Program-made: the position numbers and the translations under genes
Notes under the pieces: model-generated
Seen by the model: only the letters and a program-made list of their open reading frames with translations
What the model was told of the DNA's origin: nothing
Database searches by the model: none
Assembly: GCF_019343105.1 (NCBI RefSeq)
Contig: NZ_CP073764.1
Location: 2,840,001-2,904,000 of the forward strand
Length of the DNA stretch: 64,000 bases
From: Methylovirgula sp. HY1
GTDB lineage: Bacteria > Pseudomonadota > Alphaproteobacteria > Rhizobiales > Beijerinckiaceae
Reading direction: 5' to 3'
Shown here: in pieces, positions 1 to 64,000 of the stretch
How the letters are laid out: each line of letters starts with the position of its first letter
How positions within the stretch are numbered: the first letter of the stretch is position 1

Positions 1-2
1 AC

Positions 3-122
3 AATCAAGCGATCTATCCAGATGCCGAGACGATGAAGCGGCTCTTCACCGTCACGATCCGTGATCGCATGGTGCAGCGATATGTGACGCGGGAATGGAC
101 GCGAGCGAAGACCGGAAAGTAG
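3..122 (+). CDS. C-terminal fragment of a probable polyamine-type ABC transporter substrate-binding protein (5' end outside window)
   Basis: An open frame enters from the left edge and stops at 120-122, giving about 39 residues that include IYPDAETMKRLFTVT and end in WTRAKTGK. The pattern YP.AE.MK.L.TV......R..TR.WT..KTG is, from memory of the family, how PotD/PotF-like spermidine/putrescine periplasmic binding proteins end. Such proteins deliver polyamines to an inner-membrane ABC importer. Only the tail is visible, so signal peptide and ligand residues cannot be checked. The name rests on this short tail alone. Confidence 0.5.
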   Translation, partial: NQAIYPDAETMKRLFTVTIRDRMVQRYVTREWTRAKTGK

Positions 123-243
123 AGGGATGCGATCTTTCTCCCGCTTGCGGGAGGTATCGTGCAAAGCATGACGGATGAGGGGTGGCATAAATCCCAGGCG
201 AATAAGAAGTCATGCGACGCCTCACCCGGCATGGTGGCCCCCC

Positions 244-1671
244 TCACCGAAACCGAAACGGCACGAAATCGCGCCGCTCCGGATCGACGACGAGCGGCCG
301 GTCGATCGGTGGCGCGGCGCGCTGCAGACAATCGCCGCGTTCGCAGAGCCGGCAATTGACGCCGATCTGCGTGACCGGGCCGTTGCGCAGATCGAGTCCA
401 TCGGCATAGATCACATCTTGCGCATAGGCGGCTTCGCAGCCGATGCCGAGCGCATAATGGCGCGGCGGCGCCGAATGGCTGCTGATCGCCTTGCTGGCTT
501 GCCGGGCGACGCAAATATAACGGACGCCGTCGGGCATTTCGGCCATCTGAACCGAGGTGCGATCGCCGATCTCGAAGGCTTCGTGAACATTCCACAAGGG
601 GCAGGTGCCGCCGAAGCGCGCGAATGGGAAGCGCGTCGAAGAATGCCGCTTGATAATATTACCGGCACGGTCGATGCGTACGAAATAGAAGGGCACGCCA
701 CGCGCATTCGGCCTTTGCAGCGTCGAAAGCCTATGGCCCACTTGTTCGAAGCTCGTGCCGAACATATTGGCGAGCCGCTCGGCGTCATAGCGGGTGGCGC
801 GGGCCGCTGCGAGGAAGCGCTCATAAGGCATCAGCAGAGCCGCGGCGAAATAATTGGAAAGCCCGATGCGGGTGATCGTCGCCGCGCTGGTCGATTTGAA
901 AGCGGCTCCCTCGACGATCGTTTCGATTGCCTCTTCTTGTTCGAGAAGGCCGACCTGATAGGCGATCAGAAAGGTGCGGGTTGCCGGATCGAGCCCTTCA
1001 CGTAGCCAAAGAACGCGGCCGATCCGGTCGAAGCGGCGCATGAATCGCGACGCCGGTTCGACCCGTTCGGTTTCGACCCGCACCGCATGCTTGTCGAAAA
1101 GATAATCCGCAAGCCGTGCGCTCGGCGCGTCCTGGGCCACGATGATCTCTTCGGCCCGCTGTTCCGCGGCACGATCGAGGCCGTCGAAATAATTGGCGCG
1201 GTAATGAAAGAAATCGCGCACCTCTTCATAAGGCAGGAGCACCGCAGGGTCCTCGTCGGACCCGACCCGACCCGTGGAGACAGCCTCGTTCAAAACTTGG
1301 GTGCGCTCGTTGATTCGGCGGAAGGACAGGTGCAGATTTAAAAAGGCATGCGCGAACCAGGGCGTATTGGCCGCGATCGCCTTGAGATCCTGATTATTCG
1401 GCAGCACGCTGGCAAAGATCGGATCGGCCAGCGCCTCCTTCAGGTCATGCAGCAGATGTTCCGTGTCTTCCTGCGCGAATTCGGCGAGATCGATCGAGAA
1501 ACCCTGCGCCAGAGCGAGCAGAACCGGCGCCGTCATAGGCCGCTGATTGTTCTCGATCTGATTGAGATAGCTCGCAGAAATGCCGAGCCTCTCGGCGAAA
1601 GAGGCTTGGGTCAGGCTCTGGCTTTCGCGCAGCCGGCGGATTTGCGTTCCCGCAAAGAATTTTTGGCGCAT
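244..1671 (-). CDS. XRE-family regulator with short-chain fatty acyl-CoA-type sensory region (ScfR/RamB/PccR class)
   Basis: This encodes a 475-residue protein. Residues 10-62 form a Cro/CI-type helix-turn-helix (IRRLRESQSLTQ...SYLNQIENNQRP). A long IrrE/DUF2083-like region follows, ending in the segment with CPLWNVHEAF and a C-terminal cysteine-rich stretch (CRLCERGDC). This layout is known from regulators of acetyl-CoA, propionyl-CoA or glyoxylate metabolism (RamB, PrpR/PccR). The start was set at 1671 (MRQKFF), where the HTH is complete; MLQTA at 1686 is also possible. It is divergent from the LuxR-type gene. A perfect inverted TTGCAA-type repeat lies immediately upstream, so autoregulation is likely. 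The effector is unknown. Confidence 0.85.
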   Translation of the reverse strand: MRQKFFAGTQIRRLRESQSLTQASFAERLGISASYLNQIENNQRPMTAPVLLALAQGFSIDLAEFAQEDTEHLLHDLKEALADPIFASVLPNNQDLKAIAANTPWFAHAFLNLHLSFRRINERTQVLNEAVSTGRVGSDEDPAVLLPYEEVRDFFHYRANYFDGLDRAAEQRAEEIIVAQDAPSARLADYLFDKHAVRVETERVEPASRFMRRFDRIGRVLWLREGLDPATRTFLIAYQVGLLEQEEAIETIVEGAAFKSTSAATITRIGLSNYFAAALLMPYERFLAAARATRYDAERLANMFGTSFEQVGHRLSTLQRPNARGVPFYFVRIDRAGNIIKRHSSTRFPFARFGGTCPLWNVHEAFEIGDRTSVQMAEMPDGVRYICVARQASKAISSHSAPPRHYALGIGCEAAYAQDVIYADGLDLRNGPVTQIGVNCRLCERGDCLQRAAPPIDRPLVVDPERRDFVPFRFR

Positions 1672-1684
1672 GGCCGTTTGTAAC

Positions 1685-1716
1685 ATTGCAAATGCAATAT
1701 GCAAACAATTTGCAAT
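1685..1716. promoter_or_regulatory. Candidate operator: inverted repeat ATTGCAAAT ... ATTTGCAAT
   Basis: ATTGCAAAT at 1685-1693 and its exact reverse complement ATTTGCAAT at 1708-1716 flank a 14 bp spacer that holds a further GCAATATGC. The site lies in the divergent intergenic region, just upstream of the XRE/ScfR start at 1671 and 85 bp upstream of the LuxR-type start at 1801. RamB/ScfR regulators are known to bind TTTGCAAA-like half sites, which agrees with an autoregulatory operator. That this protein binds here is inference. Confidence 0.55.
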
Positions 1717-1800
1717 CGGTCCCTTTTTCGCGAGATTCAAAAGTCGGATTTCGTTACTCCTCTGCCGACACTGATGTCCCGGTCGGAAAGGACCAGCCCG

Positions 1801-2499
1801 ATGAATCATGTGACGCCCGCGCTGAAACGACAGGTCCCGCGGGAAGCTTCCGCTCTCGACCAGACGGTCGTCATCGTTCATTCGGTGCCGTTGATGCGCC
1901 TCGGCCTCGTCGAAGCGCTGCGCAGCTCGCCCAGTCTGGTGGAAAGCAAAATCCTGGCATTTGCAAACTTGGGCGAGGCAGAGGATCTATTGGCTTTGGC
2001 ACGTTCCGGCGATGTCATTATTTTGGATACTAGCGCCTGGACCGCCCTCGAAGGGCCGGGCGGCGCGCCGCAGTTGCAGGCGCTCCGAGTCCGCGGGGCA
2101 ACCGTCGGGCTGCTCGCGTCGGCCGGGCGTGACACGGCCAAACTTCTGTCAGGCCGCGGCATAGCAGGCCTGCTCGCGCCGGATGCCGAACTCGAGATGG
2201 TGGTTGCGCTGGTGGAAGATCTCGCCGCCGGGCGCCCGCATTTTCATGAAGCGGATCTCCCGACCGGCGTTCCGGCGCGACTGTCGCGCCTATCCAGCCG
2301 TCAGTTTGAGATTCTCGAACTCATGACGCGCGGCCTGCTCAATAAGCAGATCGCGTGGGAGCTCGGGCTCACGGAAGGAACGGTCAAGAGCCATGTTTCC
2401 GCGATTCTCGACAAGCTCGGCTGTGATCGGCGGACGCAGGCCATCACCGCTTTCATGCAATGTTTCGGCGTCAGCCAGGATCGTGCCGCGGTCGCGTAG
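1801..2499 (+). CDS. LuxR/NarL-family response-regulator-like transcription factor
   Basis: This encodes 232 residues from the ATG at 1801, chosen because GGAAAGGA precedes it by about 8 bases; in-frame starts at 1699 and 1774 lack this. Residues 20-135 resemble a receiver domain (VVIVHSVPLMRLGLVEAL, DVIILDTS with D76). The acidic pair normally found after the first beta strand is absent, so it may be a pseudo-receiver that is not phosphorylated in the usual way. Residues about 163-222 are a GerE-type HTH (LSSRQFEILELM, NKQIAWELGLTEGTVKSHVS). No kinase gene is adjacent. The target is unknown; it shares its upstream region with the ScfR-like gene. Confidence 0.85.
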   Translation: MNHVTPALKRQVPREASALDQTVVIVHSVPLMRLGLVEALRSSPSLVESKILAFANLGEAEDLLALARSGDVIILDTSAWTALEGPGGAPQLQALRVRGATVGLLASAGRDTAKLLSGRGIAGLLAPDAELEMVVALVEDLAAGRPHFHEADLPTGVPARLSRLSSRQFEILELMTRGLLNKQIAWELGLTEGTVKSHVSAILDKLGCDRRTQAITAFMQCFGVSQDRAAVA

Positions 2500-2971
2500 A
2501 TCACCGGTTTGGCAGCAAGGATCGCGCCGATGCGCGGACGACGATTTGAATTTTCATTCAAAGCCGTCGATGTGCCGGTGCCGAAAATATGTGGGTCGGC
2601 GTTAGCGGAGAAGAGGCCGCGCAGTCCGTTCATGATGCTGGTCGTGAATGGCATGCGCGGAACGATGGCAAAGCGAAAGCATTGATTCGTGTGTTGGCGC
2701 TTGCGAAACCTTCGAAAACATTTCGACGAATGATTGATGACGCGAACCGCGGCCGAGATTATCGCGCATGAGCCGGTTCGGAGCTGATATGAAAGGTGTT
2801 GCGTGCAAGCGTCGGCCGCGGCGCGGCGATGCGGCCGAAGGCCTGTAGCATGGTTGCGACAGGGCGCTGCTTTGCATCGTGCAAGGGCCTTGTATTCCAT
2901 ACGTTTGATCTTGCGCGCGATCACGACAAGCGCCACAAGAGAAGGACGGTTGAGCCAAGAAAGGCGGGGAT
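2500..2971. other. Intergenic region, 472 bp, no gene recognised
   Basis: No frame here shows convincing codon use or a recognisable protein; the short frames on both strands have arginine-rich, shadow-like composition. The region presumably holds the 3' UTR of the LuxR-type gene and the promoter of zapE. No clear terminator hairpin was found. Confidence 0.6.
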
Positions 2972-4234
2972 ATGAGCAAGGGATTGAGCGCGCCAGTTTC
3001 GTGGATTGCGACACGTATCCCGCTTGTCCACCGCGATGTTGTCGACCTTGAGGTTTGTGTGCCAGGTCTTCTTTTCGAGCGCTATCTCGAGCGGGTCGAA
3101 AACGGCCTGATCGAGCATGATCCGGCGCAGGAACTCGCGCTGCAACTGCTCGACCGGTTGAGCGTGGAGCTTGGGTCCTATCGTCCGGTCCGCAAGGCCG
3201 GCGCGCTTGGCTGGCTGTTCGGCGCGCGGGCGAATTCGGCGCCGCCGCGGGGCGTTTACATCTGGGGCTCGGTCGGCCGCGGCAAAACCATGCTGATGGA
3301 CCTGTTCTTCGAGGCGACGCAGATGCCGCGCAAAAAACGCGTGCATTTTCATGCCTTCATGGCCGATGTTCATGCGCGCATCTTCGCCTTTCGCCAGCAG
3401 ATGAAGACAGGCTCGGTCAAAGGTGATGATCCGATCGTGCCGGTCGCCGAAGCGATTGCCGATGAATGCTGGCTGATCTGTCTCGACGAATTCAGCGTCA
3501 CCGACATTGCCGATGCGATGATTCTTGGTCGGCTTTTTACGCATCTGTTCCAGCGCGGCGTAGTCGTCGTTGCGACCTCCAATGTCGAGCCTGCCGATCT
3601 CTATAAGGATGGGCTCAATCGGGCGCTGTTCCTGCCCTTTATCGATCTGTTGCGCGACAAGGCGCAGGTTCTTCAACTTGCGGCGCGGACGGATTTCCGG
3701 CTCGAAAAATTAAAGGGCGAGCCGGTCTATCACACGCCCGCCAACGCCAAGGCGCAGCAGGCTTTGACGCGCGCCTTCGCCGCCTTGACCGGCATGGTTG
3801 ATGCCCCCGCGATCAAGCTCGAAGTGCTCGGCCGCAGCATCGTGGTGCCGCAGGCGCGGGGCAATGTCGCGCGCTTCGGCTTCAATGAACTTTGCGTGTC
3901 GCCGCTGGGGCCGCGGGATTTCCTGGCGATCGCTGAAAATTTTCATACGGTCATCATCGACGACATTCCGATCATGCGCGGCGATGCGCCCGATGTGGCG
4001 AAGCGGTTCATTCTGCTGATCGATGCGCTCTATGACCAGCATGTGAAACTCATTGCTTCGGCGGCGGCGGAGCCGGCCGAACTCTATTTGGGGAAGAGCG
4101 GCCGCGAGGCCTTCGAGTTTTCGCGCACGGCGTCGCGTCTCGTCGAGATGCGTTCGGCGGCCTATCTCGGTCTGCCGCATGGCTCGGTGGCTTCGATCGG
4201 TTCGGGCGCGACGACCGGCCTCGTCGAGACGTGA
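2972..4234 (+). CDS. zapE: Cell division protein ZapE (AFG1-like P-loop ATPase)
   Basis: This encodes 420 residues of the AFG1/ZapE AAA+-like family. Walker A is GSVGRGKT at residues 99-106, Walker B is CLDEF, and the family segments VHFHAFM, VTDIADAMILGRLF and VVATSN are present. In bacteria ZapE associates with FtsZ at the constricting septum, and mitochondrial AFG1 assists protein quality control. The start at 2972 follows AAAGGCGGGG. The length is slightly above the usual 370-400 residues because of the N-terminal 20 residues. In many alphaproteobacteria this gene lies directly upstream of mdh, as here, apart from an intervening TetR gene 7 bp downstream. Confidence 0.93.
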   Translation: MSKGLSAPVSWIATRIPLVHRDVVDLEVCVPGLLFERYLERVENGLIEHDPAQELALQLLDRLSVELGSYRPVRKAGALGWLFGARANSAPPRGVYIWGSVGRGKTMLMDLFFEATQMPRKKRVHFHAFMADVHARIFAFRQQMKTGSVKGDDPIVPVAEAIADECWLICLDEFSVTDIADAMILGRLFTHLFQRGVVVVATSNVEPADLYKDGLNRALFLPFIDLLRDKAQVLQLAARTDFRLEKLKGEPVYHTPANAKAQQALTRAFAALTGMVDAPAIKLEVLGRSIVVPQARGNVARFGFNELCVSPLGPRDFLAIAENFHTVIIDDIPIMRGDAPDVAKRFILLIDALYDQHVKLIASAAAEPAELYLGKSGREAFEFSRTASRLVEMRSAAYLGLPHGSVASIGSGATTGLVET

Positions 4235-4241
4235 ACGTGCC

Positions 4242-4883
4242 ATGGCGCTCCGCAGCAGTCCCGCAGCGCTGGAGACCGCGACCGATCTGCGCATTCTCGA
4301 ACTCGCGGCCGAACATATCCGGCGTTTCGGGATCGAAAGAACGAGCGTAACAGGCATTGCCGAAGCCGCCGGCATGTCGCACGCCAATGTCTATCGCTAT
4401 TACCCGTCGAAAACGGCCCTGTTCGACGAGATTACCGCAGCTTGGCTAAAGTCGCTCGAAGCCGGCTTGCGAATCATTGCCGATGCGCAAGACCCGGCTT
4501 TCGACAAGCTCGAGCGGATGGTCTTTGCGATTCATCGCACCTATCGGGAAAAGCTCGAGTCCGATCCGAAAATTTTCCGGCTTTTCGTCGAGGCGACAGG
4601 AAAGGCCGCTCCGGTGGCGCGCCGGCACCGGACGCGGGTCGAACTCGAAATCCATCGCATCCTGGACGAGGGAGCCGGCAGCGGCCTCGTCGAGATCAAG
4701 GATGCCCGCTCCTGTCTCAAGCTCGTTCTCGATGCGTTACATCGATTCGTCGACCCTGCCGCCATAGCCCGGGACATTGACCAGACGCGGCCGGAGCTGG
4801 AAGAACGCGTGGCGCGGGTGATGGATCTGCTGCGGCTCGTGCTGGCCAGCGGCATTCACGATTTCAAGTTACAGAATTTGTAA
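4242..4883 (+). CDS. TetR/AcrR-family transcriptional regulator
   Basis: This encodes 213 residues. The N-terminal TetR helix-turn-helix lies at about residues 17-62 (RTSVTGIAEAAGMSHANVYRYYPSKTALF). It is followed by an all-helical ligand domain containing VEATGKAAPVARRHR and ending in a TetR_C-type segment. The ATG at 4242 lies 7 bp after the zapE stop, so the two are probably cotranscribed. The ligand and operon target cannot be read from sequence. The position between zapE and mdh is unusual. Confidence 0.88.
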   Translation: MALRSSPAALETATDLRILELAAEHIRRFGIERTSVTGIAEAAGMSHANVYRYYPSKTALFDEITAAWLKSLEAGLRIIADAQDPAFDKLERMVFAIHRTYREKLESDPKIFRLFVEATGKAAPVARRHRTRVELEIHRILDEGAGSGLVEIKDARSCLKLVLDALHRFVDPAAIARDIDQTRPELEERVARVMDLLRLVLASGIHDFKLQNL

Positions 4884-6320
<1,437 letters not shown>

Positions 6321-6386
6321 AGACGCATTGAGAAAAAGGAGCGGCGGACCGAGCGATGACGCTATCGGTCTGCCTGAAAGACTCAA

Positions 6387-7592
6387 ATGAACATTCATGA
6401 GTATCAAGCCAAAGTGATCCTCAAGGCATTCGGGATTGTCGTGGCGCCAGGTGTGATGGTGGCCGAACGGGCGGAACTGCCGGGTCTCGTCGCGGCGATC
6501 GCGGCATTCGAAACCCCCGTCTATGTTGTGAAGTCGCAGATTCATGCGGGGGGTCGCGGCAAGGGTCGGTTCAAGGAGGCGTCGGCGGGCACTGGCGGCG
6601 GGGTCCGTGTGGCGCGCTCGGCGGAAGAGGTCGTGGCCCATGCCGAGCAGATGCTCGGGCAGACTTTGGTGACGGTGCAGACCGGGCCATCGGGGCGCAA
6701 GGTGAGCCGGCTTTATATCGAGGCCGGTTCGGCGATCGAGAAGGAGTTCTATCTTTCGCTTCTGGTCGATCGGGCGAGCGGCCGGGTCGCCTTCGTGGTC
6801 TCGACCGAGGGCGGTGTCGAGATCGAGGAGGTCGCGCATCGGAGCCCGGAGAAGATCGTGACGTTTTCGGTCGATCCGGCAACCGGCGTCATGCCGCATC
6901 ACGGCCGCGCCATGGCCAAGGCTTTGGGGCTTTCCGGCGATCTCGCCAAACAGGCGGAAAAGCTGGCGGCCGGCCTCTATGCCGCGTTTCTCGAAAAAGA
7001 CATGGCGATGCTCGAGATCAATCCTCTGATCGTCTCCAAGGACGGGCATTTGCGCTGCCTCGACGCGAAAGTGACGTTCGACGCCAATGCGCTGTTCAAA
7101 CATCCCGACATCGTCGCCTTGCGCGACGAGGCGGAGGAGGACGTCAAAGAGATCGAGGCGTCGAAATATGATCTGTCCTATATCGCGCTCGACGGCACGA
7201 TCGGCTGCATGGTGAACGGCGCCGGGCTCGCCATGGCGACGATGGACATCATCAAGCTCTATGGCGCCGAGCCGGCGAATTTTCTCGATGTCGGCGGCGG
7301 CGCAACGAAGGAGAAAGTGGCCGCGGCGTTCAAGATCATCACCTCGGACAAGAACGTCAAAGGCATTCTGGTCAACATCTTCGGCGGCATCATGAAATGC
7401 GACGTGATCGCCGAAGGCGTCATCGCCGCGGTGAAGGAGGTCGGTCTCGAGGTGCCTCTGGTGGTGCGTCTTGAAGGCACCAATGTCGATCTCGGCAAGG
7501 CGATCATCGCCGACTCCGGTCTCGACGTGATCGCCGCGGACGATCTCGACGATGCCGCGCAAAAGATCGTTGCCGCAGTGAAAAAGGCCTGA
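6387..7592 (+). CDS. sucC: Succinate--CoA ligase (ADP-forming), beta subunit
   Basis: This encodes 401 residues. The N-terminus MNIHEYQAK starts the ATP-grasp domain. The phosphate/nucleotide segment [12 protein letters not shown], the metal-site segment EINPLIV and the C-terminal CoA-ligase signature FLDVGGGA are all present. It forms an alpha2beta2 enzyme with SucD, coupling succinyl-CoA cleavage to ATP synthesis. Malate thiokinase (MtkA) is a close relative. The context next to sucAB and the C-terminal region favour SucC. It is separated from sucD by 5 bp. Confidence 0.95.
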
Positions 7593-7597
7593 GACGA

Positions 7598-8482
<885 letters not shown>

Positions 8483-8798
8483 GAGAGGGAAAAGATGTGG
8501 CTGAACGGGCGCGCTAGATAAAACTATCTTCAGGCGGAGGGCTTCGCCTGAAAATGCTCTATTTCAATGCTTAGATGATGCGGATTGGTTGCGTCTGCGG
8601 AGACCTTGGTCGCTCGAGCAAGCGACAGCGACGGGCTCGATGCTGTCGAAAAAAGCGGTCTGCGCAGTCGGGAAATCGGCCGAGAATGACGTAAATTCCC
8701 ATTATGGCCTAAGTCGCGCACGTCGTTTTCGGAGGACTCTGTCAACCTTTCCGCGACAGGCTCGATCCCTATGCGAGCATAAGGCTCGGAGTATGATC
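8483..8798. other. Intergenic region, 316 bp, between sucD and sucA
   Basis: This stretch contains the hairpin at 8529-8552 and then about 240 bp without a credible gene. The long upstream extension of the sucA frame (from 8589) lacks family similarity and a ribosome binding site, so it is treated as non-coding. It may contain a separate sucA promoter. Confidence 0.6.
8529..8552 (+). terminator. Hairpin after sucD, possible terminator or attenuator
   Basis: TTCAGGCG (8529-8536) and CGCCTGAA (8545-8552) form a perfect 8 bp stem with an 8 nt loop, followed by AATGCTCTATTT rather than a clean T run. It is therefore a weak intrinsic terminator candidate. Confidence 0.45.
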
Positions 8799-11700
8799 AT
8801 GGCACGCCAGGACACGACGAATGGAGCGAATGGTTCGAGCGGGATGGCTTCGCGCTCGACGGCAAATGATGCGTTTGCGCTGACCTCCTTTCTCTATGGC
8901 GGAAATGCCCATTATGTCGAACAGCTCTACGAAAGCTATCAGCAAGATCCGGCGAGCGTCGATGCCGAATGGCGCGCTTTCTTCGCCGGCCTTAACGACG
9001 ATCCCGCCGCGATTGAAAAAAATGCCCAAGGTCCGGCATGGAAGCGGGTGGATTGGCCCGTCGCCGTGCATGGCGAACTCGTTGCTGCGCTCGATGGCGA
9101 TTGGAGCAGCGTCGAGAGAACGCTCGGCGATAAGTTAAAGGCCAAGGCGGCTGACAAGGGCAGCGCGATTTCGGCGGCGGATCTGCAGCGCGCGACGCGC
9201 GATTCGGTGCGCGCGATCATGATGATCCGCGCCTATCGCATGCGCGGCCATCTGCACGCCAATCTCGATCCGCTCGGTCTCGAACCGCCGAAGGATCATG
9301 AAGAGCTGCATCCCTCCAACTATGGTTTCACCGAAGCCGATTATGATCGCAAAATCTTCATCGACAAGGTTTTAGGTCTCGAATTCGCGACGATCCGCGA
9401 GATGCTGACGATCTTGCGGCGAACCTATTGCGGCGCGATCGGCTTCGAATTCATGCATATTTCGGATCCGACCGAAAAGACTTGGTTTCAGGCACGCATC
9501 GAAGGACCCGGCAAGGAGATCACCTTTACCCGCGAGGGCAAGCGCGCGATCTTGAACAAGCTCGTCGAGGCGGAGGGTTTCGAGAAATTCCTTGATGTGC
9601 GCTATACAGGCACCAAGCGCTTCGGTCTCGACGGCGGCGAAGCGATGGTGCCGGCGCTCGAACAGATCATCAAACGCGGCGGCGCCTTGGGCGTCAAAGA
9701 AATCGTCCTCGGCATGGCGCATCGCGGCCGGCTCAACGTGCTGAGCCAGGTCATGGGCAAGCCGCATCGTGCCATTTTCCATGAGTTCAAGGGCGGTTCA
9801 TTCACCCCCGAAGATGTCGAAGGCTCGGGCGACGTCAAATATCATCTCGGCGCTTCCTCAGACCGCGACTTCGACAGCAATCAAGTGCATCTGTCGCTCA
9901 CCGCCAACCCGTCGCATCTCGAAATCGTCGATCCGGTCGTGCTCGGCAAAGTGCGGGCCAAGCAGGATCAAAGGAACGACATCGTCGAGCGGGCGCAGGT
10001 TCTGCCGTTGCTCATTCACGGCGACGCGGCCTTTGCCGGCCAAGGCGTCATTGCCGAATGTTTCGGTCTTTCCGGTCTCAAGGGCCATCGCACCGGCGGC
10101 TCGATCCATTTCATCATCAATAATCAAATCGGCTTCACCACCTATCCGCGCTATTCGCGTTCTTCGCCCTATCCGTCCGACACGGCGAAGATGATCGAGG
10201 CGCCGATCATCCATGTAAATGGCGATGATCCGGAAGCCGTCGTCTATGCTGCGAAGATCGCGGTCGAGTTCCGGCAGATGTTTCATAAGCCGGTCGTGAT
10301 CGACATGTTCTGCTATCGTCGCTTCGGCCATAACGAAGGCGACGAGCCGGGCTTCACGCAGCCTTTGATGTATAAGAAGATCAAATCGCATCCGACGACG
10401 CTCGAGATCTATACAAAGAAGCTCATCGCAGAAGGTGTCGTCACGGCTGGCGAAGTCGAAAAGCTGTTGGGCGATTGGCGGCAGCGTCTCGATGCGGAGT
10501 TCGAGGCGAGCCTGTCCTATAAGCCGAACAAGGCCGATTGGCTCGACGGCCGCTGGGCTGGCCTGCGCCCGGCCGATGGCGCCGACGACGCGCGCCGCGG
10601 CCGTACCGGCGTCGATGTCGCAAAGCTCAGGCTTTTCGGCACGAAGCTGGCGACCGTGCCCGACGGGTTCCATCTGCATCGCACCATTCAGCGCTTCCTC
10701 GACAATCGCAAAGCGATGATCGAGTCGGGCGAGGGAATCGATTGGGCAATGGCCGAGGCGCTGGCTTTTGCCAGCCTCATCGACGAAGGCCATCCCGTCC
10801 GGCTGTCCGGCCAGGACAGCGAACGCGGCACCTTTTCGCAACGCCACAGCGTTCTGATCGATCAGGAGACCGAGGCGCGCTATGCGGCGCTCAATCACAT
10901 CGGCGACCGCAAGACACGCTATGAGGTCATCAACTCGATGCTTTCGGAAGAGGCGGTGCTCGGCTTCGAATATGGTTATTCGCTCGCCGAGCCCAATGCG
11001 CTCGCCGTCTGGGAAGCGCAATTCGGCGATTTCGCCAATGGCGCGCAGGTCATTTTCGATCAATTCGTTTCGTCGGGCGAACGCAAATGGCTGCGCATGT
11101 CCGGCCTCGTCTGCTTGCTGCCGCATGGCTACGAAGGCCAAGGGCCGGAACATTCCTCGGCCCGGCTCGAGCGCTTCCTGCAGCTTTGCGCCGAGGACAA
11201 TATGCAGGTCGCCAATTGCACGACGCCGGCGAATTATTTCCATATCCTGCGCCGACAGTTGAAGCGCGACATCCGCAAGCCGCTGATTTTGATGACGCCG
11301 AAATCGCTGTTGCGTCACAAACGCGTCGTTTCGAAACTCGCGGATATGGGGATCGATACGAGCTTCCACCGGATTCTGCACGACGATGCGGAAACGGCGC
11401 CGAGCGAGGCGCTCAAGCTCGCCAAGGACGATAAGATCCGCCGCGTGATTCTGTGTTCCGGCAAGGTCTATTACGATCTCGTCGAGGAGCGCGAGAAGCG
11501 CCGCGCCGAAGACATTTATCTCTTGCGCATCGAGCAGCTCTATCCTTTCCCGCTGAAAGCGCTGGTCACGACGCTGTCGCGGTTCAAAAAGGCCGAGGTG
11601 GTCTGGTGCCAGGAAGAGCCGAAGAATATGGGAGCTTGGAGCTTCGCCGAGCCTTATCTGGAATGGGTGCTCGGCCAGATCACCAGCAAGGCGAAACGTG

Positions 11701-11804
11701 CCCGCTATATTGGCCGGCCTGCATCCGCGGCGACCGCAAGCGGCGTGATGCCGAAACATTTGGCGCAACTGAAGGCCTTTCTCGACGAGGCCTTCGCGGC
11801 TTGA
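8799..11804 (+). CDS. sucA: 2-oxoglutarate dehydrogenase E1 component
   Basis: This encodes 1001 residues from the ATG at 8799, supported by GGAG seven bases upstream and by the family N-terminus (SFLYGGNAHYVEQLYESYQ). It is the thiamine-diphosphate-dependent decarboxylase of the 2-oxoglutarate dehydrogenase complex. The ThDP segment GDAAFAGQG...INNQIGFTT lies at about residues 408-450, with RRFGHNEGDEP and the pyrimidine-domain FEYGYS downstream. E1 carries 2-oxoglutarate to the lipoyl group of SucB, encoded 63 bp downstream. Confidence 0.97.
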   Translation: MARQDTTNGANGSSGMASRSTANDAFALTSFLYGGNAHYVEQLYESYQQDPASVDAEWRAFFAGLNDDPAAIEKNAQGPAWKRVDWPVAVHGELVAALDGDWSSVERTLGDKLKAKAADKGSAISAADLQRATRDSVRAIMMIRAYRMRGHLHANLDPLGLEPPKDHEELHPSNYGFTEADYDRKIFIDKVLGLEFATIREMLTILRRTYCGAIGFEFMHISDPTEKTWFQARIEGPGKEITFTREGKRAILNKLVEAEGFEKFLDVRYTGTKRFGLDGGEAMVPALEQIIKRGGALGVKEIVLGMAHRGRLNVLSQVMGKPHRAIFHEFKGGSFTPEDVEGSGDVKYHLGASSDRDFDSNQVHLSLTANPSHLEIVDPVVLGKVRAKQDQRNDIVERAQVLPLLIHGDAAFAGQGVIAECFGLSGLKGHRTGGSIHFIINNQIGFTTYPRYSRSSPYPSDTAKMIEAPIIHVNGDDPEAVVYAAKIAVEFRQMFHKPVVIDMFCYRRFGHNEGDEPGFTQPLMYKKIKSHPTTLEIYTKKLIAEGVVTAGEVEKLLGDWRQRLDAEFEASLSYKPNKADWLDGRWAGLRPADGADDARRGRTGVDVAKLRLFGTKLATVPDGFHLHRTIQRFLDNRKAMIESGEGIDWAMAEALAFASLIDEGHPVRLSGQDSERGTFSQRHSVLIDQETEARYAALNHIGDRKTRYEVINSMLSEEAVLGFEYGYSLAEPNALAVWEAQFGDFANGAQVIFDQFVSSGERKWLRMSGLVCLLPHGYEGQGPEHSSARLERFLQLCAEDNMQVANCTTPANYFHILRRQLKRDIRKPLILMTPKSLLRHKRVVSKLADMGIDTSFHRILHDDAETAPSEALKLAKDDKIRRVILCSGKVYYDLVEEREKRRAEDIYLLRIEQLYPFPLKALVTTLSRFKKAEVVWCQEEPKNMGAWSFAEPYLEWVLGQITSKAKRARYIGRPASAATASGVMPKHLAQLKAFLDEAFAA

Positions 11805-11867
11805 GACGGCACGGCGTTTTGAAAGAGACTGCGTTTTGGTCGGGGCAGGCGCCCGAGGGGAATTATC

Positions 11868-13082
11868 ATGACGGTTGAAATTCGCGTCCCTACGTTAGGG
11901 GAATCGGTGAGCGAAGCGACGATCGGACGGTGGTTCAAAAAGGCCGGCGATCCGGTTGCGCTCGATGAGCCGATCGTCGAACTCGAAACTGACAAAGTCA
12001 CGCTCGAAGTCAATGCGCCGGCAACCGGGGTGTTGTCGGAAATCACGGTGAAAGACGGCGAGACGGTTACGCCCGGCACGCTTCTCGGCGCGATCAGCGA
12101 AGGGGCTTCGGCGCCACGTCCGGCGAAGGCCGCGGCCGCTGTCGCCCCGGCTGTTGCCGCGGCGGCTGAAAAATCCAGCGCCCGGCCGCCGTCGCCGGCC
12201 GCTGCCAAGATCGCTGCCGATAAAGCTGTCGATGCTGCGGCGATCGCCGGCTCCGGCAAAGAAGGCCAAGTGCTGAAAGGCGATGTCTTGGCTTTTCTCG
12301 CGAATGAGCCCGCGCCGTCACCGTCGGCTGCTGCATCTCCTGCGCCTGTGCAATTTCGTGCGCCATCGAGTCCGGCCGATGCGGGCCGGGAGGAGCGCGT
12401 GCGGATGACCAAATTGCGCCAGACGATTGCCCGGCGCTTGAAGGATGCGCAGGCGGTTGCCGCCATGCTGACGACGTTCAACGAAGTCGACATGAGCGAA
12501 ATCATGGCGCTGCGCACGCGCTACAAGGATGTGTTCGAGAAAAAATATGGGGCGAAGCTCGGCTTCATGGGCTTTTTCGTCAAAGCCTGCGTCGGTGCCT
12601 TGAAGGAAATCCCGGCGGTCAATGCGGAGATCGACGGTGTCGATCTCGTCTATAAGAATTATTATCATCTCGGCATTGCTGTCGGCACCGACAAGGGCCT
12701 CGTCGTGCCGGTTGTGCGCGACGCCGACCAACTCGGCATTGCCGCGATCGAAAAGAAGATCGCCGATCTCGGCCGCCGCGCGCGCGACGGCATGCTGACG
12801 ATCGACGCGATGCAGGGCGGCACATTCACCATCACCAATGGCGGTATTTATGGTTCGTTGATGTCGACGCCGATTCTCAATGCGCCGCAATCCGGCATTC
12901 TCGGCATGCATAAAATCCAGGAGCGCCCGGTTGTGGTCGCCGGCAAGATCGAAATCCGGCCGATGATGTACCTCGCGCTGACTTATGATCACCGGATCGT
13001 CGACGGCAAGGAGGCGGTGACGTTTCTGGTGCGGGTGAAAGAGGCGCTGGAGGATCCGGCGCGGCTGGTGCTGGATTTGTAA
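11868..13082 (+). CDS. sucB: Dihydrolipoyllysine succinyltransferase (2-oxoglutarate dehydrogenase E2)
   Basis: This encodes 404 residues. The N-terminal lipoyl domain carries the attachment lysine K43 in ETDKVT. An Ala/Pro-rich linker leads to the E3-binding domain at about residues 105-145 ([12 protein letters not shown]). After a second linker comes the catalytic acyltransferase domain, ending with the DHRIVDG motif (H375). It forms the core of the complex with SucA and Lpd. Only one lipoyl domain is present, as usual for SucB. Confidence 0.96.
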
Positions 13083-13106
13083 AGACGCGATCCCCGGCGG
13101 TTTCCG

Positions 13107-13140
13107 ACTTCCCGGGCAAGATCATGCGTCAAACTATTTA
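13107..13140. repeat. Remnant of the dispersed palindromic element
   Basis: The sequence containing AAGATCATGCGTCAAA matches the segment AAGATCATGCGTTAAAAC in the fuller copy at 24538-24557, but lacks the rest. It probably represents a decayed copy between sucB and the MAPEG gene. Confidence 0.4.
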
Positions 13141-13171
13141 GGCTGCGGCGTGCCGCAAAATGGGGTGACAC

Positions 13172-13561
13172 ATGCATTCCGCCGAACTTCTCGCGCTCGA
13201 ACTCAGCGTGCTGCTATTCATTGCACATCTGGCCGCCCAGAATTTTTTCGCGCGCGCCGAATTTGACGATGAATATCTCATGAGCGCGCGCGACGAGAAC
13301 CGCCGGGTAAAGGGCATCAAGGCCGGCCGCGCGCATCGCGCTCTGGCCAATTTTGTCGAGAATTACGCTCCCTTTGTCGCGCTCGATCTTGGCCTCATCG
13401 CGACCGGCCAGACCGGCGGCTGGGGCGCAATGATTTGGGTCATCGGACGCATTTGCTACTTGCCTGCATACATCCTCGGTATTCCCGTCGTGCGCAGTTT
13501 ATTCTGGGTGGTTTCGATCATCGGCTTGCTCATGATGCTCGCGCGGCTGGCGGGATTCTGA
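13172..13561 (+). CDS. MAPEG-family membrane protein
   Basis: This encodes 129 residues with about four hydrophobic segments: residues 5-22, a middle pair around 65-80 and 87-103, and the C-terminal VVSIIGLLMMLARL. The family hallmark RAHRALANFVENYAPF occurs at about residues 54-69. MAPEG proteins include microsomal glutathione transferases and related integral membrane proteins; the bacterial members of this subtype have no assigned reaction. It sits between sucB and lpd with short gaps (89 bp and 18 bp) and is probably cotranscribed with lpd. Confidence 0.85.
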   Translation: MHSAELLALELSVLLFIAHLAAQNFFARAEFDDEYLMSARDENRRVKGIKAGRAHRALANFVENYAPFVALDLGLIATGQTGGWGAMIWVIGRICYLPAYILGIPVVRSLFWVVSIIGLLMMLARLAGF

Positions 13562-13579
13562 GCGCATCGAGGTTCAATA

Positions 13580-14974
13580 ATGTACGATCTCACAATTATC
13601 GGCACCGGCCCCGGCGGTTATGTCTGCGCCATCCGCGCGGCGCAATTGGGCTTGAAAGTCGCTGTCGTCGAAAAGCGCAAGACGTTTGGCGGCACTTGCC
13701 TCAACATCGGCTGCATTCCCTCAAAAGCGCTGCTCCACGCGTCGGAGAAATTCGCCGAAGCCGCGCATGATCTGCCAGCCTTCGGCGTCATCACCGGCAA
13801 GCCGCAACTCGATCTCGTCGCGATGATGAAGCACAAGAGCGATACGGTTGCAGGCAATGTCAATGGCGTCGCTTTCTTGCTCAAGAAGAACAAGATCGAT
13901 CCCTTCATCGGGCATGGCACGATCATAGCGCCCGGCAAGATCGAGGTGACGGCGGAAGATGGGACGAAGCAGACGATCGAGACGAAATCGATCGTCATTG
14001 CCACCGGCTCCGAGGTTACCCCATTGCCGGGCGTGACGATTGACGAGAAGCAGATCGTGTCTTCGACCGGCGCGCTCGAACTCGAAGAAGTGCCGGGCAA
14101 GCTCTTGGTCGTGGGCGCCGGCGTCATCGGCCTCGAACTCGGCTCGGTCTGGAGCCGGCTTGGCGCGGACGTGACCGTCGTCGAATTCCTCGATCGGATT
14201 TTGCCGGGTGCCGATACTGAGATCGGCAAGCAGGCGCAGCGCATGCTCGAAAAGCAGGGGCTGAAATTTTTGCTCGGGCATAAGGTCGGCAAGATCGAAA
14301 AAACCAAGACCGGACTCAAAATTGCCGTCGAGCCAACGGCGGGTGGCGCGGCCACCGACCTTGGCGCCGATGTCGTGCTCGTTGCGATCGGTCGCAGACC
14401 TTTCACGCAAAATCTCGGGCTCGAAGGGCTCGGCGTCGCGCTGGAGCGCGGGCGCGTCGTCATCGACGACCGTTTCGCCACCAACATCCCCGGCCTTTAC
14501 GCGATCGGCGATGTCGTGCGTGGGCCGATGCTCGCGCATAAGGCGGAGGACGAAGGGATCGCTGTCGCCGAAATTCTTGCCGGCCAGCATGGCCATGTGA
14601 ATTACAATGTGATTCCGGGCGTCGTCTATACGATCCCGGAAATCGCGTCGGTCGGGGCAACCGAGGAAGAGCTCCAGGCGAAAGGGGTTGCTTACAAAGT
14701 CGGGAAATTTCCCTTCAGCGCGAATGGCCGGGCGCGGGCAATGCGGGCGACCGAAGGTTTCGTCAAATTCTTGGCTGACGCGACCACCGATCGCGTGCTC
14801 GGCGTCCATGTCGTCGGCCCATTCGCCGGCGAGCTCATCGCCGAGGCGGCCGTGCTGATGGAATTCTCAGGCTCGGCGGAAGATCTCGCCCGCATCTGCC
14901 ATGCGCATCCGACGCTTTCGGAAGCCATGAGAGAAGCCGCGCTCGCGGTGGATAAGCGCGCGATCCATATTTGA
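13580..14974 (+). CDS. lpd: Dihydrolipoyl dehydrogenase (E3)
   Basis: This encodes 464 residues, a FAD-dependent pyridine nucleotide-disulfide oxidoreductase. The FAD motif is GTGPGG (residues 8-13), the redox pair is C40 and C45 in GGTCLNIGC, the NAD motif is GAGVIGLELGS, the second FAD segment is YAIGDVV, and the catalytic His lies in HAHPTLSE near the C-terminus. It reoxidises the dihydrolipoyl groups of SucB using NAD+. It closes the TCA operon. Confidence 0.97.
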   Translation: MYDLTIIGTGPGGYVCAIRAAQLGLKVAVVEKRKTFGGTCLNIGCIPSKALLHASEKFAEAAHDLPAFGVITGKPQLDLVAMMKHKSDTVAGNVNGVAFLLKKNKIDPFIGHGTIIAPGKIEVTAEDGTKQTIETKSIVIATGSEVTPLPGVTIDEKQIVSSTGALELEEVPGKLLVVGAGVIGLELGSVWSRLGADVTVVEFLDRILPGADTEIGKQAQRMLEKQGLKFLLGHKVGKIEKTKTGLKIAVEPTAGGAATDLGADVVLVAIGRRPFTQNLGLEGLGVALERGRVVIDDRFATNIPGLYAIGDVVRGPMLAHKAEDEGIAVAEILAGQHGHVNYNVIPGVVYTIPEIASVGATEEELQAKGVAYKVGKFPFSANGRARAMRATEGFVKFLADATTDRVLGVHVVGPFAGELIAEAAVLMEFSGSAEDLARICHAHPTLSEAMREAALAVDKRAIHI

Positions 14975-15029
14975 GGCGCGTCGGCCAAATTGTCTTGACA
15001 TTGTCTGGCACGAAGCGCCATGTTTTGCC

Positions 15030-15317
15030 ATGCCCTTTGAGCCCACCAATCGCACCGAAAAGCTTGATCTGCGCCTGACGAAATCTGCAAAGCGGATTTT
15101 GCAGGCGGCGGCGATGGTCGCGCGCAAATCTGTCAGCGAATTCGTTCTCGAATCCGCGCTGAACGAAGCAGAAGAACGGCTGGCTGATCGTCGCGTCTTT
15201 ACGCTCGATGCGGAGCGCTGGGAGGCTTTCGTTGCAGCCCTCGATGCGCCGCCGCGCCGGCATCCGCGGCTTGAACGGCTGTTTCGTGAAAAGTCTGTTT
15301 TCGATCCCGAGTCGTGA
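15030..15317 (+). CDS. DUF1778 (TacA-like) ribbon-helix-helix antitoxin
   Basis: This encodes 95 residues. The N-terminal ribbon-helix-helix segment (EKLDLRLTKSAKRILQAAAMVARKS) is characteristic of DUF1778 antitoxins. The C-terminal half (RRVFTLDAERWEAFVAALD) matches the toxin-neutralising tail of TacA-like proteins. These bind and inhibit a GNAT toxin and repress their own operon. The stop codon overlaps the GTG start of the toxin gene (GTGA). A consensus TTGACA lies at 14995-15000, with a weak CCATGT 17 bp later, as a possible promoter. Confidence 0.88.
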   Translation: MPFEPTNRTEKLDLRLTKSAKRILQAAAMVARKSVSEFVLESALNEAEERLADRRVFTLDAERWEAFVAALDAPPRRHPRLERLFREKSVFDPES

Positions 15318-15817
15318 CACGTCCGCTGCGCATCGAAAAATTGCAGCGCACTCATGTGGTCGACGCCTTCGCCTGTGGTCAAGCCGACCTCGATCGCTTT
15401 CTCATTCGTCATGCTTTGCAGGCGCAGCAAGCAAATTCCTCGCAGACCTATGTCGGCCTGAACGGCGTGAAGGTCGTTGGCTATTATACGATCGTCGCGG
15501 GCGAAGTGCGGCACGCGGATGCGCCCGCGCGGGTCACCAAAGGCATGCCGCGCCATCCGATCCCGCTTCTGGTGCTTGCGCGCCTTGCTGTCCATCGCGA
15601 ATGGCAAGGCCGCGGTCTTGGTGCAGGGCTACTGCTCGATGCGCTCGGCCGCGTGTTGCAGGCCGCAGATATCGTCGGGGTGCGGGCACTTGCGGTCCAT
15701 GCGAAAGATGATGCGGCGGAATCGTTCTATAAGCATTTCGGATTCGTGCCGTCGCCCACCGACTCGCGCCATCTGTTCATATTGATCAAGGACATTCGCG
15801 CCGCTGCCGGCGAATGA
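15314..15817 (+). CDS. GNAT-family acetyltransferase toxin (TacT-like)
   Basis: This encodes 167 residues from the GTG at 15314, overlapping the antitoxin stop by 4 bases. The N-terminal segment (LRIEKLQRTHVVDAFACGQ.DLDRFL) and the acetyl-CoA P-loop REWQGRGLGAGLL are typical of toxins paired with DUF1778 proteins. The C-terminal FYKHFGFVPSP..SRHLFILIKD also fits. Known members acetylate the aminoacyl group of charged tRNAs and block translation. Which tRNA is attacked here cannot be told from sequence. Confidence 0.88.
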   Translation: MTRPLRIEKLQRTHVVDAFACGQADLDRFLIRHALQAQQANSSQTYVGLNGVKVVGYYTIVAGEVRHADAPARVTKGMPRHPIPLLVLARLAVHREWQGRGLGAGLLLDALGRVLQAADIVGVRALAVHAKDDAAESFYKHFGFVPSPTDSRHLFILIKDIRAAAGE

Positions 15818-15874
15818 CCGGCTTTGCGAAACTTTTTGTCGAAGCAATCACCATCGAGCGCAGGGCGTCCATTT

Positions 15875-16708
15875 TCAGGCCGGAACGGCCTCGTGCGGAA
15901 TGCCGTCGAGCAGGCGCTGCGCCGCTGCCGCACCTTCGGGAATATGCCGACCCCATTGATTCCAAAAGAAGGGCGTGGCTGCCTCGGCACATTGATCACG
16001 CAGCGCCCGCGCCCAGTCCGGATGACAGACGGTGCCCTTGGCGCCGGTTTCGCCGCCGGCCACGACCCAATCGAGCCGCGCCCCTGAGCCCGGCGGCTTC
16101 AGCCAAGTACCGATCTTGAGATCGAGCTTTTCCAACAGAGGTTCGGCGGCGATGAAGCGCAGCGCCGCCGGCGTTTCGAGCAGGAGCGGAATGCGCCGAT
16201 CCGCCTCTTTCTGATTTTCCGCTGTCACGCCGAGCCAGACGTTGGGCAGCGGCCACGCCGGGACCTCATGCGCCGCACCGGGCACAAGTTCATCCATGGC
16301 TTTGGCGATCCGTCCCGGCGTCGCGGTATCGGCCATATAGGGTTGCGCGGTTTTCGGCCGTTTGGTCAGCACCAGATAGATATGCTGCGGCGCCAAGGCC
16401 ATGACGGCGAAGATTTTGTCGATCGCCGCCGTGTCGAGCGCCTCATGGAAGACATCCGACAGGGAATTGACAAAGACCCGCTGGGGCGCCTCCCAGCCGA
16501 GCGGCAAGGTCAGGCGGTCGGGGCGCAATTCGATCTTGCCGGACCAGCCAGAGGGATCGGCGAAGCCCTGGCCCCAGCCTCCCGGCTGGGCGTTTTCCGC
16601 CGTCAGAGCTTCGGCATAGCAATGTTTGCAGGCCGCGCTCTTGCGGGTGCAGCCGACGAGCGGGTCCCAGGTGGCTTGCGCCCATGCAATGGCGATTTCC
16701 GTTCCCAT
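15875..16708 (-). CDS. DUF5131 / phage Gp37-Gp68 family protein
   Basis: This encodes 277 residues. It begins AIAWAQATWDPLVGC, followed by the cysteine cluster CTRKSAACKHCYA (C..6..C..2..C), and later has SLSDVFHEAL, LVLTKRP, WLGVTAENQ and VVAGGETG, all hallmarks of DUF5131. Members resemble radical-SAM proteins and occur in phages and bacterial chromosomes; their reaction is not established. No phage gene flanks it, so it appears as a single chromosomal gene between a TA pair and a GMC oxidoreductase. Confidence 0.85.
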   Translation of the reverse strand: MGTEIAIAWAQATWDPLVGCTRKSAACKHCYAEALTAENAQPGGWGQGFADPSGWSGKIELRPDRLTLPLGWEAPQRVFVNSLSDVFHEALDTAAIDKIFAVMALAPQHIYLVLTKRPKTAQPYMADTATPGRIAKAMDELVPGAAHEVPAWPLPNVWLGVTAENQKEADRRIPLLLETPAALRFIAAEPLLEKLDLKIGTWLKPPGSGARLDWVVAGGETGAKGTVCHPDWARALRDQCAEAATPFFWNQWGRHIPEGAAAAQRLLDGIPHEAVPA

Positions 16709-16859
16709 GAGTTCGTCTTCCTGCGCGCGGAATGCTCGGCCTTGGTGCCAAGCAGGTTCCGGGCCGGCGCCGGCGCGTCTCCGCCGAGCGGCACCATTGA
16801 ACTTTCACCAAGGAGGGGCGTAGATCCTGTTCAAAGACAGTCGCCGCGAAGAGCCGGGG

Positions 16860-18491
16860 ATGACGGGAGGCTCCATGGAGGACATCGGCCGCTATGACTA
16901 TATCGTCGTCGGTGCGGGCTCGGCCGGCTGCGTCCTCGCCAATCGGCTTTCGGCCGATCCGAAGACCAAGGTTTTGTTGCTGGAGGCCGGCGGCAAGGAT
17001 GATTGGATCTGGTTTCACATTCCGGTCGGCTATCTCTTCGCGATCGGCAATCCGCGCGCCGACTGGATGTTCAAGACGACGCCTCAACCGGGCTTGAATG
17101 GCCGCAGCTTGAATTATCCGCGCGGCAAGGTCATCGGCGGCTCATCCGCGATCAATGCGATGATCTATATGCGCGGCCAGCGCCAAGATTATGATGGCTG
17201 GCGGCAGATGGGCCTGGCTGGATGGGGCTTCGACGACGTGCTGCCGCTGTTCAAGCGTCAGGAGGACCATTATGCCGGGGCCAGCATGGCGCATGGCGCG
17301 GGCGGCCCTTGGCGGGTCGAGGCGCCGCGCGTCCATTGGCCGATCCTCGATGCGGTGCGCGAGGCGGCCGGCGAAATAGGGATTCCCAAGATCGTCGATT
17401 TCAACCGCGGCGACAATGAAGGCGCGGCCTATTTCGACGTCAATCAAAAGCGCGGCCGACGCTGGAGCGCTGCACGCGGTTTCTTGAAGCCGATTCTCAA
17501 ACGGCCCAATCTGCGGCTCGTCAGTGGCGCCGAGGTCGCGTGCATTGTGCTTGCCGGAAAACGTGCCGAAGCGATCCAATTCCACAAAGACGGACAAAGC
17601 TTCATCGTCCATGCGGCGGGTGAGATCATTCTCGCCGCGGGTGCAATCGGCACGCCGAAAATTCTCGAGTTGTCCGGCATTGGCGACGCGCAAGTGCTGG
17701 CCGCCGCCGGCATCGATGTCCGACACGATCTGCCGGGCGTCGGCAAAAATCTGCAGGATCATCTGCAATTGCGGCCGATCTTCAAGCTCGCTCATGCGCG
17801 CACGCTCAATGTCGATTATCGCTCGCGCCTCAAACGTGTCAGCATGGCGCTCGACTATGCTTTGTTCCGCCGCGGCCCGCTCACTATGGCGCCGTCGCAG
17901 CTCGGCATTTTCACGAAATCGAGCGATGCCTATGCGACGCCCAATCTCGAATTCCATGTCCAGCCCCTGTCGCTCGACAAGTTTGGCGACGCCATGCATC
18001 CTTTCGCGGCGATCACCCTCAGCGTCTGCAATTTGCGGCCGACGAGCCGCGGCACGAGCCATGTCGTTTCCCCTGATTTCAGGGCGCCGCCGATGATTTC
18101 GCCGGATTATCTCAGCACGGAGCCGGATCGGCAGGTTGCTGTCGATGCCTTGCGTCTGGTCCGTCGGCTCTGCGCCGCGCCGGCCCTTGCGCCTTATCAG
18201 ATGGAGGAATTTCGTCCCGGCGCCGAACTTGTGAGCGATGCGGATCTCGTCCAAGCGGCTGCCGACATAGGCACGACGATCTTCCATCCCGTCGGCACGG
18301 CGAAAATGGGGATCGACGGCGACCCCATGGCCGTGCTCGATGCGCGGCTGCGGTTGCGCGGCATCGGCGGATTGCGCATCGCCGATGCCTCCGTGATGCC
18401 CTGTATCACCTCTGGAAATACCAATTCGCCGACCATGATGATTGCCGAAAAGGCGGCGGAAATGATCCTCGAAGAGGCGCGGAGATCGTGA
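16860..18491 (+). CDS. GMC-family FAD-dependent oxidoreductase (choline/alcohol dehydrogenase-like)
   Basis: This encodes 543 residues. It has the FAD dinucleotide motif VVGAGSAGC at residues 16-24, GMC signature 1 (PRGKVIGGSSAINAM), signature 2 around GAIGTPKILELSGIG, and the C-terminal active-site region IFHPVGTAKMG followed by SGNTNSPTMMIAEKAA. Such enzymes oxidise alcohols, and choline dehydrogenase is the best-known relative. The substrate is undetermined, because no betaine aldehyde dehydrogenase or BetI gene is nearby. ATG 16875 (MEDIGRY) is an alternative start. Confidence 0.9.
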   Translation: MTGGSMEDIGRYDYIVVGAGSAGCVLANRLSADPKTKVLLLEAGGKDDWIWFHIPVGYLFAIGNPRADWMFKTTPQPGLNGRSLNYPRGKVIGGSSAINAMIYMRGQRQDYDGWRQMGLAGWGFDDVLPLFKRQEDHYAGASMAHGAGGPWRVEAPRVHWPILDAVREAAGEIGIPKIVDFNRGDNEGAAYFDVNQKRGRRWSAARGFLKPILKRPNLRLVSGAEVACIVLAGKRAEAIQFHKDGQSFIVHAAGEIILAAGAIGTPKILELSGIGDAQVLAAAGIDVRHDLPGVGKNLQDHLQLRPIFKLAHARTLNVDYRSRLKRVSMALDYALFRRGPLTMAPSQLGIFTKSSDAYATPNLEFHVQPLSLDKFGDAMHPFAAITLSVCNLRPTSRGTSHVVSPDFRAPPMISPDYLSTEPDRQVAVDALRLVRRLCAAPALAPYQMEEFRPGAELVSDADLVQAAADIGTTIFHPVGTAKMGIDGDPMAVLDARLRLRGIGGLRIADASVMPCITSGNTNSPTMMIAEKAAEMILEEARRS

Positions 18492-18540
18492 AGGCACGCT
18501 CCGATGCATGTGATCAAACGCGACTAGGAAAGCGGACGCC

Positions 18541-19023
18541 ATGTCTTTGCCGAGCCAAGCCAATGTGCCGAAAGATGGTCGCCAGTCGGAGACGGCTCTG
18601 CTTGTGGCGCGCGGCACAAGGCGGCTTTTGCGCAGCCGCAGGTTGGTGACATTGACGGAACTGCCGCTTGCCAGCGGGCGTCGCGCCGATATTGTCGCGC
18701 TGGCGCCGGATGCGACGCTTTTGATCATCGAAATCAAGTCATCGATCGCCGATTTTCGCGCCGATGCGAAATGGCCGGATTATCGCGCTCATTGCGACAG
18801 GCTCTATTTTGCCATTCCAGAAGAGGTCCCGCCGGAGATCATGCCGGAGGATGCCGGGCTCATCATCGCCGATGGTTTTGGTGCCGAAATCCTCCGCGAG
18901 GCGCCGGAGCATCGGCTCGCGGCAGCGACAAGGCGCAGCATGCTGCTGCGTTTTGCCCAGGCGGCAGCGCATCGGCTGCATGGGTTGAGCGATCCGGAGA
19001 TCTTGAGCTTCGGCTCTTTGTGA
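18541..19023 (+). CDS. mmcB: MmcB-family DNA repair protein (PD-(D/E)XK-like)
   Basis: This encodes 160 residues. The core RADIVALAPDATLLIIEIKSS gives the D...E.K arrangement of a PD-(D/E)XK nuclease fold, and the flanking DFRADAKWPDYRAHCDRLYFAIP is typical of the MmcB family. In Caulobacter MmcB belongs to the DNA damage response. It stands alone between the GMC gene and the Mla transporter. No LexA-type operator was recognised upstream. Confidence 0.8.
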   Translation: MSLPSQANVPKDGRQSETALLVARGTRRLLRSRRLVTLTELPLASGRRADIVALAPDATLLIIEIKSSIADFRADAKWPDYRAHCDRLYFAIPEEVPPEIMPEDAGLIIADGFGAEILREAPEHRLAAATRRSMLLRFAQAAAHRLHGLSDPEILSFGSL

Positions 19024-19082
19024 CCGAACGCCAATGCTGGGGCTGAGGAGTTGAGGCACGTCAATGACCCGGCCCCGCGAAT

Positions 19083-20276
19083 ATGATTCCTGAGGACATG
19101 AATTCCATGACCGATCAAAGCATTGCTTTGCACGCGAAGCCGCGGCTTGAAACGACTCACAGCGGGCAACGTCTCATCCTTGTGGTGAGCGGCGCCTGGA
19201 CGGCGCACCATGCCGAAGAACTCGAACATGTGCCTCTCATCGGCGAACCAAGCCGCGAGGCCGCGCCAGAGCCTCCGGGCGGCATCGCGATCGATATGGG
19301 ACAAGTCGAGGCGCTCGATACTTATGGCGCCTGGCTCATCGAGAGGCTCTTTCGCCAATATGCGGGTAAGGGGCGGCAGGTCCAGCTCATCGGCGTGGCC
19401 GAGCGCTATCGCGGTCTCATTGATGAAATCCATGACGTCAACAGGCACCGCGCCGCGCCAAAGCGGCAAGAGAACCGGCTGCTCGCTGCGCTCGAATCCC
19501 TCGGGCGCATTGGCGTCGATGGCGTCAATGATTTTCTCGATCTGCTCGAAATGTTCGGTGCGCTGTTTCGCGCCTTCCTGCGCGTCCTCGTCAATCCGCG
19601 CCGGCTTCGTCTGACCTCGACGGTGCATCATCTCGATCGCGTCGGTTGGCAGGCTGTGCCAATCATTCTCGGGTTCACCTTTCTCATCGGCGCGATCATC
19701 TACCAGCAGAGCACATTTTATTTCCGCAAATTCGGCGCGGAAGATTATGCCATCAATTTCGCCAGCGTCCTCGTGCTGCGTGAGCTCGGCGTGCTGCTCG
19801 TCGCGATCATGGTCGCCGGCCGCTCCGGCAGCTCCTATACGGCCGAACTCGGCACGATGAAGATGCGCGAAGAGATCGACGCGCTCCATACGATGGGACT
19901 CGATCCCGTCGAAGTCCTGATCCTGCCGCGCGTCATCGCGCTCATCATCGCTGTGCCGGTGCTGACCCTCCTCGGCTCCCTGACGGCGCTCTATGGCGGC
20001 GGTATCGTCGCCTATTTCTATTCCGGTATGAGTCCTCAGATCTATCTCACGCGTCTCAACGAGGCGGTTTCGATCACCCAATTCAAGGTCGGCATGATCA
20101 AGGCGCCGTTCATGGCGCTGGTCATCGGCGCAGTCGCCGCCTGCGAGGGCATGAAGGTGAAGGGCAGCGCCGAATCGCTCGGCCTGAAGACGACGGCCTC
20201 GGTCGTGAAATCCATCTTTCTCGTCATCGTGATCGATGGTCTCTTCGCGATTTTCTACACTTCGATCGGATGGTGA
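19083..20276 (+). CDS. mlaE: Mla-type ABC transporter permease with fused N-terminal STAS (MlaB-like) domain
   Basis: This encodes 397 residues. Residues about 20-120 form a STAS-like domain (LILVVSGAWTAHHAEEL, GQVEALDTYGAWLIERL), normally supplied by the separate protein MlaB. Residues about 150-397 are an MlaE permease (LRELGVLLVAIMVAGRSGSSYTAELG, EEIDALHTMGLDP) with several membrane segments. Mla systems move phospholipid between outer and inner membranes. ATG 19107, with GAGGA ten bases upstream, is a good alternative start. The stop overlaps the start region of mlaF. Confidence 0.9.
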   Translation: MIPEDMNSMTDQSIALHAKPRLETTHSGQRLILVVSGAWTAHHAEELEHVPLIGEPSREAAPEPPGGIAIDMGQVEALDTYGAWLIERLFRQYAGKGRQVQLIGVAERYRGLIDEIHDVNRHRAAPKRQENRLLAALESLGRIGVDGVNDFLDLLEMFGALFRAFLRVLVNPRRLRLTSTVHHLDRVGWQAVPIILGFTFLIGAIIYQQSTFYFRKFGAEDYAINFASVLVLRELGVLLVAIMVAGRSGSSYTAELGTMKMREEIDALHTMGLDPVEVLILPRVIALIIAVPVLTLLGSLTALYGGGIVAYFYSGMSPQIYLTRLNEAVSITQFKVGMIKAPFMALVIGAVAACEGMKVKGSAESLGLKTTASVVKSIFLVIVIDGLFAIFYTSIGW

Positions 20277-21088
20277 GCATGGCCGAAGGCAGCGAAGCGA
20301 TCGTCGCGACTGTGGCAGCTGCAGACATTGTTATCCGGGTGCGCGACCTTGTGGTCGGTTTCGGCGATACGACGGTGCTCGATCATCTCGATCTCGATGT
20401 CGCACGCGGCGAGATTTTGGGTTTCGTCGGGGGCTCCGGTTCCGGCAAATCGGTGCTGCTGCGGACGCTCATCGGCTTGTTGCAAAAGCGATCCGGGACG
20501 ATCCAGCTCCTCGGCATCGACGTCGATCAAGTCAACGTCGAGGACATGCAGGCGATCGAGCGACGCTGGGGCATATTGTTTCAGCAGGGCGCGCTGTTTT
20601 CGTCGCTGACGACATTGCAGAATGTACAATTCCCGATGCGCGAATATTTGCATCTGTCAGAGCGGCTCATGGACGAAGTGGCGATGGCGAAGCTCGAAAT
20701 GGTGGGCTTGACCGCCGAAGATGCGGTCAAATTTCCCTCCGAGCTTTCTGGCGGCATGGTGAAGCGCGTCGCGCTCGCCCGCGCTCTGGCGCTCGATCCG
20801 GAGATCGTCTTTCTCGACGAGCCGACCTCCGGTCTCGATCCGATTTCCGCCGGTGAATTCGACGTGCTGATCAGGACTATGCAGCAAACTTTCGGGCTCA
20901 CCGTCTTCATGGTCACACATGATCTCGACAGCCTACATAATGTCTGCGACCGCATCGCGGCCCTGGCTGATGGCAAAGTCGTTGCCGAGGGCACGATCGA
21001 GACCATGCTCGCCTGCGAACACCCATGGGTGAAAGCCTATTTCCGCGGCAAGCGCGCACGGGTCCTGGCACCCGCTCAGCAACATTGA
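20270..21088 (+). CDS. mlaF: Mla-type ABC transporter ATP-binding protein
   Basis: This encodes 272 residues (269 from the second ATG at 20279). It has Walker A GGSGSGKS, a Q-loop region (LFQQGALFSSLTTLQNV), the signature LSGGMVKR typical of MlaF rather than LSGGQ, Walker B IVFLDEPTSGLDP and the H-loop MVTHD. It energises the STAS-MlaE permease, whose last codons it overlaps, and precedes the MCE protein by 9 bp. Confidence 0.93.
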   Translation: MVSMAEGSEAIVATVAAADIVIRVRDLVVGFGDTTVLDHLDLDVARGEILGFVGGSGSGKSVLLRTLIGLLQKRSGTIQLLGIDVDQVNVEDMQAIERRWGILFQQGALFSSLTTLQNVQFPMREYLHLSERLMDEVAMAKLEMVGLTAEDAVKFPSELSGGMVKRVALARALALDPEIVFLDEPTSGLDPISAGEFDVLIRTMQQTFGLTVFMVTHDLDSLHNVCDRIAALADGKVVAEGTIETMLACEHPWVKAYFRGKRARVLAPAQQH

Positions 21089-21097
21089 GGCACGGCA

Positions 21098-22261
21098 ATG
21101 GAGATCAAGTCACGCTATCGGCTGGTCGGGCTCTTCATGCTCGTGGTCATCGCCCTGGGCTTCGGCTTCGTCTATTGGCTGCAAAATGCCGGCGGTCTCG
21201 CCGAACGTAAGACCTATCAGATCCGCTTCGAAGATACGGTCGGCGGCTTGCAGGTTGGTGCGCCGGTCATGTTCAACGGCATCCGCGTCGGCGAAGTGAC
21301 AGGGCTGCATTTGAATATCGCCGATCCACGCATCATTATCGTGAAGATCGCCGTCAACAAATCGACGCCGCTGCGCGCCGACACGTTGGTACGCATCGAT
21401 TTCCAGGGGCTGACCGGCGCTGCCGCGGTGGCGCTGAACGGTGGTTCGGCCAATCTGCCGCTGCTCAATACGATGGCCAATCCGCCGCCGCTTTTGGCCG
21501 GTCCAGCCGCCGGACAAGGTCTCACCGACATGGCGCGTCACGTGCTCGGCAAGCTCGACAAGATTGTCGGGGACAATGCCTCTGACCTCCATGACACGAT
21601 CGTCAATCTCAAAACCTTCTCAGCCGCGCTCTCGAAAAGTTCCGGCAAGATCGATCCGCTCCTGGGGGGACTCGAAAAGACTTTTGCAGCGCCGCCGAAG
21701 CCGCCGATGGCGATTTACGACCTGACCGCGCCGCACGATTTCCCGCCGCTGAAACAAGCGCCTTCGCAGCGCCAGCTTGCCATTCCCGATGTGACCACGA
21801 TCCTGAACTTCGACACGCAGCAAATCCTGCTCAAGCCGCAAACGGGGGCAACGCGGGCGATCGCAAATGCGCAATGGAGTGATAGTCTGCCGAGACTGCT
21901 CCAGGAAAAATTCATCCAGAGCTTCGAGAATGCGCATTATCTCAGCGAGGTGACGCGGCCGCTGGATGGGCTCGAGGCCGATGACCGGCTGCTAGTCGAC
22001 TTGCGGGCTTTCGCCATCGCGCTCGGTCCGCAGCCGCATGCGGTCATCGATTTCACCGCCAAGATTCTGTCCAAAGACGGCAAGATCGTCGGCGCTCGGC
22101 TTTTTCACGCCGAAGTGCCGGCCAAATCCCTCGATGCGGCCGATGCCGCCGCGGCGCTCAACACGGCTTTCGGCAAAGTGGCGACCGATCTCGTCGACTG
22201 GGTCGCGCCCTTGTTGTTCGAAGGCAAGGCGGTGCCGCCGCACAAGGCCAGCCCGATCTAA
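21098..22261 (+). CDS. mlaD: MlaD (MCE) substrate-binding protein fused to an ABC-type transport auxiliary domain
   Basis: This encodes 387 residues. An N-terminal membrane anchor (residues 9-29) precedes an MCE domain at about 38-120 (YQIRFEDTVGGLQVGAPVMFNGIRVGEV). A linker follows. Residues about 205-378 (LTAPHDFPP, DTQQILLKPQ, WSDSLPRLLQEKFIQSFENA, LLVDLRAFAI) resemble the ABC-type transport auxiliary lipoprotein family (PqiC/LptE-like), usually a separate outer-membrane lipoprotein. The fusion suggests that one polypeptide spans from the inner membrane into the periplasm. This is the last gene of the three-gene mla operon. Confidence 0.88.
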   Translation: MEIKSRYRLVGLFMLVVIALGFGFVYWLQNAGGLAERKTYQIRFEDTVGGLQVGAPVMFNGIRVGEVTGLHLNIADPRIIIVKIAVNKSTPLRADTLVRIDFQGLTGAAAVALNGGSANLPLLNTMANPPPLLAGPAAGQGLTDMARHVLGKLDKIVGDNASDLHDTIVNLKTFSAALSKSSGKIDPLLGGLEKTFAAPPKPPMAIYDLTAPHDFPPLKQAPSQRQLAIPDVTTILNFDTQQILLKPQTGATRAIANAQWSDSLPRLLQEKFIQSFENAHYLSEVTRPLDGLEADDRLLVDLRAFAIALGPQPHAVIDFTAKILSKDGKIVGARLFHAEVPAKSLDAADAAAALNTAFGKVATDLVDWVAPLLFEGKAVPPHKASPI

Positions 22262-22306
22262 AGATCATCAGGCGGCCATTTTGTCGGGCGCGGGGCGGAA
22301 CATGCT

Positions 22307-22903
22307 CTAGCGCGGTGCGCGCTTGGCGAGGATGCGCTGCAGGGTCCGTCGATGCATATTGAGCCGGCGGGCGGTCTCGGAGACATTGCGGCCGCAGAGC
22401 TCATAGATCCGTTGGATATGCTCCCAGCGGACGCGATCGGCGGACATCGGATTTTCCGGCAGTTCGGCCTTGTCGTGGCGGGTCGCCAACAAGGCCGAAT
22501 AGATCTCATCCGCATCGGCTGGCTTAGCGAGATAGTCGAAGGCGCCAAGCTTTACTGCCGTTACCGCCGTCACGATATTGCCATAGCCGGTCAGGATGAT
22601 CGCGCGTGCCTCGGGCCGCTTGGCTTTGAGCTCGGAAATGACGTCGAGGCCATTGCCGTCCGCAAGCCGCATGTCGATGACAGCGAAGGCCGGCGCCTCC
22701 TTGGCGATGGCAGCGAGACCCTCGGCAACCGATCCGGCGCAGGTGACGATGAAGCCGCGCGTTTCCATCGCCCGCGAAAGACGCGAGAGGAATGGCTTAT
22801 CGTCGTCGACGATCAAAAGGGTCTTGTCCATGTCGGAATCGCCGAGACTCTGGACATTTTCCACTTTCGGGTCGACACCCACTTCGGGGATATCGCTTTT
22901 CAT
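22307..22903 (-). CDS. regA: RegA/PrrA/ActR-type redox response regulator
   Basis: This encodes 198 residues from the ATG at 22903 (GAGG about nine bases upstream). The receiver domain has the acidic cluster DDD at residues 33-35 and phospho-acceptor D77 in AVIDMRL. A short proline-containing linker (AELPENPMSADRVRWEHIQRIYELC) and a Fis-type helix-turn-helix (NVSETARRLNMHRRTLQRIL) complete the RegA fold. RegA controls redox-dependent genes such as those for respiration, carbon fixation and nitrogen fixation. It lies 136 bp downstream of regB on the same strand. In-frame starts at 22957 and 22831 are less supported. Confidence 0.93.
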   Translation of the reverse strand: MKSDIPEVGVDPKVENVQSLGDSDMDKTLLIVDDDKPFLSRLSRAMETRGFIVTCAGSVAEGLAAIAKEAPAFAVIDMRLADGNGLDVISELKAKRPEARAIILTGYGNIVTAVTAVKLGAFDYLAKPADADEIYSALLATRHDKAELPENPMSADRVRWEHIQRIYELCGRNVSETARRLNMHRRTLQRILAKRAPR

Positions 22904-23039
22904 TGTTGTATGCCTCGCTGTCTCCACATAGCGCTTCCGTCGGTTTGTCGCCTCCAAAATGGGGGATATAGCTAAATAATTCGTCTTTTTGCGTTTTCGA
23001 GGGACCGTGCCGCGCCGATCAAGGCCGCTTTTATCGGTT

Positions 23040-24395
23040 TCATGTCATTTTGACACTTATTTTCGGCGATTCGTCAAAATTGCGGCCGGCGCGGCGGCCC
23101 TGCTCGAAGGCCATGCGTGGCCAGCGGATCGTAATGCAGGCGCCGTTCCCTGGCGGCGGCTGATTGGTCGGCTTCACGGTGGCGCCGGAGCGCTCCAGCA
23201 ATGTCTTGGCAATAAATAAACCGAGACCAAGGCCGGAATCCTCTTCCGATTTGGCGCGACGGTCCTTCTTCGTTGTCACATAAGGCTCGCCGAGACTTCC
23301 CATGACCTCCGGGGAAAAGCCCGGCCCGTCGTCCTTGATGGCGACTTCAATGGTTCGGGCCGTCCAATGGGCTTGGATCGTGACTTCGGAGCGGGCAAAA
23401 TCGATGGCATTTTCAACGAGATTGCCGAGGCCATAGAGCATCGCAGGGTTGCGGCGGCAGACCGGCTCGGGTCCGTCGCCCTCGCTTTCGATGTTGATCT
23501 TGACGCCGAAATCGCGGTGCGGCCCCGCCGCCTCTTCGAGCAAGACGCCAACGCTCATCTCGCCTAAGAAGTCGCCCGATTCATCGTCCAGCGAGGCGAG
23601 CTTGCCGAGAATGCTCCGGCAGCGCGTCACTTCTTGCGAAAGCAGCGCGACATCTTCCTCGAAAGCGCTGCCTGTCGGCAATTGCTTTTGCAATTCCTTG
23701 ACGACGAGCGTGATGGTGGCAAGCGGTGTGCCGAGTTCATGCGCGGCGGCGGCGGCCAGACCGTCGAGCTGCGTCAGATGCCGTTCGCGGGCAATAACGA
23801 GTTCCGTCGCGGCGAAAGCATCGGCGAGTTTGCGCGTCTCCTCGGCAACCCAGGAGGCATAAATCGCAATGAAGATAGCCCCGACTGTGATCGCTATCCA
23901 GATGCCGGCATTATAGAGAAACGGCAGATCCAACGTCTCGTTGGGAGACCAAGGCAATGGATAGTGAAGGAATGTGAGCGTCGTCGCGGCGACAATCATC
24001 AAAAGCGTAAGGCCGAGCGTGATGCGGCTGGAGAATGATATGGCGCCGATCATGATCGGCGCGAGAAACAGGATCGAAAACGGGTTGGTGAGACCGCCGG
24101 TCAGAAAGAGAAGCAAAGAGAGCTGGATGATGTCATAGGCCAGCATCGCGGCCGCGGTCGGCTCGTCGAGCCGGTCGCTGCGTCCGAAGCGAAGCCGCAG
24201 GAAAATATTCAGCCAGGCGGAAATCGCGATGACGAGCAGGCACATGCCGAGAGGAATCGGAAAGCCGAAGCCGAAATGCACCAACAGTACGGCGAGCGTC
24301 TGGCCGCAGAGCGCGAGCCATCTGAGCCTGATGAGCGTATCGACACGCAGCCGACGCGATCGTCTTCCAAGGTCGAGTCCAATGGCATCGGGCAT
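23040..24395 (-). CDS. regB: RegB/PrrB/ActS-type redox sensor histidine kinase
   Basis: This encodes 451 residues from the ATG at 24395, preceded by AGAGAGGA. Six hydrophobic segments span about residues 25-180. The quinone-sensing heptapeptide of the family, GGxxNPF, is present as GGLTNPF (100-106). The phospho-acceptor is H219 in AAAHELGTPLA, and the redox-active cysteine position is C259 in VTRCRSIL. The HATPase domain has NLVENAIDFA and GLGLGLFIAKTLL. It phosphorylates RegA when the quinone pool or oxygen is reduced. Confidence 0.94.
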   Translation of the reverse strand: MPDAIGLDLGRRSRRLRVDTLIRLRWLALCGQTLAVLLVHFGFGFPIPLGMCLLVIAISAWLNIFLRLRFGRSDRLDEPTAAAMLAYDIIQLSLLLFLTGGLTNPFSILFLAPIMIGAISFSSRITLGLTLLMIVAATTLTFLHYPLPWSPNETLDLPFLYNAGIWIAITVGAIFIAIYASWVAEETRKLADAFAATELVIARERHLTQLDGLAAAAAHELGTPLATITLVVKELQKQLPTGSAFEEDVALLSQEVTRCRSILGKLASLDDESGDFLGEMSVGVLLEEAAGPHRDFGVKINIESEGDGPEPVCRRNPAMLYGLGNLVENAIDFARSEVTIQAHWTARTIEVAIKDDGPGFSPEVMGSLGEPYVTTKKDRRAKSEEDSGLGLGLFIAKTLLERSGATVKPTNQPPPGNGACITIRWPRMAFEQGRRAGRNFDESPKISVKMT

Positions 24396-24512
24396 GAGAT
24401 CCTCTCTTGATCGGGCTTCTTGTGATCCGCCGGCTCGCAAGGCAATAGGCTTTCGGCGGCGGGGTGCAAAGCCTGAGAACATGGCCCTGTTTGGTATGTC
24501 CAGCGCACGATC

Positions 24513-24655
24513 CGGAAAAGTTGACAGGCTTTTCCGATAAGATCATGCGTTAAAACAAAGAGATAGAGCTGAAGGACCGGACATGCTTCAGCTTATTGAT
24601 TGTGAGCGTTTCCTCTCGATCGGATGATTCTATCCGACCGAAAGACGCTCTAGCA
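24513..24655. repeat. Dispersed palindromic repeat, copy 2 (fullest copy)
   Basis: A first hairpin, CGGAAAAG/CTTTTCCG (24513-24520 with 24529-24536), is followed by AAGATCATGCGTTAAAACAA and then GCTTATTGATT. A second imperfect palindrome spans 24604-24650 (GAGCGTTTCC...AAAGACGCTC). The second part matches the copies at 5081 and 26349; the first part is seen as remnants at 13107 and 33492. It lies between divergent regB and the ABC ATPase gene. Confidence 0.8.
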
Positions 24656-24707
24656 TTTTTTCGCAGTGGATGCCGGTCTCGCAAGCCAAGCAAGGAACTC
24701 ATCCGTG

Positions 24708-25529
24708 ATGACAGATGCTGCGTCCTCACCGGGCGGCCCAGCGGAGAACGCCGAGCCGGCGATCGAAGTCGTCCATCTGACGAAAATTTTCGGCGGCGTC
24801 ATGGCGGTTGACGACATAGGCTTTGCGATCGCGTGCGGCTCGATCACCGGGCTTCTCGGCGGTAATGGCGCCGGCAAGACGACGACGATCGGCATGCTCA
24901 TGGGGCTCATTCTGCCGACGTCGGGCATGGTTCGGGTGCTTGGCGCCGACATGCAGCGGGAGCGCCATCGCGTGCTGGCGCGGATGAATTTCGAAAGCCC
25001 TTACGTGGACATGCCGCATCGGCTGAGCGTGCGGCAGAATTTGACGGTGTTCGGCAGGCTTTACGCTGTCGCCGATGTCGAAGCGCGGATCGACCGGCTG
25101 ACGCTGGAGCTTGCCTTCGGGGACCTTCTCGATCGGCCAGCCGGTCAGCTCTCCGCCGGCCAGAAGACTCGCGTTGCGCTGGCCAAGGCCTTGTTGAACG
25201 CGCCCGAGGTTCTCCTGCTCGACGAGCCGACGGCCTCGCTCGATCCCGACACCGCCGATTGGGTGCGCACGCATCTCGAAGCCTATCGGCGCGAGAGACA
25301 GGCGACGATTCTTCTCGCTTCCCATAATATGGCCGAGGTCGAGCGCATGTGCGATCGCGTCATCATGTTGAAGCAGGGGCGAATCGTCGGCGACGAAAGT
25401 CCTGGCGAATTTCTCGAACGCTACGGTCGCGCCACACTCGAAGAAGTTTTTCTCGATCTCGCACGCGGGCGGCGGCGAGATTCGGAAATGGCTGCGACGA
25501 TCGACGGACAGGATGGCCCGCATGGCTGA
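24708..25529 (+). CDS. ABC-2-type transporter ATP-binding protein
   Basis: This encodes 273 residues from the ATG at 24708 (AAGGA upstream). It has Walker A GGNGAGKT, the altered signature LSAGQKTR, Walker B VLLLDEPTASLDP and the H-loop LASHNMAE, and a short C-terminal tail. The layout matches export ATPases of the NatA/DrrA class. The gene overlaps the permease gene by 17 bp, indicating translational coupling. The substrate is unknown. Confidence 0.9.
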   Translation: MTDAASSPGGPAENAEPAIEVVHLTKIFGGVMAVDDIGFAIACGSITGLLGGNGAGKTTTIGMLMGLILPTSGMVRVLGADMQRERHRVLARMNFESPYVDMPHRLSVRQNLTVFGRLYAVADVEARIDRLTLELAFGDLLDRPAGQLSAGQKTRVALAKALLNAPEVLLLDEPTASLDPDTADWVRTHLEAYRRERQATILLASHNMAEVERMCDRVIMLKQGRIVGDESPGEFLERYGRATLEEVFLDLARGRRRDSEMAATIDGQDGPHG

Positions 25530-26346
25530 GACCGGCTTCTCTTTTGGCCGCGTCGCGGCAATGGTGACGCGCTATCTCTATCTTCTGCGCTCGTCCTGGC
25601 CGCGCATCTTCGACCTTGTCTACTGGCCGCTGGTTCAGATGCTGACATGGGGCTTTCTGCAGACCTATCTCGCGCGTGCCTCCAATGCGGGAGCTCTGTC
25701 GGGGCGCTTGGGGCTGGCGGCGGGGGCGCTGATCGGCGCCATGCTGCTCTGGGACATATTGTTTCGCGGCCAGCTCGGCTTCTCGATCTCCTTTCTCGAG
25801 GAGATGTGGTCGCGCAATGTCGCCAATCTTTTGATGAGCCCGCTGCGGCCGAGCGAATTCATCATGGCGCTGATGACGATGAGCCTCATCCGACTCGCTA
25901 TCGGTTTCGTTCCGGTGACGTTTCTGGCGATCCTGTTTTTCGGCTTCAATCTTTGGGGCTTGGGGCTGGCGCTTGGTTTCTTCTTTGCCAATCTCATTTT
26001 GACCAGCTGGTCGATCGGGCTTTTATGTTCCGGTCTCGTGCTGCGCTATGGCTTGGCCGCCGAATCCCTCGTCTGGACGATCATGTTCCTGATGCAGCCG
26101 CTGGCTTGCGTCTTCTATCCGCTCGCCGTTCTGCCGCGGCCGCTGCAGCTCTTGGCGTCACTTTTGCCACCGACCTATGTCTTCGAGGGGCTGCGGGCCC
26201 TGCTGACCCAGCATGAGCTGCGCCTCGATCTGATGGGGGAGGCCTTCCTGCTCAACGTGTTTTTCTTCAGCGCTGCCGTGGCGGGTTTTCATTTTCTGCT
26301 GCGCAGTGCGCGCAATGCCGGCACGCTGTTGCAGACCGGCGAATGA
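25513..26346 (+). CDS. ABC-2-type transporter permease
   Basis: This encodes 277 residues with about six membrane segments. The family-typical loop SFLEEMWSRNVANLLMSPLRPSE occurs near residues 90-115, and FYPLAVLPRPLQLLASLLPPTYVFEG near 200-225 matches ABC-2 membrane proteins. It pairs with the preceding ATPase. ATG 25522 is an alternative start. A copy of the palindromic repeat follows its stop within 10 bp and may act as a transcript end or stabiliser. Confidence 0.9.
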   Translation: MARMAETGFSFGRVAAMVTRYLYLLRSSWPRIFDLVYWPLVQMLTWGFLQTYLARASNAGALSGRLGLAAGALIGAMLLWDILFRGQLGFSISFLEEMWSRNVANLLMSPLRPSEFIMALMTMSLIRLAIGFVPVTFLAILFFGFNLWGLGLALGFFFANLILTSWSIGLLCSGLVLRYGLAAESLVWTIMFLMQPLACVFYPLAVLPRPLQLLASLLPPTYVFEGLRALLTQHELRLDLMGEAFLLNVFFFSAAVAGFHFLLRSARNAGTLLQTGE

Positions 26347-26717
26347 TCTGGAGCAAGCTTATTGATTTGGAGCGTTTTCCTCTCGATCGGGTGATTTCAC
26401 CCGATCGGAAAACGCTCCAGTGACGTTCTGCCGGGATTTGCCCGCCTATGATCCGGGAAGCTAAATCCATGTGAAATCAACAACCGAACAGCCTAACAAA
26501 TTACGAAAATTTTGTGAATCTGTGCAATATGTGGCATTAGTTGAATTGATTTTGCTCTATTCAACCCTTATGTTTTCGCAGTGCAGCAAAAATTTAGGGC
26601 CTAAGTAATACGAAACCTCAGGCGCATAGCGGGCGGCGGATGCTCGGAGCTTCACTTCACCTTCATCGTTGATGCCGGCGCCCGGCTGAAGCGTTGGAAC
26701 GAGATGCGGGCGAACCG
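26347..26717. other. Intergenic region, 371 bp: palindromic repeat plus AT-rich phaZ upstream region
   Basis: The repeat copy occupies 26349-26420. From about 26460 to 26620 the sequence is markedly AT-rich and holds runs such as AAAATTTTG; it ends in a GC-rich leader before phaZ. GCAGTGCAGC at 26578-26587 resembles TGC/GCA-rich PhaR sites only loosely. No gene is supported. Confidence 0.55.
26349..26420. repeat. Dispersed palindromic repeat, copy 3 (most symmetrical)
   Basis: Arms GGAGCGTTTTCC...CGATCGGGTGA and TCACCCGATCG-GAAAACGCTCC (26369-26418) are complementary over almost their full length, with only a TCT bulge and a 2 nt loop. The preceding AAGCTTATTGATTTGG matches the other copies. 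Confidence 0.85.
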
Positions 26718-27974
26718 ATGAATTGCTATTCTTATCAATGGCATGAAATGACTTATCTGGCGCTTGCTCCAGCGCGCGCTATGTCAGGCATGACCCGGCT
26801 CTGGTTCAACAATCCGGTCAATCCGCTGGCGCATACCCATATGGGCCGCAATGTCGCCGCCTCGGCGGAACTTTTCGAGCGACTGACGCGGCGCTATGGC
26901 AAGCCCGAATTCGGCATAAAGTCCGTGGCGATCGATGGGCTGGATGTGCCGGTGCACGAGACCGTCGTCTGGGAAGATCATTTCTGCAAGCTTCTGCATT
27001 TCGAGCGCGAGCTGCAGGGCAAAGGCCAGCGTCAGCCGAAGCTTTTGATCGTAGCCCCCATGTCGGGCCATAATGCCACTTTGCTGCGCGGCACGGTCGA
27101 GACCTTCTTGCCCTATTACGACGTCTATATCACCGATTGGCAGGACGCCCGTCTGGTGCCGTTGGCGCTCGGCAATTTCGATCTCGACGATTATATAGAC
27201 TATCTGATCGAGATGTTTCGGCTCCTCAGCGCCCGTTACGATGGGCTGCCGTTGCACACGATCGGCGTCTGCCAGCCGGCGGTGCCTCTGATCGCGGCAG
27301 TCGCGCTGATTGAGGCGCGGGATGATGTGCATGTCCCGGCTTCGATGACCTTGATGGGCGGCCCGATCGACACGCGGCGAAGCCCCACGGCGGTCAATCT
27401 TCTCGCGCAATCGCGCGGTAGCGCTTGGTTTCGCGAGAATTGCGTGCATGCGGTACCCTATCCCTATCCAGGCGCCAGCCGCGACGTCTATCCGGGCTTT
27501 CTGCAACTCTCGGGCTTTATGGCGATGAATTTCGATCGGCATGTGAATGCCCATATCGAAATGTTCAATCATCTTGTCGAAGGCGATGGCGATTCCGCCG
27601 AAAAGCATCGCGAATTCTACGACGAATATCTCGCCGTCATGGATCTGACGGCGGAGTTTTATCTGCAGACGATCGACACGGTCTTTGTCGATCATCTGTT
27701 GCCGAAGGGCGAGATGCGCCATCGCGGCACGAAAATCGATCTGACTGCGATCCGCCGCGTTGGGCTGATGACCGTGGAAGGCGAGAGGGACGATATTTCC
27801 GGTCTCGGCCAGACCTATGCGGCGCAGGAACTCTGCTCGAATATTCCCGCTAAGATGAAGCTGCATTACGAACAGGAAGGCGTCGGCCATTACGGCGTTT
27901 TCAACGGCTCGCGCTTCCGCCAGCAGATTGCGCCGCGGATTCGGGCCTTCCACGCCGCGGTCGCGCCGCTCTGA
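26718..27974 (+). CDS. phaZ: Intracellular poly(3-hydroxybutyrate) depolymerase
   Basis: This encodes 418 residues, close to the usual 405-420 of intracellular PhaZ. It has the family N-terminus YSYQWHEMTYLALAPARA, the nucleophile C185 in the lipase-like box GVCQP, and the C-terminal His region EGVGHYGVFNGSRF. The enzyme mobilises stored PHB granules to hydroxybutyrate units in the cytoplasm. The start at 26718 gives the canonical N-terminus; the TTG at 26694 adds eight unrelated residues. No other pha genes are in view. Confidence 0.94.
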   Translation: MNCYSYQWHEMTYLALAPARAMSGMTRLWFNNPVNPLAHTHMGRNVAASAELFERLTRRYGKPEFGIKSVAIDGLDVPVHETVVWEDHFCKLLHFERELQGKGQRQPKLLIVAPMSGHNATLLRGTVETFLPYYDVYITDWQDARLVPLALGNFDLDDYIDYLIEMFRLLSARYDGLPLHTIGVCQPAVPLIAAVALIEARDDVHVPASMTLMGGPIDTRRSPTAVNLLAQSRGSAWFRENCVHAVPYPYPGASRDVYPGFLQLSGFMAMNFDRHVNAHIEMFNHLVEGDGDSAEKHREFYDEYLAVMDLTAEFYLQTIDTVFVDHLLPKGEMRHRGTKIDLTAIRRVGLMTVEGERDDISGLGQTYAAQELCSNIPAKMKLHYEQEGVGHYGVFNGSRFRQQIAPRIRAFHAAVAPL

Positions 27975-28214
27975 GGTACACTCCCGACGGGGTGCTTACT
28001 TGAGCTTGGCTATTGTGCGAAGCCGCGCGGGAACCGTTGGGAAATGTCGCGCTTTTTTATAAATGTTTGTTTTAAAAGATCATTTTATAGCGTCGTGCGA
28101 CGAAAGCGGCGCCGGCCCGATCGGCCATCCGCCTGTAGCCCTCCAGGTATAATCGTGACAATTCCTGGCGCTAAGCCAGTAGCGACTCGCGCAGGCTCAA
28201 GCTAATCTCGCCTT

Positions 28215-28991
28215 ATGCTGAGCTCTTTGCGAAAAAACGCGCCGCGGACCTCAGAGATCACTTATCTCGAAGTTTCGCACGCGGGTGAAACCCATCGCAT
28301 TACATTGAAGCGGATCGCTTCGGCGCGCCGTTTCACGTTGCGTGTGCGCGCCGCCACCCGCGATGTCGTCTTGACCATGCCGCCGCGGAGCTCGGTTGTG
28401 GGCGCGCGCAGTTTCGCCGAGGCTCATGCCGCATGGATCGGCGTGCGGCTGCAGCGGTTGCCAAAACCCATGCCTTTCGGCATCGGCGAAATCGTGCCCG
28501 TCCGCGGCGTTAATCATGTCATCACGCATCGGCCGCATGAGCGCGGCACCGTTTGGATCGAGCCCGGCCGCAAGAGTGTCGGCGCCAACATGCTGCCGCA
28601 GCTTTGCGTCGCCGGCGAGCCGGAGCATGTCGCGCGCCGGGTCAAGGATTTCCTGATGCGCGAAGCCAAGCGCGATCTCGAAGCCGCGGTCCTGCGCCAT
28701 GCTGCAAAGACCGGCGTAAGCCCGCGCAAGATTACTCTGCGCGATACGACGAGCCGCTGGGGCTCTTGCTCGTCGACGGGCTCGTTGAATTTCTCTTGGC
28801 GGCTGGTGATGGCGCCAAGCTTCGTGCTCGATTATCTCGCGGCGCATGAAGCCGCGCATCTGCTTTATATGAATCACTCGCCGGCCTTCTGGCGCGTGGT
28901 CGGCAAGCTCACCCATGAAATCGATCGCAGCGAAGCGTGGCTGAAGGCGAATGGGGCAGGGCTCTTGCGCTTTGGGCCGTTCAAGAGCTGA
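28215..28991 (+). CDS. M48/YgjP-like (DUF45, SprT-type) metallopeptidase
   Basis: This encodes 258 residues. The N-terminal half contains ITLKRIASARRFTLRVRA and PPRSSV...FAEAHAAWI. The C-terminal half has ITLRDTTSRWGSCSSTGSLNFSWRL and the zinc motif HEAAH in YLAAHEAAHLLYMNHSPAFWRVV (H-E-x-x-H plus a downstream HSPAFW). These features define the DUF45/YgjP family of predicted zinc proteases. The substrate is unknown. It is convergent with trmB, whose stop lies 18 bp away. Confidence 0.88.
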   Translation: MLSSLRKNAPRTSEITYLEVSHAGETHRITLKRIASARRFTLRVRAATRDVVLTMPPRSSVVGARSFAEAHAAWIGVRLQRLPKPMPFGIGEIVPVRGVNHVITHRPHERGTVWIEPGRKSVGANMLPQLCVAGEPEHVARRVKDFLMREAKRDLEAAVLRHAAKTGVSPRKITLRDTTSRWGSCSSTGSLNFSWRLVMAPSFVLDYLAAHEAAHLLYMNHSPAFWRVVGKLTHEIDRSEAWLKANGAGLLRFGPFKS

Positions 28992-29009
28992 GGCGCGCGC
29001 GCCAGCCTC

Positions 29010-29705
29010 TTACTTCCGCACAAAGGTCAGATAGACGGGCTTGCGGCCCGCGGCGAGCGCCTTGGCCTCATAGCGCGTGCTGCTCCAGCCGGTCCAGGGT
29101 TGGCGCCAATCCTCGGCCGTTGCAGCGCGCCAGATGAAATCGCGCGAACGCAACACCCGCGCCAATGTCCAGCCGCCATTGTCGTCGATGTCGGTGGCAA
29201 AGCGCAGCTCGGCACCCGGACGCATCACGCGCGCCAGCGCGGCGAGCATGTCGTCGGAGAGAAAACGCCGCTTGCGGTGGCGCCGCTTCGGCCAAGGGTC
29301 GGGATAGAGCAGATAGGCACCCGTGAGCGTGCGATCCGGCAGGGCGTCGATCACCAGGCCCGCATCGCCGCAGTAGAGCCGCAGATTGGCAAGCTTGCGC
29401 GCTTCGGCGAGTGCCACCGCTTTGGCGAGACCGTTTTCGAACGGCTCGCAACCGATGAATCCGCAATCGGGATTTGCTTCCGCTTCCCCGATCAAATGTT
29501 CGCCGCTGCCGAAGCCGATCTCGAGCCAGATCTCGTCCGGCCTGCCGGCGAAAAGACCGGCGGCATCGGCTATAGGCTTGGTCGGATCGAGAGTCAGAAT
29601 CGGCAGCAGGGTTTCGAGAAGCTCCGCCTGATGCGCGCGCAGCTTCTTGCCTTTGCGGCGCCCGTGCAGGCGCGAGCCGGGAGGCCGTTCGGTGCCGCCG
29701 GTCAT
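29010..29705 (-). CDS. trmB: tRNA (guanine-N7-)-methyltransferase
   Basis: This encodes 231 residues. The SAM site is WLEIGFGSGEHL, and the family signatures GCEPFENGL and LLYPDPWPKRRHRKRRF are complete. It methylates G46 in the variable loop of tRNAs. The ATG at 29705 follows the metK stop by 19 bp, so trmB is the last gene of the metK operon, matching the usual metK-trmB order in Hyphomicrobiales. Confidence 0.95.
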   Translation of the reverse strand: MTGGTERPPGSRLHGRRKGKKLRAHQAELLETLLPILTLDPTKPIADAAGLFAGRPDEIWLEIGFGSGEHLIGEAEANPDCGFIGCEPFENGLAKAVALAEARKLANLRLYCGDAGLVIDALPDRTLTGAYLLYPDPWPKRRHRKRRFLSDDMLAALARVMRPGAELRFATDIDDNGGWTLARVLRSRDFIWRAATAEDWRQPWTGWSSTRYEAKALAAGRKPVYLTFVRK

Positions 29706-29724
29706 TGCCGATGCAGACGATGCT

Positions 29725-30921
29725 TCAGCCGAGGCTGGCTTTGAGCTTGTCGATGAGATCGGTCTTTTCCCAGCTGAAGCCGCCATCGGCATCCGGCGTG
29801 CGGCCGAAATGCCCATAGGCGGAGGTGCGCGCATAGATCGGCCGGTTGAGCGCGAGATGATCTCTGATGCCGCGCGGCGTCAGCCGCATGACATGCGGAA
29901 GCACCGCCTCGATCTTCTCCTCCGGCACGGTGCCGGTGCCATGCGTATCGACATAGATCGACAAAGGCTCCGGAAAGCCGATCGCATAGGCGAGCTGAAT
30001 CGTGCAGCGATCGGCATAGCCGGCGGCAACGATGTTCTTGGCGAGATAGCGCGCGGCATAGGCGGCGGACCGATCGACCTTGGTCGGGTCCTTGCCCGAG
30101 AAAGCGCCGCCGCCATGGGGGGCCGCGCCGCCGTAAGTGTCGACGATGATCTTGCGGCCGGTCAGACCGCAATCGCCGTCAGGGCCGCCAATGACGAATT
30201 TGCCGGTCGGATTGACGTGCCATACCGTTTCGTCGGTGATCCATCCTTTCGGCAGAGTGGCGCGGATATAGGGTTCGACGATGGCGCGGATGTCCTTGGA
30301 GGTCAGCGTCTCGTCGAGATGCTGCGTCGAGAGCACGATCTGCGTCACGCCGATCGGTTTGCCATCGACATATTTGATCGTGACCTGGCTTTTCGCGTCG
30401 GGTCCCAGTTTCGCGGCATCGCCTTTGCCGGCCTTGCGTTCACGCGCCAGGACCTCGAGAATCTTATGGGCGTAATAGAGTGGCGCGGGCATCAGATCCG
30501 GCGTTTCGCGGCAGGCATAGCCGAACATGATGCCCTGATCGCCGGCGCCCTCGTCCTTATTGCCGCTCGCATCGACGCCTTGCGCGATATCGGCCGATTG
30601 GGCATGCAGCAAGACTTCGATGTTGACGTTCTGCCAATGGAAGCCGGCCTGCTCATAGCCGATATCTTTGATCGCCGCGCGCGTCGTTTCCTCGAGCGCG
30701 GCGACGGAGATCGCGGGACCGCGGACCTCGCCGGCGATCACGACGCGGTTCGTCGTCGCCAAAGTCTCGCATGCGACCCGGATCTGATAGGGGTCGAGGC
30801 CGGCCTTCTGGCCTTCCCGGAAAAACAGATCGACGATCTCGTCGGAGATCCGATCACAGACCTTATCGGGATGACCTTCGGAGACGGATTCGCTTGTAAA
30901 CAAATAATTCTGGCGGGACAC
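29725..30921 (-). CDS. metK: S-adenosylmethionine synthase
   Basis: This encodes 398 residues from the GTG at 30921, chosen because CGGAG precedes it by seven bases and the product begins with the family N-terminus [19 protein letters not shown]. The TTG at 30999 would add 26 unrelated residues. It contains the ATP motif [13 protein letters not shown] and the P-loop-like [16 protein letters not shown]. It makes S-adenosylmethionine from methionine and ATP. Neighbouring trmB and miaB both consume SAM. Its leader contains two inverted repeats (31001-31050). Confidence 0.96.
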
Positions 30922-31000
30922 AGATGAACTCCGACTTCGCGCGGGCGCAACCGGCGCGGCTAAAACATCACCCGGGAAAGGCGGTGAACTTTCGGCCAAA

Positions 31001-31050
31001 CCGTTCGTTTGGTCAAGCCGAACGGCGCAATACGTTCGATCTATCGAACG
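31001..31050. promoter_or_regulatory. Two adjacent inverted repeats upstream of metK
   Basis: CCGTTCG (31001-31007) pairs with CGAACGG (31019-31025), and CGTTCGAT (31033-31040) pairs with ATCGAACG (31043-31050) across 2 nt. All arms share GTTCG/CGAAC. The block lies between the XRE regulator stop and the metK GTG. It could be the operator of that regulator or part of a structured metK leader; the sequence does not decide between them. Confidence 0.45.
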
Positions 31051-31056
31051 CGGCGG

Positions 31057-31512
31057 TCAATTGATGCCGTTTTTCCCAGGCGGGGGCGGCGGGGCATCCT
31101 CAGCGGCGAGACAATTGACGAGCTCGATGATGCGCTTGCGCACCTTGGCATCGGGAATGCGGGCGAAGGCCTTGTTGAGGGCGAGACCTTCGGCGGTGGC
31201 GATGAAATCCAGGACAAACGAAGAGGAATGCGAATCTTCGGCAACGCCGGGCATTGGATGCTCGCTGCCATTGGCATTCTCGATCATGGGTGCGCCATCG
31301 AAGAAGAAAGCCGGCGGCACGTTCAGCGTCTGCGAAATCTGTTGCAGGCGGCTCGCACCGATACGGTTCGTGCCCTTTTCATATTTTTGCACTTGCTGAA
31401 AGGTCAGCCCCAGAGCTTCGCCGAGCTTTTCCTGGCTCATCCCAAGGAGAATGCGACGCATACGGACTCGGCTGCCCACATGCCGATCAATCGGATTGGG
31501 AACCTTCTTCAC
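31057..31512 (-). CDS. XRE-family helix-turn-helix regulator, metK-linked
   Basis: This encodes 151 residues from the GTG at 31512, preceded by AAAGGAG. The N-terminus PNPIDRHVGSRVRMRRILLGMSQEKLGEALG and FQQVQKYEKGTNRIGASRLQ form the HTH (residues about 10-70). The C-terminal half (EGLALNKAFARIPDAKVRKRIIELV) is conserved in alphaproteobacterial homologues. The family sits between lnt and metK in many Hyphomicrobiales; some relatives are cell-cycle or symbiosis regulators. It ends in PPPPPGKNGIN. Confidence 0.88.
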   Translation of the reverse strand: MKKVPNPIDRHVGSRVRMRRILLGMSQEKLGEALGLTFQQVQKYEKGTNRIGASRLQQISQTLNVPPAFFFDGAPMIENANGSEHPMPGVAEDSHSSSFVLDFIATAEGLALNKAFARIPDAKVRKRIIELVNCLAAEDAPPPPPGKNGIN

Positions 31513-31721
31513 GAACAGCAATCTCCTTTGAGGTCCGCACAACGCCGATCGATCGGATCGTGTCGACAGCTATGGCAGGGCAATCTGAGGCTTGATGAAG
31601 GCGGACAGGATGCGGCGCGATCACCGAAGCGGCCGGATTTCCGCCCCCAATATTACGATACCCCTTTGTACCCTCGGGATGATTTGATTTTTAGCATATA
31701 AATCCGTGTTGGTTTCATAAG

Positions 31722-33377
31722 TCAAACAAAGCGTCGCAGGAGAAGCGAAGCGCCGAGTGCGCTTAGCCAGGCGAGGATACCGGCGAGCTCCGGCGCATGC
31801 GTGAAAGGCGGCGGCGCGATCTTCTTCGGCAAAGCGCCATCGACGACGCCGTCTTCCTGCAATCCGAGTTGGGCTTCGATGCGGCCATAGGGGTCGATGA
31901 TCGCGGAGATTCCGGTATTGGCGGCACGGATCAGCGGCAGTCCCTCTTCGATCGTTTGCAGCCGGGCTTCGGCGAGATGTTGATAGGGACCCGGCGTGTG
32001 GCCGAACCAGGCATCATTCGTCACATTGATGAGAAAACCCGGCCGGCTCGGCCCCGCCCGCACCGCTGCCGCGACCTCTTCGGGAAAAATTGCCTCATAG
32101 CAGATTAGCGGCGCCGCCATAGGCAAGCCCGGCAGGCTGAGAAGCGTATGGTTCATGCCGGCGCGAAAGCCGCCGGGAATATCGACGAATTGGCGGATAC
32201 CTAAGCGGTCGAGCAAGCCGGCAAAGGGCATATATTCGCCGAAGGGCACGAGATGGAGCTTGTCGTAAGTGTCCAGAATGAGCCCGCCGTGCATCAGCAC
32301 CTGAATCGAATTCAGGAAATCCGTGTGCGGCTTGCCGTCGGCGCCGGTCGTGGTTTCAATGCGCGCCGCGCCCGTCACCAGCACCGTGCCCGCAGGCAGC
32401 GCATTGCCGATCTTGGCGAGCGCTTGCGGCTCATCCGACAGGATGAAGGGAAAGGCGGATTCCGGCCAAACCAGCAAATTGACATCCGCGAGGCCGGTGT
32501 GGCCGGGGCCGGTCGAACGATCCGACAGGCGCAGATAGCGGTTGACGATCGTATCTCTGTTCTCGGGGCTGAACTTCGCATCCTGAGGCAGGTTCGGCTG
32601 CATGATGCGCACTTTGACGGATGCGATCGTTGCCGTCTTTCCAGTGGCGAGCCGCACGGCGCCGAATCCAGCGAGCCCGGCCAGGATGAGGGCGGCGACG
32701 ACGAGGCCCGCGGGTATCCTTTGCAGGAGCCGGCGCCCCGGTACGGCCTTGCGGTCGGCGAAGAGCGCCGGCGCGGCGAAGATCGCGATGGCCAGCACCG
32801 TGAGACCATAAAGGCCGCCGATCGCGGCGAATTGCGCCAGCAGCAAATGATCGCCGAGCGCCATTCCGTAAGCGTTCCAGGGAAACCCCGTCAGCACATG
32901 GCCGCGCAGCCATTCCGAAAATCCGAGCCCTGCGGCGAGCGCGAGAATGCGGCTCGGACCCGGCGCCCAGAACAAGCGGGCGAGCGCAAATCCAAGTGCC
33001 GGAAAAAATGCGAGCCCGGCCGGCAGACCGATGACGCCGAGCGGCAGGGCCCAAGCGAAATCGTCGGGTTGGACGAGAAAGGCGGCGCCGAGCCACCAGA
33101 GGCCGGCGATGAAATAACCAAAGCCCCACCACCAGCCGATGCCGAAGGCATTCTTCAACGCGGTCGAACGAAAGGCAGGTCTGCCGCTCTTCGCCGGAGC
33201 GGGTTTCGATTCCGCTGCGCCATCGATCAGCCAAACGGCGGCGGTCATCGGAATGAACATAGCGAGGAAGACATTGAACGGAGCGAGCGCCAGCGCGCCG
33301 CTCGCTCCAGCGAGAAATGCGATCAGACGGCGGCGCCAGCCACCCGAAAGAATGACCAGGTCGGCGATTGAGGACAT
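31722..33377 (-). CDS. lnt: Apolipoprotein N-acyltransferase
   Basis: This encodes 551 residues. About seven hydrophobic segments fill residues 15-240, followed by a periplasmic nitrilase-like domain. The catalytic Glu-Lys-Cys triad appears in order as WPESAFPF, YDKLHLVPFGEY and LICYEAIFP. A final membrane helix ends the protein. It adds the third acyl chain to the N-terminal cysteine of lipoproteins at the inner membrane. Its stop is 209 bp from the XRE start. Confidence 0.95.
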   Translation of the reverse strand: MSSIADLVILSGGWRRRLIAFLAGASGALALAPFNVFLAMFIPMTAAVWLIDGAAESKPAPAKSGRPAFRSTALKNAFGIGWWWGFGYFIAGLWWLGAAFLVQPDDFAWALPLGVIGLPAGLAFFPALGFALARLFWAPGPSRILALAAGLGFSEWLRGHVLTGFPWNAYGMALGDHLLLAQFAAIGGLYGLTVLAIAIFAAPALFADRKAVPGRRLLQRIPAGLVVAALILAGLAGFGAVRLATGKTATIASVKVRIMQPNLPQDAKFSPENRDTIVNRYLRLSDRSTGPGHTGLADVNLLVWPESAFPFILSDEPQALAKIGNALPAGTVLVTGAARIETTTGADGKPHTDFLNSIQVLMHGGLILDTYDKLHLVPFGEYMPFAGLLDRLGIRQFVDIPGGFRAGMNHTLLSLPGLPMAAPLICYEAIFPEEVAAAVRAGPSRPGFLINVTNDAWFGHTPGPYQHLAEARLQTIEEGLPLIRAANTGISAIIDPYGRIEAQLGLQEDGVVDGALPKKIAPPPFTHAPELAGILAWLSALGASLLLRRFV

Positions 33378-33659
33378 GCAGTCTCGCTATTGGTTGGCAG
33401 CTGGGTCTGCTTCCGACTCGAAGGTTGATTTGGCGAAACTGAGGTTGCCACCTTATGCGCCCCGAAACCCGCGGGCTTTTTCCAGCAGAGTCATAGGTTA
33501 AAACAAGAGCTTAGTGCAACTTCGAAAAAACTTTCACGAATGGCCGAAGCGGCGTGCGATGGGCGCTGCGAGCGCCCCAATCATGCCGCTGATGGTGGGC
33601 CCCCGTTTGGCGGGCTCGGCCGCGGCGCTGCGGGCAAATGGTTTTGTGATGGCGGCGGC
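33378..33659. other. Intergenic region, 282 bp, between corC-like gene and lnt, with a repeat remnant
   Basis: The surrounding genes are tightly packed, so this gap stands out. Around 33470-33515 a decayed segment (GGCTTTTTCCAGC...GTTAAAACAAGAGCTTAG) resembles the first half of the 24513 repeat. The short plus-strand frame at 33514 has no family resemblance and is not called. Confidence 0.5.
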
Positions 33660-34691
33660 TCAGACAGAAGCGCCCTTGGAGAGAAGCGGCTTATTCTGGT
33701 GATCTTCCGCCGTCGCGGGCGCGGCTTGATCGCCGTTCTCGCCGGGAGCGGCCGAGTTGCGTGCGCCGCCGTGGCGAATCCTGATCCGTTTGACGCGGCG
33801 CGGATCCGCATCGAGCACTTCGAATTCGAGCCCGGCTTCGACGACGATCTCCCCCCGCAGAGGCACATGGCCGGCGAGACTTGTGATGAGGCCGCCCAAA
33901 GTGTCGATGTCTTCGGCATCCGTGATCATGGTCAGATCCTGCCCGATCACTTCCGAGACGTCTTCGAGGCCGGCGCGGGCATCGACCACGAAACTGCCTT
34001 CGTCCTCGCGCTCGATCTTGGGGCTTTCCTCGTCGTCATGCTCGTCTTCGATGTCGCCGACGATCATTTCGACAATATCTTCGATCGAGGCCAAGCCGTC
34101 GGTGCCGCCATATTCGTCGATGACGAGCGCCATATGGGTCCGGGTCGCCTGCATCTTTACCAATAGGTCGAGCGCCGGCATGGACGGCGGCACGAAGAGC
34201 ACCGGCCGCACGATGCCAGATTGCGCCAAGGTCATCTCGTCGAGACGCAGATGGTTCGGCTGCGCCTCGGCGCCGCGTTTGAAATCATCGGTCGCCGCGG
34301 CGATGAAATCGACGAAATCGCGAATATGGACCATGCCGCGCGGGTCATCGAGATTCTCGCCCTGGACCGGCAAACGCGAATGGCCGGCGGACCGGAAGGT
34401 CGCGAGCACTTCGGCCAATGTTGACTGAAAGCCGATCGCGAAAATATCGGCGCGCGGCACCATGACATCCTCGACGCGGACTTCGTGCAGCGACAGCACA
34501 TTCTTCAGCATTGCCCGTTCGAGCGGCGAAAAATCCGGATCGGCCGACGTGTCTTCGAGCGCATCTTGAATGTCGTCGCGGACCGAAGCGCCGCCGAGTC
34601 CGAACAAAGAGCGCAGCCGATCGATCAGGCTCGGCCGCGAATGCTGCCGGTCATGGCCGTTGTCATTGTCTCCAGAGCGATCGTTGCTCAT
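33660..34691 (-). CDS. corC: CBS-domain protein of the CorC/YbeX (hemolysin-like) family
   Basis: This encodes 343 residues. Paired CBS domains occupy about residues 75-205 (VEDVMVPRADIFAI, SRLPVQGENLDDPRGMVHIRDF, MALVIDEYGGTDGLASIEDIVE). A CorC_HlyC domain (TLGGLITSLAGHVPLRGEIV) at 250-315 and an Ala/Gly-rich tail follow. Functions proposed for the family include magnesium/cobalt homeostasis and ribosome-linked roles near ybeY. Its ATG at 34691 overlaps the ybeY stop as ATGA, implying coupled translation. Confidence 0.9.
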   Translation of the reverse strand: MSNDRSGDNDNGHDRQHSRPSLIDRLRSLFGLGGASVRDDIQDALEDTSADPDFSPLERAMLKNVLSLHEVRVEDVMVPRADIFAIGFQSTLAEVLATFRSAGHSRLPVQGENLDDPRGMVHIRDFVDFIAAATDDFKRGAEAQPNHLRLDEMTLAQSGIVRPVLFVPPSMPALDLLVKMQATRTHMALVIDEYGGTDGLASIEDIVEMIVGDIEDEHDDEESPKIEREDEGSFVVDARAGLEDVSEVIGQDLTMITDAEDIDTLGGLITSLAGHVPLRGEIVVEAGLEFEVLDADPRRVKRIRIRHGGARNSAAPGENGDQAAPATAEDHQNKPLLSKGASV

Positions 34692-35203
34692 GGGCATTCG
34701 GCCTTGTCGACGACAGCGAGACGATAGGGATCATCGATACCGAGACTGGCGAGACACTCGCGCTCGAGGCTTTCCATTTCCTCGGCTTCTGCGTCGTTTT
34801 GATGGTCATAGCCGACGAGATGCAGGGTGCCATGCACGAGGAGATGCGCATAATGCGCCCGCAGGCTCTTGCCTTCGTCCTCGGCTTCGCGCGCCAGCGT
34901 CTCGAAGGCGATCGCTATGTCGCCGAGAATGGGGGTCGTCGCCGGATCCTCGGCGGCTGGAAAGGAGAGCACATTCGTCGGCTTGTCCTGGCCGCGCCAA
35001 CGCGCATTCAAGTCGCGGATGAAAGCATCATCGCACAAAAGCAAACTGACCTCCGCGCCGGGGAGAAATTCGGCATCCGCGTGCCGCAGCGCGGCGACGA
35101 TGGCTGTTTCGGCCAATGCGCCGGCTTCGGGAAAACAGTCCCATCGATCGCTTTCGACCGCAATGTCGAGCGTGATCTCCAGACTAGGGCCAGGATCGTT
35201 CAT
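34688..35203 (-). CDS. ybeY: Endoribonuclease YbeY (16S rRNA maturation)
   Basis: This encodes 171 residues. The zinc motif is HGTLHLVGYDH with H124, H128 and H134, preceded by NVLSFP and LGDIAIA. YbeY acts in 16S rRNA 3'-end maturation and ribosome quality control. Its start overlaps the phoH stop (ATGA at 35200-35203) and its stop overlaps the corC-like start. Confidence 0.95.
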   Translation of the reverse strand: MNDPGPSLEITLDIAVESDRWDCFPEAGALAETAIVAALRHADAEFLPGAEVSLLLCDDAFIRDLNARWRGQDKPTNVLSFPAAEDPATTPILGDIAIAFETLAREAEDEGKSLRAHYAHLLVHGTLHLVGYDHQNDAEAEEMESLERECLASLGIDDPYRLAVVDKAECP

Positions 35204-36273
35204 CGGTGCGACCTGCCATTTTGAAGGCCGGCCTCGCGGGCGCGCGCTTCATAGGCGGAGACAATGCGCTGGACGAGATCGTGACGGACGACGTCGCCTT
35301 CGCTGAAGCGGACATGGCCAATCCCTTCCAAACCGCGCAAGAGGCCGATCGCCTCGCTCAATCCGGAAACCTGGCCTGCCGGCAGATCGGTCTGCGACGG
35401 ATCGCCGGTCACGATCATGCGTGAACCTTCGCCGAGACGGGTCAAGAACATCTTCATCTGCATCGCGGTGGTGTTCTGCGCCTCGTCGAGCAGAACGCAG
35501 GCATTGGTGAGGGTCCGGCCACGCATGAAGGCGAGCGGCGCCACTTCGATCATGCCCGTCTGCATGCCGCGCTCGACCATGCGGCCGTCCATGAAATCAT
35601 TCAAGGCGTCGAAGATCGGCCGCAAATAGGGGTCGACCTTGTCGCGCATGTCGCCGGGCAGGAAGCCGAGCCGTTCGCCCGCTTCGACCGCCGGGCGCGA
35701 GAGGATCAGCCGTTCGACAAATCCCTGTTCCAGAAGCGACACCGCATAGCCGACGGCGAGCCAAGTCTTGCCCGTGCCGGCAGGCCCCTCGGCAAAGCAC
35801 AGTTCATGCCGTTTGAGGCAGCGCAAATAGAGGTCTTGCGCAGCATTACGGGCCCGCACGGCGCCGCGCCGCCGCGTGCCGATCTGCTCGAAAACCGTGC
35901 GCTCCATCTCCGAATTGGGAAAGAGGGTGCCCTGCAAGACTCTCTCCTGGATCGCGCCGTCGACCTCGCCGAGGCCGACGGCCTGCCCGAGCTTGACCCG
36001 CGCATAGAGATTTTCCAGCACCTGGCGGGCCTGTTCGCAGGCTTCGGCCGGGCCTTTGATGGTGACATGATTGCCGATGGCATTGGCGAGAACGCCGAGC
36101 CTCCGTTCGATCTTGGCGAGGTTCTGATCATATTGGCCGAAGAGCACGGAGGCATGACGATTGTCGTCGAAGGCCAAAGTGATCTCGAAGGGACCGGCCG
36201 TGGCTTTGTCTTGAAGCCGCGGGGCACCGTCGGATTGCAGCAGGGGGGGCAGTGAACGATCTGACGATCTCAA
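35200..36273 (-). CDS. phoH: PhoH-family P-loop ATPase
   Basis: This encodes 357 residues with an N-terminal KH-like region and the PhoH ATPase domain. Walker A is GPAGTGKT (163-170), Walker B is CVLLDEAQN, and [19 protein letters not shown] and [11 protein letters not shown] are conserved. The best start is an unusual TTG at 36273, overlapping the miaB stop as TTGA with GGAGAGG upstream. PhoH is often linked to ybeY and is thought to act in RNA metabolism. Confidence 0.93.
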
Positions 36274-37730
36274 GCCATGACCTCTCCAACGCCGAGACGA
36301 CGGCGCCCGAATAGGGAATTCGGTCCTACCCCGGTGATCTCCACCGGGAGGATCTCGCCAATCAAAAGGTCGGGGGCATCGATCTGCACCGCCTGAAGAT
36401 AAGGAGTCTTGCCCGCGATTTGACCGGGATGGCGGCCTTTTTTTTCAAACAACACCTCGACCGTCCGGCCGATCATGGCGTGATTGAAGGCTTGCCGCTG
36501 CGTCTCGACCAGATCTTGCAGGCGGGCGAGGCGGGCACTCTTCACTGCCTCGTCGACCTGGTCGGGCGCATCGGCCGCCGGCGTTCCCGGCCGGGGCGAA
36601 TATTTGAACGAGAATGTCGCGGCAAATTCGACGTTTTCGATCAGATCGAGCGTCGCCTCGAAATCCGCTTCGCTCTCGCCGGGGAAGCCGACGATGAAAT
36701 CGGACGAGAGCGCGATATCCGGGCGCCCCTCCTTGATCCTGGCGACGACGTCGAGGTATTTCTGCCGGCCGTGCTTGCGATGCATCGCTGCGAGAATCGT
36801 GTCGGACCCAGACTGCACCGGCAGATGCAGATAGGGCATCATCTGTGGCAGATCGCGATGCGCGGCGATGAGGTCGTCGTCCATGTCGTTGGGATGGCTC
36901 GTCGTATAGCGCAAGCGCGCCAAGCCCGGCAGTTCCGCGAGCCTGGCGCAGAGCCGCGCCAGTGACCAGACGCGCCCGTCGGGGCCTTCGCCATGATAGG
37001 CATTGACGTTCTGCCCGAGCAGAACCAGCTCCCTCACACCGGCACGGACGAGATCTTGTGCCTCGGCGAGAATAGCTGAGACCGGGCGGGACATTTCGGC
37101 GCCGCGCGTATAAGGCACGACGCAGAAAGTGCAGAATTTATCGCAGCCTTCCTGAACCGTGAGGAAAGCCGAGGGGCCGCGCTGACGGATGCGTTCTTGC
37201 CGCGGCGCCACGAGATGATCGAATTTGTCCTCGATCGGAAATTCCGTGTCGACACCGCCGAGCGCCGCGCCGCCGCCGCGCAACAGATCCGGCAGGTGAT
37301 GATAATTCTGCGGCCCGACCACGAGATCGACCGCCTTTTGCCGACGCAGGATCTCGCTGCCTTCGGCCTGGGCGACACAGCCGGCGACGACGATTTTCGT
37401 CGCAAGGCCGTTGGCGCTGCGCGCCGCCTTCACCTTACGCAGCTTGCCGAGTTCGGAAAAAATCTTTTCCGCGGCGCGCTCGCGAATATGGCAGGTGTTC
37501 AAGATCACGACGTCGGCATCGTCAAAGCCCGGCGTCTCCTCGAAGCCTTCCGGCGCGAGGAGATCAGCCATCCTCTGCGCATCATAGGCGTTCATCTGAC
37601 AACCATATGACTTTATGAACAGCTTTCTGTGATCGGACGCGCCTTGAGCTCGGCTCGTCTGGGCCGGCGTTTCTTTCTGTGTGGCTCCAGGCTCTACCGC
37701 GCCGCCAGCCGATTGCGATGATTCGGTCAT
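36270..37730 (-). CDS. miaB: tRNA-2-methylthio-N6-dimethylallyladenosine synthase
   Basis: This encodes 486 residues from the ATG at 37730 (AAAGAGG upstream). The N-terminal UPF0004 domain carries the auxiliary-cluster cysteines C44, C80 and C118. The radical SAM motif is C196, C200, C203 (GCDKFCTFC), and a TRAM domain closes the protein. MiaB adds the 2-methylthio group to i6A37 of tRNAs, using SAM and two 4Fe-4S clusters. It leads the phoH-ybeY-corC block. The fur-type gene often found upstream in rhizobia is absent. Confidence 0.96.
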
Positions 37731-37898
37731 GATCCTCTTTGCGCCCGCGGTTGCCCGCTCTGCTAATATATGTCGCGCCGATCCCAGGGAATCGGCCGCA
37801 GCGCAGACGAGCAACTGACGGCTGTTCCCTTTTACTCCCAATCCGCCGCCATTTCCATGGCCCGGTCGCGTTCCGGCTTGTTCGCCGCCGCGATGGTT

Positions 37899-38396
37899 TC
37901 ACCTAAAATCTCGGCGCAGCACAAGCGCTGTCGTCGGCGGCCCATCCGCCTTGCGATAATAGGCTTGGCGCTCGCCGACCTGCTGGAACCCGAATTGGGT
38001 ATAAAGCGCCAGGGCGGCCTGGTTGCCGGCCTCGACCTCGAGGAACAAAGCCTTGGTTCCCTGCGCCGCCAGCGTCGCCAGATGGACACCGAGCAAAGCG
38101 CTGCCGATACCCTTGCGACGAAACTCCGGCGCGACTGCGATGGTTAAGATCTCCGCCTCATCCAAGACCCGCCGCGACAGAATAAAGCCCGCGAGCTCAG
38201 CGCTTTTTCCCCACCAAGCCGCAGCCATAGCCGCCTCGCCGATGACGTCGCGGGCGGCGAGCAATGTCTCGAAATCCGCCGCCGACCAGGGATAGGCGAA
38301 AGATTGCGCGTGGATCTTGGCGCAGGCTGTCGCCGCTTGGGGCGCGATTCGGCGGACGTCCGGCGGTCGCCGGTGGGTGTCGAAAAAGCCGAACAT
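37899..38396 (-). CDS. rimI: Ribosomal protein S18-alanine N-acetyltransferase-like GNAT protein
   Basis: This encodes 165 residues. The N-terminal segment IHAQSFAYPWSAADFETLL, the acetyl-CoA loop EFRRKGIGSALL and FLEVEAGNQAALALYTQFGFQQVGERQAYY are classic RimI features. It lies three bases after tsaB, the usual pairing in alphaproteobacteria. The name follows family and context. Confidence 0.92.
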   Translation of the reverse strand: MFGFFDTHRRPPDVRRIAPQAATACAKIHAQSFAYPWSAADFETLLAARDVIGEAAMAAAWWGKSAELAGFILSRRVLDEAEILTIAVAPEFRRKGIGSALLGVHLATLAAQGTKALFLEVEAGNQAALALYTQFGFQQVGERQAYYRKADGPPTTALVLRRDFR

Positions 38397-38399
38397 GGG

Positions 38400-39095
38400 T
38401 CAGGCGGTCGCCGGCATGATGGATGCGCCGGGCAGCGGCTTGGCATCGGGTGCCTTCAGGTAAAGCGGCCGCGCTGGGATGAGCGGGTCGGCGAGCAGGC
38501 CGAGCTTGGCGACATAGAGGATGTCGGGCGTGGTGGCGTCGCTGGCGAGTTCGACGATATGGCCGGCCGCCGCGGCTTCGATGGCGAGCATCGGCGCGCC
38601 GGAGCCGGTGAGCCGCAGCGGATCGCCGTTCAAGCTTTCCACGGCCTCGCGAATGGTCATCAGGCGGGGCGCCAGCACCGCCCGCGCATCCGGGCCGAAG
38701 GCGGCAACATAGATCGAACCGTGACGGGCATCGATCGCGGTGACGACCAGGCCCGGCTTCTGTTCGAGGATCAAAGGCGCGGCCAAGGCGGCGAGCGTGA
38801 CGACGCCGACGACCGGCACATTGCAGGCAAGGCCAATGGCGCGCGCCGCGGCAATGCCGATCCTGAGGCCGGTGAAAGACCCTGGCCCGATCGTGACGGC
38901 AATGCGCGACAGGGCGGGGAAACCACCCTCGACGCGCGCCATCACCCGATCGATGAGGGGGAGGAGCGCCTCGGCATGGCCGCGCTCCATCGCGATCGTT
39001 TCCGCGGCTTCGGGCGCATCGGCGCCGACTTCGAAGACGCAGGCCGAAGTCGCTTGAAGGGCCGTGTCGATCGCGAGGATTTTCATGCCTGTCAT
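38400..39095 (-). CDS. tsaB: tRNA threonylcarbamoyladenosine biosynthesis protein TsaB
   Basis: This encodes 231 residues (228 from the second ATG at 39086). The ASKHA-fold start KILAIDTALQATS, the GHAEALLPLIDRV segment and TIGPGSFTGLRIG match TsaB. TsaB is the non-catalytic partner of TsaD in forming t6A37 on ANN-decoding tRNAs; tsaD lies 10 kb away in this window. Ser follows the first TALQAT, consistent with an inactive nucleotide site. Confidence 0.94.
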   Translation of the reverse strand: MTGMKILAIDTALQATSACVFEVGADAPEAAETIAMERGHAEALLPLIDRVMARVEGGFPALSRIAVTIGPGSFTGLRIGIAAARAIGLACNVPVVGVVTLAALAAPLILEQKPGLVVTAIDARHGSIYVAAFGPDARAVLAPRLMTIREAVESLNGDPLRLTGSGAPMLAIEAAAAGHIVELASDATTPDILYVAKLGLLADPLIPARPLYLKAPDAKPLPGASIMPATA

Positions 39096-39152
39096 GGTGA
39101 CGCCGGATCGGTTCGCTCCAGAGCCGTCCGGCGCCGAGAAGCTATGAGTGCG

Positions 39153-39716
39153 TCAGATCTGCTCGACGGACTGGACGGCAGGTACATAATGGCGCAGCAG
39201 GTTTTGAATGCCATGTTTCAAGGTCGCCGATGAAGACGGACAACCAGAACATGAGCCTTTCATAGCGAGATAAACGGTTCCGTCGCGGAAGCCGCGGAAT
39301 TTAATGTCGCCGCCGTCGTTGGCGACGGAAGGCCGGACCCGCGTTTCGATCAGTTCCTTGATCGTTGCAACGGTTTCCGCGTCCTCGGGCGCGAAAAATT
39401 CATCGCCCTCGGTCTGTGGGTCGGCCAAGGCGCCATCCGCCAAAAGCGGGGCGCCGGAGACGAAATGCTCCATGATCGTGCCGAGAACGGCGGGTTTGAT
39501 CTCCTGCCATTCACCCTCAGCCTTGGTGACCGAGATGAAATCGGCACCGAAGAAGACGCTGCTGACGCCGGGAACGCCGAACAAGGCTTGAGCGAGCGGC
39601 GATTTTACCGCCGTTGACCCGTCGCGAATATCGAGCGTGCCCGCCGACATCACCGGCCGGCCGGGTAGAAATTTCAAAGTCGCGGGATTTGGTGTGGTTT
39701 CGGTTTCGATAAACAT
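39153..39716 (-). CDS. NifU-like iron-sulfur scaffold/carrier protein (Nfu type)
   Basis: This encodes 187 residues from the ATG at 39716 (GGGAGAGG upstream). The N-terminal Nfu_N domain begins MFIETETTPNPATLKFLPG. The C-terminal NifU domain holds the cluster-binding CxxC in GSCSGCPSS, preceded by VRPSVANDGGDI. Nfu proteins hand 4Fe-4S clusters to enzymes such as lipoate synthase or MiaB-like proteins. The order next to tsaB-rimI is common in Hyphomicrobiales. Confidence 0.94.
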   Translation of the reverse strand: MFIETETTPNPATLKFLPGRPVMSAGTLDIRDGSTAVKSPLAQALFGVPGVSSVFFGADFISVTKAEGEWQEIKPAVLGTIMEHFVSGAPLLADGALADPQTEGDEFFAPEDAETVATIKELIETRVRPSVANDGGDIKFRGFRDGTVYLAMKGSCSGCPSSSATLKHGIQNLLRHYVPAVQSVEQI

Positions 39717-39790
39717 GATCCTCTCCCAAGCTGCCGGGTCAAGGCCGGAGTTGGACATCCTCAGGGTTGAGAACCCTTCTAAAATAGGGC

Positions 39791-40171
39791 GTGACGAGGC
39801 CGTGGGGCAAGCGGTTTCGGCGAGGGAGCCTGGGAACAGGCCGGCGGGCAACCTCGGCAGGAGTGATGCGGCCTCCGATCAGGGCGTCGAAGCGCGCCGT
39901 TGCCGGCTCGGCCTTCCTTGCTCCCTGGGGCGTTCAACTCGCCGGCAGTTTTTCCAAGGCGGCGGCGCTCGCGGCCTATGGGCGAGCGCGGAGCCGCTAT
40001 TCTGCGGTTCTTGGCAATGTCGAGCCGATCATCCTCGGCAGCCGCGTGATCGCCCGAGGCTTTCGTCCCTATTATCGGATACGCGCACCGGCGCCGACCC
40101 GGGCCGCCGCCGACGCGCTCTGCACTCGGATCATGCGGGCGGGCGGCGCTTGCGCGGTTTTGCGGAACTGA
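39791..40171 (+). CDS. Orphan SPOR-domain protein, probably the remnant C-terminus of a cell-wall enzyme
   Basis: This encodes 126 residues from the GTG at 39791; an in-frame TAG precedes it at 39785. Residues about 45-126 (WGVQLAGSFSKAAALAAYGR, PYYRIRAPAPTRAAADALC, ending AGGACAVLRN) match the SPOR domain that ends many alphaproteobacterial lytic transglycosylases. Here no catalytic domain precedes it, and the first 44 residues look like linker. It has no clear ribosome binding site or signal peptide, so it may be a non-expressed relic. It is divergent from the Nfu gene. Confidence 0.5.
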   Translation: MTRPWGKRFRRGSLGTGRRATSAGVMRPPIRASKRAVAGSAFLAPWGVQLAGSFSKAAALAAYGRARSRYSAVLGNVEPIILGSRVIARGFRPYYRIRAPAPTRAAADALCTRIMRAGGACAVLRN

Positions 40172-40196
40172 AGCTCCGCGCACGGCGTCATGACGC

Positions 40197-40272
40197 TGGT
40201 GGGCCGGGCAGGACTCGAACCTGCAACCAGACCGTTATGAGCGGCCGGCTCTAACCATTGAGCTACCGGCCC
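40197..40272 (-). tRNA. tRNA with CAU anticodon, probably tRNA-Ile2 (elongator Met not excluded)
   Basis: The minus strand folds as a complete cloverleaf: acceptor GGGCCGG/CCGGCCC, D stem GCTC/GAGC with the short loop AATGGTTA, anticodon stem GGCCG/CGGTC with loop CTCATAA (anticodon CAT), T arm CAGG-TTCGAGT-CCTG, discriminator A, and an encoded CCA (40197-40199). The short D loop and overall shape resemble Ile tRNAs whose C34 becomes lysidine, but sequence alone does not settle Ile2 versus elongator Met. Confidence 0.93.
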
Positions 40273-40348
40273 GGCAGCTTGGTCCAAGGGGTCTGCCAGA
40301 TGCGGCCGCGCGACGCAAGAACGCCCGCGCCGAGCTTCTGCGGAAAAC

Positions 40349-41377
40349 TCACTTCTCGGTCAGTTTCAACTCGATGCGGCGATTTTTCTTGTAGGCATCT
40401 TCGGTATCGCCGGGATCGATGGGCCAGTTCGAGCCGAAGCCAGTGGCGGCCAGCCGCTGCGGCGTGACGCCCTTGCTGATCAGATATTGTACCACGGCGA
40501 TCGACCTGGCGGCGGAGAGCTGCCAGTTCGAAGGGAATTGCGCCGATTGAATCGGCCGCTTGTCCGTATAGCCGTCGACGCGGAGGATCCAGGGGATTTC
40601 CGGCGGGATCTCATGCTCCAGCTCGACGACGGCGCTCGCCAGTTTGTCGAGCTCGGTCTTGCCGGCGGCATTGAGGCTCGCCTGGCCGGTGTCGAAGAGA
40701 ACTTCCGATTGGAAGACAAAGCGGTCGCCGACGGTCCTGATTCCGGGCCGATCGCCAAGGATCTGCCGCAGCCGGCCGAAGAAGTCGGAGCGATAGCGCG
40801 ACAGCTCCTGGACCTTTTGCGCCAGTGCCACATTGAGCCGCGCGCCGAGATCGGCGATCTTGGCTTGCGATTCCCGGTCCTTCGTTTCCGAGGCGGAGAG
40901 CGCATCCTCGATCGCCGCGAGCTGGCGCCGGAGCGCCGCGATCTGCTGGTTCAAAATATCGACCTGGGAAAGCGCCCGCGCCGAGATCTGCTTTTCCGCA
41001 TCGAGCCGCTGCTGCGCGCTCAGCGCTTTCTGGGCGGCGCCCGAGCTTCCGGAAGCGGCGGCGGCCGCTTCTGCCGCCAACTGCGCCTTGCCTTTCTTTT
41101 CGGCGTCGAGCGTCGCTGTCAGCGCCGCCATCTGGCTTTCGGCATCGGCCTTGCCGGCCCGCTCCAGCGCCAGAAGCGAGGTCAATTCATCGATCTGCTT
41201 ATGCAGTTTCGATAGAACGATATCCTTGGTCGAGACTTCGCGGGCGAGAAAGAATTGCGCCAGCATGAAGACCGACAGGAGGAAGGTGATGGCGAGCAGC
41301 ATTGTCGACAAAGCGTCGACGAAGCCCGGCCAATAATCGATCTGGCGCGCCTGTCGTCTTCCGCGCGACAATGCCAT
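40349..41377 (-). CDS. MotB/OmpA-like peptidoglycan-binding protein with long coiled coil
   Basis: This encodes 342 residues from the ATG at 41377, which overlaps the stop of the upstream gene (TGATG). A short basic N-terminus precedes one membrane helix (residues about 19-40). A long Ala/Gln/Lys-rich coiled coil runs from about 50 to 180. The OmpA/MotB domain at 205-340 has VLFDTGQASLNAAGKTELDKLA, VDGYTDKRPI and the terminal NRRIELKLTEK. With the neighbouring MotA/ExbB-like protein it should form a proton-driven envelope complex. No other flagellar genes are near, so a motility role is doubtful. Confidence 0.88.
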   Translation of the reverse strand: MALSRGRRQARQIDYWPGFVDALSTMLLAITFLLSVFMLAQFFLAREVSTKDIVLSKLHKQIDELTSLLALERAGKADAESQMAALTATLDAEKKGKAQLAAEAAAAASGSSGAAQKALSAQQRLDAEKQISARALSQVDILNQQIAALRRQLAAIEDALSASETKDRESQAKIADLGARLNVALAQKVQELSRYRSDFFGRLRQILGDRPGIRTVGDRFVFQSEVLFDTGQASLNAAGKTELDKLASAVVELEHEIPPEIPWILRVDGYTDKRPIQSAQFPSNWQLSAARSIAVVQYLISKGVTPQRLAATGFGSNWPIDPGDTEDAYKKNRRIELKLTEK

Positions 41378-42351
41378 CAGCGCCGCTCCGGCTCGGAAGC
41401 CAGCCGTTTCAAGATCGCTTTGAGCTCCTTGCCCTGTTCCGCCTGTGCCTCGACCCAATCGCGGATCAATTGCTGTTCGGAGCGCATATGTTGAACCAGG
41501 CTTTGAATGCCATCAGCCAGATTGGCAATGGCGATGGAGGTCGCGCGGGCGTGGCTTTGATCGCCTGTCGTCGCAATCTTCTCGAGCGCGGCGCGCAAAT
41601 CGCGCGGCGTGCTCTCGCCGAGGTGGCTGGAACTGTCGAGCAGCGTATCGGTCGTGCTCGCCGTCAGACTCTCTTCGAGTTCGTTGTAGAAGCGGTTCTG
41701 AGCCTGGCCTGCTTGGAGGTCGAGAAAGCCGAGGATCAACGAGCCGGCAAGGCCGAAGAGCGAGGAGGTGAAGGAAATGCTCATGCCGGCGAGTGGCGCG
41801 GCGAGACCATTCTTCAGATCATCGAACATGACGGCGGCATCGGCGCCGACCTGCATGGATTTGATGACGCTGCCGAGCGAGCCCACCGTCGTGATGAGGC
41901 CCCAAAATGTACCGAGCAGGCCGAGAAAGATGAGCAGCCCGGTCAGATAGCGCGAGATGTCGCGCGCCTCGTCGAGCCGTGCCCCGATCGAATCGAGAAT
42001 GGCCCGCAGCGTCAAAGTCGAGATCATCGTGCCGGCCGGCCGAGCGCCGAGCAGAGTCGCCATCGGCGCCAAGAGAACCGGCGGCGAAACCTTGTCCGCA
42101 TCGCCGCGCGGCAAGGCATTGACCCAGTGCACTTCCCGAAACAGCCGGATCACCTGCCGCAGGGCGAGAAGGATACCGAAGCCCAGGACGAAGAAGATCA
42201 GGCCGTTGAGCCCGGGATTGGCCATGAAGGCCGTGCGGATCTGCTGCTGCAGGATGAAGACGAGGAATCCGACGAGGATGAGAAAGACCAGCATGCGCAC
42301 GAGAAAGATGCGCGGCGATGAGAGCCTATAGGGATCGACGTCTGTCGCCAT
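41377..42351 (-). CDS. MotA/TolQ/ExbB-family proton channel protein
   Basis: This encodes 324 residues from the ATG at 42351. Two N-terminal helices lie at about 20-75. The channel segments ISRYLTGLLIFLGLLGTFWGLITTVGSLG and GMSISFTSSLFGLAGSLILGFLDLQ carry the family pattern. A cytoplasmic C-terminal helix-rich tail ends the protein. It is coupled by TGATG overlap to the MotB/OmpA-like gene. The pair is the widespread non-flagellar alphaproteobacterial kind, whose precise job is not known. Confidence 0.87.
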   Translation of the reverse strand: MATDVDPYRLSSPRIFLVRMLVFLILVGFLVFILQQQIRTAFMANPGLNGLIFFVLGFGILLALRQVIRLFREVHWVNALPRGDADKVSPPVLLAPMATLLGARPAGTMISTLTLRAILDSIGARLDEARDISRYLTGLLIFLGLLGTFWGLITTVGSLGSVIKSMQVGADAAVMFDDLKNGLAAPLAGMSISFTSSLFGLAGSLILGFLDLQAGQAQNRFYNELEESLTASTTDTLLDSSSHLGESTPRDLRAALEKIATTGDQSHARATSIAIANLADGIQSLVQHMRSEQQLIRDWVEAQAEQGKELKAILKRLASEPERR

Positions 42352-42560
42352 GTTCAGATCCACCGCTTGCGTTCTGCCGCGCACCTCGCAGCCACCAAGG
42401 CAGCCTTGACGCCACCCGCGTCAAATTAGTGCAGATCCCGACGCGGCGGAAGCACCAAGCCGCGTCGCTCACACCTAAGACGGTTCTGCCAAGGTCCCGC
42501 GACCGTGCCGCAATGTGGGTGGCCGGCCCAACTTAAGCCAACCGGAGGCAACGAATTCAT

Positions 42561-43355
42561 TCAGCCTGCGGCACGAATCAGCGCCAATAATTGCGGATGT
42601 ATGGCGTCATTGCCGGCGCAAACAGATCCTTTGGTGAGAAAATCCTGGCCGCCGTCGGCATCGCTGACGAAACCGCCGGCCTCTTTGATGATGAGCACGC
42701 CGGCCGCCATGTCCCAAGATTGCAGGCCCCGCTCCCAGAAGCCGTCGTAGCGGCCGGACGCGACGAAACAGAGATCGAGCGCCGCGGCGCCGAGCCGCCG
42801 CAAATTGCCGGCGCGGGCCATGACGGTGGCGAATTCGGCCTTGAAGCGGGCGTGATCGGCCTGTTTGCCGAGATGCGGAATGCCGCAGCCGATCAAAGTC
42901 TCGCTCATGTTGCGGCGTGCCGCAACCCGCAGGCGCCGGTTGTTGAGATAGGCGCCTTGGCCCTTTTCGGCGATATACATATCGTCGGTCACGGGGTTGT
43001 AGACGAGGCCGGCGACCATCTGCCCGTCGCGGGCGAGGCCGATGGAAATGGCGAAGATCGGCAGGCCGTGGAGAAAGTTGGTGGTGCCGTCGAGCGGGTC
43101 GATATACCAGACATGGCTCTTGTCGGTGCCCTCTATCGTGCCGGATTCTTCGAGCACGAAGCCATAGCCGGGGCGGGCCTTGGCCAATTCCTCGTAGAGC
43201 ACCTTTTCCGCCTTGCGGTCGGCGGCGGAGACGAAATCGCCGGGTCCCTTGATCGAGACTTGCAGATTCTCGACTTCGCCGAAGTCGCGGTTGAGGCCGC
43301 GGCCGGCCTTTAGCGCGGCCGCGGTCATGACGTTCATGAGGGCGGAACGAATCAT
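42561..43355 (-). CDS. suhB: Inositol monophosphatase family protein (SuhB-like)
   Basis: This encodes 264 residues from the ATG at 43355. The metal and substrate motifs are LEESG (E69-E70), IDPLDGTTNFLHG (D86, D89) and SWDMAAGVLIIKEAGG. Enzymes of this family hydrolyse inositol-1-phosphate and related phosphoesters; SuhB proteins also assist rRNA transcription. It is followed downstream by unrelated minus-strand motAB-like genes and precedes a pair of inverted repeats. Confidence 0.92.
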   Translation of the reverse strand: MIRSALMNVMTAAALKAGRGLNRDFGEVENLQVSIKGPGDFVSAADRKAEKVLYEELAKARPGYGFVLEESGTIEGTDKSHVWYIDPLDGTTNFLHGLPIFAISIGLARDGQMVAGLVYNPVTDDMYIAEKGQGAYLNNRRLRVAARRNMSETLIGCGIPHLGKQADHARFKAEFATVMARAGNLRRLGAAALDLCFVASGRYDGFWERGLQSWDMAAGVLIIKEAGGFVSDADGGQDFLTKGSVCAGNDAIHPQLLALIRAAG

Positions 43356-43444
43356 TGCTGTTCTCGCAAGTAAGGGGACTTTGGCGCCGCAAAAGCCTTC
43401 CGAAAGGCCGGAGCGCCTGACCTGAAATAACTGAATCGATCGTT

Positions 43445-43500
43445 GCCACCCTCGCCGAATGGGAGAGGGTGGCTTGCGGCGCAAGCCGGGTGAGGGGTTT
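43445..43500. repeat. CCCTC/GAGGG-type palindromic repeat, copy A
   Basis: CCACCCTC and GAGAGGGTGG form a hairpin (43446-43472), followed by CTTGCGGCGCAAG and GGGTGAGGGGTTT. The same three-part layout occurs in reverse orientation at 43570-43622. This kind of element is common between genes in many proteobacteria. Confidence 0.75.
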
Positions 43501-43569
43501 CCATCCTTGGAATTTTAATGCAACTGCTTGCAACGGGCGTCGAAGTCCAGGCTTTTCTCCGTGACATCG

Positions 43570-43622
43570 TAACCCCTCACCCGCCGCTTCCAGCGGCACC
43601 CTCTCCCCTTGGGAGAGGGGCG
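43570..43622. repeat. CCCTC/GAGGG-type palindromic repeat, copy B (inverted relative to A)
   Basis: AACCCCTCACCC, then CGCTTCCAGCG, then CACCCTCTCCCCTTGGGAGAGGGG: the mirror image of the 43445 copy. Together the two elements bracket about 70 bp between the suhB and efp genes and could form a large hairpin. The terminal CCTCTCCC/GGGAGAGG hairpin lies just beyond the efp stop. Confidence 0.75.
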
Positions 43623-43691
43623 CGCGCTCCTCATGATGTTCGGTGCATTTATTTCTCGACGCGACCTCAGCGTAGGCTTTGCTGAGAGACT

Positions 43692-44258
43692 TCAGTCGGC
43701 GCGCCGCAGATAGGTGACTTCGCTGGTGTCGACGACAATGCGCTCGCCCGGCTCGATGAAGGGCGGGACCAGCACGCGCAGGCCATTTTCGAGCTTCGCC
43801 GGCTTGTAGGAGGAGGCGGCCGTCTGTCCGCGCACGACGGGATCGGCCTCGACCACCTGCAACACGACCTGCAGGGGAAAGCGAATGCTGATCGGCCGGC
43901 CTTCATGCATCTGCAAGGTGACCTTCATGCCGTCTTGCAAAAAGGCGGCGCGCTCGCCGACCCAATCCTTGGCGAGATCGATCTGCTCATAGCTTTCGAG
44001 ATCCATGAAGACGAGACTGTCGCCCTCGGCATAGAGAAAGCTGAAATCCTTCAGCTCGAGCTCGACCACCTCGACCGTTTCATCGGCGCGAAAACGCTCG
44101 TTGAGCTTGCGGCCGTCGATCAGGTTTTTCAATTCGACCTGATTGAAAGCGCCGCCTTTGCCGGGCTTCACACTATTCGTCTTCACCGCGACCCAGAGGC
44201 CGCCCTGATGTTCGATGACAGCGCCGGGGGTGATTTGGTTTCCGTTGATTTTGGGCAT
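43692..44258 (-). CDS. efp: Elongation factor P
   Basis: This encodes 188 residues, the standard length. The KOW-like N-terminus [27 protein letters not shown], the modification loop [15 protein letters not shown] (lysine at the conserved tip) and the C-terminal OB domains ([29 protein letters not shown]) are complete. EF-P rescues ribosomes stalled at polyproline. No EpmA/EpmB genes are in the window, so the modification state is unknown. Confidence 0.96.
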
Positions 44259-44597
44259 GGGGAGGTTTTTGGGCCGGGAGGCTGGGAAGAGGGATGGCGT
44301 TCATCTGCCCGCAGGGGAGGGCCGGGTCAAGGGAATTGAGCGGGGCACGCTTTCCCGGAGCCCTGAAGCCCCCGGGTCTGGCCTTCGGCCGGCCCAAGGA
44401 CAGGCCAGCCGCAGGCCCATAGCGAAAGGGCATCCGGGATCAAGCGCAATAAGTTCGCGAAGTGGCGTCATTATGCGCGTAGAGCCGCCTGTCACTTGCC
44501 CGCGAGTGCCGGGAATGCCCTGAAACACCGCGCCAAGGTAGTCATGGAAATCAATACCCTGAATATGCTATAATTTATTTTGTGAAAGGAAAGGCTT
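44259..44597. other. Intergenic region, 339 bp, at the edge of the accessory patch
   Basis: The first 180 bp are GC-rich and contain the small inverted repeat GGCCTTCGGCC near 44381. The last 60 bp turn abruptly AT-rich and carry the promoter element at 44569. No gene is supported. Confidence 0.55.
44569..44574 (+). promoter_or_regulatory. Perfect -10 box TATAAT upstream of the MNT/HEPN module
   Basis: GCTATAATTTATT lies 24 bp before the MNT start at 44598, with GAAAGGAAAGG (ribosome binding site) between. No good -35 hexamer is seen 17 bp upstream. A sigma70 consensus box is uncommon in this GC-rich genome and fits a recently acquired module. Confidence 0.5.
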
Positions 44598-44921
44598 ATG
44601 GCCGCCGCATCCACCAACGATCCCATCCTTGCGCGTTTCCGCGCGGCGCTGACTGAAATCTACGGCGACCGCATCGAGCGCGTGGTTCTCTTTGGCTCGC
44701 GCGCGCGCGGCGACGCGCAAGCGGATTCCGATTACGACGTTGCCGTCTTTCTGAAAGAGCTTCCCGACCTTTGGAAAGAAAGACACCGCCTTGCCGATCT
44801 CCGCGTCGATTTTATCGACGACACTGGCGCATTTTTCGACACCAAGCCATTTCCCGCCGCAGCGTATCGTGACAAGACTCCCATCATGCACGAAATCCGC
44901 CGTGACGGGCTGGATTTATGA
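44598..44921 (+). CDS. MNT-domain nucleotidyltransferase (MntA/MenA-like antitoxin type)
   Basis: This encodes 107 residues. The minimal nucleotidyltransferase motif is GSRARGDAQADSDYDVAVF, with G33-S34 and metal-binding D45 and D47. Proteins of this kind pair with HEPN proteins; known MntA antitoxins modify and silence the HEPN RNase. It has GGAAAGG before the ATG and overlaps the HEPN gene as ATGA. Its lower GC and the TATAAT promoter set it apart from the flanks. Confidence 0.88.
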   Translation: MAAASTNDPILARFRAALTEIYGDRIERVVLFGSRARGDAQADSDYDVAVFLKELPDLWKERHRLADLRVDFIDDTGAFFDTKPFPAAAYRDKTPIMHEIRRDGLDL

Positions 44922-45298
44922 AGCCTGAGTCCGCCAAATTTATTGAACAAGCCAACATCTGCATCGCGCGCGCCGAAACCATGATGACGGTTCATCTTCA
45001 CGAAGACGCCGCAAGAGCCGCCTATTTTGCAAGCTTCCATGTCGCGCAAGCCTACATATTTGAGCGGACAGAGAAGACTTCAAAATCCCATAAGGGCGTA
45101 CAAACTGAATTTTTCCGTCTGTCAAAGGACGACGCGCGGGTCGATCACGACCTAAGGCGCTTCCTCTCGCAATCCTACGAATTCAAGTCCGTTGCTGACT
45201 ACTTCATGGGCGGCGAAGCGGGTACATCGGAACAGGAAGCCGCCGACGCCATAGCGACGGCGAAGCGTTTCATCGAACACTTTTCGTCGCTGGTGTAG
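44918..45298 (+). CDS. HEPN-domain protein, partner of the MNT nucleotidyltransferase
   Basis: This encodes 126 residues, all helical. AARAAYFASFHVAQAYIF and the C-terminal RRFLSQSYEFKSVADYF match the UPF0332/HEPN fold. The usual RNase motif R-x4-6-H is not evident at the R81 region, where tyrosine stands in (SQSYEF). It is therefore less clearly a nuclease than HepT. It is translationally coupled to the MNT gene. Confidence 0.85.
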   Translation: MKPESAKFIEQANICIARAETMMTVHLHEDAARAAYFASFHVAQAYIFERTEKTSKSHKGVQTEFFRLSKDDARVDHDLRRFLSQSYEFKSVADYFMGGEAGTSEQEAADAIATAKRFIEHFSSLV

Positions 45299-45361
45299 CG
45301 GCGGCGCTATATTAAACCCAATTACGGCGCTGGACCCCGGCTCTCCTTTCGCAGGAGTTTA

Positions 45362-45382
45362 TCCTCGGGCTTGCCCCGAGGA
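45362..45382. repeat. Small palindromic element TCCTCGGG-CTTGC-CCCGAGGA
   Basis: An exact 8 bp stem with a 5 nt loop lies 63 bp after the HEPN stop. Similar CCTCGGG/CCCGAGG palindromes are, from general knowledge, frequent intergenic elements in Hyphomicrobiales. It may serve as a transcript end, but no T run follows. Confidence 0.6.
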
Positions 45383-45482
45383 CTTCAGTCGGCCGGAAAC
45401 GACGGCGTCGATCCTTGACCTCATGCGAGGAGGATCGCTAAGCTTTGATATTATTGTGTCAAAGCTTTTTTATAGGCGGGAA

Positions 45483-46221
45483 ATGGCAGCCACAAAAGAA
45501 GCAATCATCGCAGATATTCGGCGCACCGCCTCGGAAAACGGCGGAGTCCCGCTCGGTCAGAATTCTTTCGAACGGGACACCGGCATTTCGGTTGCTTCTT
45601 GGCGCGGCAAATATTGGCGGACCTGGGGTGAGGCTCTGAAAGATGCCGGGTTTACTCCAAATCAGCCGAAGGAAGCTCATGATGAATTGTTTTTGATTTT
45701 AAGCTTGGCCAAGCTGACAAGAAAAAAACGGGCGCTTCCCGACCTACGCAGATGTACGAATGGAGCGGCAGGTTAACAATTCTTTCCCTGGCCACCAACC
45801 AATCACGAAGTTAGGAACACTAGCGGAGCGTATCGAACTCGTCAGGCAGTACGCGACAGATGACGCTGAATACAGTGACATTTTGGAGATATTACCGCCG
45901 GCCCAAGGGGTCGAAAGCGGGGAAGCAGCCGCCGAGCCGGCCGGAGCTCTTAAAAACGGTTACGTCTATATGGGCTTGTTGAAAATTGGTTCTGAAAAAC
46001 GCTACAAAATCGGCAAGACCAATCTCGTGGAACGCCGAAAGGATCAATTATCGATACAACTTCCCGAAGATCTCGAAATGGTGCATGCCATCAATACAGA
46101 TGATGCGTATGGAATAGAGGCCTATTGGCACCGGCGTTTTGCGGCCAAGAAGACCAAAGGCGAATGGTTCAGCCTGTCACGTGACGATGTTCAGGCATTC
46201 AAGAGGCGAAAATTTATGTGA
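45483..46221 (+). pseudogene. GIY-YIG nuclease-family gene with a frameshift at an A7 tract
   Basis: Frame 1 from the ATG at 45483 gives an N-terminal helical repeat (ENGGVPLGQNSFERDTGIS, WRGKYWRTWGEALKDAG, FLILSLAKLTRK). At the A7 run 45722-45728 the family sequence moves to another frame, where GRFPTYADVRMERQ continues in register through FPGHQPITKLGTLAERI and on to a GIY-YIG/T5orf172 domain (GYVYMGLLKIG, YKIGKTNLVERRKDQL, YWHRRFAAKKTKGEWF). Removing one A restores a single frame of 245 residues. It may be a disrupted gene, a sequencing error, or one read through by slippage. It is AT-richer than its neighbours. Confidence 0.82.
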
Positions 46222-46271
46222 TCAGCAGGTGGTGGCTTCATTGCTCCATCGAAAGAGTCCGGAGGCAGTTC

Positions 46272-46475
46272 ATGCCGTATTTAAATTCGACTGCCATTAG
46301 CCGGGTTGAATACGATCCTGACATGCGGACACTGTCGATCTGGTTCAGAGAAAGTGGAGGACCTTATTACTATTACAGGGTTCCTGAATCAGTATATCGA
46401 AACCTCCTTTGCGCGAGCTCTGCCGGGATCTATTTTAATACCTACATTCGTGATAACTATAGCAGTAAGCGGTAA
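46272..46475 (+). CDS. KTSC-domain small protein
   Basis: This encodes 67 residues from the ATG at 46272 (GGAGG seven bases upstream). The whole protein is one KTSC domain: STAISRVEYDPDMRTLSIWF, YYYYRVPESVYRNLLCASSAG, FNTYIRDNY. The domain also occurs at the C-terminus of some lysyl-tRNA synthetases; its role is not established, though an RNA/DNA-associated function is often suggested. It is probably part of the same acquired patch as the GIY-YIG gene. Confidence 0.82.
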   Translation: MPYLNSTAISRVEYDPDMRTLSIWFRESGGPYYYYRVPESVYRNLLCASSAGIYFNTYIRDNYSSKR

Positions 46476-46523
46476 TGGATATTATTTTTTAAAATAGGTG
46501 TCGTGGTTGATTCCTATCTAAAG

Positions 46524-46937
46524 TCACACCCCGCCCAGCTTGCAGATCAGCTTCCATTCCGCGTCGGTCACCGGCTGCACGGACAGTCGCGAATTATTGA
46601 CGAGCATCATGTCTTTCAGCCGCTCGTCGGCTTTAATGGCGGCCAGCGTAATGGGTGTCTTCAACGGCTTCACGGCCGCGAAATCGCACATGCCGAATTT
46701 GCCCGTCGGGTCGCTGTCATCGGGATAGTAAGTCTTGATGACTTTGACGATGCCGACGATCTCTTTGCCCTCGTTCGAATGATAGAAGAAGGCCTGTTCG
46801 CCGAGCTTCATGGCCATCAGATTCTGCTTGGCGACATGATTGCGCACGCCGTTCCAGAATGTACCCGTCTCGCCCGCGTCCACCTGCATCTGCCAGGACC
46901 ATTTGGCCGGCTCGCTCTTGATCAGCCAATGCGCCAT
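46524..46937 (-). CDS. EVE-domain protein
   Basis: This encodes 137 residues from the ATG at 46937, which yields the canonical start MAHWLIKSEP. WSWQMQVDAGETGTFWNGVRNHVAKQNL, KLGEQAFFYHSNEGKEIVGIVKV and NNSRLSVQPVTDAEW are hallmarks of EVE (PUA-like) proteins. They recognise modified bases in nucleic acids. In-frame ATGs at 46955 and 46949 are alternatives. Neighbouring gpsA and tsaD match its usual alphaproteobacterial context. Confidence 0.9.
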   Translation of the reverse strand: MAHWLIKSEPAKWSWQMQVDAGETGTFWNGVRNHVAKQNLMAMKLGEQAFFYHSNEGKEIVGIVKVIKTYYPDDSDPTGKFGMCDFAAVKPLKTPITLAAIKADERLKDMMLVNNSRLSVQPVTDAEWKLICKLGGV

Positions 46938-47097
46938 CGTCGTTTCCATATCCATTTTGCCGCGACTGTAGCGGGAAAAGGATTGCGGTCAACGACGGCC
47001 GCGTTGACGGTTCCACATCGATTGGCTTGAGGCTTGCTTTGTCGGCATGGCTAGCCGCGCGGTCGATGATTGCTCGGGCATGTCCGGGGAGCAGGCG

Positions 47098-47337
47098 ATG
47101 CCGGAAGTCAAAATCCTCGCGCGCGACGAAGCAATCCCGAGCTGCGACCTTGTGCTCGTTCGCACGCGACTGGCTTCGAACAATAGTGTCGTCACCGACA
47201 TTATCGGGGTCAAAGACGGAATGGCGGTCAAAACCATCACCGATCGACAATTGTCGCCGGATGTCGCGATCGAAAAAGCCTGCGAAATCGCCGACACGCA
47301 CGATATCGATCTCATCTATGTCAAAGATGAATTGTGA
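47098..47337 (+). CDS. Small conserved-looking hypothetical protein
   Basis: This encodes 79 residues from the ATG at 47098 (GGGGAG six bases upstream). The product PEVKILARDEAIPSCDLVLV...GVKDGMAVKTITD...AIEKACEIADTHDIDLIYV has balanced, soluble-protein composition and coding-type codon use, unlike the surrounding shadow frames. I do not recognise a family. It is convergent with gpsA and occupies the gap where related genomes often carry a YciI-type gene. Confidence 0.6.
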   Translation: MPEVKILARDEAIPSCDLVLVRTRLASNNSVVTDIIGVKDGMAVKTITDRQLSPDVAIEKACEIADTHDIDLIYVKDEL

Positions 47338-47359
47338 CATGGCCGCGCCGGCGCCGCGC

Positions 47360-48391
47360 CTACCAGCTCGAATCTCTATCATGCTCGGCGCGTTCGGGTT
47401 TCGCCGGCCGGGCCAGCAGCGCCTCGATTGCGGCGTCGATTTCCATCCGTCCGGAGACGACCGCCTCGACCGCGGTCGCGATCGGCATCTCTACGGATTT
47501 TTGCCGCGCCAGTTCAAGCAGAATTCCGCAAGTATGGACGCCTTCGACCAGCTTGCCGTCGGCGGAGGCCGCCGCGATGCTCATGCCTTGGCCGAGCGCG
47601 AAGCCGAACGCGAAATTGCGCGATTGCTGCGAACTGCAGGTGAGGACGAGATCGCCGAGGCCGGAAAGGCCGGTGAGCGTCGCCGGATCGGCTCCCAGCG
47701 CGCGCCCGAATCGCGTGAGTTCGGCAAAGCCGCGGGCGATCAGCGCCGCCCCGGCGCTGGCGCCGAGCTGCCGGCCGGCGGTAATGCCGCTGGCGATCGC
47801 CAACACATTCTTCGCCGCGCCACCGATCTCGACGCCGCGCATATCGGTCGAATGATAGAGCCGAAACCAGGGTGCCGCCAGCGCCTGCGCCAGGGCGGCT
47901 GCGCGTTCTTCCGTCTCGGCGGCCAGCGTTACGGCCGTCGGCAAGCCCTTGGCGACATCGATGGCAAAACTTGGCCCGGACAGGATCGCGGGTGGATTGT
48001 CGGGCAGTATTTCGGCGATGATCTGGCTCGGGAACAGGCCGGTTTGGCGTTCGATTCCCTTGGCGCAGATGACGATCGGGGCGCCGCGCGGCGCAAAGGG
48101 AGCGAGCGCAAGCGCGGTGGCGCGCAGTGCCTGGGTCGGGACCGCGAGCAGCAGAAAATCTGCCGTCGCAACGTCACCAAGCTCGGCGGTGGGCGAGATG
48201 GTCGGGGCGAGCGGGACGCCGGGAAGTCTGCGGGCATTGACGCCGGTCGCCGCCATTTCCATCGCATGGGCCGGGTCGCGCGCCCATAATGTGACATTCG
48301 CCCCGGCGCGGCCGGCGAGATTGGCGAGTGCGGTGCCCCAGGCGCCGGCGCCGACGACAGCAATTTGACGCATGCGTGCTATCGGCTCCAT
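47360..48391 (-). CDS. gpsA: Glycerol-3-phosphate dehydrogenase, NAD(P)+
   Basis: This encodes 343 residues. It has the Rossmann motif VVGAGAWGTALA, then AKGIE, LSGPSFAIDVAKG, the catalytic lysine in GGAAKNVLAIASGI, and LSGLGDLVLTC. It makes sn-glycerol-3-phosphate from dihydroxyacetone phosphate for phospholipid synthesis. The second in-frame ATG at 48373 (MRQIAVVG) may be the real start. It follows tsaD by 18 bp in the same operon. Confidence 0.95.
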   Translation of the reverse strand: MEPIARMRQIAVVGAGAWGTALANLAGRAGANVTLWARDPAHAMEMAATGVNARRLPGVPLAPTISPTAELGDVATADFLLLAVPTQALRATALALAPFAPRGAPIVICAKGIERQTGLFPSQIIAEILPDNPPAILSGPSFAIDVAKGLPTAVTLAAETEERAAALAQALAAPWFRLYHSTDMRGVEIGGAAKNVLAIASGITAGRQLGASAGAALIARGFAELTRFGRALGADPATLTGLSGLGDLVLTCSSQQSRNFAFGFALGQGMSIAAASADGKLVEGVHTCGILLELARQKSVEMPIATAVEAVVSGRMEIDAAIEALLARPAKPERAEHDRDSSW

Positions 48392-48409
48392 CGTCCCTAC
48401 GTAACAGTC

Positions 48410-49468
48410 TCAGGCCTTGCCGTGATGGGCGGCTTCGCCATTGGCGTCAAGCGGCCAGCGCGGCCGCGCCGGAAAGGTCAGATCGTCGGTGAGGCCGAGC
48501 CGCAGCCGCTCGATGCCGGCCCAGGCGATCATCGCCCCGTTATCGGTGCATAAGGAGGGCGGCGGGACCACGAGACTCAGGCCGGATTCGCCACAAAAAC
48601 GCGTCAGAGCGCGGCGGATCGCGTCATTTGCCGCAACGCCGCCGGCGATCACCATGGAATGGCACGGCCCGATCTGATCGATGAAGACGCGCAGGCCGGC
48701 GCGCAGCCGATCGACGAGCGTGTCGACCACGGCGGCCTGGAAGGAGGCGCAGAGATCGGCGATCTCGACGCCGGTCAGCGGCGAGACGCGAGACGCTTCG
48801 AGCCGAACAGCGGTTTTAAGGCCGGAAAAGGAGAAGTCCGGCTTGGCCCGGCCGAGCATGGGGCGGGGGAAGTCGTAACGCGCGGCATTGCCCTTCAGCG
48901 CTTCGCGTTCGACCAGCGGGCCGCCCGGATAGCCGAGGCCGAGCATTTTCGCCACCTTGTCGAAAGCCTCGCCGACCGCATCGTCGACGGTCGAGCCGAT
49001 TCGCTGATAATCGCCGACGCCTTTGACCGCGACGAGCTGCGTATGGCCGCCCGAGACGAGCAGCAGGAGATAGGGAAAATCGAGATTGTCGGTGAGCCGC
49101 GCGGTCAGGGCATGGCCTTCGAGATGGTTGATCGCGATGAAGGGCTTATGTGCGGCGAGCGCCAGCGCCTTGGCGGTCGTCAGGCCGACAAGGACGCCGC
49201 CGATGAGGCCGGGGCCGGCGGCGCCGGCAATCCCGTCGAGTTCGGCCAGCGAAACTTTGGCATGGGCGAGCGCGCGGGTGATGAGCCGGTCGAGCACGTC
49301 GATATGGGCGCGCGCCGCAATCTCCGGCACCACGCCGCCATAGGCCGCATGTTCGGCGATCTGGCTCATCACCTCATTGGCGAGAATATTGCCGCCGCCC
49401 TCTGGCCGCAGCTCTACGACCGCGGCGGCCGTCTCATCGCAGGTGCTTTCGATCCCGAGGATACGCAT
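48410..49468 (-). CDS. tsaD: tRNA N6-adenosine threonylcarbamoyltransferase
   Basis: This encodes 352 residues. The ASKHA start [17 protein letters not shown], the metal-binding H115 and H119 in [15 protein letters not shown] and [13 protein letters not shown] are complete. With TsaB (also in this window) it transfers threonylcarbamoyl to A37 of ANN-decoding tRNAs. The gene is divergent from hemC, a conserved alphaproteobacterial arrangement. Confidence 0.96.
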
Positions 49469-49672
49469 ACGCCAACCTTAAAGATTCGATTTCGAGCCCG
49501 GTCCGGAGCCTTTAGCCCTGTTGGGTCAGCTCCGTGCCGTCAGATTGCCAGCGTCACGACCAAGCGGGGAATGTCAAACAGTTCCTGCCGGCCAGCCGGG
49601 CCGCGGCTCGCGGCGGCACCTTGAGCATGGCAAATCGACAAACACCCATTTACAGATGCGACATGAGTATTT

Positions 49673-50680
49673 ATGGCCCCGAGGGTTTGCAAGTGCTTAC
49701 GAAACGATAGGATCTCGGCCATCCCTTCTTCATCCGACTTTTCTCCATCTGCGCGGCAAGGTCTGTTGCCATTCAAGATCGGCACGCGCGGTAGCGGCTT
49801 GGCGCTTGCCCAGGCGCATGAGCTGCAGCAGCGCCTCGCGGCGGCGCATGCGCTCGACGCCGCGGATTTCGCCATCGAAATCATCAAGACGACCGGCGAT
49901 ATGATCCAAGATCGGGCGCTCGCCGAAGCCGGCGGTAAAGGCCTGTTCACCAAGGAACTCGACACGGCGCTGGTGGAAGGCCGAATCGACATCGCCGTCC
50001 ATTCGGCGAAGGACCTGCCGACGATCCTACCCGCCGAGATCGAGATCATCGGCTATCTACCGCGCGAGGACACGCGGGATGTGTGGATTTCCAACAAGGC
50101 GGCGCATCCGCGCGATCTGCCGGAAGGCGCCGTTGTCGGCTCGGCATCGCTGCGCCGCGGCGCCATGGTGAAACGGCTGCGGCCGGATCTCAAGGTCACT
50201 TTGCTGCGCGGCAATGTCGAGACGCGGCTCGACAAGGTCATGCGCGGCGATGTCGATGCGACGCTCCTTGCGCTCGCCGGGCTAAAGCGGCTCGGCCTTG
50301 CCGACAAAGCGACGGCGATTCTCGATCGCGAGGAATTCGTGCCGGCGGTCGGCCAGGGTGCGATCGGCATCACGGCGCGTTGCGGCGATGCCAAGGCGGC
50401 AGCCGCACTCGCGCCGATTCTCGATCCCGCGACCGGCATTGCTCTGCGCTGCGAGCGGGCATTGCTGCGCGTCCTCGATGGGTCATGCAAGACCCCGATC
50501 GGCGGCTTTGCGCGAATCGAAGGGGCCGATGTGATTTTGCATGCGATCATTCTGCGGCCGGATGGTTCGCAATTTTTCGAGGCGCATCTGCGCGGACCGC
50601 AAGCGGATGCCGAGTCAATCGGCGAAGCGGCGGCGCGCGAGCTTCTTACGCGCGCGCCGGCGGGCTTTCTCGAAACCTAA
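49673..50680 (+). CDS. hemC: Hydroxymethylbilane synthase (porphobilinogen deaminase)
   Basis: This encodes 335 residues. IGTRGSGLALAQA opens the catalytic domain, HSAKDLPT and GSASLRRGA bind substrate phosphates and carboxylates, and the dipyrromethane cofactor is attached to C272 in LDGSCKTPIGG. It condenses four porphobilinogens for haem, sirohaem and B12 synthesis. The N-terminal extension of about 33 residues is longer than usual, but no later ATG lies before the domain start. Confidence 0.95.
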   Translation: MAPRVCKCLRNDRISAIPSSSDFSPSARQGLLPFKIGTRGSGLALAQAHELQQRLAAAHALDAADFAIEIIKTTGDMIQDRALAEAGGKGLFTKELDTALVEGRIDIAVHSAKDLPTILPAEIEIIGYLPREDTRDVWISNKAAHPRDLPEGAVVGSASLRRGAMVKRLRPDLKVTLLRGNVETRLDKVMRGDVDATLLALAGLKRLGLADKATAILDREEFVPAVGQGAIGITARCGDAKAAAALAPILDPATGIALRCERALLRVLDGSCKTPIGGFARIEGADVILHAIILRPDGSQFFEAHLRGPQADAESIGEAAARELLTRAPAGFLET

Positions 50681-50741
50681 AGACAAGATTGGCCGCAAGA
50701 GTGCGTGACATTGCTTTCGATTACGGCTTGAAGGGGCAGAC

Positions 50742-51497
50742 ATGCGCATCCTGGTGACACGCGCGCGCGACGAGGCGAAGCGTACGGTCGAAAAGCTTGC
50801 CGGCCTCGGTCATCGGGCGGTGGTTTCATCCGTGCTCGAAATGGCGCCGACCGGCATGCAATGGCCGCATGGGGTGACGGATGCCGTTTTGGCGACGAGC
50901 GCGCAGGCCTTCGAACTGGGAGATTTCGCGCCCGAATGGCCATTGCCGGAAGCCCGGCGGCTGTTGCCGCTCTTCCTTGTCGGCAGCAAGACATTGGAGG
51001 CAGCGCGGAGGTGCGGGTTCGTCGGCGAAGCCGCGCTTGCCGCCGATGCGAAGGAACTCGCCGGGCTCGTCACCGCAAAAATGCAGGCGCCGGCGCGGCT
51101 TCTCTATCTTGCCGGGCGCGACCGCAAAAGCGATCTCGAAACAAGCTGCAAGGAAGCCGGGTTCGATATTCTCGTCGTCGAAATCTATGAAGCATGCGCG
51201 GCGGAGAGGCTGAGCGACGAAGCGATCAATGCCATGATCAAAGGTCAAATCGATGCGGTCTTGCATTATTCCCGACGCAGCACGGAAATTTTCCTGGCGC
51301 TCGCACAGGCGGCCGGAGTCGATCCCATATTTTTGCATCATATGGTGATCTCGGCGGAGGCCGCCGCGCCCTTGCAGGCGGCCGGCATGCTCCGCGTTGC
51401 AATCGCCGCGGAGCCCAACGAACAAGCTTTGCTAGCTTTGCTGTCCGATGCGCAGCCCGTGAGCAGCGTCGAATGGGCAGCATCGCGTGAATTGTAA
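50742..51497 (+). CDS. hemD: Uroporphyrinogen-III synthase
   Basis: This encodes 251 residues. The fold markers RILVTRARDEAKRTVEKLAGLGH at the start, LYLAGRDRKSDLE in the middle and VLHYSRRSTEIFLALA near residue 170 match HemD, a family with low sequence conservation. It cyclises hydroxymethylbilane with ring-D inversion. It is 61 bp after hemC and presumably cotranscribed. The usual downstream haem genes (mitofilin/HemX, HemY) are absent. Confidence 0.92.
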   Translation: MRILVTRARDEAKRTVEKLAGLGHRAVVSSVLEMAPTGMQWPHGVTDAVLATSAQAFELGDFAPEWPLPEARRLLPLFLVGSKTLEAARRCGFVGEAALAADAKELAGLVTAKMQAPARLLYLAGRDRKSDLETSCKEAGFDILVVEIYEACAAERLSDEAINAMIKGQIDAVLHYSRRSTEIFLALAQAAGVDPIFLHHMVISAEAAAPLQAAGMLRVAIAAEPNEQALLALLSDAQPVSSVEWAASREL

Positions 51498-51615
51498 TGA
51501 TTATGTCAGGTGGTCGCGGCGAATTCTGAAGGAAGTTTAAGTCGACATGTCTTGATAAGATCGTATGTTGCGGTCATCTTTGCGTCTTGTGTCTTTCCTC
51601 CGTCCGTCGAGCGTC

Positions 51616-52842
51616 ATGACCAATTCCATGCCCCGCCGATTTTCGTTCTTGTCCGGCTTGGTCTTTCTCGGCGTTGTTTTCGCCCTTTCGCTATCGGCAC
51701 CGGTTTCGGCGCAGACCGCGCCGCCCTTGAGCGTCAAAGTCGGATTCCTGCGCCAGCAGCACAGCCGGGATACGATCTCGATTCTCGATATACCGGCGCC
51801 GGATGATGGATTCGCTGGCGCCGCGCTTGCCGCGCTCGATGACAACACGACCGGCAAATTCCTCAATCAGACCTATTCTATCGAGGATGTCGCGCTGAAG
51901 TTCGGCGAAGATCCGGTCGCGGCATTGAAGACCATGGTCAGCCATGGCGTGACCCTCGTGCTCGCCGATCTCTCAGCCCCCGATCTCTTGAAGATCGCCG
52001 ATGCGGAACACGGCAAGGACGTGTTGATCTTCAATATTTCGGCGCCCGATGATGCGCTGCGCCAGCAAGAGTGCCGCCGCAACATCATTCATGTCGCGCC
52101 GTCTAGCTCGATGCTTTCTGACGGTCTCGCGCAATATCTCATCTGGAAGCAATGGCCGCGGTGGTTTCTGATCAAGGGGTCGCATCCAGCCGATGCGCTG
52201 CTTGCGAAGGCCTTTGAGCATTCCGCGAAAAAATTCGGCGCTATAATCGTCGGCGAAAAGACCTATGTCGACACTGGCGGTGGCCGGCGCTCCGACACCG
52301 GCATGGTGCAGACGCAGAAGCTCATGCCGCTGGTGACGCAGAACCTGCCCGCCTATGATGTGCTCATCACCGCTGACGAGAGTCAGGTCTTTGCCGGTTA
52401 TCTGCCTTACCGGACCTGGAAGCCCTCGCTTGTCGCTGGCTCGGCCGGCCTGGTGCCGACGAGCTGGGCGTCATCGATGGATCAGTGGGGTGCGACGCAA
52501 TTGCAGAATCGCTTCATGGCGCTTGCCCATCGCGCCATGAACAAGCGCGACTATAACGCATGGGTCGCGATGCGGATGATCGGTGATGTCGTCTCGCATA
52601 CCAATTCGAATGATCCCAAAGCCGTCCACGATTACATCCTGTCTCCGAAGTTGAGGTTGGGCGCCTTCAAAGGCGTGGGATTGACAGTGCGGCCATGGGA
52701 TCAACAATTGCGCCAGCCCATCCTCCTGAGCGATGGACGGACGATCGTTTCGGCTTCGCCGCAGCCGGGCTTCCTGCATCAGACAGATGTTCTCGACACG
52801 CTTGGTTTTGATCGGCCGGAGACCAAATGCACACTCAAATGA
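51616..52842 (+). CDS. Periplasmic binding protein of a PQQ-dehydrogenase/rare-earth-associated ABC system (PedA1/LutA-like)
   Basis: This encodes 408 residues from the ATG at 51616, chosen because it puts a signal peptide (LVFLGVVFALSLSAPVSAQ) at the N-terminus; 51565 and 51628 are alternatives. The mature part is a type I (Leu/Ile/Val-like) binding fold: VKVGFLRQQ, DLSAPDLLKIADAEHGKDVLIFNISAPDD, CRRNIIHVAPSSSMLSDGLAQYL, WSSSMDQWG-like WASSMDQWGATQLQNRF. Such proteins accompany PQQ-dependent alcohol dehydrogenases (family description recalled as TIGR03863). The ligand is unproven; lanthanide import is known for Pseudomonas putida PedA1A2BC. It is the first of four genes. Confidence 0.82.
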   Translation: MTNSMPRRFSFLSGLVFLGVVFALSLSAPVSAQTAPPLSVKVGFLRQQHSRDTISILDIPAPDDGFAGAALAALDDNTTGKFLNQTYSIEDVALKFGEDPVAALKTMVSHGVTLVLADLSAPDLLKIADAEHGKDVLIFNISAPDDALRQQECRRNIIHVAPSSSMLSDGLAQYLIWKQWPRWFLIKGSHPADALLAKAFEHSAKKFGAIIVGEKTYVDTGGGRRSDTGMVQTQKLMPLVTQNLPAYDVLITADESQVFAGYLPYRTWKPSLVAGSAGLVPTSWASSMDQWGATQLQNRFMALAHRAMNKRDYNAWVAMRMIGDVVSHTNSNDPKAVHDYILSPKLRLGAFKGVGLTVRPWDQQLRQPILLSDGRTIVSASPQPGFLHQTDVLDTLGFDRPETKCTLK

Positions 52843-52928
52843 CATCCGGCGGCAAACACCCGAGAACAAGAGCGTTTGCTGCGTCGGCGCGGAATATTGG
52901 CCTTAGACCAAATCGAAAGTTTGCCACG

Positions 52929-53912
52929 ATGCTTTTTGCTTCGCCGCTGCGCGCTGCCGCTGTCGTTGCCTTCGTCTTGCCCGCCGTCCTGCCGCAGGAG
53001 GCCTTCGCCTATACGGCCTATGTGACGAATGAAAAGGGCAATTCGGTCTCGGTCATCGATACGGACAAGCTCGTCACGACGAAGACGATCCCGGTCGGTC
53101 AACGCCCGCGCGGGATCGCTCTCTCGCCCGATGGCAGGCAACTCTATATCTGCGCCAGTGACGACGATACGATTCAGATCATCGACACGAAGACCTTGCA
53201 GATCGTCGGCAATCTGGATTCGGGGCTCGATCCCGAATTGTTGACTGTCAGCCGCGACGGCAAATATGTCTTCACGTCGAATGAAAACAATAATCTCGTG
53301 ACGGTGATCGACGCCAAGACCCACAGGCAGATGTTCAGCATACCGGTCGGCGTCGAGCCGGAAGGCATGGCCATCAGCCCCGACGACAAGACCCTGGTCA
53401 ATACGTCGGAGACGACCAATATGGCGACGATGATCGATCTTGCCAGCCGCAAGATCATCGCCAATATTCTCGTCGATTCACGGCCGCGCTTCGCCCAATA
53501 TACCCCCGACGGCAAGGAACTCTGGGTGTCGTCCGAAGTCGGCGGCACAGTCGCGGTGATCGATCCCGCCAAACACACGATCAAGCAGAAGATCAGTTTC
53601 GACATTCCCGGCCTTACGAACGACGCGATCCAGCCGGTCGGCATCAATTTCACCGCCGATGGAAAGACGGCTTTTGTTGCACTCGGTCCGGCGAACCACG
53701 TCGCAGTGATCGATACGGCGACGAAGAAGATCGAGAAATATCTCCTCGTCGGTCAGCGTGTCTGGCATATGGCGTTCACGCCGGACGGCAAATATCTCTA
53801 CACCGCCAACGGCGTTTCGAACGATGTCTCGGTGATCGACGTCGCCAATCTCAAGGTCATCAAATCCATTGCCGTCGGTCAGTTGCCTTGGGGCGTGGCG
53901 ATCGGCAAATGA
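52929..53912 (+). CDS. YVTN-type beta-propeller protein, PQQ-associated (PedA2-like)
   Basis: This encodes 327 residues. The ATG at 52929 gives a signal peptide ending in PQEAFA; an upstream ATG at 52827 overlaps the previous gene. Repeated blades SVSVIDTDKLVTTKTIPVG, SPDGRQLYICASDD, SRDGKYVFTSNENN, TPDGKELWVSSE, TADGKTAFVAL and TPDGKYLYTANG indicate a six- to seven-bladed periplasmic propeller. The family is described as the beta-propeller linked to PQQ-dependent catabolism and to the lanthanide transporter in P. putida. Whether it binds PQQ, metal or another protein is open. Confidence 0.88.
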   Translation: MLFASPLRAAAVVAFVLPAVLPQEAFAYTAYVTNEKGNSVSVIDTDKLVTTKTIPVGQRPRGIALSPDGRQLYICASDDDTIQIIDTKTLQIVGNLDSGLDPELLTVSRDGKYVFTSNENNNLVTVIDAKTHRQMFSIPVGVEPEGMAISPDDKTLVNTSETTNMATMIDLASRKIIANILVDSRPRFAQYTPDGKELWVSSEVGGTVAVIDPAKHTIKQKISFDIPGLTNDAIQPVGINFTADGKTAFVALGPANHVAVIDTATKKIEKYLLVGQRVWHMAFTPDGKYLYTANGVSNDVSVIDVANLKVIKSIAVGQLPWGVAIGK

Positions 53913-53985
53913 TCCGAGGATCCTTCGTGCGTGAAACATTGCGGCACGCGCAGCCAGAAACCGGTTCAGCTGGAGGAACAGCGTT

Positions 53986-54759
53986 TTGACGCAAGACCAA
54001 GAGGCCATCAGCCAGGCTGCCGGCATTCCGGCGCTGGCGGTCGTCCGCGTCAGCCATTCCTACGGCAAGCGCAAAGCGCTCGACGATGTTTCCTTCGACA
54101 TCGAGTCGGGCAGCTTCAGCGTCTTGCTCGGACTGAACGGCGCCGGCAAGAGCACGCTGTTTTCGCTGATCACGCGGCTCTATGCGACGCGCGATGGCAC
54201 GATCAAAATCTTCGGCCATGACGTGACCCGGGAAAGCGGCGAGGCATTGCGCCGTCTTGGCGTGGTCTTTCAAGCCCGCACGCTCGATCCCGATCTGTCG
54301 GTGATGCAAAATCTCATCTATCACGCGGCTCTGCACGGCATCGGCCCTCGCGAGGCGAAGCAGAGAGCCGAGACCGTGCTGGCGCAAGTCGCGCTTGCCG
54401 ACCGCGTCGCCGATAAGGTCCGCAATCTTTCCGGCGGGCAAATGCGGCGCGTCGAAATCGCCCGCGCGCTTTTGCATAATCCGGAGATCCTGCTTCTCGA
54501 CGAGCCGACGGTGGGCCTCGACGTGAAAGCGCGCGCCGACATCGTCGCGCATGTGCGCAGCCTCGTCGCCAATCATGGCATAGGCGTGCTGTGGACCACG
54601 CATTTGATCGATGAAATCGCCATGACGGATCAGGTCATGGTCCTGCACAAGGGAAAAATTCTTGCCAACGGTACCGCTGCCGACGTCATTGCCGGCACGG
54701 GTGCGCTGGATATGCGTATGGCCTTCGCCAAGTTGACCGGCACGGAGCTAGGCGAGTGA
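53986..54759 (+). CDS. ABC transporter ATP-binding protein, PQQ-associated (PedB/LutE-like)
   Basis: This encodes 257 residues from a TTG start at 53986 with a strong GGAGGA eight bases upstream. It has Walker A GLNGAGKS (49-56), the signature LSGGQMRR, Walker B ILLLDEPTVGLD and the H-loop TTHLID. The signal/D-loop layout is of the ABC-2 exporter-like class, yet genetics in other species link this family to uptake functions. It is followed 82 bp later by the matching permease. Confidence 0.92.
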   Translation: MTQDQEAISQAAGIPALAVVRVSHSYGKRKALDDVSFDIESGSFSVLLGLNGAGKSTLFSLITRLYATRDGTIKIFGHDVTRESGEALRRLGVVFQARTLDPDLSVMQNLIYHAALHGIGPREAKQRAETVLAQVALADRVADKVRNLSGGQMRRVEIARALLHNPEILLLDEPTVGLDVKARADIVAHVRSLVANHGIGVLWTTHLIDEIAMTDQVMVLHKGKILANGTAADVIAGTGALDMRMAFAKLTGTELGE

Positions 54760-54841
54760 GTGCGTGAGTGTGGCCGTCGATTAAGCCGCCGACCACGGTC
54801 CGGATAGAGCCGGTTCGGCGGCGGAATTTGGGAAGCATGAC

Positions 54842-55705
54842 ATGACTGCGATCGTGACGACCGATGCGAGCGACCCCCATCCCGGCACGGGATTCAGCCT
54901 GATCCAATATTGGGTTTGTCTGCAAGGCATCGTCTGGCGCGAGGGCTTGCGCTTCCTGCATCAGCGTGAGCGCTTCATTTCCGCCTTGGTGCGGCCGCTC
55001 GTCTGGCTGTTCATTTTCGCCGCCGGCTTTCGGTCGGTCCTCGGCGTTTCGATCATCCCGCCCTACGAGACCTACATCCTCTATCCCGTCTATATTACGC
55101 CGGGACTTATGGCGATGATCCAGCTCTTCAACGGCATGCAATCGTCACTCTCGATGGTCTATGACCGCGAAACCGGCAATATGCGGACGCTGCTCGTGAG
55201 TCCGTTCCCGCGCTGGTTTCTCCTGAGTTCCAAGCTCCTCGCCGGCACGGCCGTCTCCATTTTGCAGGTCTATTCCTATCTGCTCGTGGCCTATTTCTGG
55301 GATATTACGCCGCCATCGCTTTGGGGCTATGTCACGGTTTTGCCGGCGCTCATCCTGTCCGGCCTGATGCTCGGCGCGCTCGGCATGCTGCTGTCTTCGC
55401 TGATCAAGCAATTGGAGAATTTCGCCGGCGTCATGAACTTCGTGATCTTTCCGATGTTCTTCGCATCTTCGGCGCTTTATCCGCTCTGGCGCGTGCAACA
55501 AGGCAGCCCCTGGCTTGCCTTCGTCTGCTGGCTCAATCCCTTCACGCATGCGGTCGAATTGATCCGCTTCGCCTTCTATGAGCAGGTCACGCCGGTGTCT
55601 CTGGCGGTCTGCTTAGGCGGCACGATCGTTTTTATGGCCGGCGCCATCATTGCCTATGATCCGGCGCGTGGCATGCTGCTCCGGCGCGGCGGTCCGAGCG
55701 AATGA
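54842..55705 (+). CDS. ABC-2-type permease, PQQ-associated (PedC/LutF-like)
   Basis: This encodes 287 residues with about six membrane helices from residue 50 onward. VWREGLRFLHQRERFISALVRPLVWLFIFAAGF, MIQLFNGMQSSLSMVYDRETGNMRTLLVSPFPRW and FPMFFASSALYPLWRVQ are typical of this permease class (PedC description recalled as TIGR03861). It completes the SBP-propeller-ATPase-permease set. No TonB receptor, lanmodulin or XoxF-like dehydrogenase is in the window. Confidence 0.9.
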   Translation: MTAIVTTDASDPHPGTGFSLIQYWVCLQGIVWREGLRFLHQRERFISALVRPLVWLFIFAAGFRSVLGVSIIPPYETYILYPVYITPGLMAMIQLFNGMQSSLSMVYDRETGNMRTLLVSPFPRWFLLSSKLLAGTAVSILQVYSYLLVAYFWDITPPSLWGYVTVLPALILSGLMLGALGMLLSSLIKQLENFAGVMNFVIFPMFFASSALYPLWRVQQGSPWLAFVCWLNPFTHAVELIRFAFYEQVTPVSLAVCLGGTIVFMAGAIIAYDPARGMLLRRGGPSE

Positions 55706-55872
55706 GTTTCGCATGATGTGAACTCATGGGCTGGGTTGAAGGCGGCGCAACCCAAAATTTTGTCCGCGTTTTGAAGCGACGCCGGTGTCTTCGTGCTGCG
55801 AAGGTCAGATTTTCGTAAGGAATGCAAAGCGGCCTGACGCGCAAAGTGACTCTGCTTTTGACGTGGCCTATG

Positions 55873-55909
55873 ACAAAAAAAAGCGCCCCGATGGAGATGG
55901 GGCGCTTTT
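55873..55909 (-). terminator. Strong intrinsic terminator of the cytochrome c gene
   Basis: AAAAGCGCCCC (55879-55889) and GGGGCGCTTTT (55899-55909) form an 11 bp stem with a 9 nt loop. Read on the minus strand, the stem is followed by a run of eight T. It lies 61 bp beyond the cytochrome stop. The plus-strand side has four T only, so it may also stop readthrough from the permease gene weakly. Confidence 0.85.
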
Positions 55910-55970
55910 CCGAATGGGCGTTTTTGAAGCCGCTTTTGCGTCCAACCTGGAGCGTCGTTGCAGCTTGCAC

Positions 55971-56384
55971 TTATTTCTTCGAGCCGTCCGCCTTGAACTG
56001 CGAGAGATAGGCCCAGAGATTTGCGCGGTCGCTCGCTTTCGTGAGACCGGGGAAGATCATCTTGGTGCCAGGGATGTCCTTTTGCGGGTCGGTGATATAG
56101 GTTTCGAACGTCTTCGCGTTCCAAACGAAGCCAGTCTTTTTCTTCGCCTCGTCGGCGGAAGAATAGCTATAGCCCGCTGCGGAACCGATCATCCGGCCAT
56201 CGAGGCCATTCAGATCCGGACCGACGAAATTGGTCGCGCCGGGTCCGATGCGATGACAGACGTGGCACTTGTGCTGGAAAATCGTCTCGCCGGCTGCGGC
56301 GTCAGCGGCAAAGCTTTGCCCGGCCATTCCAACCATCCCGACGAGGCCCACGGCCGCGGCGAAAAGCATATTCTTTGGTGTCAT
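55971..56384 (-). CDS. Class I c-type cytochrome, soluble periplasmic
   Basis: This encodes 137 residues from the ATG at 56384 (AAGGAAGG six bases upstream). The signal peptide ends near GMAGQSFA. One haem motif, CHVCH, is preceded by GETIFQHK, and the axial methionine lies in GTKMIFPGL. The fold is of the cytochrome c2/c550 type, an electron carrier between periplasmic dehydrogenases or the bc1 complex and oxidase. Its position between two transport modules of the PQQ type suggests that it could accept electrons from a quinoprotein; that link is inference. Confidence 0.93.
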   Translation of the reverse strand: MTPKNMLFAAAVGLVGMVGMAGQSFAADAAAGETIFQHKCHVCHRIGPGATNFVGPDLNGLDGRMIGSAAGYSYSSADEAKKKTGFVWNAKTFETYITDPQKDIPGTKMIFPGLTKASDRANLWAYLSQFKADGSKK

Positions 56385-56546
56385 GTCCATCCTTCCTTGT
56401 GCAATGAAGGCGTCGGGGACGCCCGACCTTCGAGCGCTTCGACGATCAGCGACATCGGCTGCGCGGTCACCATGTATCCCGATTGCCGGGTCCAAGACAA
56501 TCGCCAAGACGGTGTTCACGATGATCCGCAGTCATGAGTTTGATCC

Positions 56547-57602
56547 ATGCAAACAACTACGATGATTAGCACAAAGCCTTGTTTCCAAGCCATTGGCGAA
56601 ATGAGGCCAGATCTTTGCCGCAAAATTGCGGCGTTTTGCCTCGTTATTTTGGCGTTTACCTATTTTTTGCTCGGTCATGGCGAGGCGCATGCCGCGGATA
56701 CGCTGCGTATTGCGGCGCAAAAAACCGGGACCTTCGCCTGGGAGCTGCAGATCATCAAGGAGCATGGCCTGGCCGCGAAAGCCGGGCTCGATCTCGAGGT
56801 CACCGAGCTCGCGTCGACGGATGCGGGCAAGATCGCGATGATGGGTGGCTCCGCCGATATTATTCTTTCCGATTGGCTTTGGGTTGCCCGCGAGCGGGGC
56901 CTGGGAACCAGGCTGACCTTCTATCCCTATTCGAGCACGCTCGGCGCCGTGATGGTGCCGCAGCAATCGTCGATCAAGACGCTCGCCGATCTCAAAGGCA
57001 AGAAAATCGGCGTCGCCGGCGGTCCCCTCGACAAGAGCTGGCTCTTGCTGCAGGCGCTGGCGCGCAAATCCAACATCGATCTCGAATCGCAGAGCACGAT
57101 TCTTTATGGCGCCCCGAGCCTTCTTTTTGAGAAGGCTTTGCAGGGCGAAAGCGACGCGACGCTGAATTTCTGGAATTTCTGCGCGGCGCTCGAGTCGCAT
57201 GGCTTTCGCCGTCTGATCGGGATGGATGCCGTCGAAAAGAGCCTCGGCGCTTCGGCGCCGGTCGCCATGGTGGGCTATGTCTTCCATGACGGTTTTGCGG
57301 CAAGCCATCGCGATGTGTTGCGCCGGTTTTTCGCGGTGACGCGGCAAGCCATGGAGATTCTGGCAAATTCTCCCGCCGACTGGCAAAAGCTCGCGCCGCG
57401 CATCGGCGTGTCGGATCCGGCGGCGTTGGAGATCTATCGGAAGCGTTATCTCGAGGGGCTTCCGCAAAGGTCGGTTGCCGCCGAAGAAGCAGATGCGGCC
57501 AAACTCTACCGCGTGCTGGCGAAGATCGGCGGCCGCAAGCTCGTCGGCTCTGGGACCGAGCTCGATCCCGGAACTTTTTACGAAGCGCTTAAAGGAAACT
57601 GA
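56547..57602 (+). CDS. NitT/TauT-like ABC transporter substrate-binding protein
   Basis: This encodes 351 residues. A hydrophobic signal segment (FCLVILAFTYFLLGHGEAHA) is followed by the mature start ADTLRIAAQKTGTFAWEL. GLDLEVTELASTDAGKIAMMGGSADIILSDWLWV, LADLKGKKIGVAGGPLDKSW and the type II fold match nitrate/sulfonate/thiamine-precursor binding proteins. The basic ligand motifs of SsuA or TauA are not evident. ATG 56601 is an alternative start. The stop is 4 bp before the permease GTG. The ligand is unknown. Confidence 0.87.
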   Translation: MQTTTMISTKPCFQAIGEMRPDLCRKIAAFCLVILAFTYFLLGHGEAHAADTLRIAAQKTGTFAWELQIIKEHGLAAKAGLDLEVTELASTDAGKIAMMGGSADIILSDWLWVARERGLGTRLTFYPYSSTLGAVMVPQQSSIKTLADLKGKKIGVAGGPLDKSWLLLQALARKSNIDLESQSTILYGAPSLLFEKALQGESDATLNFWNFCAALESHGFRRLIGMDAVEKSLGASAPVAMVGYVFHDGFAASHRDVLRRFFAVTRQAMEILANSPADWQKLAPRIGVSDPAALEIYRKRYLEGLPQRSVAAEEADAAKLYRVLAKIGGRKLVGSGTELDPGTFYEALKGN

Positions 57603-57606
57603 AGCC

Positions 57607-58344
57607 GTGCTGAGGCTCTTGTCGCTTCTGCTCTTGATTGCCATCTGGCAGCTCGCTTCGCACCTGGCGGGCAGCCGCATGCTGCCGGAGCCGCTCGCGG
57701 TTCTCGCCGCGATGACGCGCGAGGCGCAATCGGGCGCGCTATTCTACAATCTCGGCGCGACGCTCGCCCGTGTCGTGGTGTCCTTCAGCCTCGCCATGTT
57801 TTTCGGCACGATCTTCGGCATCCTCATGGGGCGCAATCCGACGATCAATCGGCTTGCCGATCCATGGCTCGTCATTCTCCTGAACCTGCCGGCCCTCGTC
57901 ATCATCGTCCTCGCCTATATCTGGATCGGACTGACGGAGACGGCGGCGATCACCGCCGTGGCGCTCAATAAATTGCCCAATGCCACCGCGACGATTCGCG
58001 AAGGCGCGCGCGCGCTCGACCCGGGTTTGCAGGAAATGGCGACTGTCTTCGCCATGCCTTTGCGAACAAGGCTGCGACATGTGCTGCTGCCGCAGCTCGC
58101 GCCCTATATAGCAGCGGCGACGCGCTCGGGCCTGTCGCTCGTCTGGAAGATCGTCCTCGTGGTCGAGCTTCTCGGGCGTTCAAATGGGGTTGGCTTCGAA
58201 ATAGGGACCGCTTTTCAGCTCTTCGATGTCAGCCTGCTTCTCGCCTATGCCTTGCCCTTCGTCGCTATCATGCTCGGGATCGAGACCTTTGTTGTACAAC
58301 CTTTCGAGCAACATGTTTCCCGCTGGCGCCAAAAAACCGCTTGA
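57607..58344 (+). CDS. NitT/TauT-like ABC transporter permease
   Basis: This encodes 245 residues from the GTG at 57607 (AAAGGA upstream), shorter than the 260 of SsuC. About six helices are present. The EAA-type loop ATIREGARALDPGLQEMATVFAMPLRTRLRHVLLPQLAPYI is complete. It pairs with the flanking binding protein and ATPase; its last 32 bp overlap the ATPase gene. Confidence 0.9.
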   Translation: MLRLLSLLLLIAIWQLASHLAGSRMLPEPLAVLAAMTREAQSGALFYNLGATLARVVVSFSLAMFFGTIFGILMGRNPTINRLADPWLVILLNLPALVIIVLAYIWIGLTETAAITAVALNKLPNATATIREGARALDPGLQEMATVFAMPLRTRLRHVLLPQLAPYIAAATRSGLSLVWKIVLVVELLGRSNGVGFEIGTAFQLFDVSLLLAYALPFVAIMLGIETFVVQPFEQHVSRWRQKTA

Positions 58345-59050
58345 AATCGCCGTCAAGCGGAAAGCCTTCCGCACTGCGTCCGGCGCGGTGCGCGAGGTGC
58401 TACGCGACTTTTCGATGACGATCGGCGCCGGCAAGGTCTATGCCCTCGTGGGGCCTTCAGGCTGTGGCAAGACGACTCTGCTGCGCATCATCATCGGTCT
58501 CGATCGTGATTTCGAAGGGTCGATCAAGATGCCGGCGCAGCCGCGGATCGGCATGGTGTTTCAGGAGCCGCGGCTTTTGCCTTGGCGCAGCGTCTTGCAA
58601 AATCTGCGTCTCGCCGCGCCGCAGGCGAGCGATGACGATCTCGTCAGAATCGCCGGCGATCTCGGTCTCGGCGAGCATCTGACGCATTTTCCCGGCGAAT
58701 TGTCGCTCGGTCTCGCGCGCCGCGTGGCGCTGGCGCGGGCTTTTGCCGTGAAGCCCGATCTGCTCGTGCTCGACGAGCCTTTCGTGTCGCTCGACACGGT
58801 TCTCGCGGAACGCCTCCGCAACGAACTGGCCGCGCTCGTCGAGCGAACCAGAGTGACGACCTTGCTCGTCACCCATGGCATAGAGGAAGCCATAAGGCTC
58901 GCCGATCATATTTTCCTGCTGGCGGGGCAGCCGACAGGCATTGTCGCGGAACTCGACATCACCCATCCGCGCCAGGCCATGACGGATGATTATGCGGCCC
59001 AGACCAAGATCGAGATCGGCGCCATACTCGCGCGCGCCGCTGCGGGTTGA
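58313..59050 (+). CDS. NitT/TauT-like ABC transporter ATP-binding protein with degenerate signature
   Basis: This encodes 245 residues from the ATG at 58313, inside the permease gene. Walker A GPSGCGKT (47-54), Q-loop FQEPRLLPWRSVLQN, Walker B LLVLDEPFVSLD and H-loop LVTHGIEEA are intact. The ABC signature reads LSLGLARR in place of LSGGQ.QR, an uncommon loss in an importer ATPase. It is translationally coupled to the permease. Confidence 0.9.
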   Translation: MFPAGAKKPLEIAVKRKAFRTASGAVREVLRDFSMTIGAGKVYALVGPSGCGKTTLLRIIIGLDRDFEGSIKMPAQPRIGMVFQEPRLLPWRSVLQNLRLAAPQASDDDLVRIAGDLGLGEHLTHFPGELSLGLARRVALARAFAVKPDLLVLDEPFVSLDTVLAERLRNELAALVERTRVTTLLVTHGIEEAIRLADHIFLLAGQPTGIVAELDITHPRQAMTDDYAAQTKIEIGAILARAAAG

Positions 59051-59059
59051 GGACTTTTT

Positions 59060-59776
59060 GTGACGCTTCTAATTTTCGATTGCGACGGCGTTCTCGTCGA
59101 TTCCGAAATCATCGCCCTCGATGGGCTGGCGCAGATGCTCGCGGCGCTCGGACGGCCGATCGATCGCGCCACCTGCCGGCGCCTGTTCATGGGCAAGAGT
59201 CTCAAGGATGTCCTCGCCGAAATCGAGACGATGCTGGGGCGCCCGGTGCCGGAGGACTACGGTGCCAAGGCCTATGCCGCATTGCTCGCGCGCTTGCGCA
59301 GCGAGTTGCAGCCGGTCGAAGGCGTAGCCGCGGCGATCGCCAGGCTTGCCTGGCCACGCTGCGTCGCTTCATCGTCGCAGCCTGACAGGATTACGCTGTC
59401 GCTCGGCGTAACGAATTTGGCGCCGCTTTTCGGCGAACGCGTCTTCAGTGCGAGCGAAGTGAACCATGGCAAGCCGGCGCCGGACCTGTTTCTATACGCG
59501 GCGGCGCGATGCGACTCCGCGCCGGCGGACTGTATCGTGATTGAAGATTCGCCGGCCGGCATTATCGCGGCGGGCCGCGCCGGCATGGCATCGATCGGCT
59601 TTGCCGGAGCGAGCCACGCCGACCATATTCTGGCCGAGGCGCTTGCCGCCGCCGGCGCCGGCGTGGTCGTCACGGCGATGGCGGATCTGCCCGCGGCGGT
59701 TGAAACATTGCGTAGGACAGACGGTCTCGCTTTGCCTGACACTCAGGCGCTTGCTGGCCGGGGATACGCATCATGA
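59060..59776 (+). CDS. HAD-superfamily phosphatase (beta-phosphoglucomutase-like)
   Basis: This encodes 238 residues from the GTG at 59060, 9 bp after the transporter ATPase stop. The nucleophile motif is FDCDGVLVDSE, motif II is SSSQPDR, and motifs III/IV are HGKPAPDLF and CIVIEDSPAGI. The cap domain is of the subfamily I kind seen in phosphoglycolate phosphatase and sugar-phosphate phosphatases. The substrate is uncertain. The stop overlaps the NUDIX start as ATGA. Confidence 0.9.
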   Translation: MTLLIFDCDGVLVDSEIIALDGLAQMLAALGRPIDRATCRRLFMGKSLKDVLAEIETMLGRPVPEDYGAKAYAALLARLRSELQPVEGVAAAIARLAWPRCVASSSQPDRITLSLGVTNLAPLFGERVFSASEVNHGKPAPDLFLYAAARCDSAPADCIVIEDSPAGIIAAGRAGMASIGFAGASHADHILAEALAAAGAGVVVTAMADLPAAVETLRRTDGLALPDTQALAGRGYAS

Positions 59777-60174
59777 AGCTTCTTCTCGTCGTCGCGGTGG
59801 CACTGATCGATGCCGATGGGCGTGTGCTGATCGCGCAACGGCCGGAGGGCAAGGCGCTCGCCGGCCTATGGGAATTTCCGGGCGGCAAGGTCGAGACGGG
59901 CGAACGGCCCGAGGCCGCGCTCATTCGGGAGCTGGCCGAAGAACTCGGCATCGACGTGAAAGAGGCTTGTTTGGCGCCGCATACTTTTGCGAGCCACGCC
60001 TATCCGGATTTCCACTTGCTGATGCCGCTCTATGTCTGCCGCCGCTGGCAGGGATTGGTCGCCGCGCGCGAAGGGCAGGCGCTGAAATGGGTTTGGCCGG
60101 CTGATTTGCGCAGCTATCCGATGCCGCCGGCCGATGCACCGATCATTCCTGCGCTGATCGATCTGCTTGGCTGA
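59773..60174 (+). CDS. mutT: NUDIX hydrolase, MutT-like (8-oxo-dGTP diphosphatase)
   Basis: This encodes 133 residues. The full Nudix box GGKVETGERPEAALIRELAEELGI is present. Start motifs VVAVALIDADGRVLIAQRPEGK and the substrate-loop WEFPGGK match MutT, which removes oxidised guanine nucleotides. Length and motifs are typical. It is coupled to the HAD gene by a 4 bp overlap. Confidence 0.92.
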   Translation: MKLLLVVAVALIDADGRVLIAQRPEGKALAGLWEFPGGKVETGERPEAALIRELAEELGIDVKEACLAPHTFASHAYPDFHLLMPLYVCRRWQGLVAAREGQALKWVWPADLRSYPMPPADAPIIPALIDLLG

Positions 60175-60258
60175 GAGGTCGAGCGCAATGTCGAAAGATC
60201 GCTTTCGGGTGCCTTTAGAATTGCCCAGGACAGCCCTGCGTTTGGCGGGCAGATTCTT

Positions 60259-60843
60259 CTACCAGAAGGGATCGGATTGCCAGCCGCGACCGCCGGACTC
60301 TTGTTGCCGCGGCGGCGCGAAAAAGCCGAATCCGTAATTGCTCGACCTCGGCCTCGCGTATGCCGCCCTAGCGTAGCCGCGTTCGCGTCCGCGGGCATAA
60401 ATCGGCGTGCGCGGCGGTGATCCGGTGATCGTGATCGTGGCGCCTTCCGCCTTGACCATCCGGAACAGGATGGCCGCATTTGCCGGCGCGAGACGGACGC
60501 AGCCGTGCGAGACGGGATGCCCGAGATAGGCCGTCTCGTAAGTCCCATGGATGGCAAAGCCGCCGCGGAAGAAGATCGAATAGGGCATCGGCGACATATG
60601 ATACTTATGCGAATAATGCATCCGCTGCAGGCTTTGGGGCGCGAACGTGCCGTCTGGTGTCACGTAGCCCGAACGGGCCGTCGAAACCGGCCAGGAATAG
60701 CTGCCATCATCCGAGTCCACTTGCATGCGCTGGGTGCTGAGATCGACGTGGATGCGCACCAGCGCGTCAGCGGATGCAAAACTGCCGAGAACCGACAAGG
60801 CCACAATCGAGAACCGCAATCCCAATAAAGTCGAGCGACGCAT
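60259..60843 (-). CDS. L,D-transpeptidase (YkuD/ErfK family)
   Basis: This encodes 194 residues. A signal peptide (FSIVALSVLGSFASADA) precedes the YkuD domain with the catalytic HGTYETAYLGHPVSHGCVRL (cysteine in SHGCVR). The last 50 residues are Arg/Gly/Tyr/Pro-rich and unstructured. Such enzymes form 3-3 peptidoglycan cross-links or attach proteins to the wall in the periplasm. It is convergent with the mutT gene. Confidence 0.93.
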   Translation of the reverse strand: MRRSTLLGLRFSIVALSVLGSFASADALVRIHVDLSTQRMQVDSDDGSYSWPVSTARSGYVTPDGTFAPQSLQRMHYSHKYHMSPMPYSIFFRGGFAIHGTYETAYLGHPVSHGCVRLAPANAAILFRMVKAEGATITITGSPPRTPIYARGRERGYARAAYARPRSSNYGFGFFAPPRQQESGGRGWQSDPFW

Positions 60844-61334
60844 GACAGCTCCCGATTGCGGACAAGGCTTGGCTTGTGCTGCCGCTACGATGCCACCGCC
60901 TCAACAACTCGTAAATCGAAAACTCTTAGTAAGGTTGATTGTATACCCCAGCTGTTGAGGCCTTAGGTTGTAGCGGAGTCGCGCGCCGGCCGGTGTCTTG
61001 CCGAAGATTGATTGGCATCCATCGCTTGTGGGGGAAGATGCCGCACGTTGCGGTCGCTGCCGCATGATGCCGCGGGTTGCATATGCCATATTGGCGATCG
61101 GCAATACTTTACTTTCCTATGCCGGCCCGCATCCGCTGCCGCCTTTGGCGCATTCGAACGATCCGTCGATCCCGGCGAAGCAATTGTTCGATCGGGCCGC
61201 ACAGGCGCCGATGGAACGCGGCTTGCTCGCCCCCATATGAAAGAAACGGCGAGTCTATCCGCCCGGAATCGTCCTGTGATCCGAGCGCCTAGACCTTGTC
61301 TTTGAATTTGTTCTCTCAGTTCGGATCGCCGCCC
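60844..61334. other. Intergenic region, 491 bp, divergent between the L,D-transpeptidase and M3 peptidase genes
   Basis: No convincing coding frame was found; the overlapping plus-strand frames are arginine- and cysteine-rich shadows. The region must hold two divergent promoters. AT-rich segments at 60900-60950 lie near the transpeptidase start. Confidence 0.6.
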
Positions 61335-63428
61335 ATGACGGAGTCTCGCGTGCCCAAATCGCTTCCGCAGGCATCCGCCGCGCAAAATCCGCTGCTCGAG
61401 AGCTGGAGCGGTCCTTTCGGCATTCCGCCCTTCGATCGGGTTGCGGCCGAGCATTACCGGCCGGCTTTCGATGCGGCTTTCGCCGAACATCGGGCCGAGA
61501 TCGCCGCCATCGCCGATAATCCGGCGCCGGCTGATTTCGACAATACGATCGCGGCGCTGGAACGCGCCGGCCGCAATCTGCGCCGCGTGTCGCTCGTTTT
61601 CTTCAATCTGGCGGGCGCCGATACGAATGATGCGATCGAGACGGTGGAGCGCGAGATATCGCCGCTTTTTGCCCGGCACGATGCCGAGATCCATCTGAAT
61701 GACGCGCTCTTTGCCCGCGTCGACGCGGTCTATGCGCAGCGCGACGCGCTCGGCCTCGATGCGGAGCAAAAGCGTGTCTTGGAACGCCATCACACGGCCT
61801 TTCGCCGCGCCGGCGCCTGGCTCGCGCCGGAGGTCAAGGCGCGGCTCGCCGAGATCGGCGAGCGGCTGGCCACGCTCGGCACGCAATTTTCGCAAAACGT
61901 GCTGGCCGACGAAAAGGCTTTCACCCTTGTGCTCGATGCGGGGGAGGAACTCGCCGGCTTGCCCGATTGGCTCGTCGCCGAGGCGGCGGAGACGGCGCGG
62001 GAACGCGGCTTCCCCGGCAAATATGTGATCACGCTCAACCGCTCCAGCATCGAGCCATTTCTCGCCATGTCGGCGCGCCGCGATCTGCGCGAAAAGGCCT
62101 GGCGTGCCTGGATCTCGCGCGGCGAAAATGGCGGCGCGACCGACAATCGCGCGCTCGCCGTCGAAATGTTGCGGCTTCGCGCCGAGCGCGCCGGGCTGCT
62201 CGACTATGACAGTTTCGCGCATTTCCGCCTTGCCGATACGATGGCGAAGACGCCGGATGCGGCGCAAGATCTTCTCGACAAAGTCTGGGTGCCGGCGCGC
62301 GCCCGGGCGTTGCGCGAAGAAGCCGCTTTGCAAGCAGCAATCGCAGAGGAGGGCGCGAATTTCACCCTCGCGCCTTGGGACTGGCGCTATTACGCCGAAC
62401 GCCGCCGCAAGGCCGAGTTCGATCTCGATGAATCGGAGATCAAGCCCTATCTGCAACTCGACCGCATGATCGAAGCCGTCTTCTTCACCGCGCAGCAGCT
62501 CTTCGGTCTTTCGTTCAGCGAGCGGTTCGATCTGCCGCTCTATCATGCCGATGCGCGCGCCTTCGACGTGACGGGGCCGGATGGCAAGCCCGTGGCGCTT
62601 TTCATCGGCGATTATTATGCGCGGCCGTCGAAACATGGCGGCGCCTGGATGAGCGAATATCGCGAACAGGAGAAACTCGACGGCGCGGTTTTGCCGATCA
62701 TCGTCAATGTCTTGAATTTCGTGAAACCGGCGGCGGGTGAGGCCTGCCTGCTCAGTTTCGATGATGCGCGCACGCTCTTCCATGAATTCGGCCACGCGCT
62801 GCATGGGCTCTTGTCGGATGTGACCTATCCGCTTTTGTCCGGCACCAGCGTGGCGCGCGATTTCGTCGAATTCCCGTCGCAGCTCTATGAACATTGGCTG
62901 GAGCAAAAAGAAATCTTGCGCCGCTTCGCGCTGCATTACCGCACCAACGACCCCATGCCCGAAGCGCTGCTCGAAAAGCTGCTGGCGGCGCGCCAGTTCA
63001 ATCAGGGTTTCGCGACGGTCGAATATACCGCCTCGGCGCTCGTCGATCTCGCGCTGCATCGTCAAAAGCCGAGCGCGGATCTCGACATTCTCGCGGTTGA
63101 AAAAGCTTTGCTCGAAAAACTCGGCATGCCGAAGGGCATCGTCATGCGCCATCGCACGCCGCATTTCACCCATGTCTTCTCGGGCGATTCCTATGCGGCG
63201 GGCTATTATTCCTATCTCTGGTCGGAAGTGCTCGATGCCGATGGCTTCGATGCCTTTGTCGAAACCGGCAATATTTTCGATGCGGAAGTCGCGCGCAAAT
63301 TGCGCGACAATGTCTATGCCGCCGGCAATCGCACCGAACCGGAGGCGGCCTATCTCGGCTTTCGCGGCCGCGCACCCTCGGCCGCGCCTTTGTTGAAAAA
63401 GCGCGGGCTCACGGGCGAGGCGGCGTAA
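61335..63428 (+). CDS. M3-family oligopeptidase (peptidyl-dipeptidase Dcp / oligopeptidase A type)
   Basis: This encodes 697 residues from the ATG at 61335. The zinc motif HEFGH begins at residue 483 (LFHEFGHALHGLLS), with the third ligand expected about 25 residues later near FVEFPSQ. NPLLESWSGPFGIPPFD at the start and HFTHVFSGDSYAAGYYSYLWSEVLDAD near the end match Dcp-like enzymes. It degrades short peptides in the cytoplasm. The choice between Dcp and PrlC cannot be made with certainty. Confidence 0.94.
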   Translation: MTESRVPKSLPQASAAQNPLLESWSGPFGIPPFDRVAAEHYRPAFDAAFAEHRAEIAAIADNPAPADFDNTIAALERAGRNLRRVSLVFFNLAGADTNDAIETVEREISPLFARHDAEIHLNDALFARVDAVYAQRDALGLDAEQKRVLERHHTAFRRAGAWLAPEVKARLAEIGERLATLGTQFSQNVLADEKAFTLVLDAGEELAGLPDWLVAEAAETARERGFPGKYVITLNRSSIEPFLAMSARRDLREKAWRAWISRGENGGATDNRALAVEMLRLRAERAGLLDYDSFAHFRLADTMAKTPDAAQDLLDKVWVPARARALREEAALQAAIAEEGANFTLAPWDWRYYAERRRKAEFDLDESEIKPYLQLDRMIEAVFFTAQQLFGLSFSERFDLPLYHADARAFDVTGPDGKPVALFIGDYYARPSKHGGAWMSEYREQEKLDGAVLPIIVNVLNFVKPAAGEACLLSFDDARTLFHEFGHALHGLLSDVTYPLLSGTSVARDFVEFPSQLYEHWLEQKEILRRFALHYRTNDPMPEALLEKLLAARQFNQGFATVEYTASALVDLALHRQKPSADLDILAVEKALLEKLGMPKGIVMRHRTPHFTHVFSGDSYAAGYYSYLWSEVLDADGFDAFVETGNIFDAEVARKLRDNVYAAGNRTEPEAAYLGFRGRAPSAAPLLKKRGLTGEAA

Positions 63429-63430
63429 CC

Positions 63431-63988
63431 CTACGAGGCGTCCGCGAAGAGTTCGAGCAGGGCATCGCGGGCTTCCGTAATGCGGCAATAATCTTCGTCG
63501 CTGCCGCCGACATCGGGATGCGCGATCTTGGCCAGCCGCCGGAAGGCGGCATTGATCTCGGCCGAGGTGAGCTCGCCCTCCAGCGGCAGGTGCAGGACCT
63601 CGCGATCCTCCTGATCGTCGTAAGCCTGCCGTAGCATCAGGGCGCGGCGTTTTTCTTGGGCTTCGAGGCGGAGTTGGTCCTGAAGCTCCCGCCATTTCGA
63701 AAGCGACAGGACGAGACAGGCGCCAAAGGCGACGCGACCCTCGCTTTCGAGTTCGTCGAGATTGAACGGTCCCACGGCGTCATAGGGCGGTGCAAGACAG
63801 GCGCTGCGGCCGCCCTCGCCCTCCTCGATGAGGCCGATGATCACCTTATCGGCGATTCCGAGCGAGCCGTTGTAGACAACCCACCCCTCTTTGTCCGTCA
63901 TGCCGCGCGCTTTCATGCATGAGCCGGTGCCGACCCCCGTCGTTTCGGACGAAAGGGCTTGCGGCGGCTGGACCATCCGCGCGTCCAT
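63431..63988 (-). CDS. C-terminal J-domain protein (DnaJ-like)
   Basis: This encodes up to 185 residues; the start may lie beyond the window edge. The C-terminal J domain (SAEINAAFRRLAKIAHPDVGGSDEDYCRITEARDALLE) carries the HPD tripeptide needed to stimulate DnaK. The N-terminal 130 residues (WVVYNGSLGIADKVIIGLIEE, MLRQAYDDQEDRE) resemble no family I know. Because the J domain is C-terminal, it is not DnaJ itself. It is convergent with the M3 peptidase gene, the stops being 2 bp apart. Confidence 0.85.
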   Translation of the reverse strand: MDARMVQPPQALSSETTGVGTGSCMKARGMTDKEGWVVYNGSLGIADKVIIGLIEEGEGGRSACLAPPYDAVGPFNLDELESEGRVAFGACLVLSLSKWRELQDQLRLEAQEKRRALMLRQAYDDQEDREVLHLPLEGELTSAEINAAFRRLAKIAHPDVGGSDEDYCRITEARDALLELFADAS

Positions 63989-64000
63989 GCATGTTCAGAG

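What the first reader, a model, noticed from the sequence alone, without database searches (positions are those of the whole stretch)
45483..46221. GIY-YIG nuclease gene split by a one-base frameshift at an A7 run
The family-type sequence runs in frame 1 up to LTRK, then GRFPTYADVRMERQ continues in another frame after AAAAAAAC (45722-45729). Deleting one A restores one 245-residue protein with N-terminal helical repeats and a C-terminal GIY-YIG/T5orf172 domain. Homopolymer A7 tracts are hot spots for replication slippage and for transcriptional slippage, so the gene may be phase-variable or still produce some full-length protein.
Basis: partly seen in the sequence, partly recalled or inferred. 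Interest (0 to 1): 0.6.

Follow-up and report, generated by a model that had tools for sequence, protein, structure and literature searches.

The report
Recently broken GIY-YIG nuclease gene
A horizontally acquired gene for a probable DNA-cutting enzyme carries one extra A in a run of A's that breaks its reading frame; the break is found only in this genome and looks like an ordinary fresh mutation, not a conserved genetic switch.

Summary
The frame opened by ATG 45483 leaves the family sequence at an A7 run (45722-45728) and stops at 45774-45776. The rest of the protein, including the whole GIY-YIG/T5orf172 domain, lies open in another frame to 46221. About 80 single-ORF homologues across many phyla show one 236-245 aa protein with two HNH-repeat/HTH-like domains plus a C-terminal GIY-YIG nuclease. 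None shares the frame change, and no other genome sampled in the order has a split copy (9 of 9 intact). A relative with the same R-K-N peptide has A6, so A7 is most simply a +1 insertion.

The downstream half has not decayed (39 of 42 conserved columns kept), so the event is recent. The gene sits in a low-GC island (MNT-HEPN, GIY-YIG, KTSC) between efp and an EVE gene. The nuclease gene is absent from all 10 congeners.

Phase variation and slippage rescue have no positive support. The tract is short and not conserved. The two commonest slips at A7 (ribosomal -1, RNA polymerase +1) both lead into the third, wrong frame. Sequencing error cannot be excluded, but no homopolymer frameshift was recognised in 316 kb of conserved coding DNA. 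Verdict: recent null allele of an accessory nuclease; ordinary.

The parts
45483..45776 (+). 5' fragment of the GIY-YIG gene: 97-codon ORF; first about 80 residues are family sequence (first HNH-repeat/HTH-like domain and the first helix of the second), last about 17 residues out of frame
45722..45728 (+). A7 run at the frame change; relative L025 has A6 at the same R-K-N residues
45730..46221 (+). 3' fragment: rest of the second helical domain, linker and complete T5orf172/MUG113 GIY-YIG nuclease domain in the other frame; an internal ATG at 45760 (153 codons) overlaps the upstream stop but has no evident Shine-Dalgarno sequence
45440..45467 (+). 12-pair hairpin followed by T's, terminator-like, 15 bp before the start codon
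44598..45298 (+). MNT nucleotidyltransferase (44598-44921) plus HEPN (44918-45298) pair, toxin-antitoxin-like, in the same insert
46218..46475 (+). KTSC-domain small protein directly downstream, in the same insert
44345..46525 (+). approximate accessory insert between efp and the EVE gene; the nuclease gene is absent in all 10 congeners searched

Best explanation
This is a recent inactivating +1 frameshift, most likely one A added to an A6 run by replication slippage, in a horizontally acquired gene for a stand-alone GIY-YIG (T5orf172/MUG113 type) DNA endonuclease. Shown: the split, the intact family, the uniqueness of the split, absence of decay, and the accessory location. Inferred: the mutational route, and the product. 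Normal decoding yields a 97-residue protein with one complete HTH-like repeat and no nuclease domain, so the nuclease is off (a null allele or young pseudogene). The intact family probably binds DNA with its two helical repeats and cuts with the GIY-YIG domain, like a free-standing homing-type or restriction-like nuclease.
For: Both halves match the same family in order. About 80 homologues are single ORFs, as are all 9 other copies found in 397 genomes of the order, while this genome alone gives two pieces. Homologue L024 has the same peptide LTRKNG without an A run, and L025 has A6 at the same R-K-N residues. 55 of 59 highly conserved columns are kept, 39 of 42 after the break; this copy deviates at 4 columns against a median of 2 and a maximum of 10 in intact relatives. 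The nuclease gene is missing from all 10 congeners, where efp or IMPase lies next to EVE. GC is 51% against 61% for the window, and the nearest relatives are Myxococcales, Falkowbacteria and Comamonadaceae at 99/99 support. Other family members were broken independently at other places: L009, L066, L090.
Against: No reads or sister strains were available, so neither the A7 nor its fixation in the population could be verified. Lack of decay would also fit an error or a still-expressed gene.
Confidence: 0.72

Rival explanations
1. Sequencing or assembly error: the true tract is A6 and the gene is intact.
For: Singleton frameshifts are classed as indel mutation or sequencing error in a 1106-genome survey (PMC3711429). 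Downstream sequence is undecayed.
Against: In about 316 kb of conserved coding DNA of the same assembly, holding 13 A/T runs of 7 or more and 74 of six, no clear homopolymer frameshift was recognised against congener G005; the listed candidates read as gene boundaries or shadow ORFs. Many A7/T8 runs lie in long intact ORFs. Homopolymer errors of long reads are more often shortenings than extensions (own knowledge).
Confidence: 0.14
2. Phase variation: the tract switches between A6 (on) and A7 (off) by slipped-strand mispairing.
For: A run of A at the break; phase variation of DNA-modification genes is known (PMC3711429); no decay.
Against: A7 is common in this genome inside intact genes. The tract is not conserved: 56 of 82 homologues have a longest run of 3 in this stretch. 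No other copy is broken here. The gene is not a surface or modification gene.
Confidence: 0.06
3. Recoding rescue: transcriptional slippage or ribosomal frameshifting still makes some full-length enzyme.
For: A_AAA_AAA is a shift-prone heptamer. A 14-nt palindrome (AGCTTGGCCAAGCT) lies 6 nt before the run, and stem-loop-driven loss of one base is known in a Roseiflexus IS (PMC5009743).
Against: Ribosomal -1 shift and RNA polymerase +1 insertion both enter the third frame, which stops after 28 codons. In E. coli, deletions in homopolymers are rare (3 of 921) while insertions prevail (PMC5574713). Selection against slippery runs becomes visible mostly at nine (PMC1088944). The RNA folds no better than shuffles (z 0.43, 0.18). 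Nothing is conserved.
Confidence: 0.04
4. Split but functional: the downstream ORF from ATG 45760 is translated by coupling and makes a nuclease-only protein.
For: ATG 45760 lies 14 nt before the upstream stop and the GIY-YIG domain is complete.
Against: No Shine-Dalgarno sequence is seen, no relative has this split arrangement, and the DNA-binding half is lost.
Confidence: 0.04

Closest known systems
T5orf172/MUG113-type GIY-YIG putative homing endonucleases (Pfam PF10544, PF13455; phage examples in PMC10448857)
   Same: C-terminal T5orf172/MUG113 domain with conserved Tyr, Lys-Ile-Gly, Arg, His and Glu positions; repeated small DNA-binding domains in front; solo, patchily spread gene
   Different: DNA-binding part is HNH_repeat-like (PF18780), not CapR/DUF723 zinc fingers; chromosomal in many phyla; this copy is frameshifted
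Homing endonuclease associated repeat (HNH_repeat, PF18780)
   Same: N-terminal repeat scores above the cut-off in the read-through protein (27.6 against 26 bits) and 37 of 46 homologues match at E 0.01
   Different: Attached to GIY-YIG rather than HNH
Slippage-dependent genes (T. thermophilus dnaX, IS elements with A9/T9 or T5C5)
   Same: Frame change at a homopolymer
   Different: Shorter run, no conservation, wrong frame for the usual slips
Ordinary frameshift pseudogenes / singleton fs-genes (PMC3711429)
   Same: Singleton indel in an otherwise intact family
   Different: Nothing found

Membership tests
T5orf172/MUG113 GIY-YIG nuclease | Profile match above the curated cut-off | tested here: met
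   58 bits against 22.3 (MUG113) and 38 against 20 (T5orf172); all 46 homologues scanned match
T5orf172/MUG113 GIY-YIG nuclease | Conserved active-site type residues present | tested here: met
   Y162, K175-I176-G177, R185, H201, E212, H216 and E227 agree with 80 relatives; role by analogy only
T5orf172/MUG113 GIY-YIG nuclease | GIY-YIG fold | tested here: inconclusive
   Model of relative L024 (pLDDT 92) aligns to Slx1 at Z 6.3 and UvrC at Z about 4, below the clear range
T5orf172/MUG113 GIY-YIG nuclease | Uninterrupted reading frame | tested here: not met
Homing endonuclease | Cuts an allele lacking the gene and is copied into it | not testable with these tools
   No sister strain; 2 kb insert differs from congeners, but no precise target or intron was defined
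Phase-variable gene by slipped-strand mispairing | Tract of variable length among strains or reads | not testable with these tools
   One genome only; no reads
Phase-variable gene by slipped-strand mispairing | Tract conserved or unusually long for the genome | tested here: not met
Programmed frameshift / transcriptional slippage gene | Conserved shift site and split-ORF layout in homologues | tested here: not met
Programmed frameshift / transcriptional slippage gene | Common slip direction reaches the family frame | tested here: not met
   -1 ribosomal and +1 RNA shifts give the third frame with an early stop
Recent pseudogene by frameshift | Singleton break, intact homologues, little decay | tested here: met

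The most novel reading that the evidence does not exclude
The A7/A6 tract is a low-rate reversible on/off switch for a free-standing GIY-YIG nuclease, or the break is partly read through so that a little full-length enzyme is still made.
Probability: 0.08. Interest if true: 0.4.

Novelty: new member of a known kind. Interest (0 to 1): 0.15.

Why it matters
Little beyond annotation: it is a clean example of an accessory nuclease gene caught just after inactivation. The wider family (two HNH-repeat/HTH-like domains plus T5orf172 GIY-YIG, chromosomal, from proteobacteria to candidate phyla) appears without recurrent neighbours in the sampled loci; I found no functional study of it in the few literature searches made.

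Tried and rejected
RNA structure as a slippage stimulator: folds of 45683-45721 and 45690-45745 are no more stable than shuffles. A 3' stimulator at 45722-45800 was also not better than shuffles (z 1.34). Plasmid relatives: none. Phage relatives: only three distant ones. Viral contigs: three relatives, none with the split. Exact junction in viral contigs: none. Recurrent gene neighbours in about 80 loci: none beyond scattered recombinases and regulators. NCBIfam gave nothing for the nuclease and PADLOC only weak matches. PDB by sequence found nothing solid, only Hpy188I at E 0.1. Foldseek against PDB gave no significant match. One pattern search in the window found nothing and was not used.

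Full report
What is there. Reading + from ATG 45483 gives MAATKEAII...LSLAKLTRK and then 17 unrelated residues to a TAA at 45774-45776. An A7 run lies at 45722-45728, and after it another frame continues NGRFPTYADVRMERQ...KRRKFM to the stop at 46219-46221. The first piece matches Pfam HNH_repeat (PF18780); the second matches MUG113 (58 bits, cut-off 22.3) and T5orf172 (38 bits, cut-off 20), two related GIY-YIG profiles.

The intact family. A scan of one genome per species returned 80 loci, and viral contigs three more. Nearly all are one ORF covering the query end to end at 37-52% identity. All 46 scanned homologues match MUG113 and T5orf172, and 37 match HNH_repeat. A model of the closest relative (L024, 52% identity; pLDDT 92) has two helical domains (about 1-54 and 62-136), a loose linker (about 140-148) and an alpha/beta C-terminal domain. 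These align, with only moderate scores, to TetR-type DNA-binding domains and to Slx1/UvrC GIY-YIG nucleases. So the normal product most likely binds DNA with two HTH-like repeats and cuts it with a GIY-YIG domain.

The break is private. Of 397 genomes of the same order, 10 carry the gene; nine are intact and only this one comes in two pieces. In the homologous stretch most relatives have no long run: the longest run is 3 in 56 of 82. L024 has the same peptide LTRKNG with codons that avoid the run, and L025 has A6 at the same R-K-N residues. The simplest history is one A added to an A6 run. Other family members are broken elsewhere: a frame change between the helical part and the nuclease domain in L009, stops in L066 and L090, a remnant in L007. 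The family is therefore lost now and then, as accessory genes are. Copies split by a frameshift would rank lower in the search, so that set under-counts broken copies; one search is less subject to that.

The break is young. At 59 columns conserved in at least 80% of 80 relatives the window sequence agrees at 55, with 39 of 42 after the break; intact relatives deviate at a median of 2 and up to 10. There is no second stop or shift.

Setting. The gene lies in a low-GC stretch (HEPN 53%, GIY-YIG 51%, KTSC 47%, against 61% for the window). The stretch holds an MNT/HEPN pair, this gene and a KTSC gene, between efp and an EVE-domain gene. No congener has a GIY-YIG match. In the two nearest congeners efp and EVE are separated by about 270 bp (G003) or about 800 bp with unrelated sequence (G010), and in G005 the IMPase gene lies next to EVE. 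The protein groups with Myxococcales, Falkowbacteria and Comamonadaceae homologues (99/99), not with the alphaproteobacterial ones. A horizontally gained accessory insert fits all of this.

Is it an assembly error? I compared 0.8 Mb of this genome with 1.2 Mb of the congener G005. 316 kb of conserved coding DNA were aligned, with 74 A/T runs of six and 13 of seven or more, and no homopolymer frameshift was recognised. The candidates listed look like gene boundaries fused by the stop-to-stop ORFs or opposite-strand shadow ORFs, judged by eye. Runs of A7-T8 sit in long intact ORFs elsewhere. Error is possible for a single site but not suggested.

Could it switch or be rescued? The full-length frame needs one base fewer or two more. 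A ribosomal -1 shift on A_AAA_AAA and RNA polymerase adding one A both enter the third frame, which ends after 28 codons. In E. coli, transcript deletions inside homopolymers are rare (3 of 921 deletions), whereas insertions prevail in A/T runs (PMC5574713). Selection against A/T runs becomes visible mostly at nine (PMC1088944). A perfect 14-nt palindrome lies 6 nt before the run, and a nascent stem-loop that causes loss of one base is known from a Roseiflexus element (PMC5009743). Here, however, the fold is no better than shuffled sequence and nothing is conserved. In a survey of 1106 genomes, frame changes not shared by relatives were taken as mutation or error (PMC3711429). Phase variation stays possible in principle at ordinary mutation rates, but nothing here points to it.

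Conclusion. Observation confirmed; phase-variation and slippage interpretation not supported. Most likely this is a recent frameshift null allele of an accessory, free-standing GIY-YIG nuclease.

Noticed in passing
44598-45298: MNT nucleotidyltransferase and HEPN genes overlap by 4 bp; MNT matches the MntA antitoxin model (below cut-off) and a PADLOC candidate family PDC-S09 (E 1e-23). A diverged copy of the pair is in congener G010 (L021).
   Followed up: partly
45440-45467: Near-perfect hairpin AAGCTTTGATATTATTGTGTCAAAGCTT followed by T's ends 15 bp before the nuclease start codon; terminator-like for the MNT/HEPN unit or a possible operator.
   Followed up: no
45690-45727: Quasi-palindrome with the exact core AGCTTGGCCAAGCT just upstream of the A7 run; not more stable as RNA than shuffles.
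   Followed up: yes
44258-46525: The efp-EVE interval holds different contents in congeners (about 270 bp in G003, unrelated sequence with a possible small gene in G010), so it may be a small insertion hot spot.
   Followed up: partly
L009 (reverse strand, about 1424-1503): Second family copy in genome G046 is also split, between the helical part and the nuclease domain, while the first copy (L004) is intact.
   Followed up: partly
46218-46475: KTSC-domain gene with a GTG overlapping the nuclease stop (or ATG 46272) and 47% GC, the lowest in the insert.
   Followed up: no
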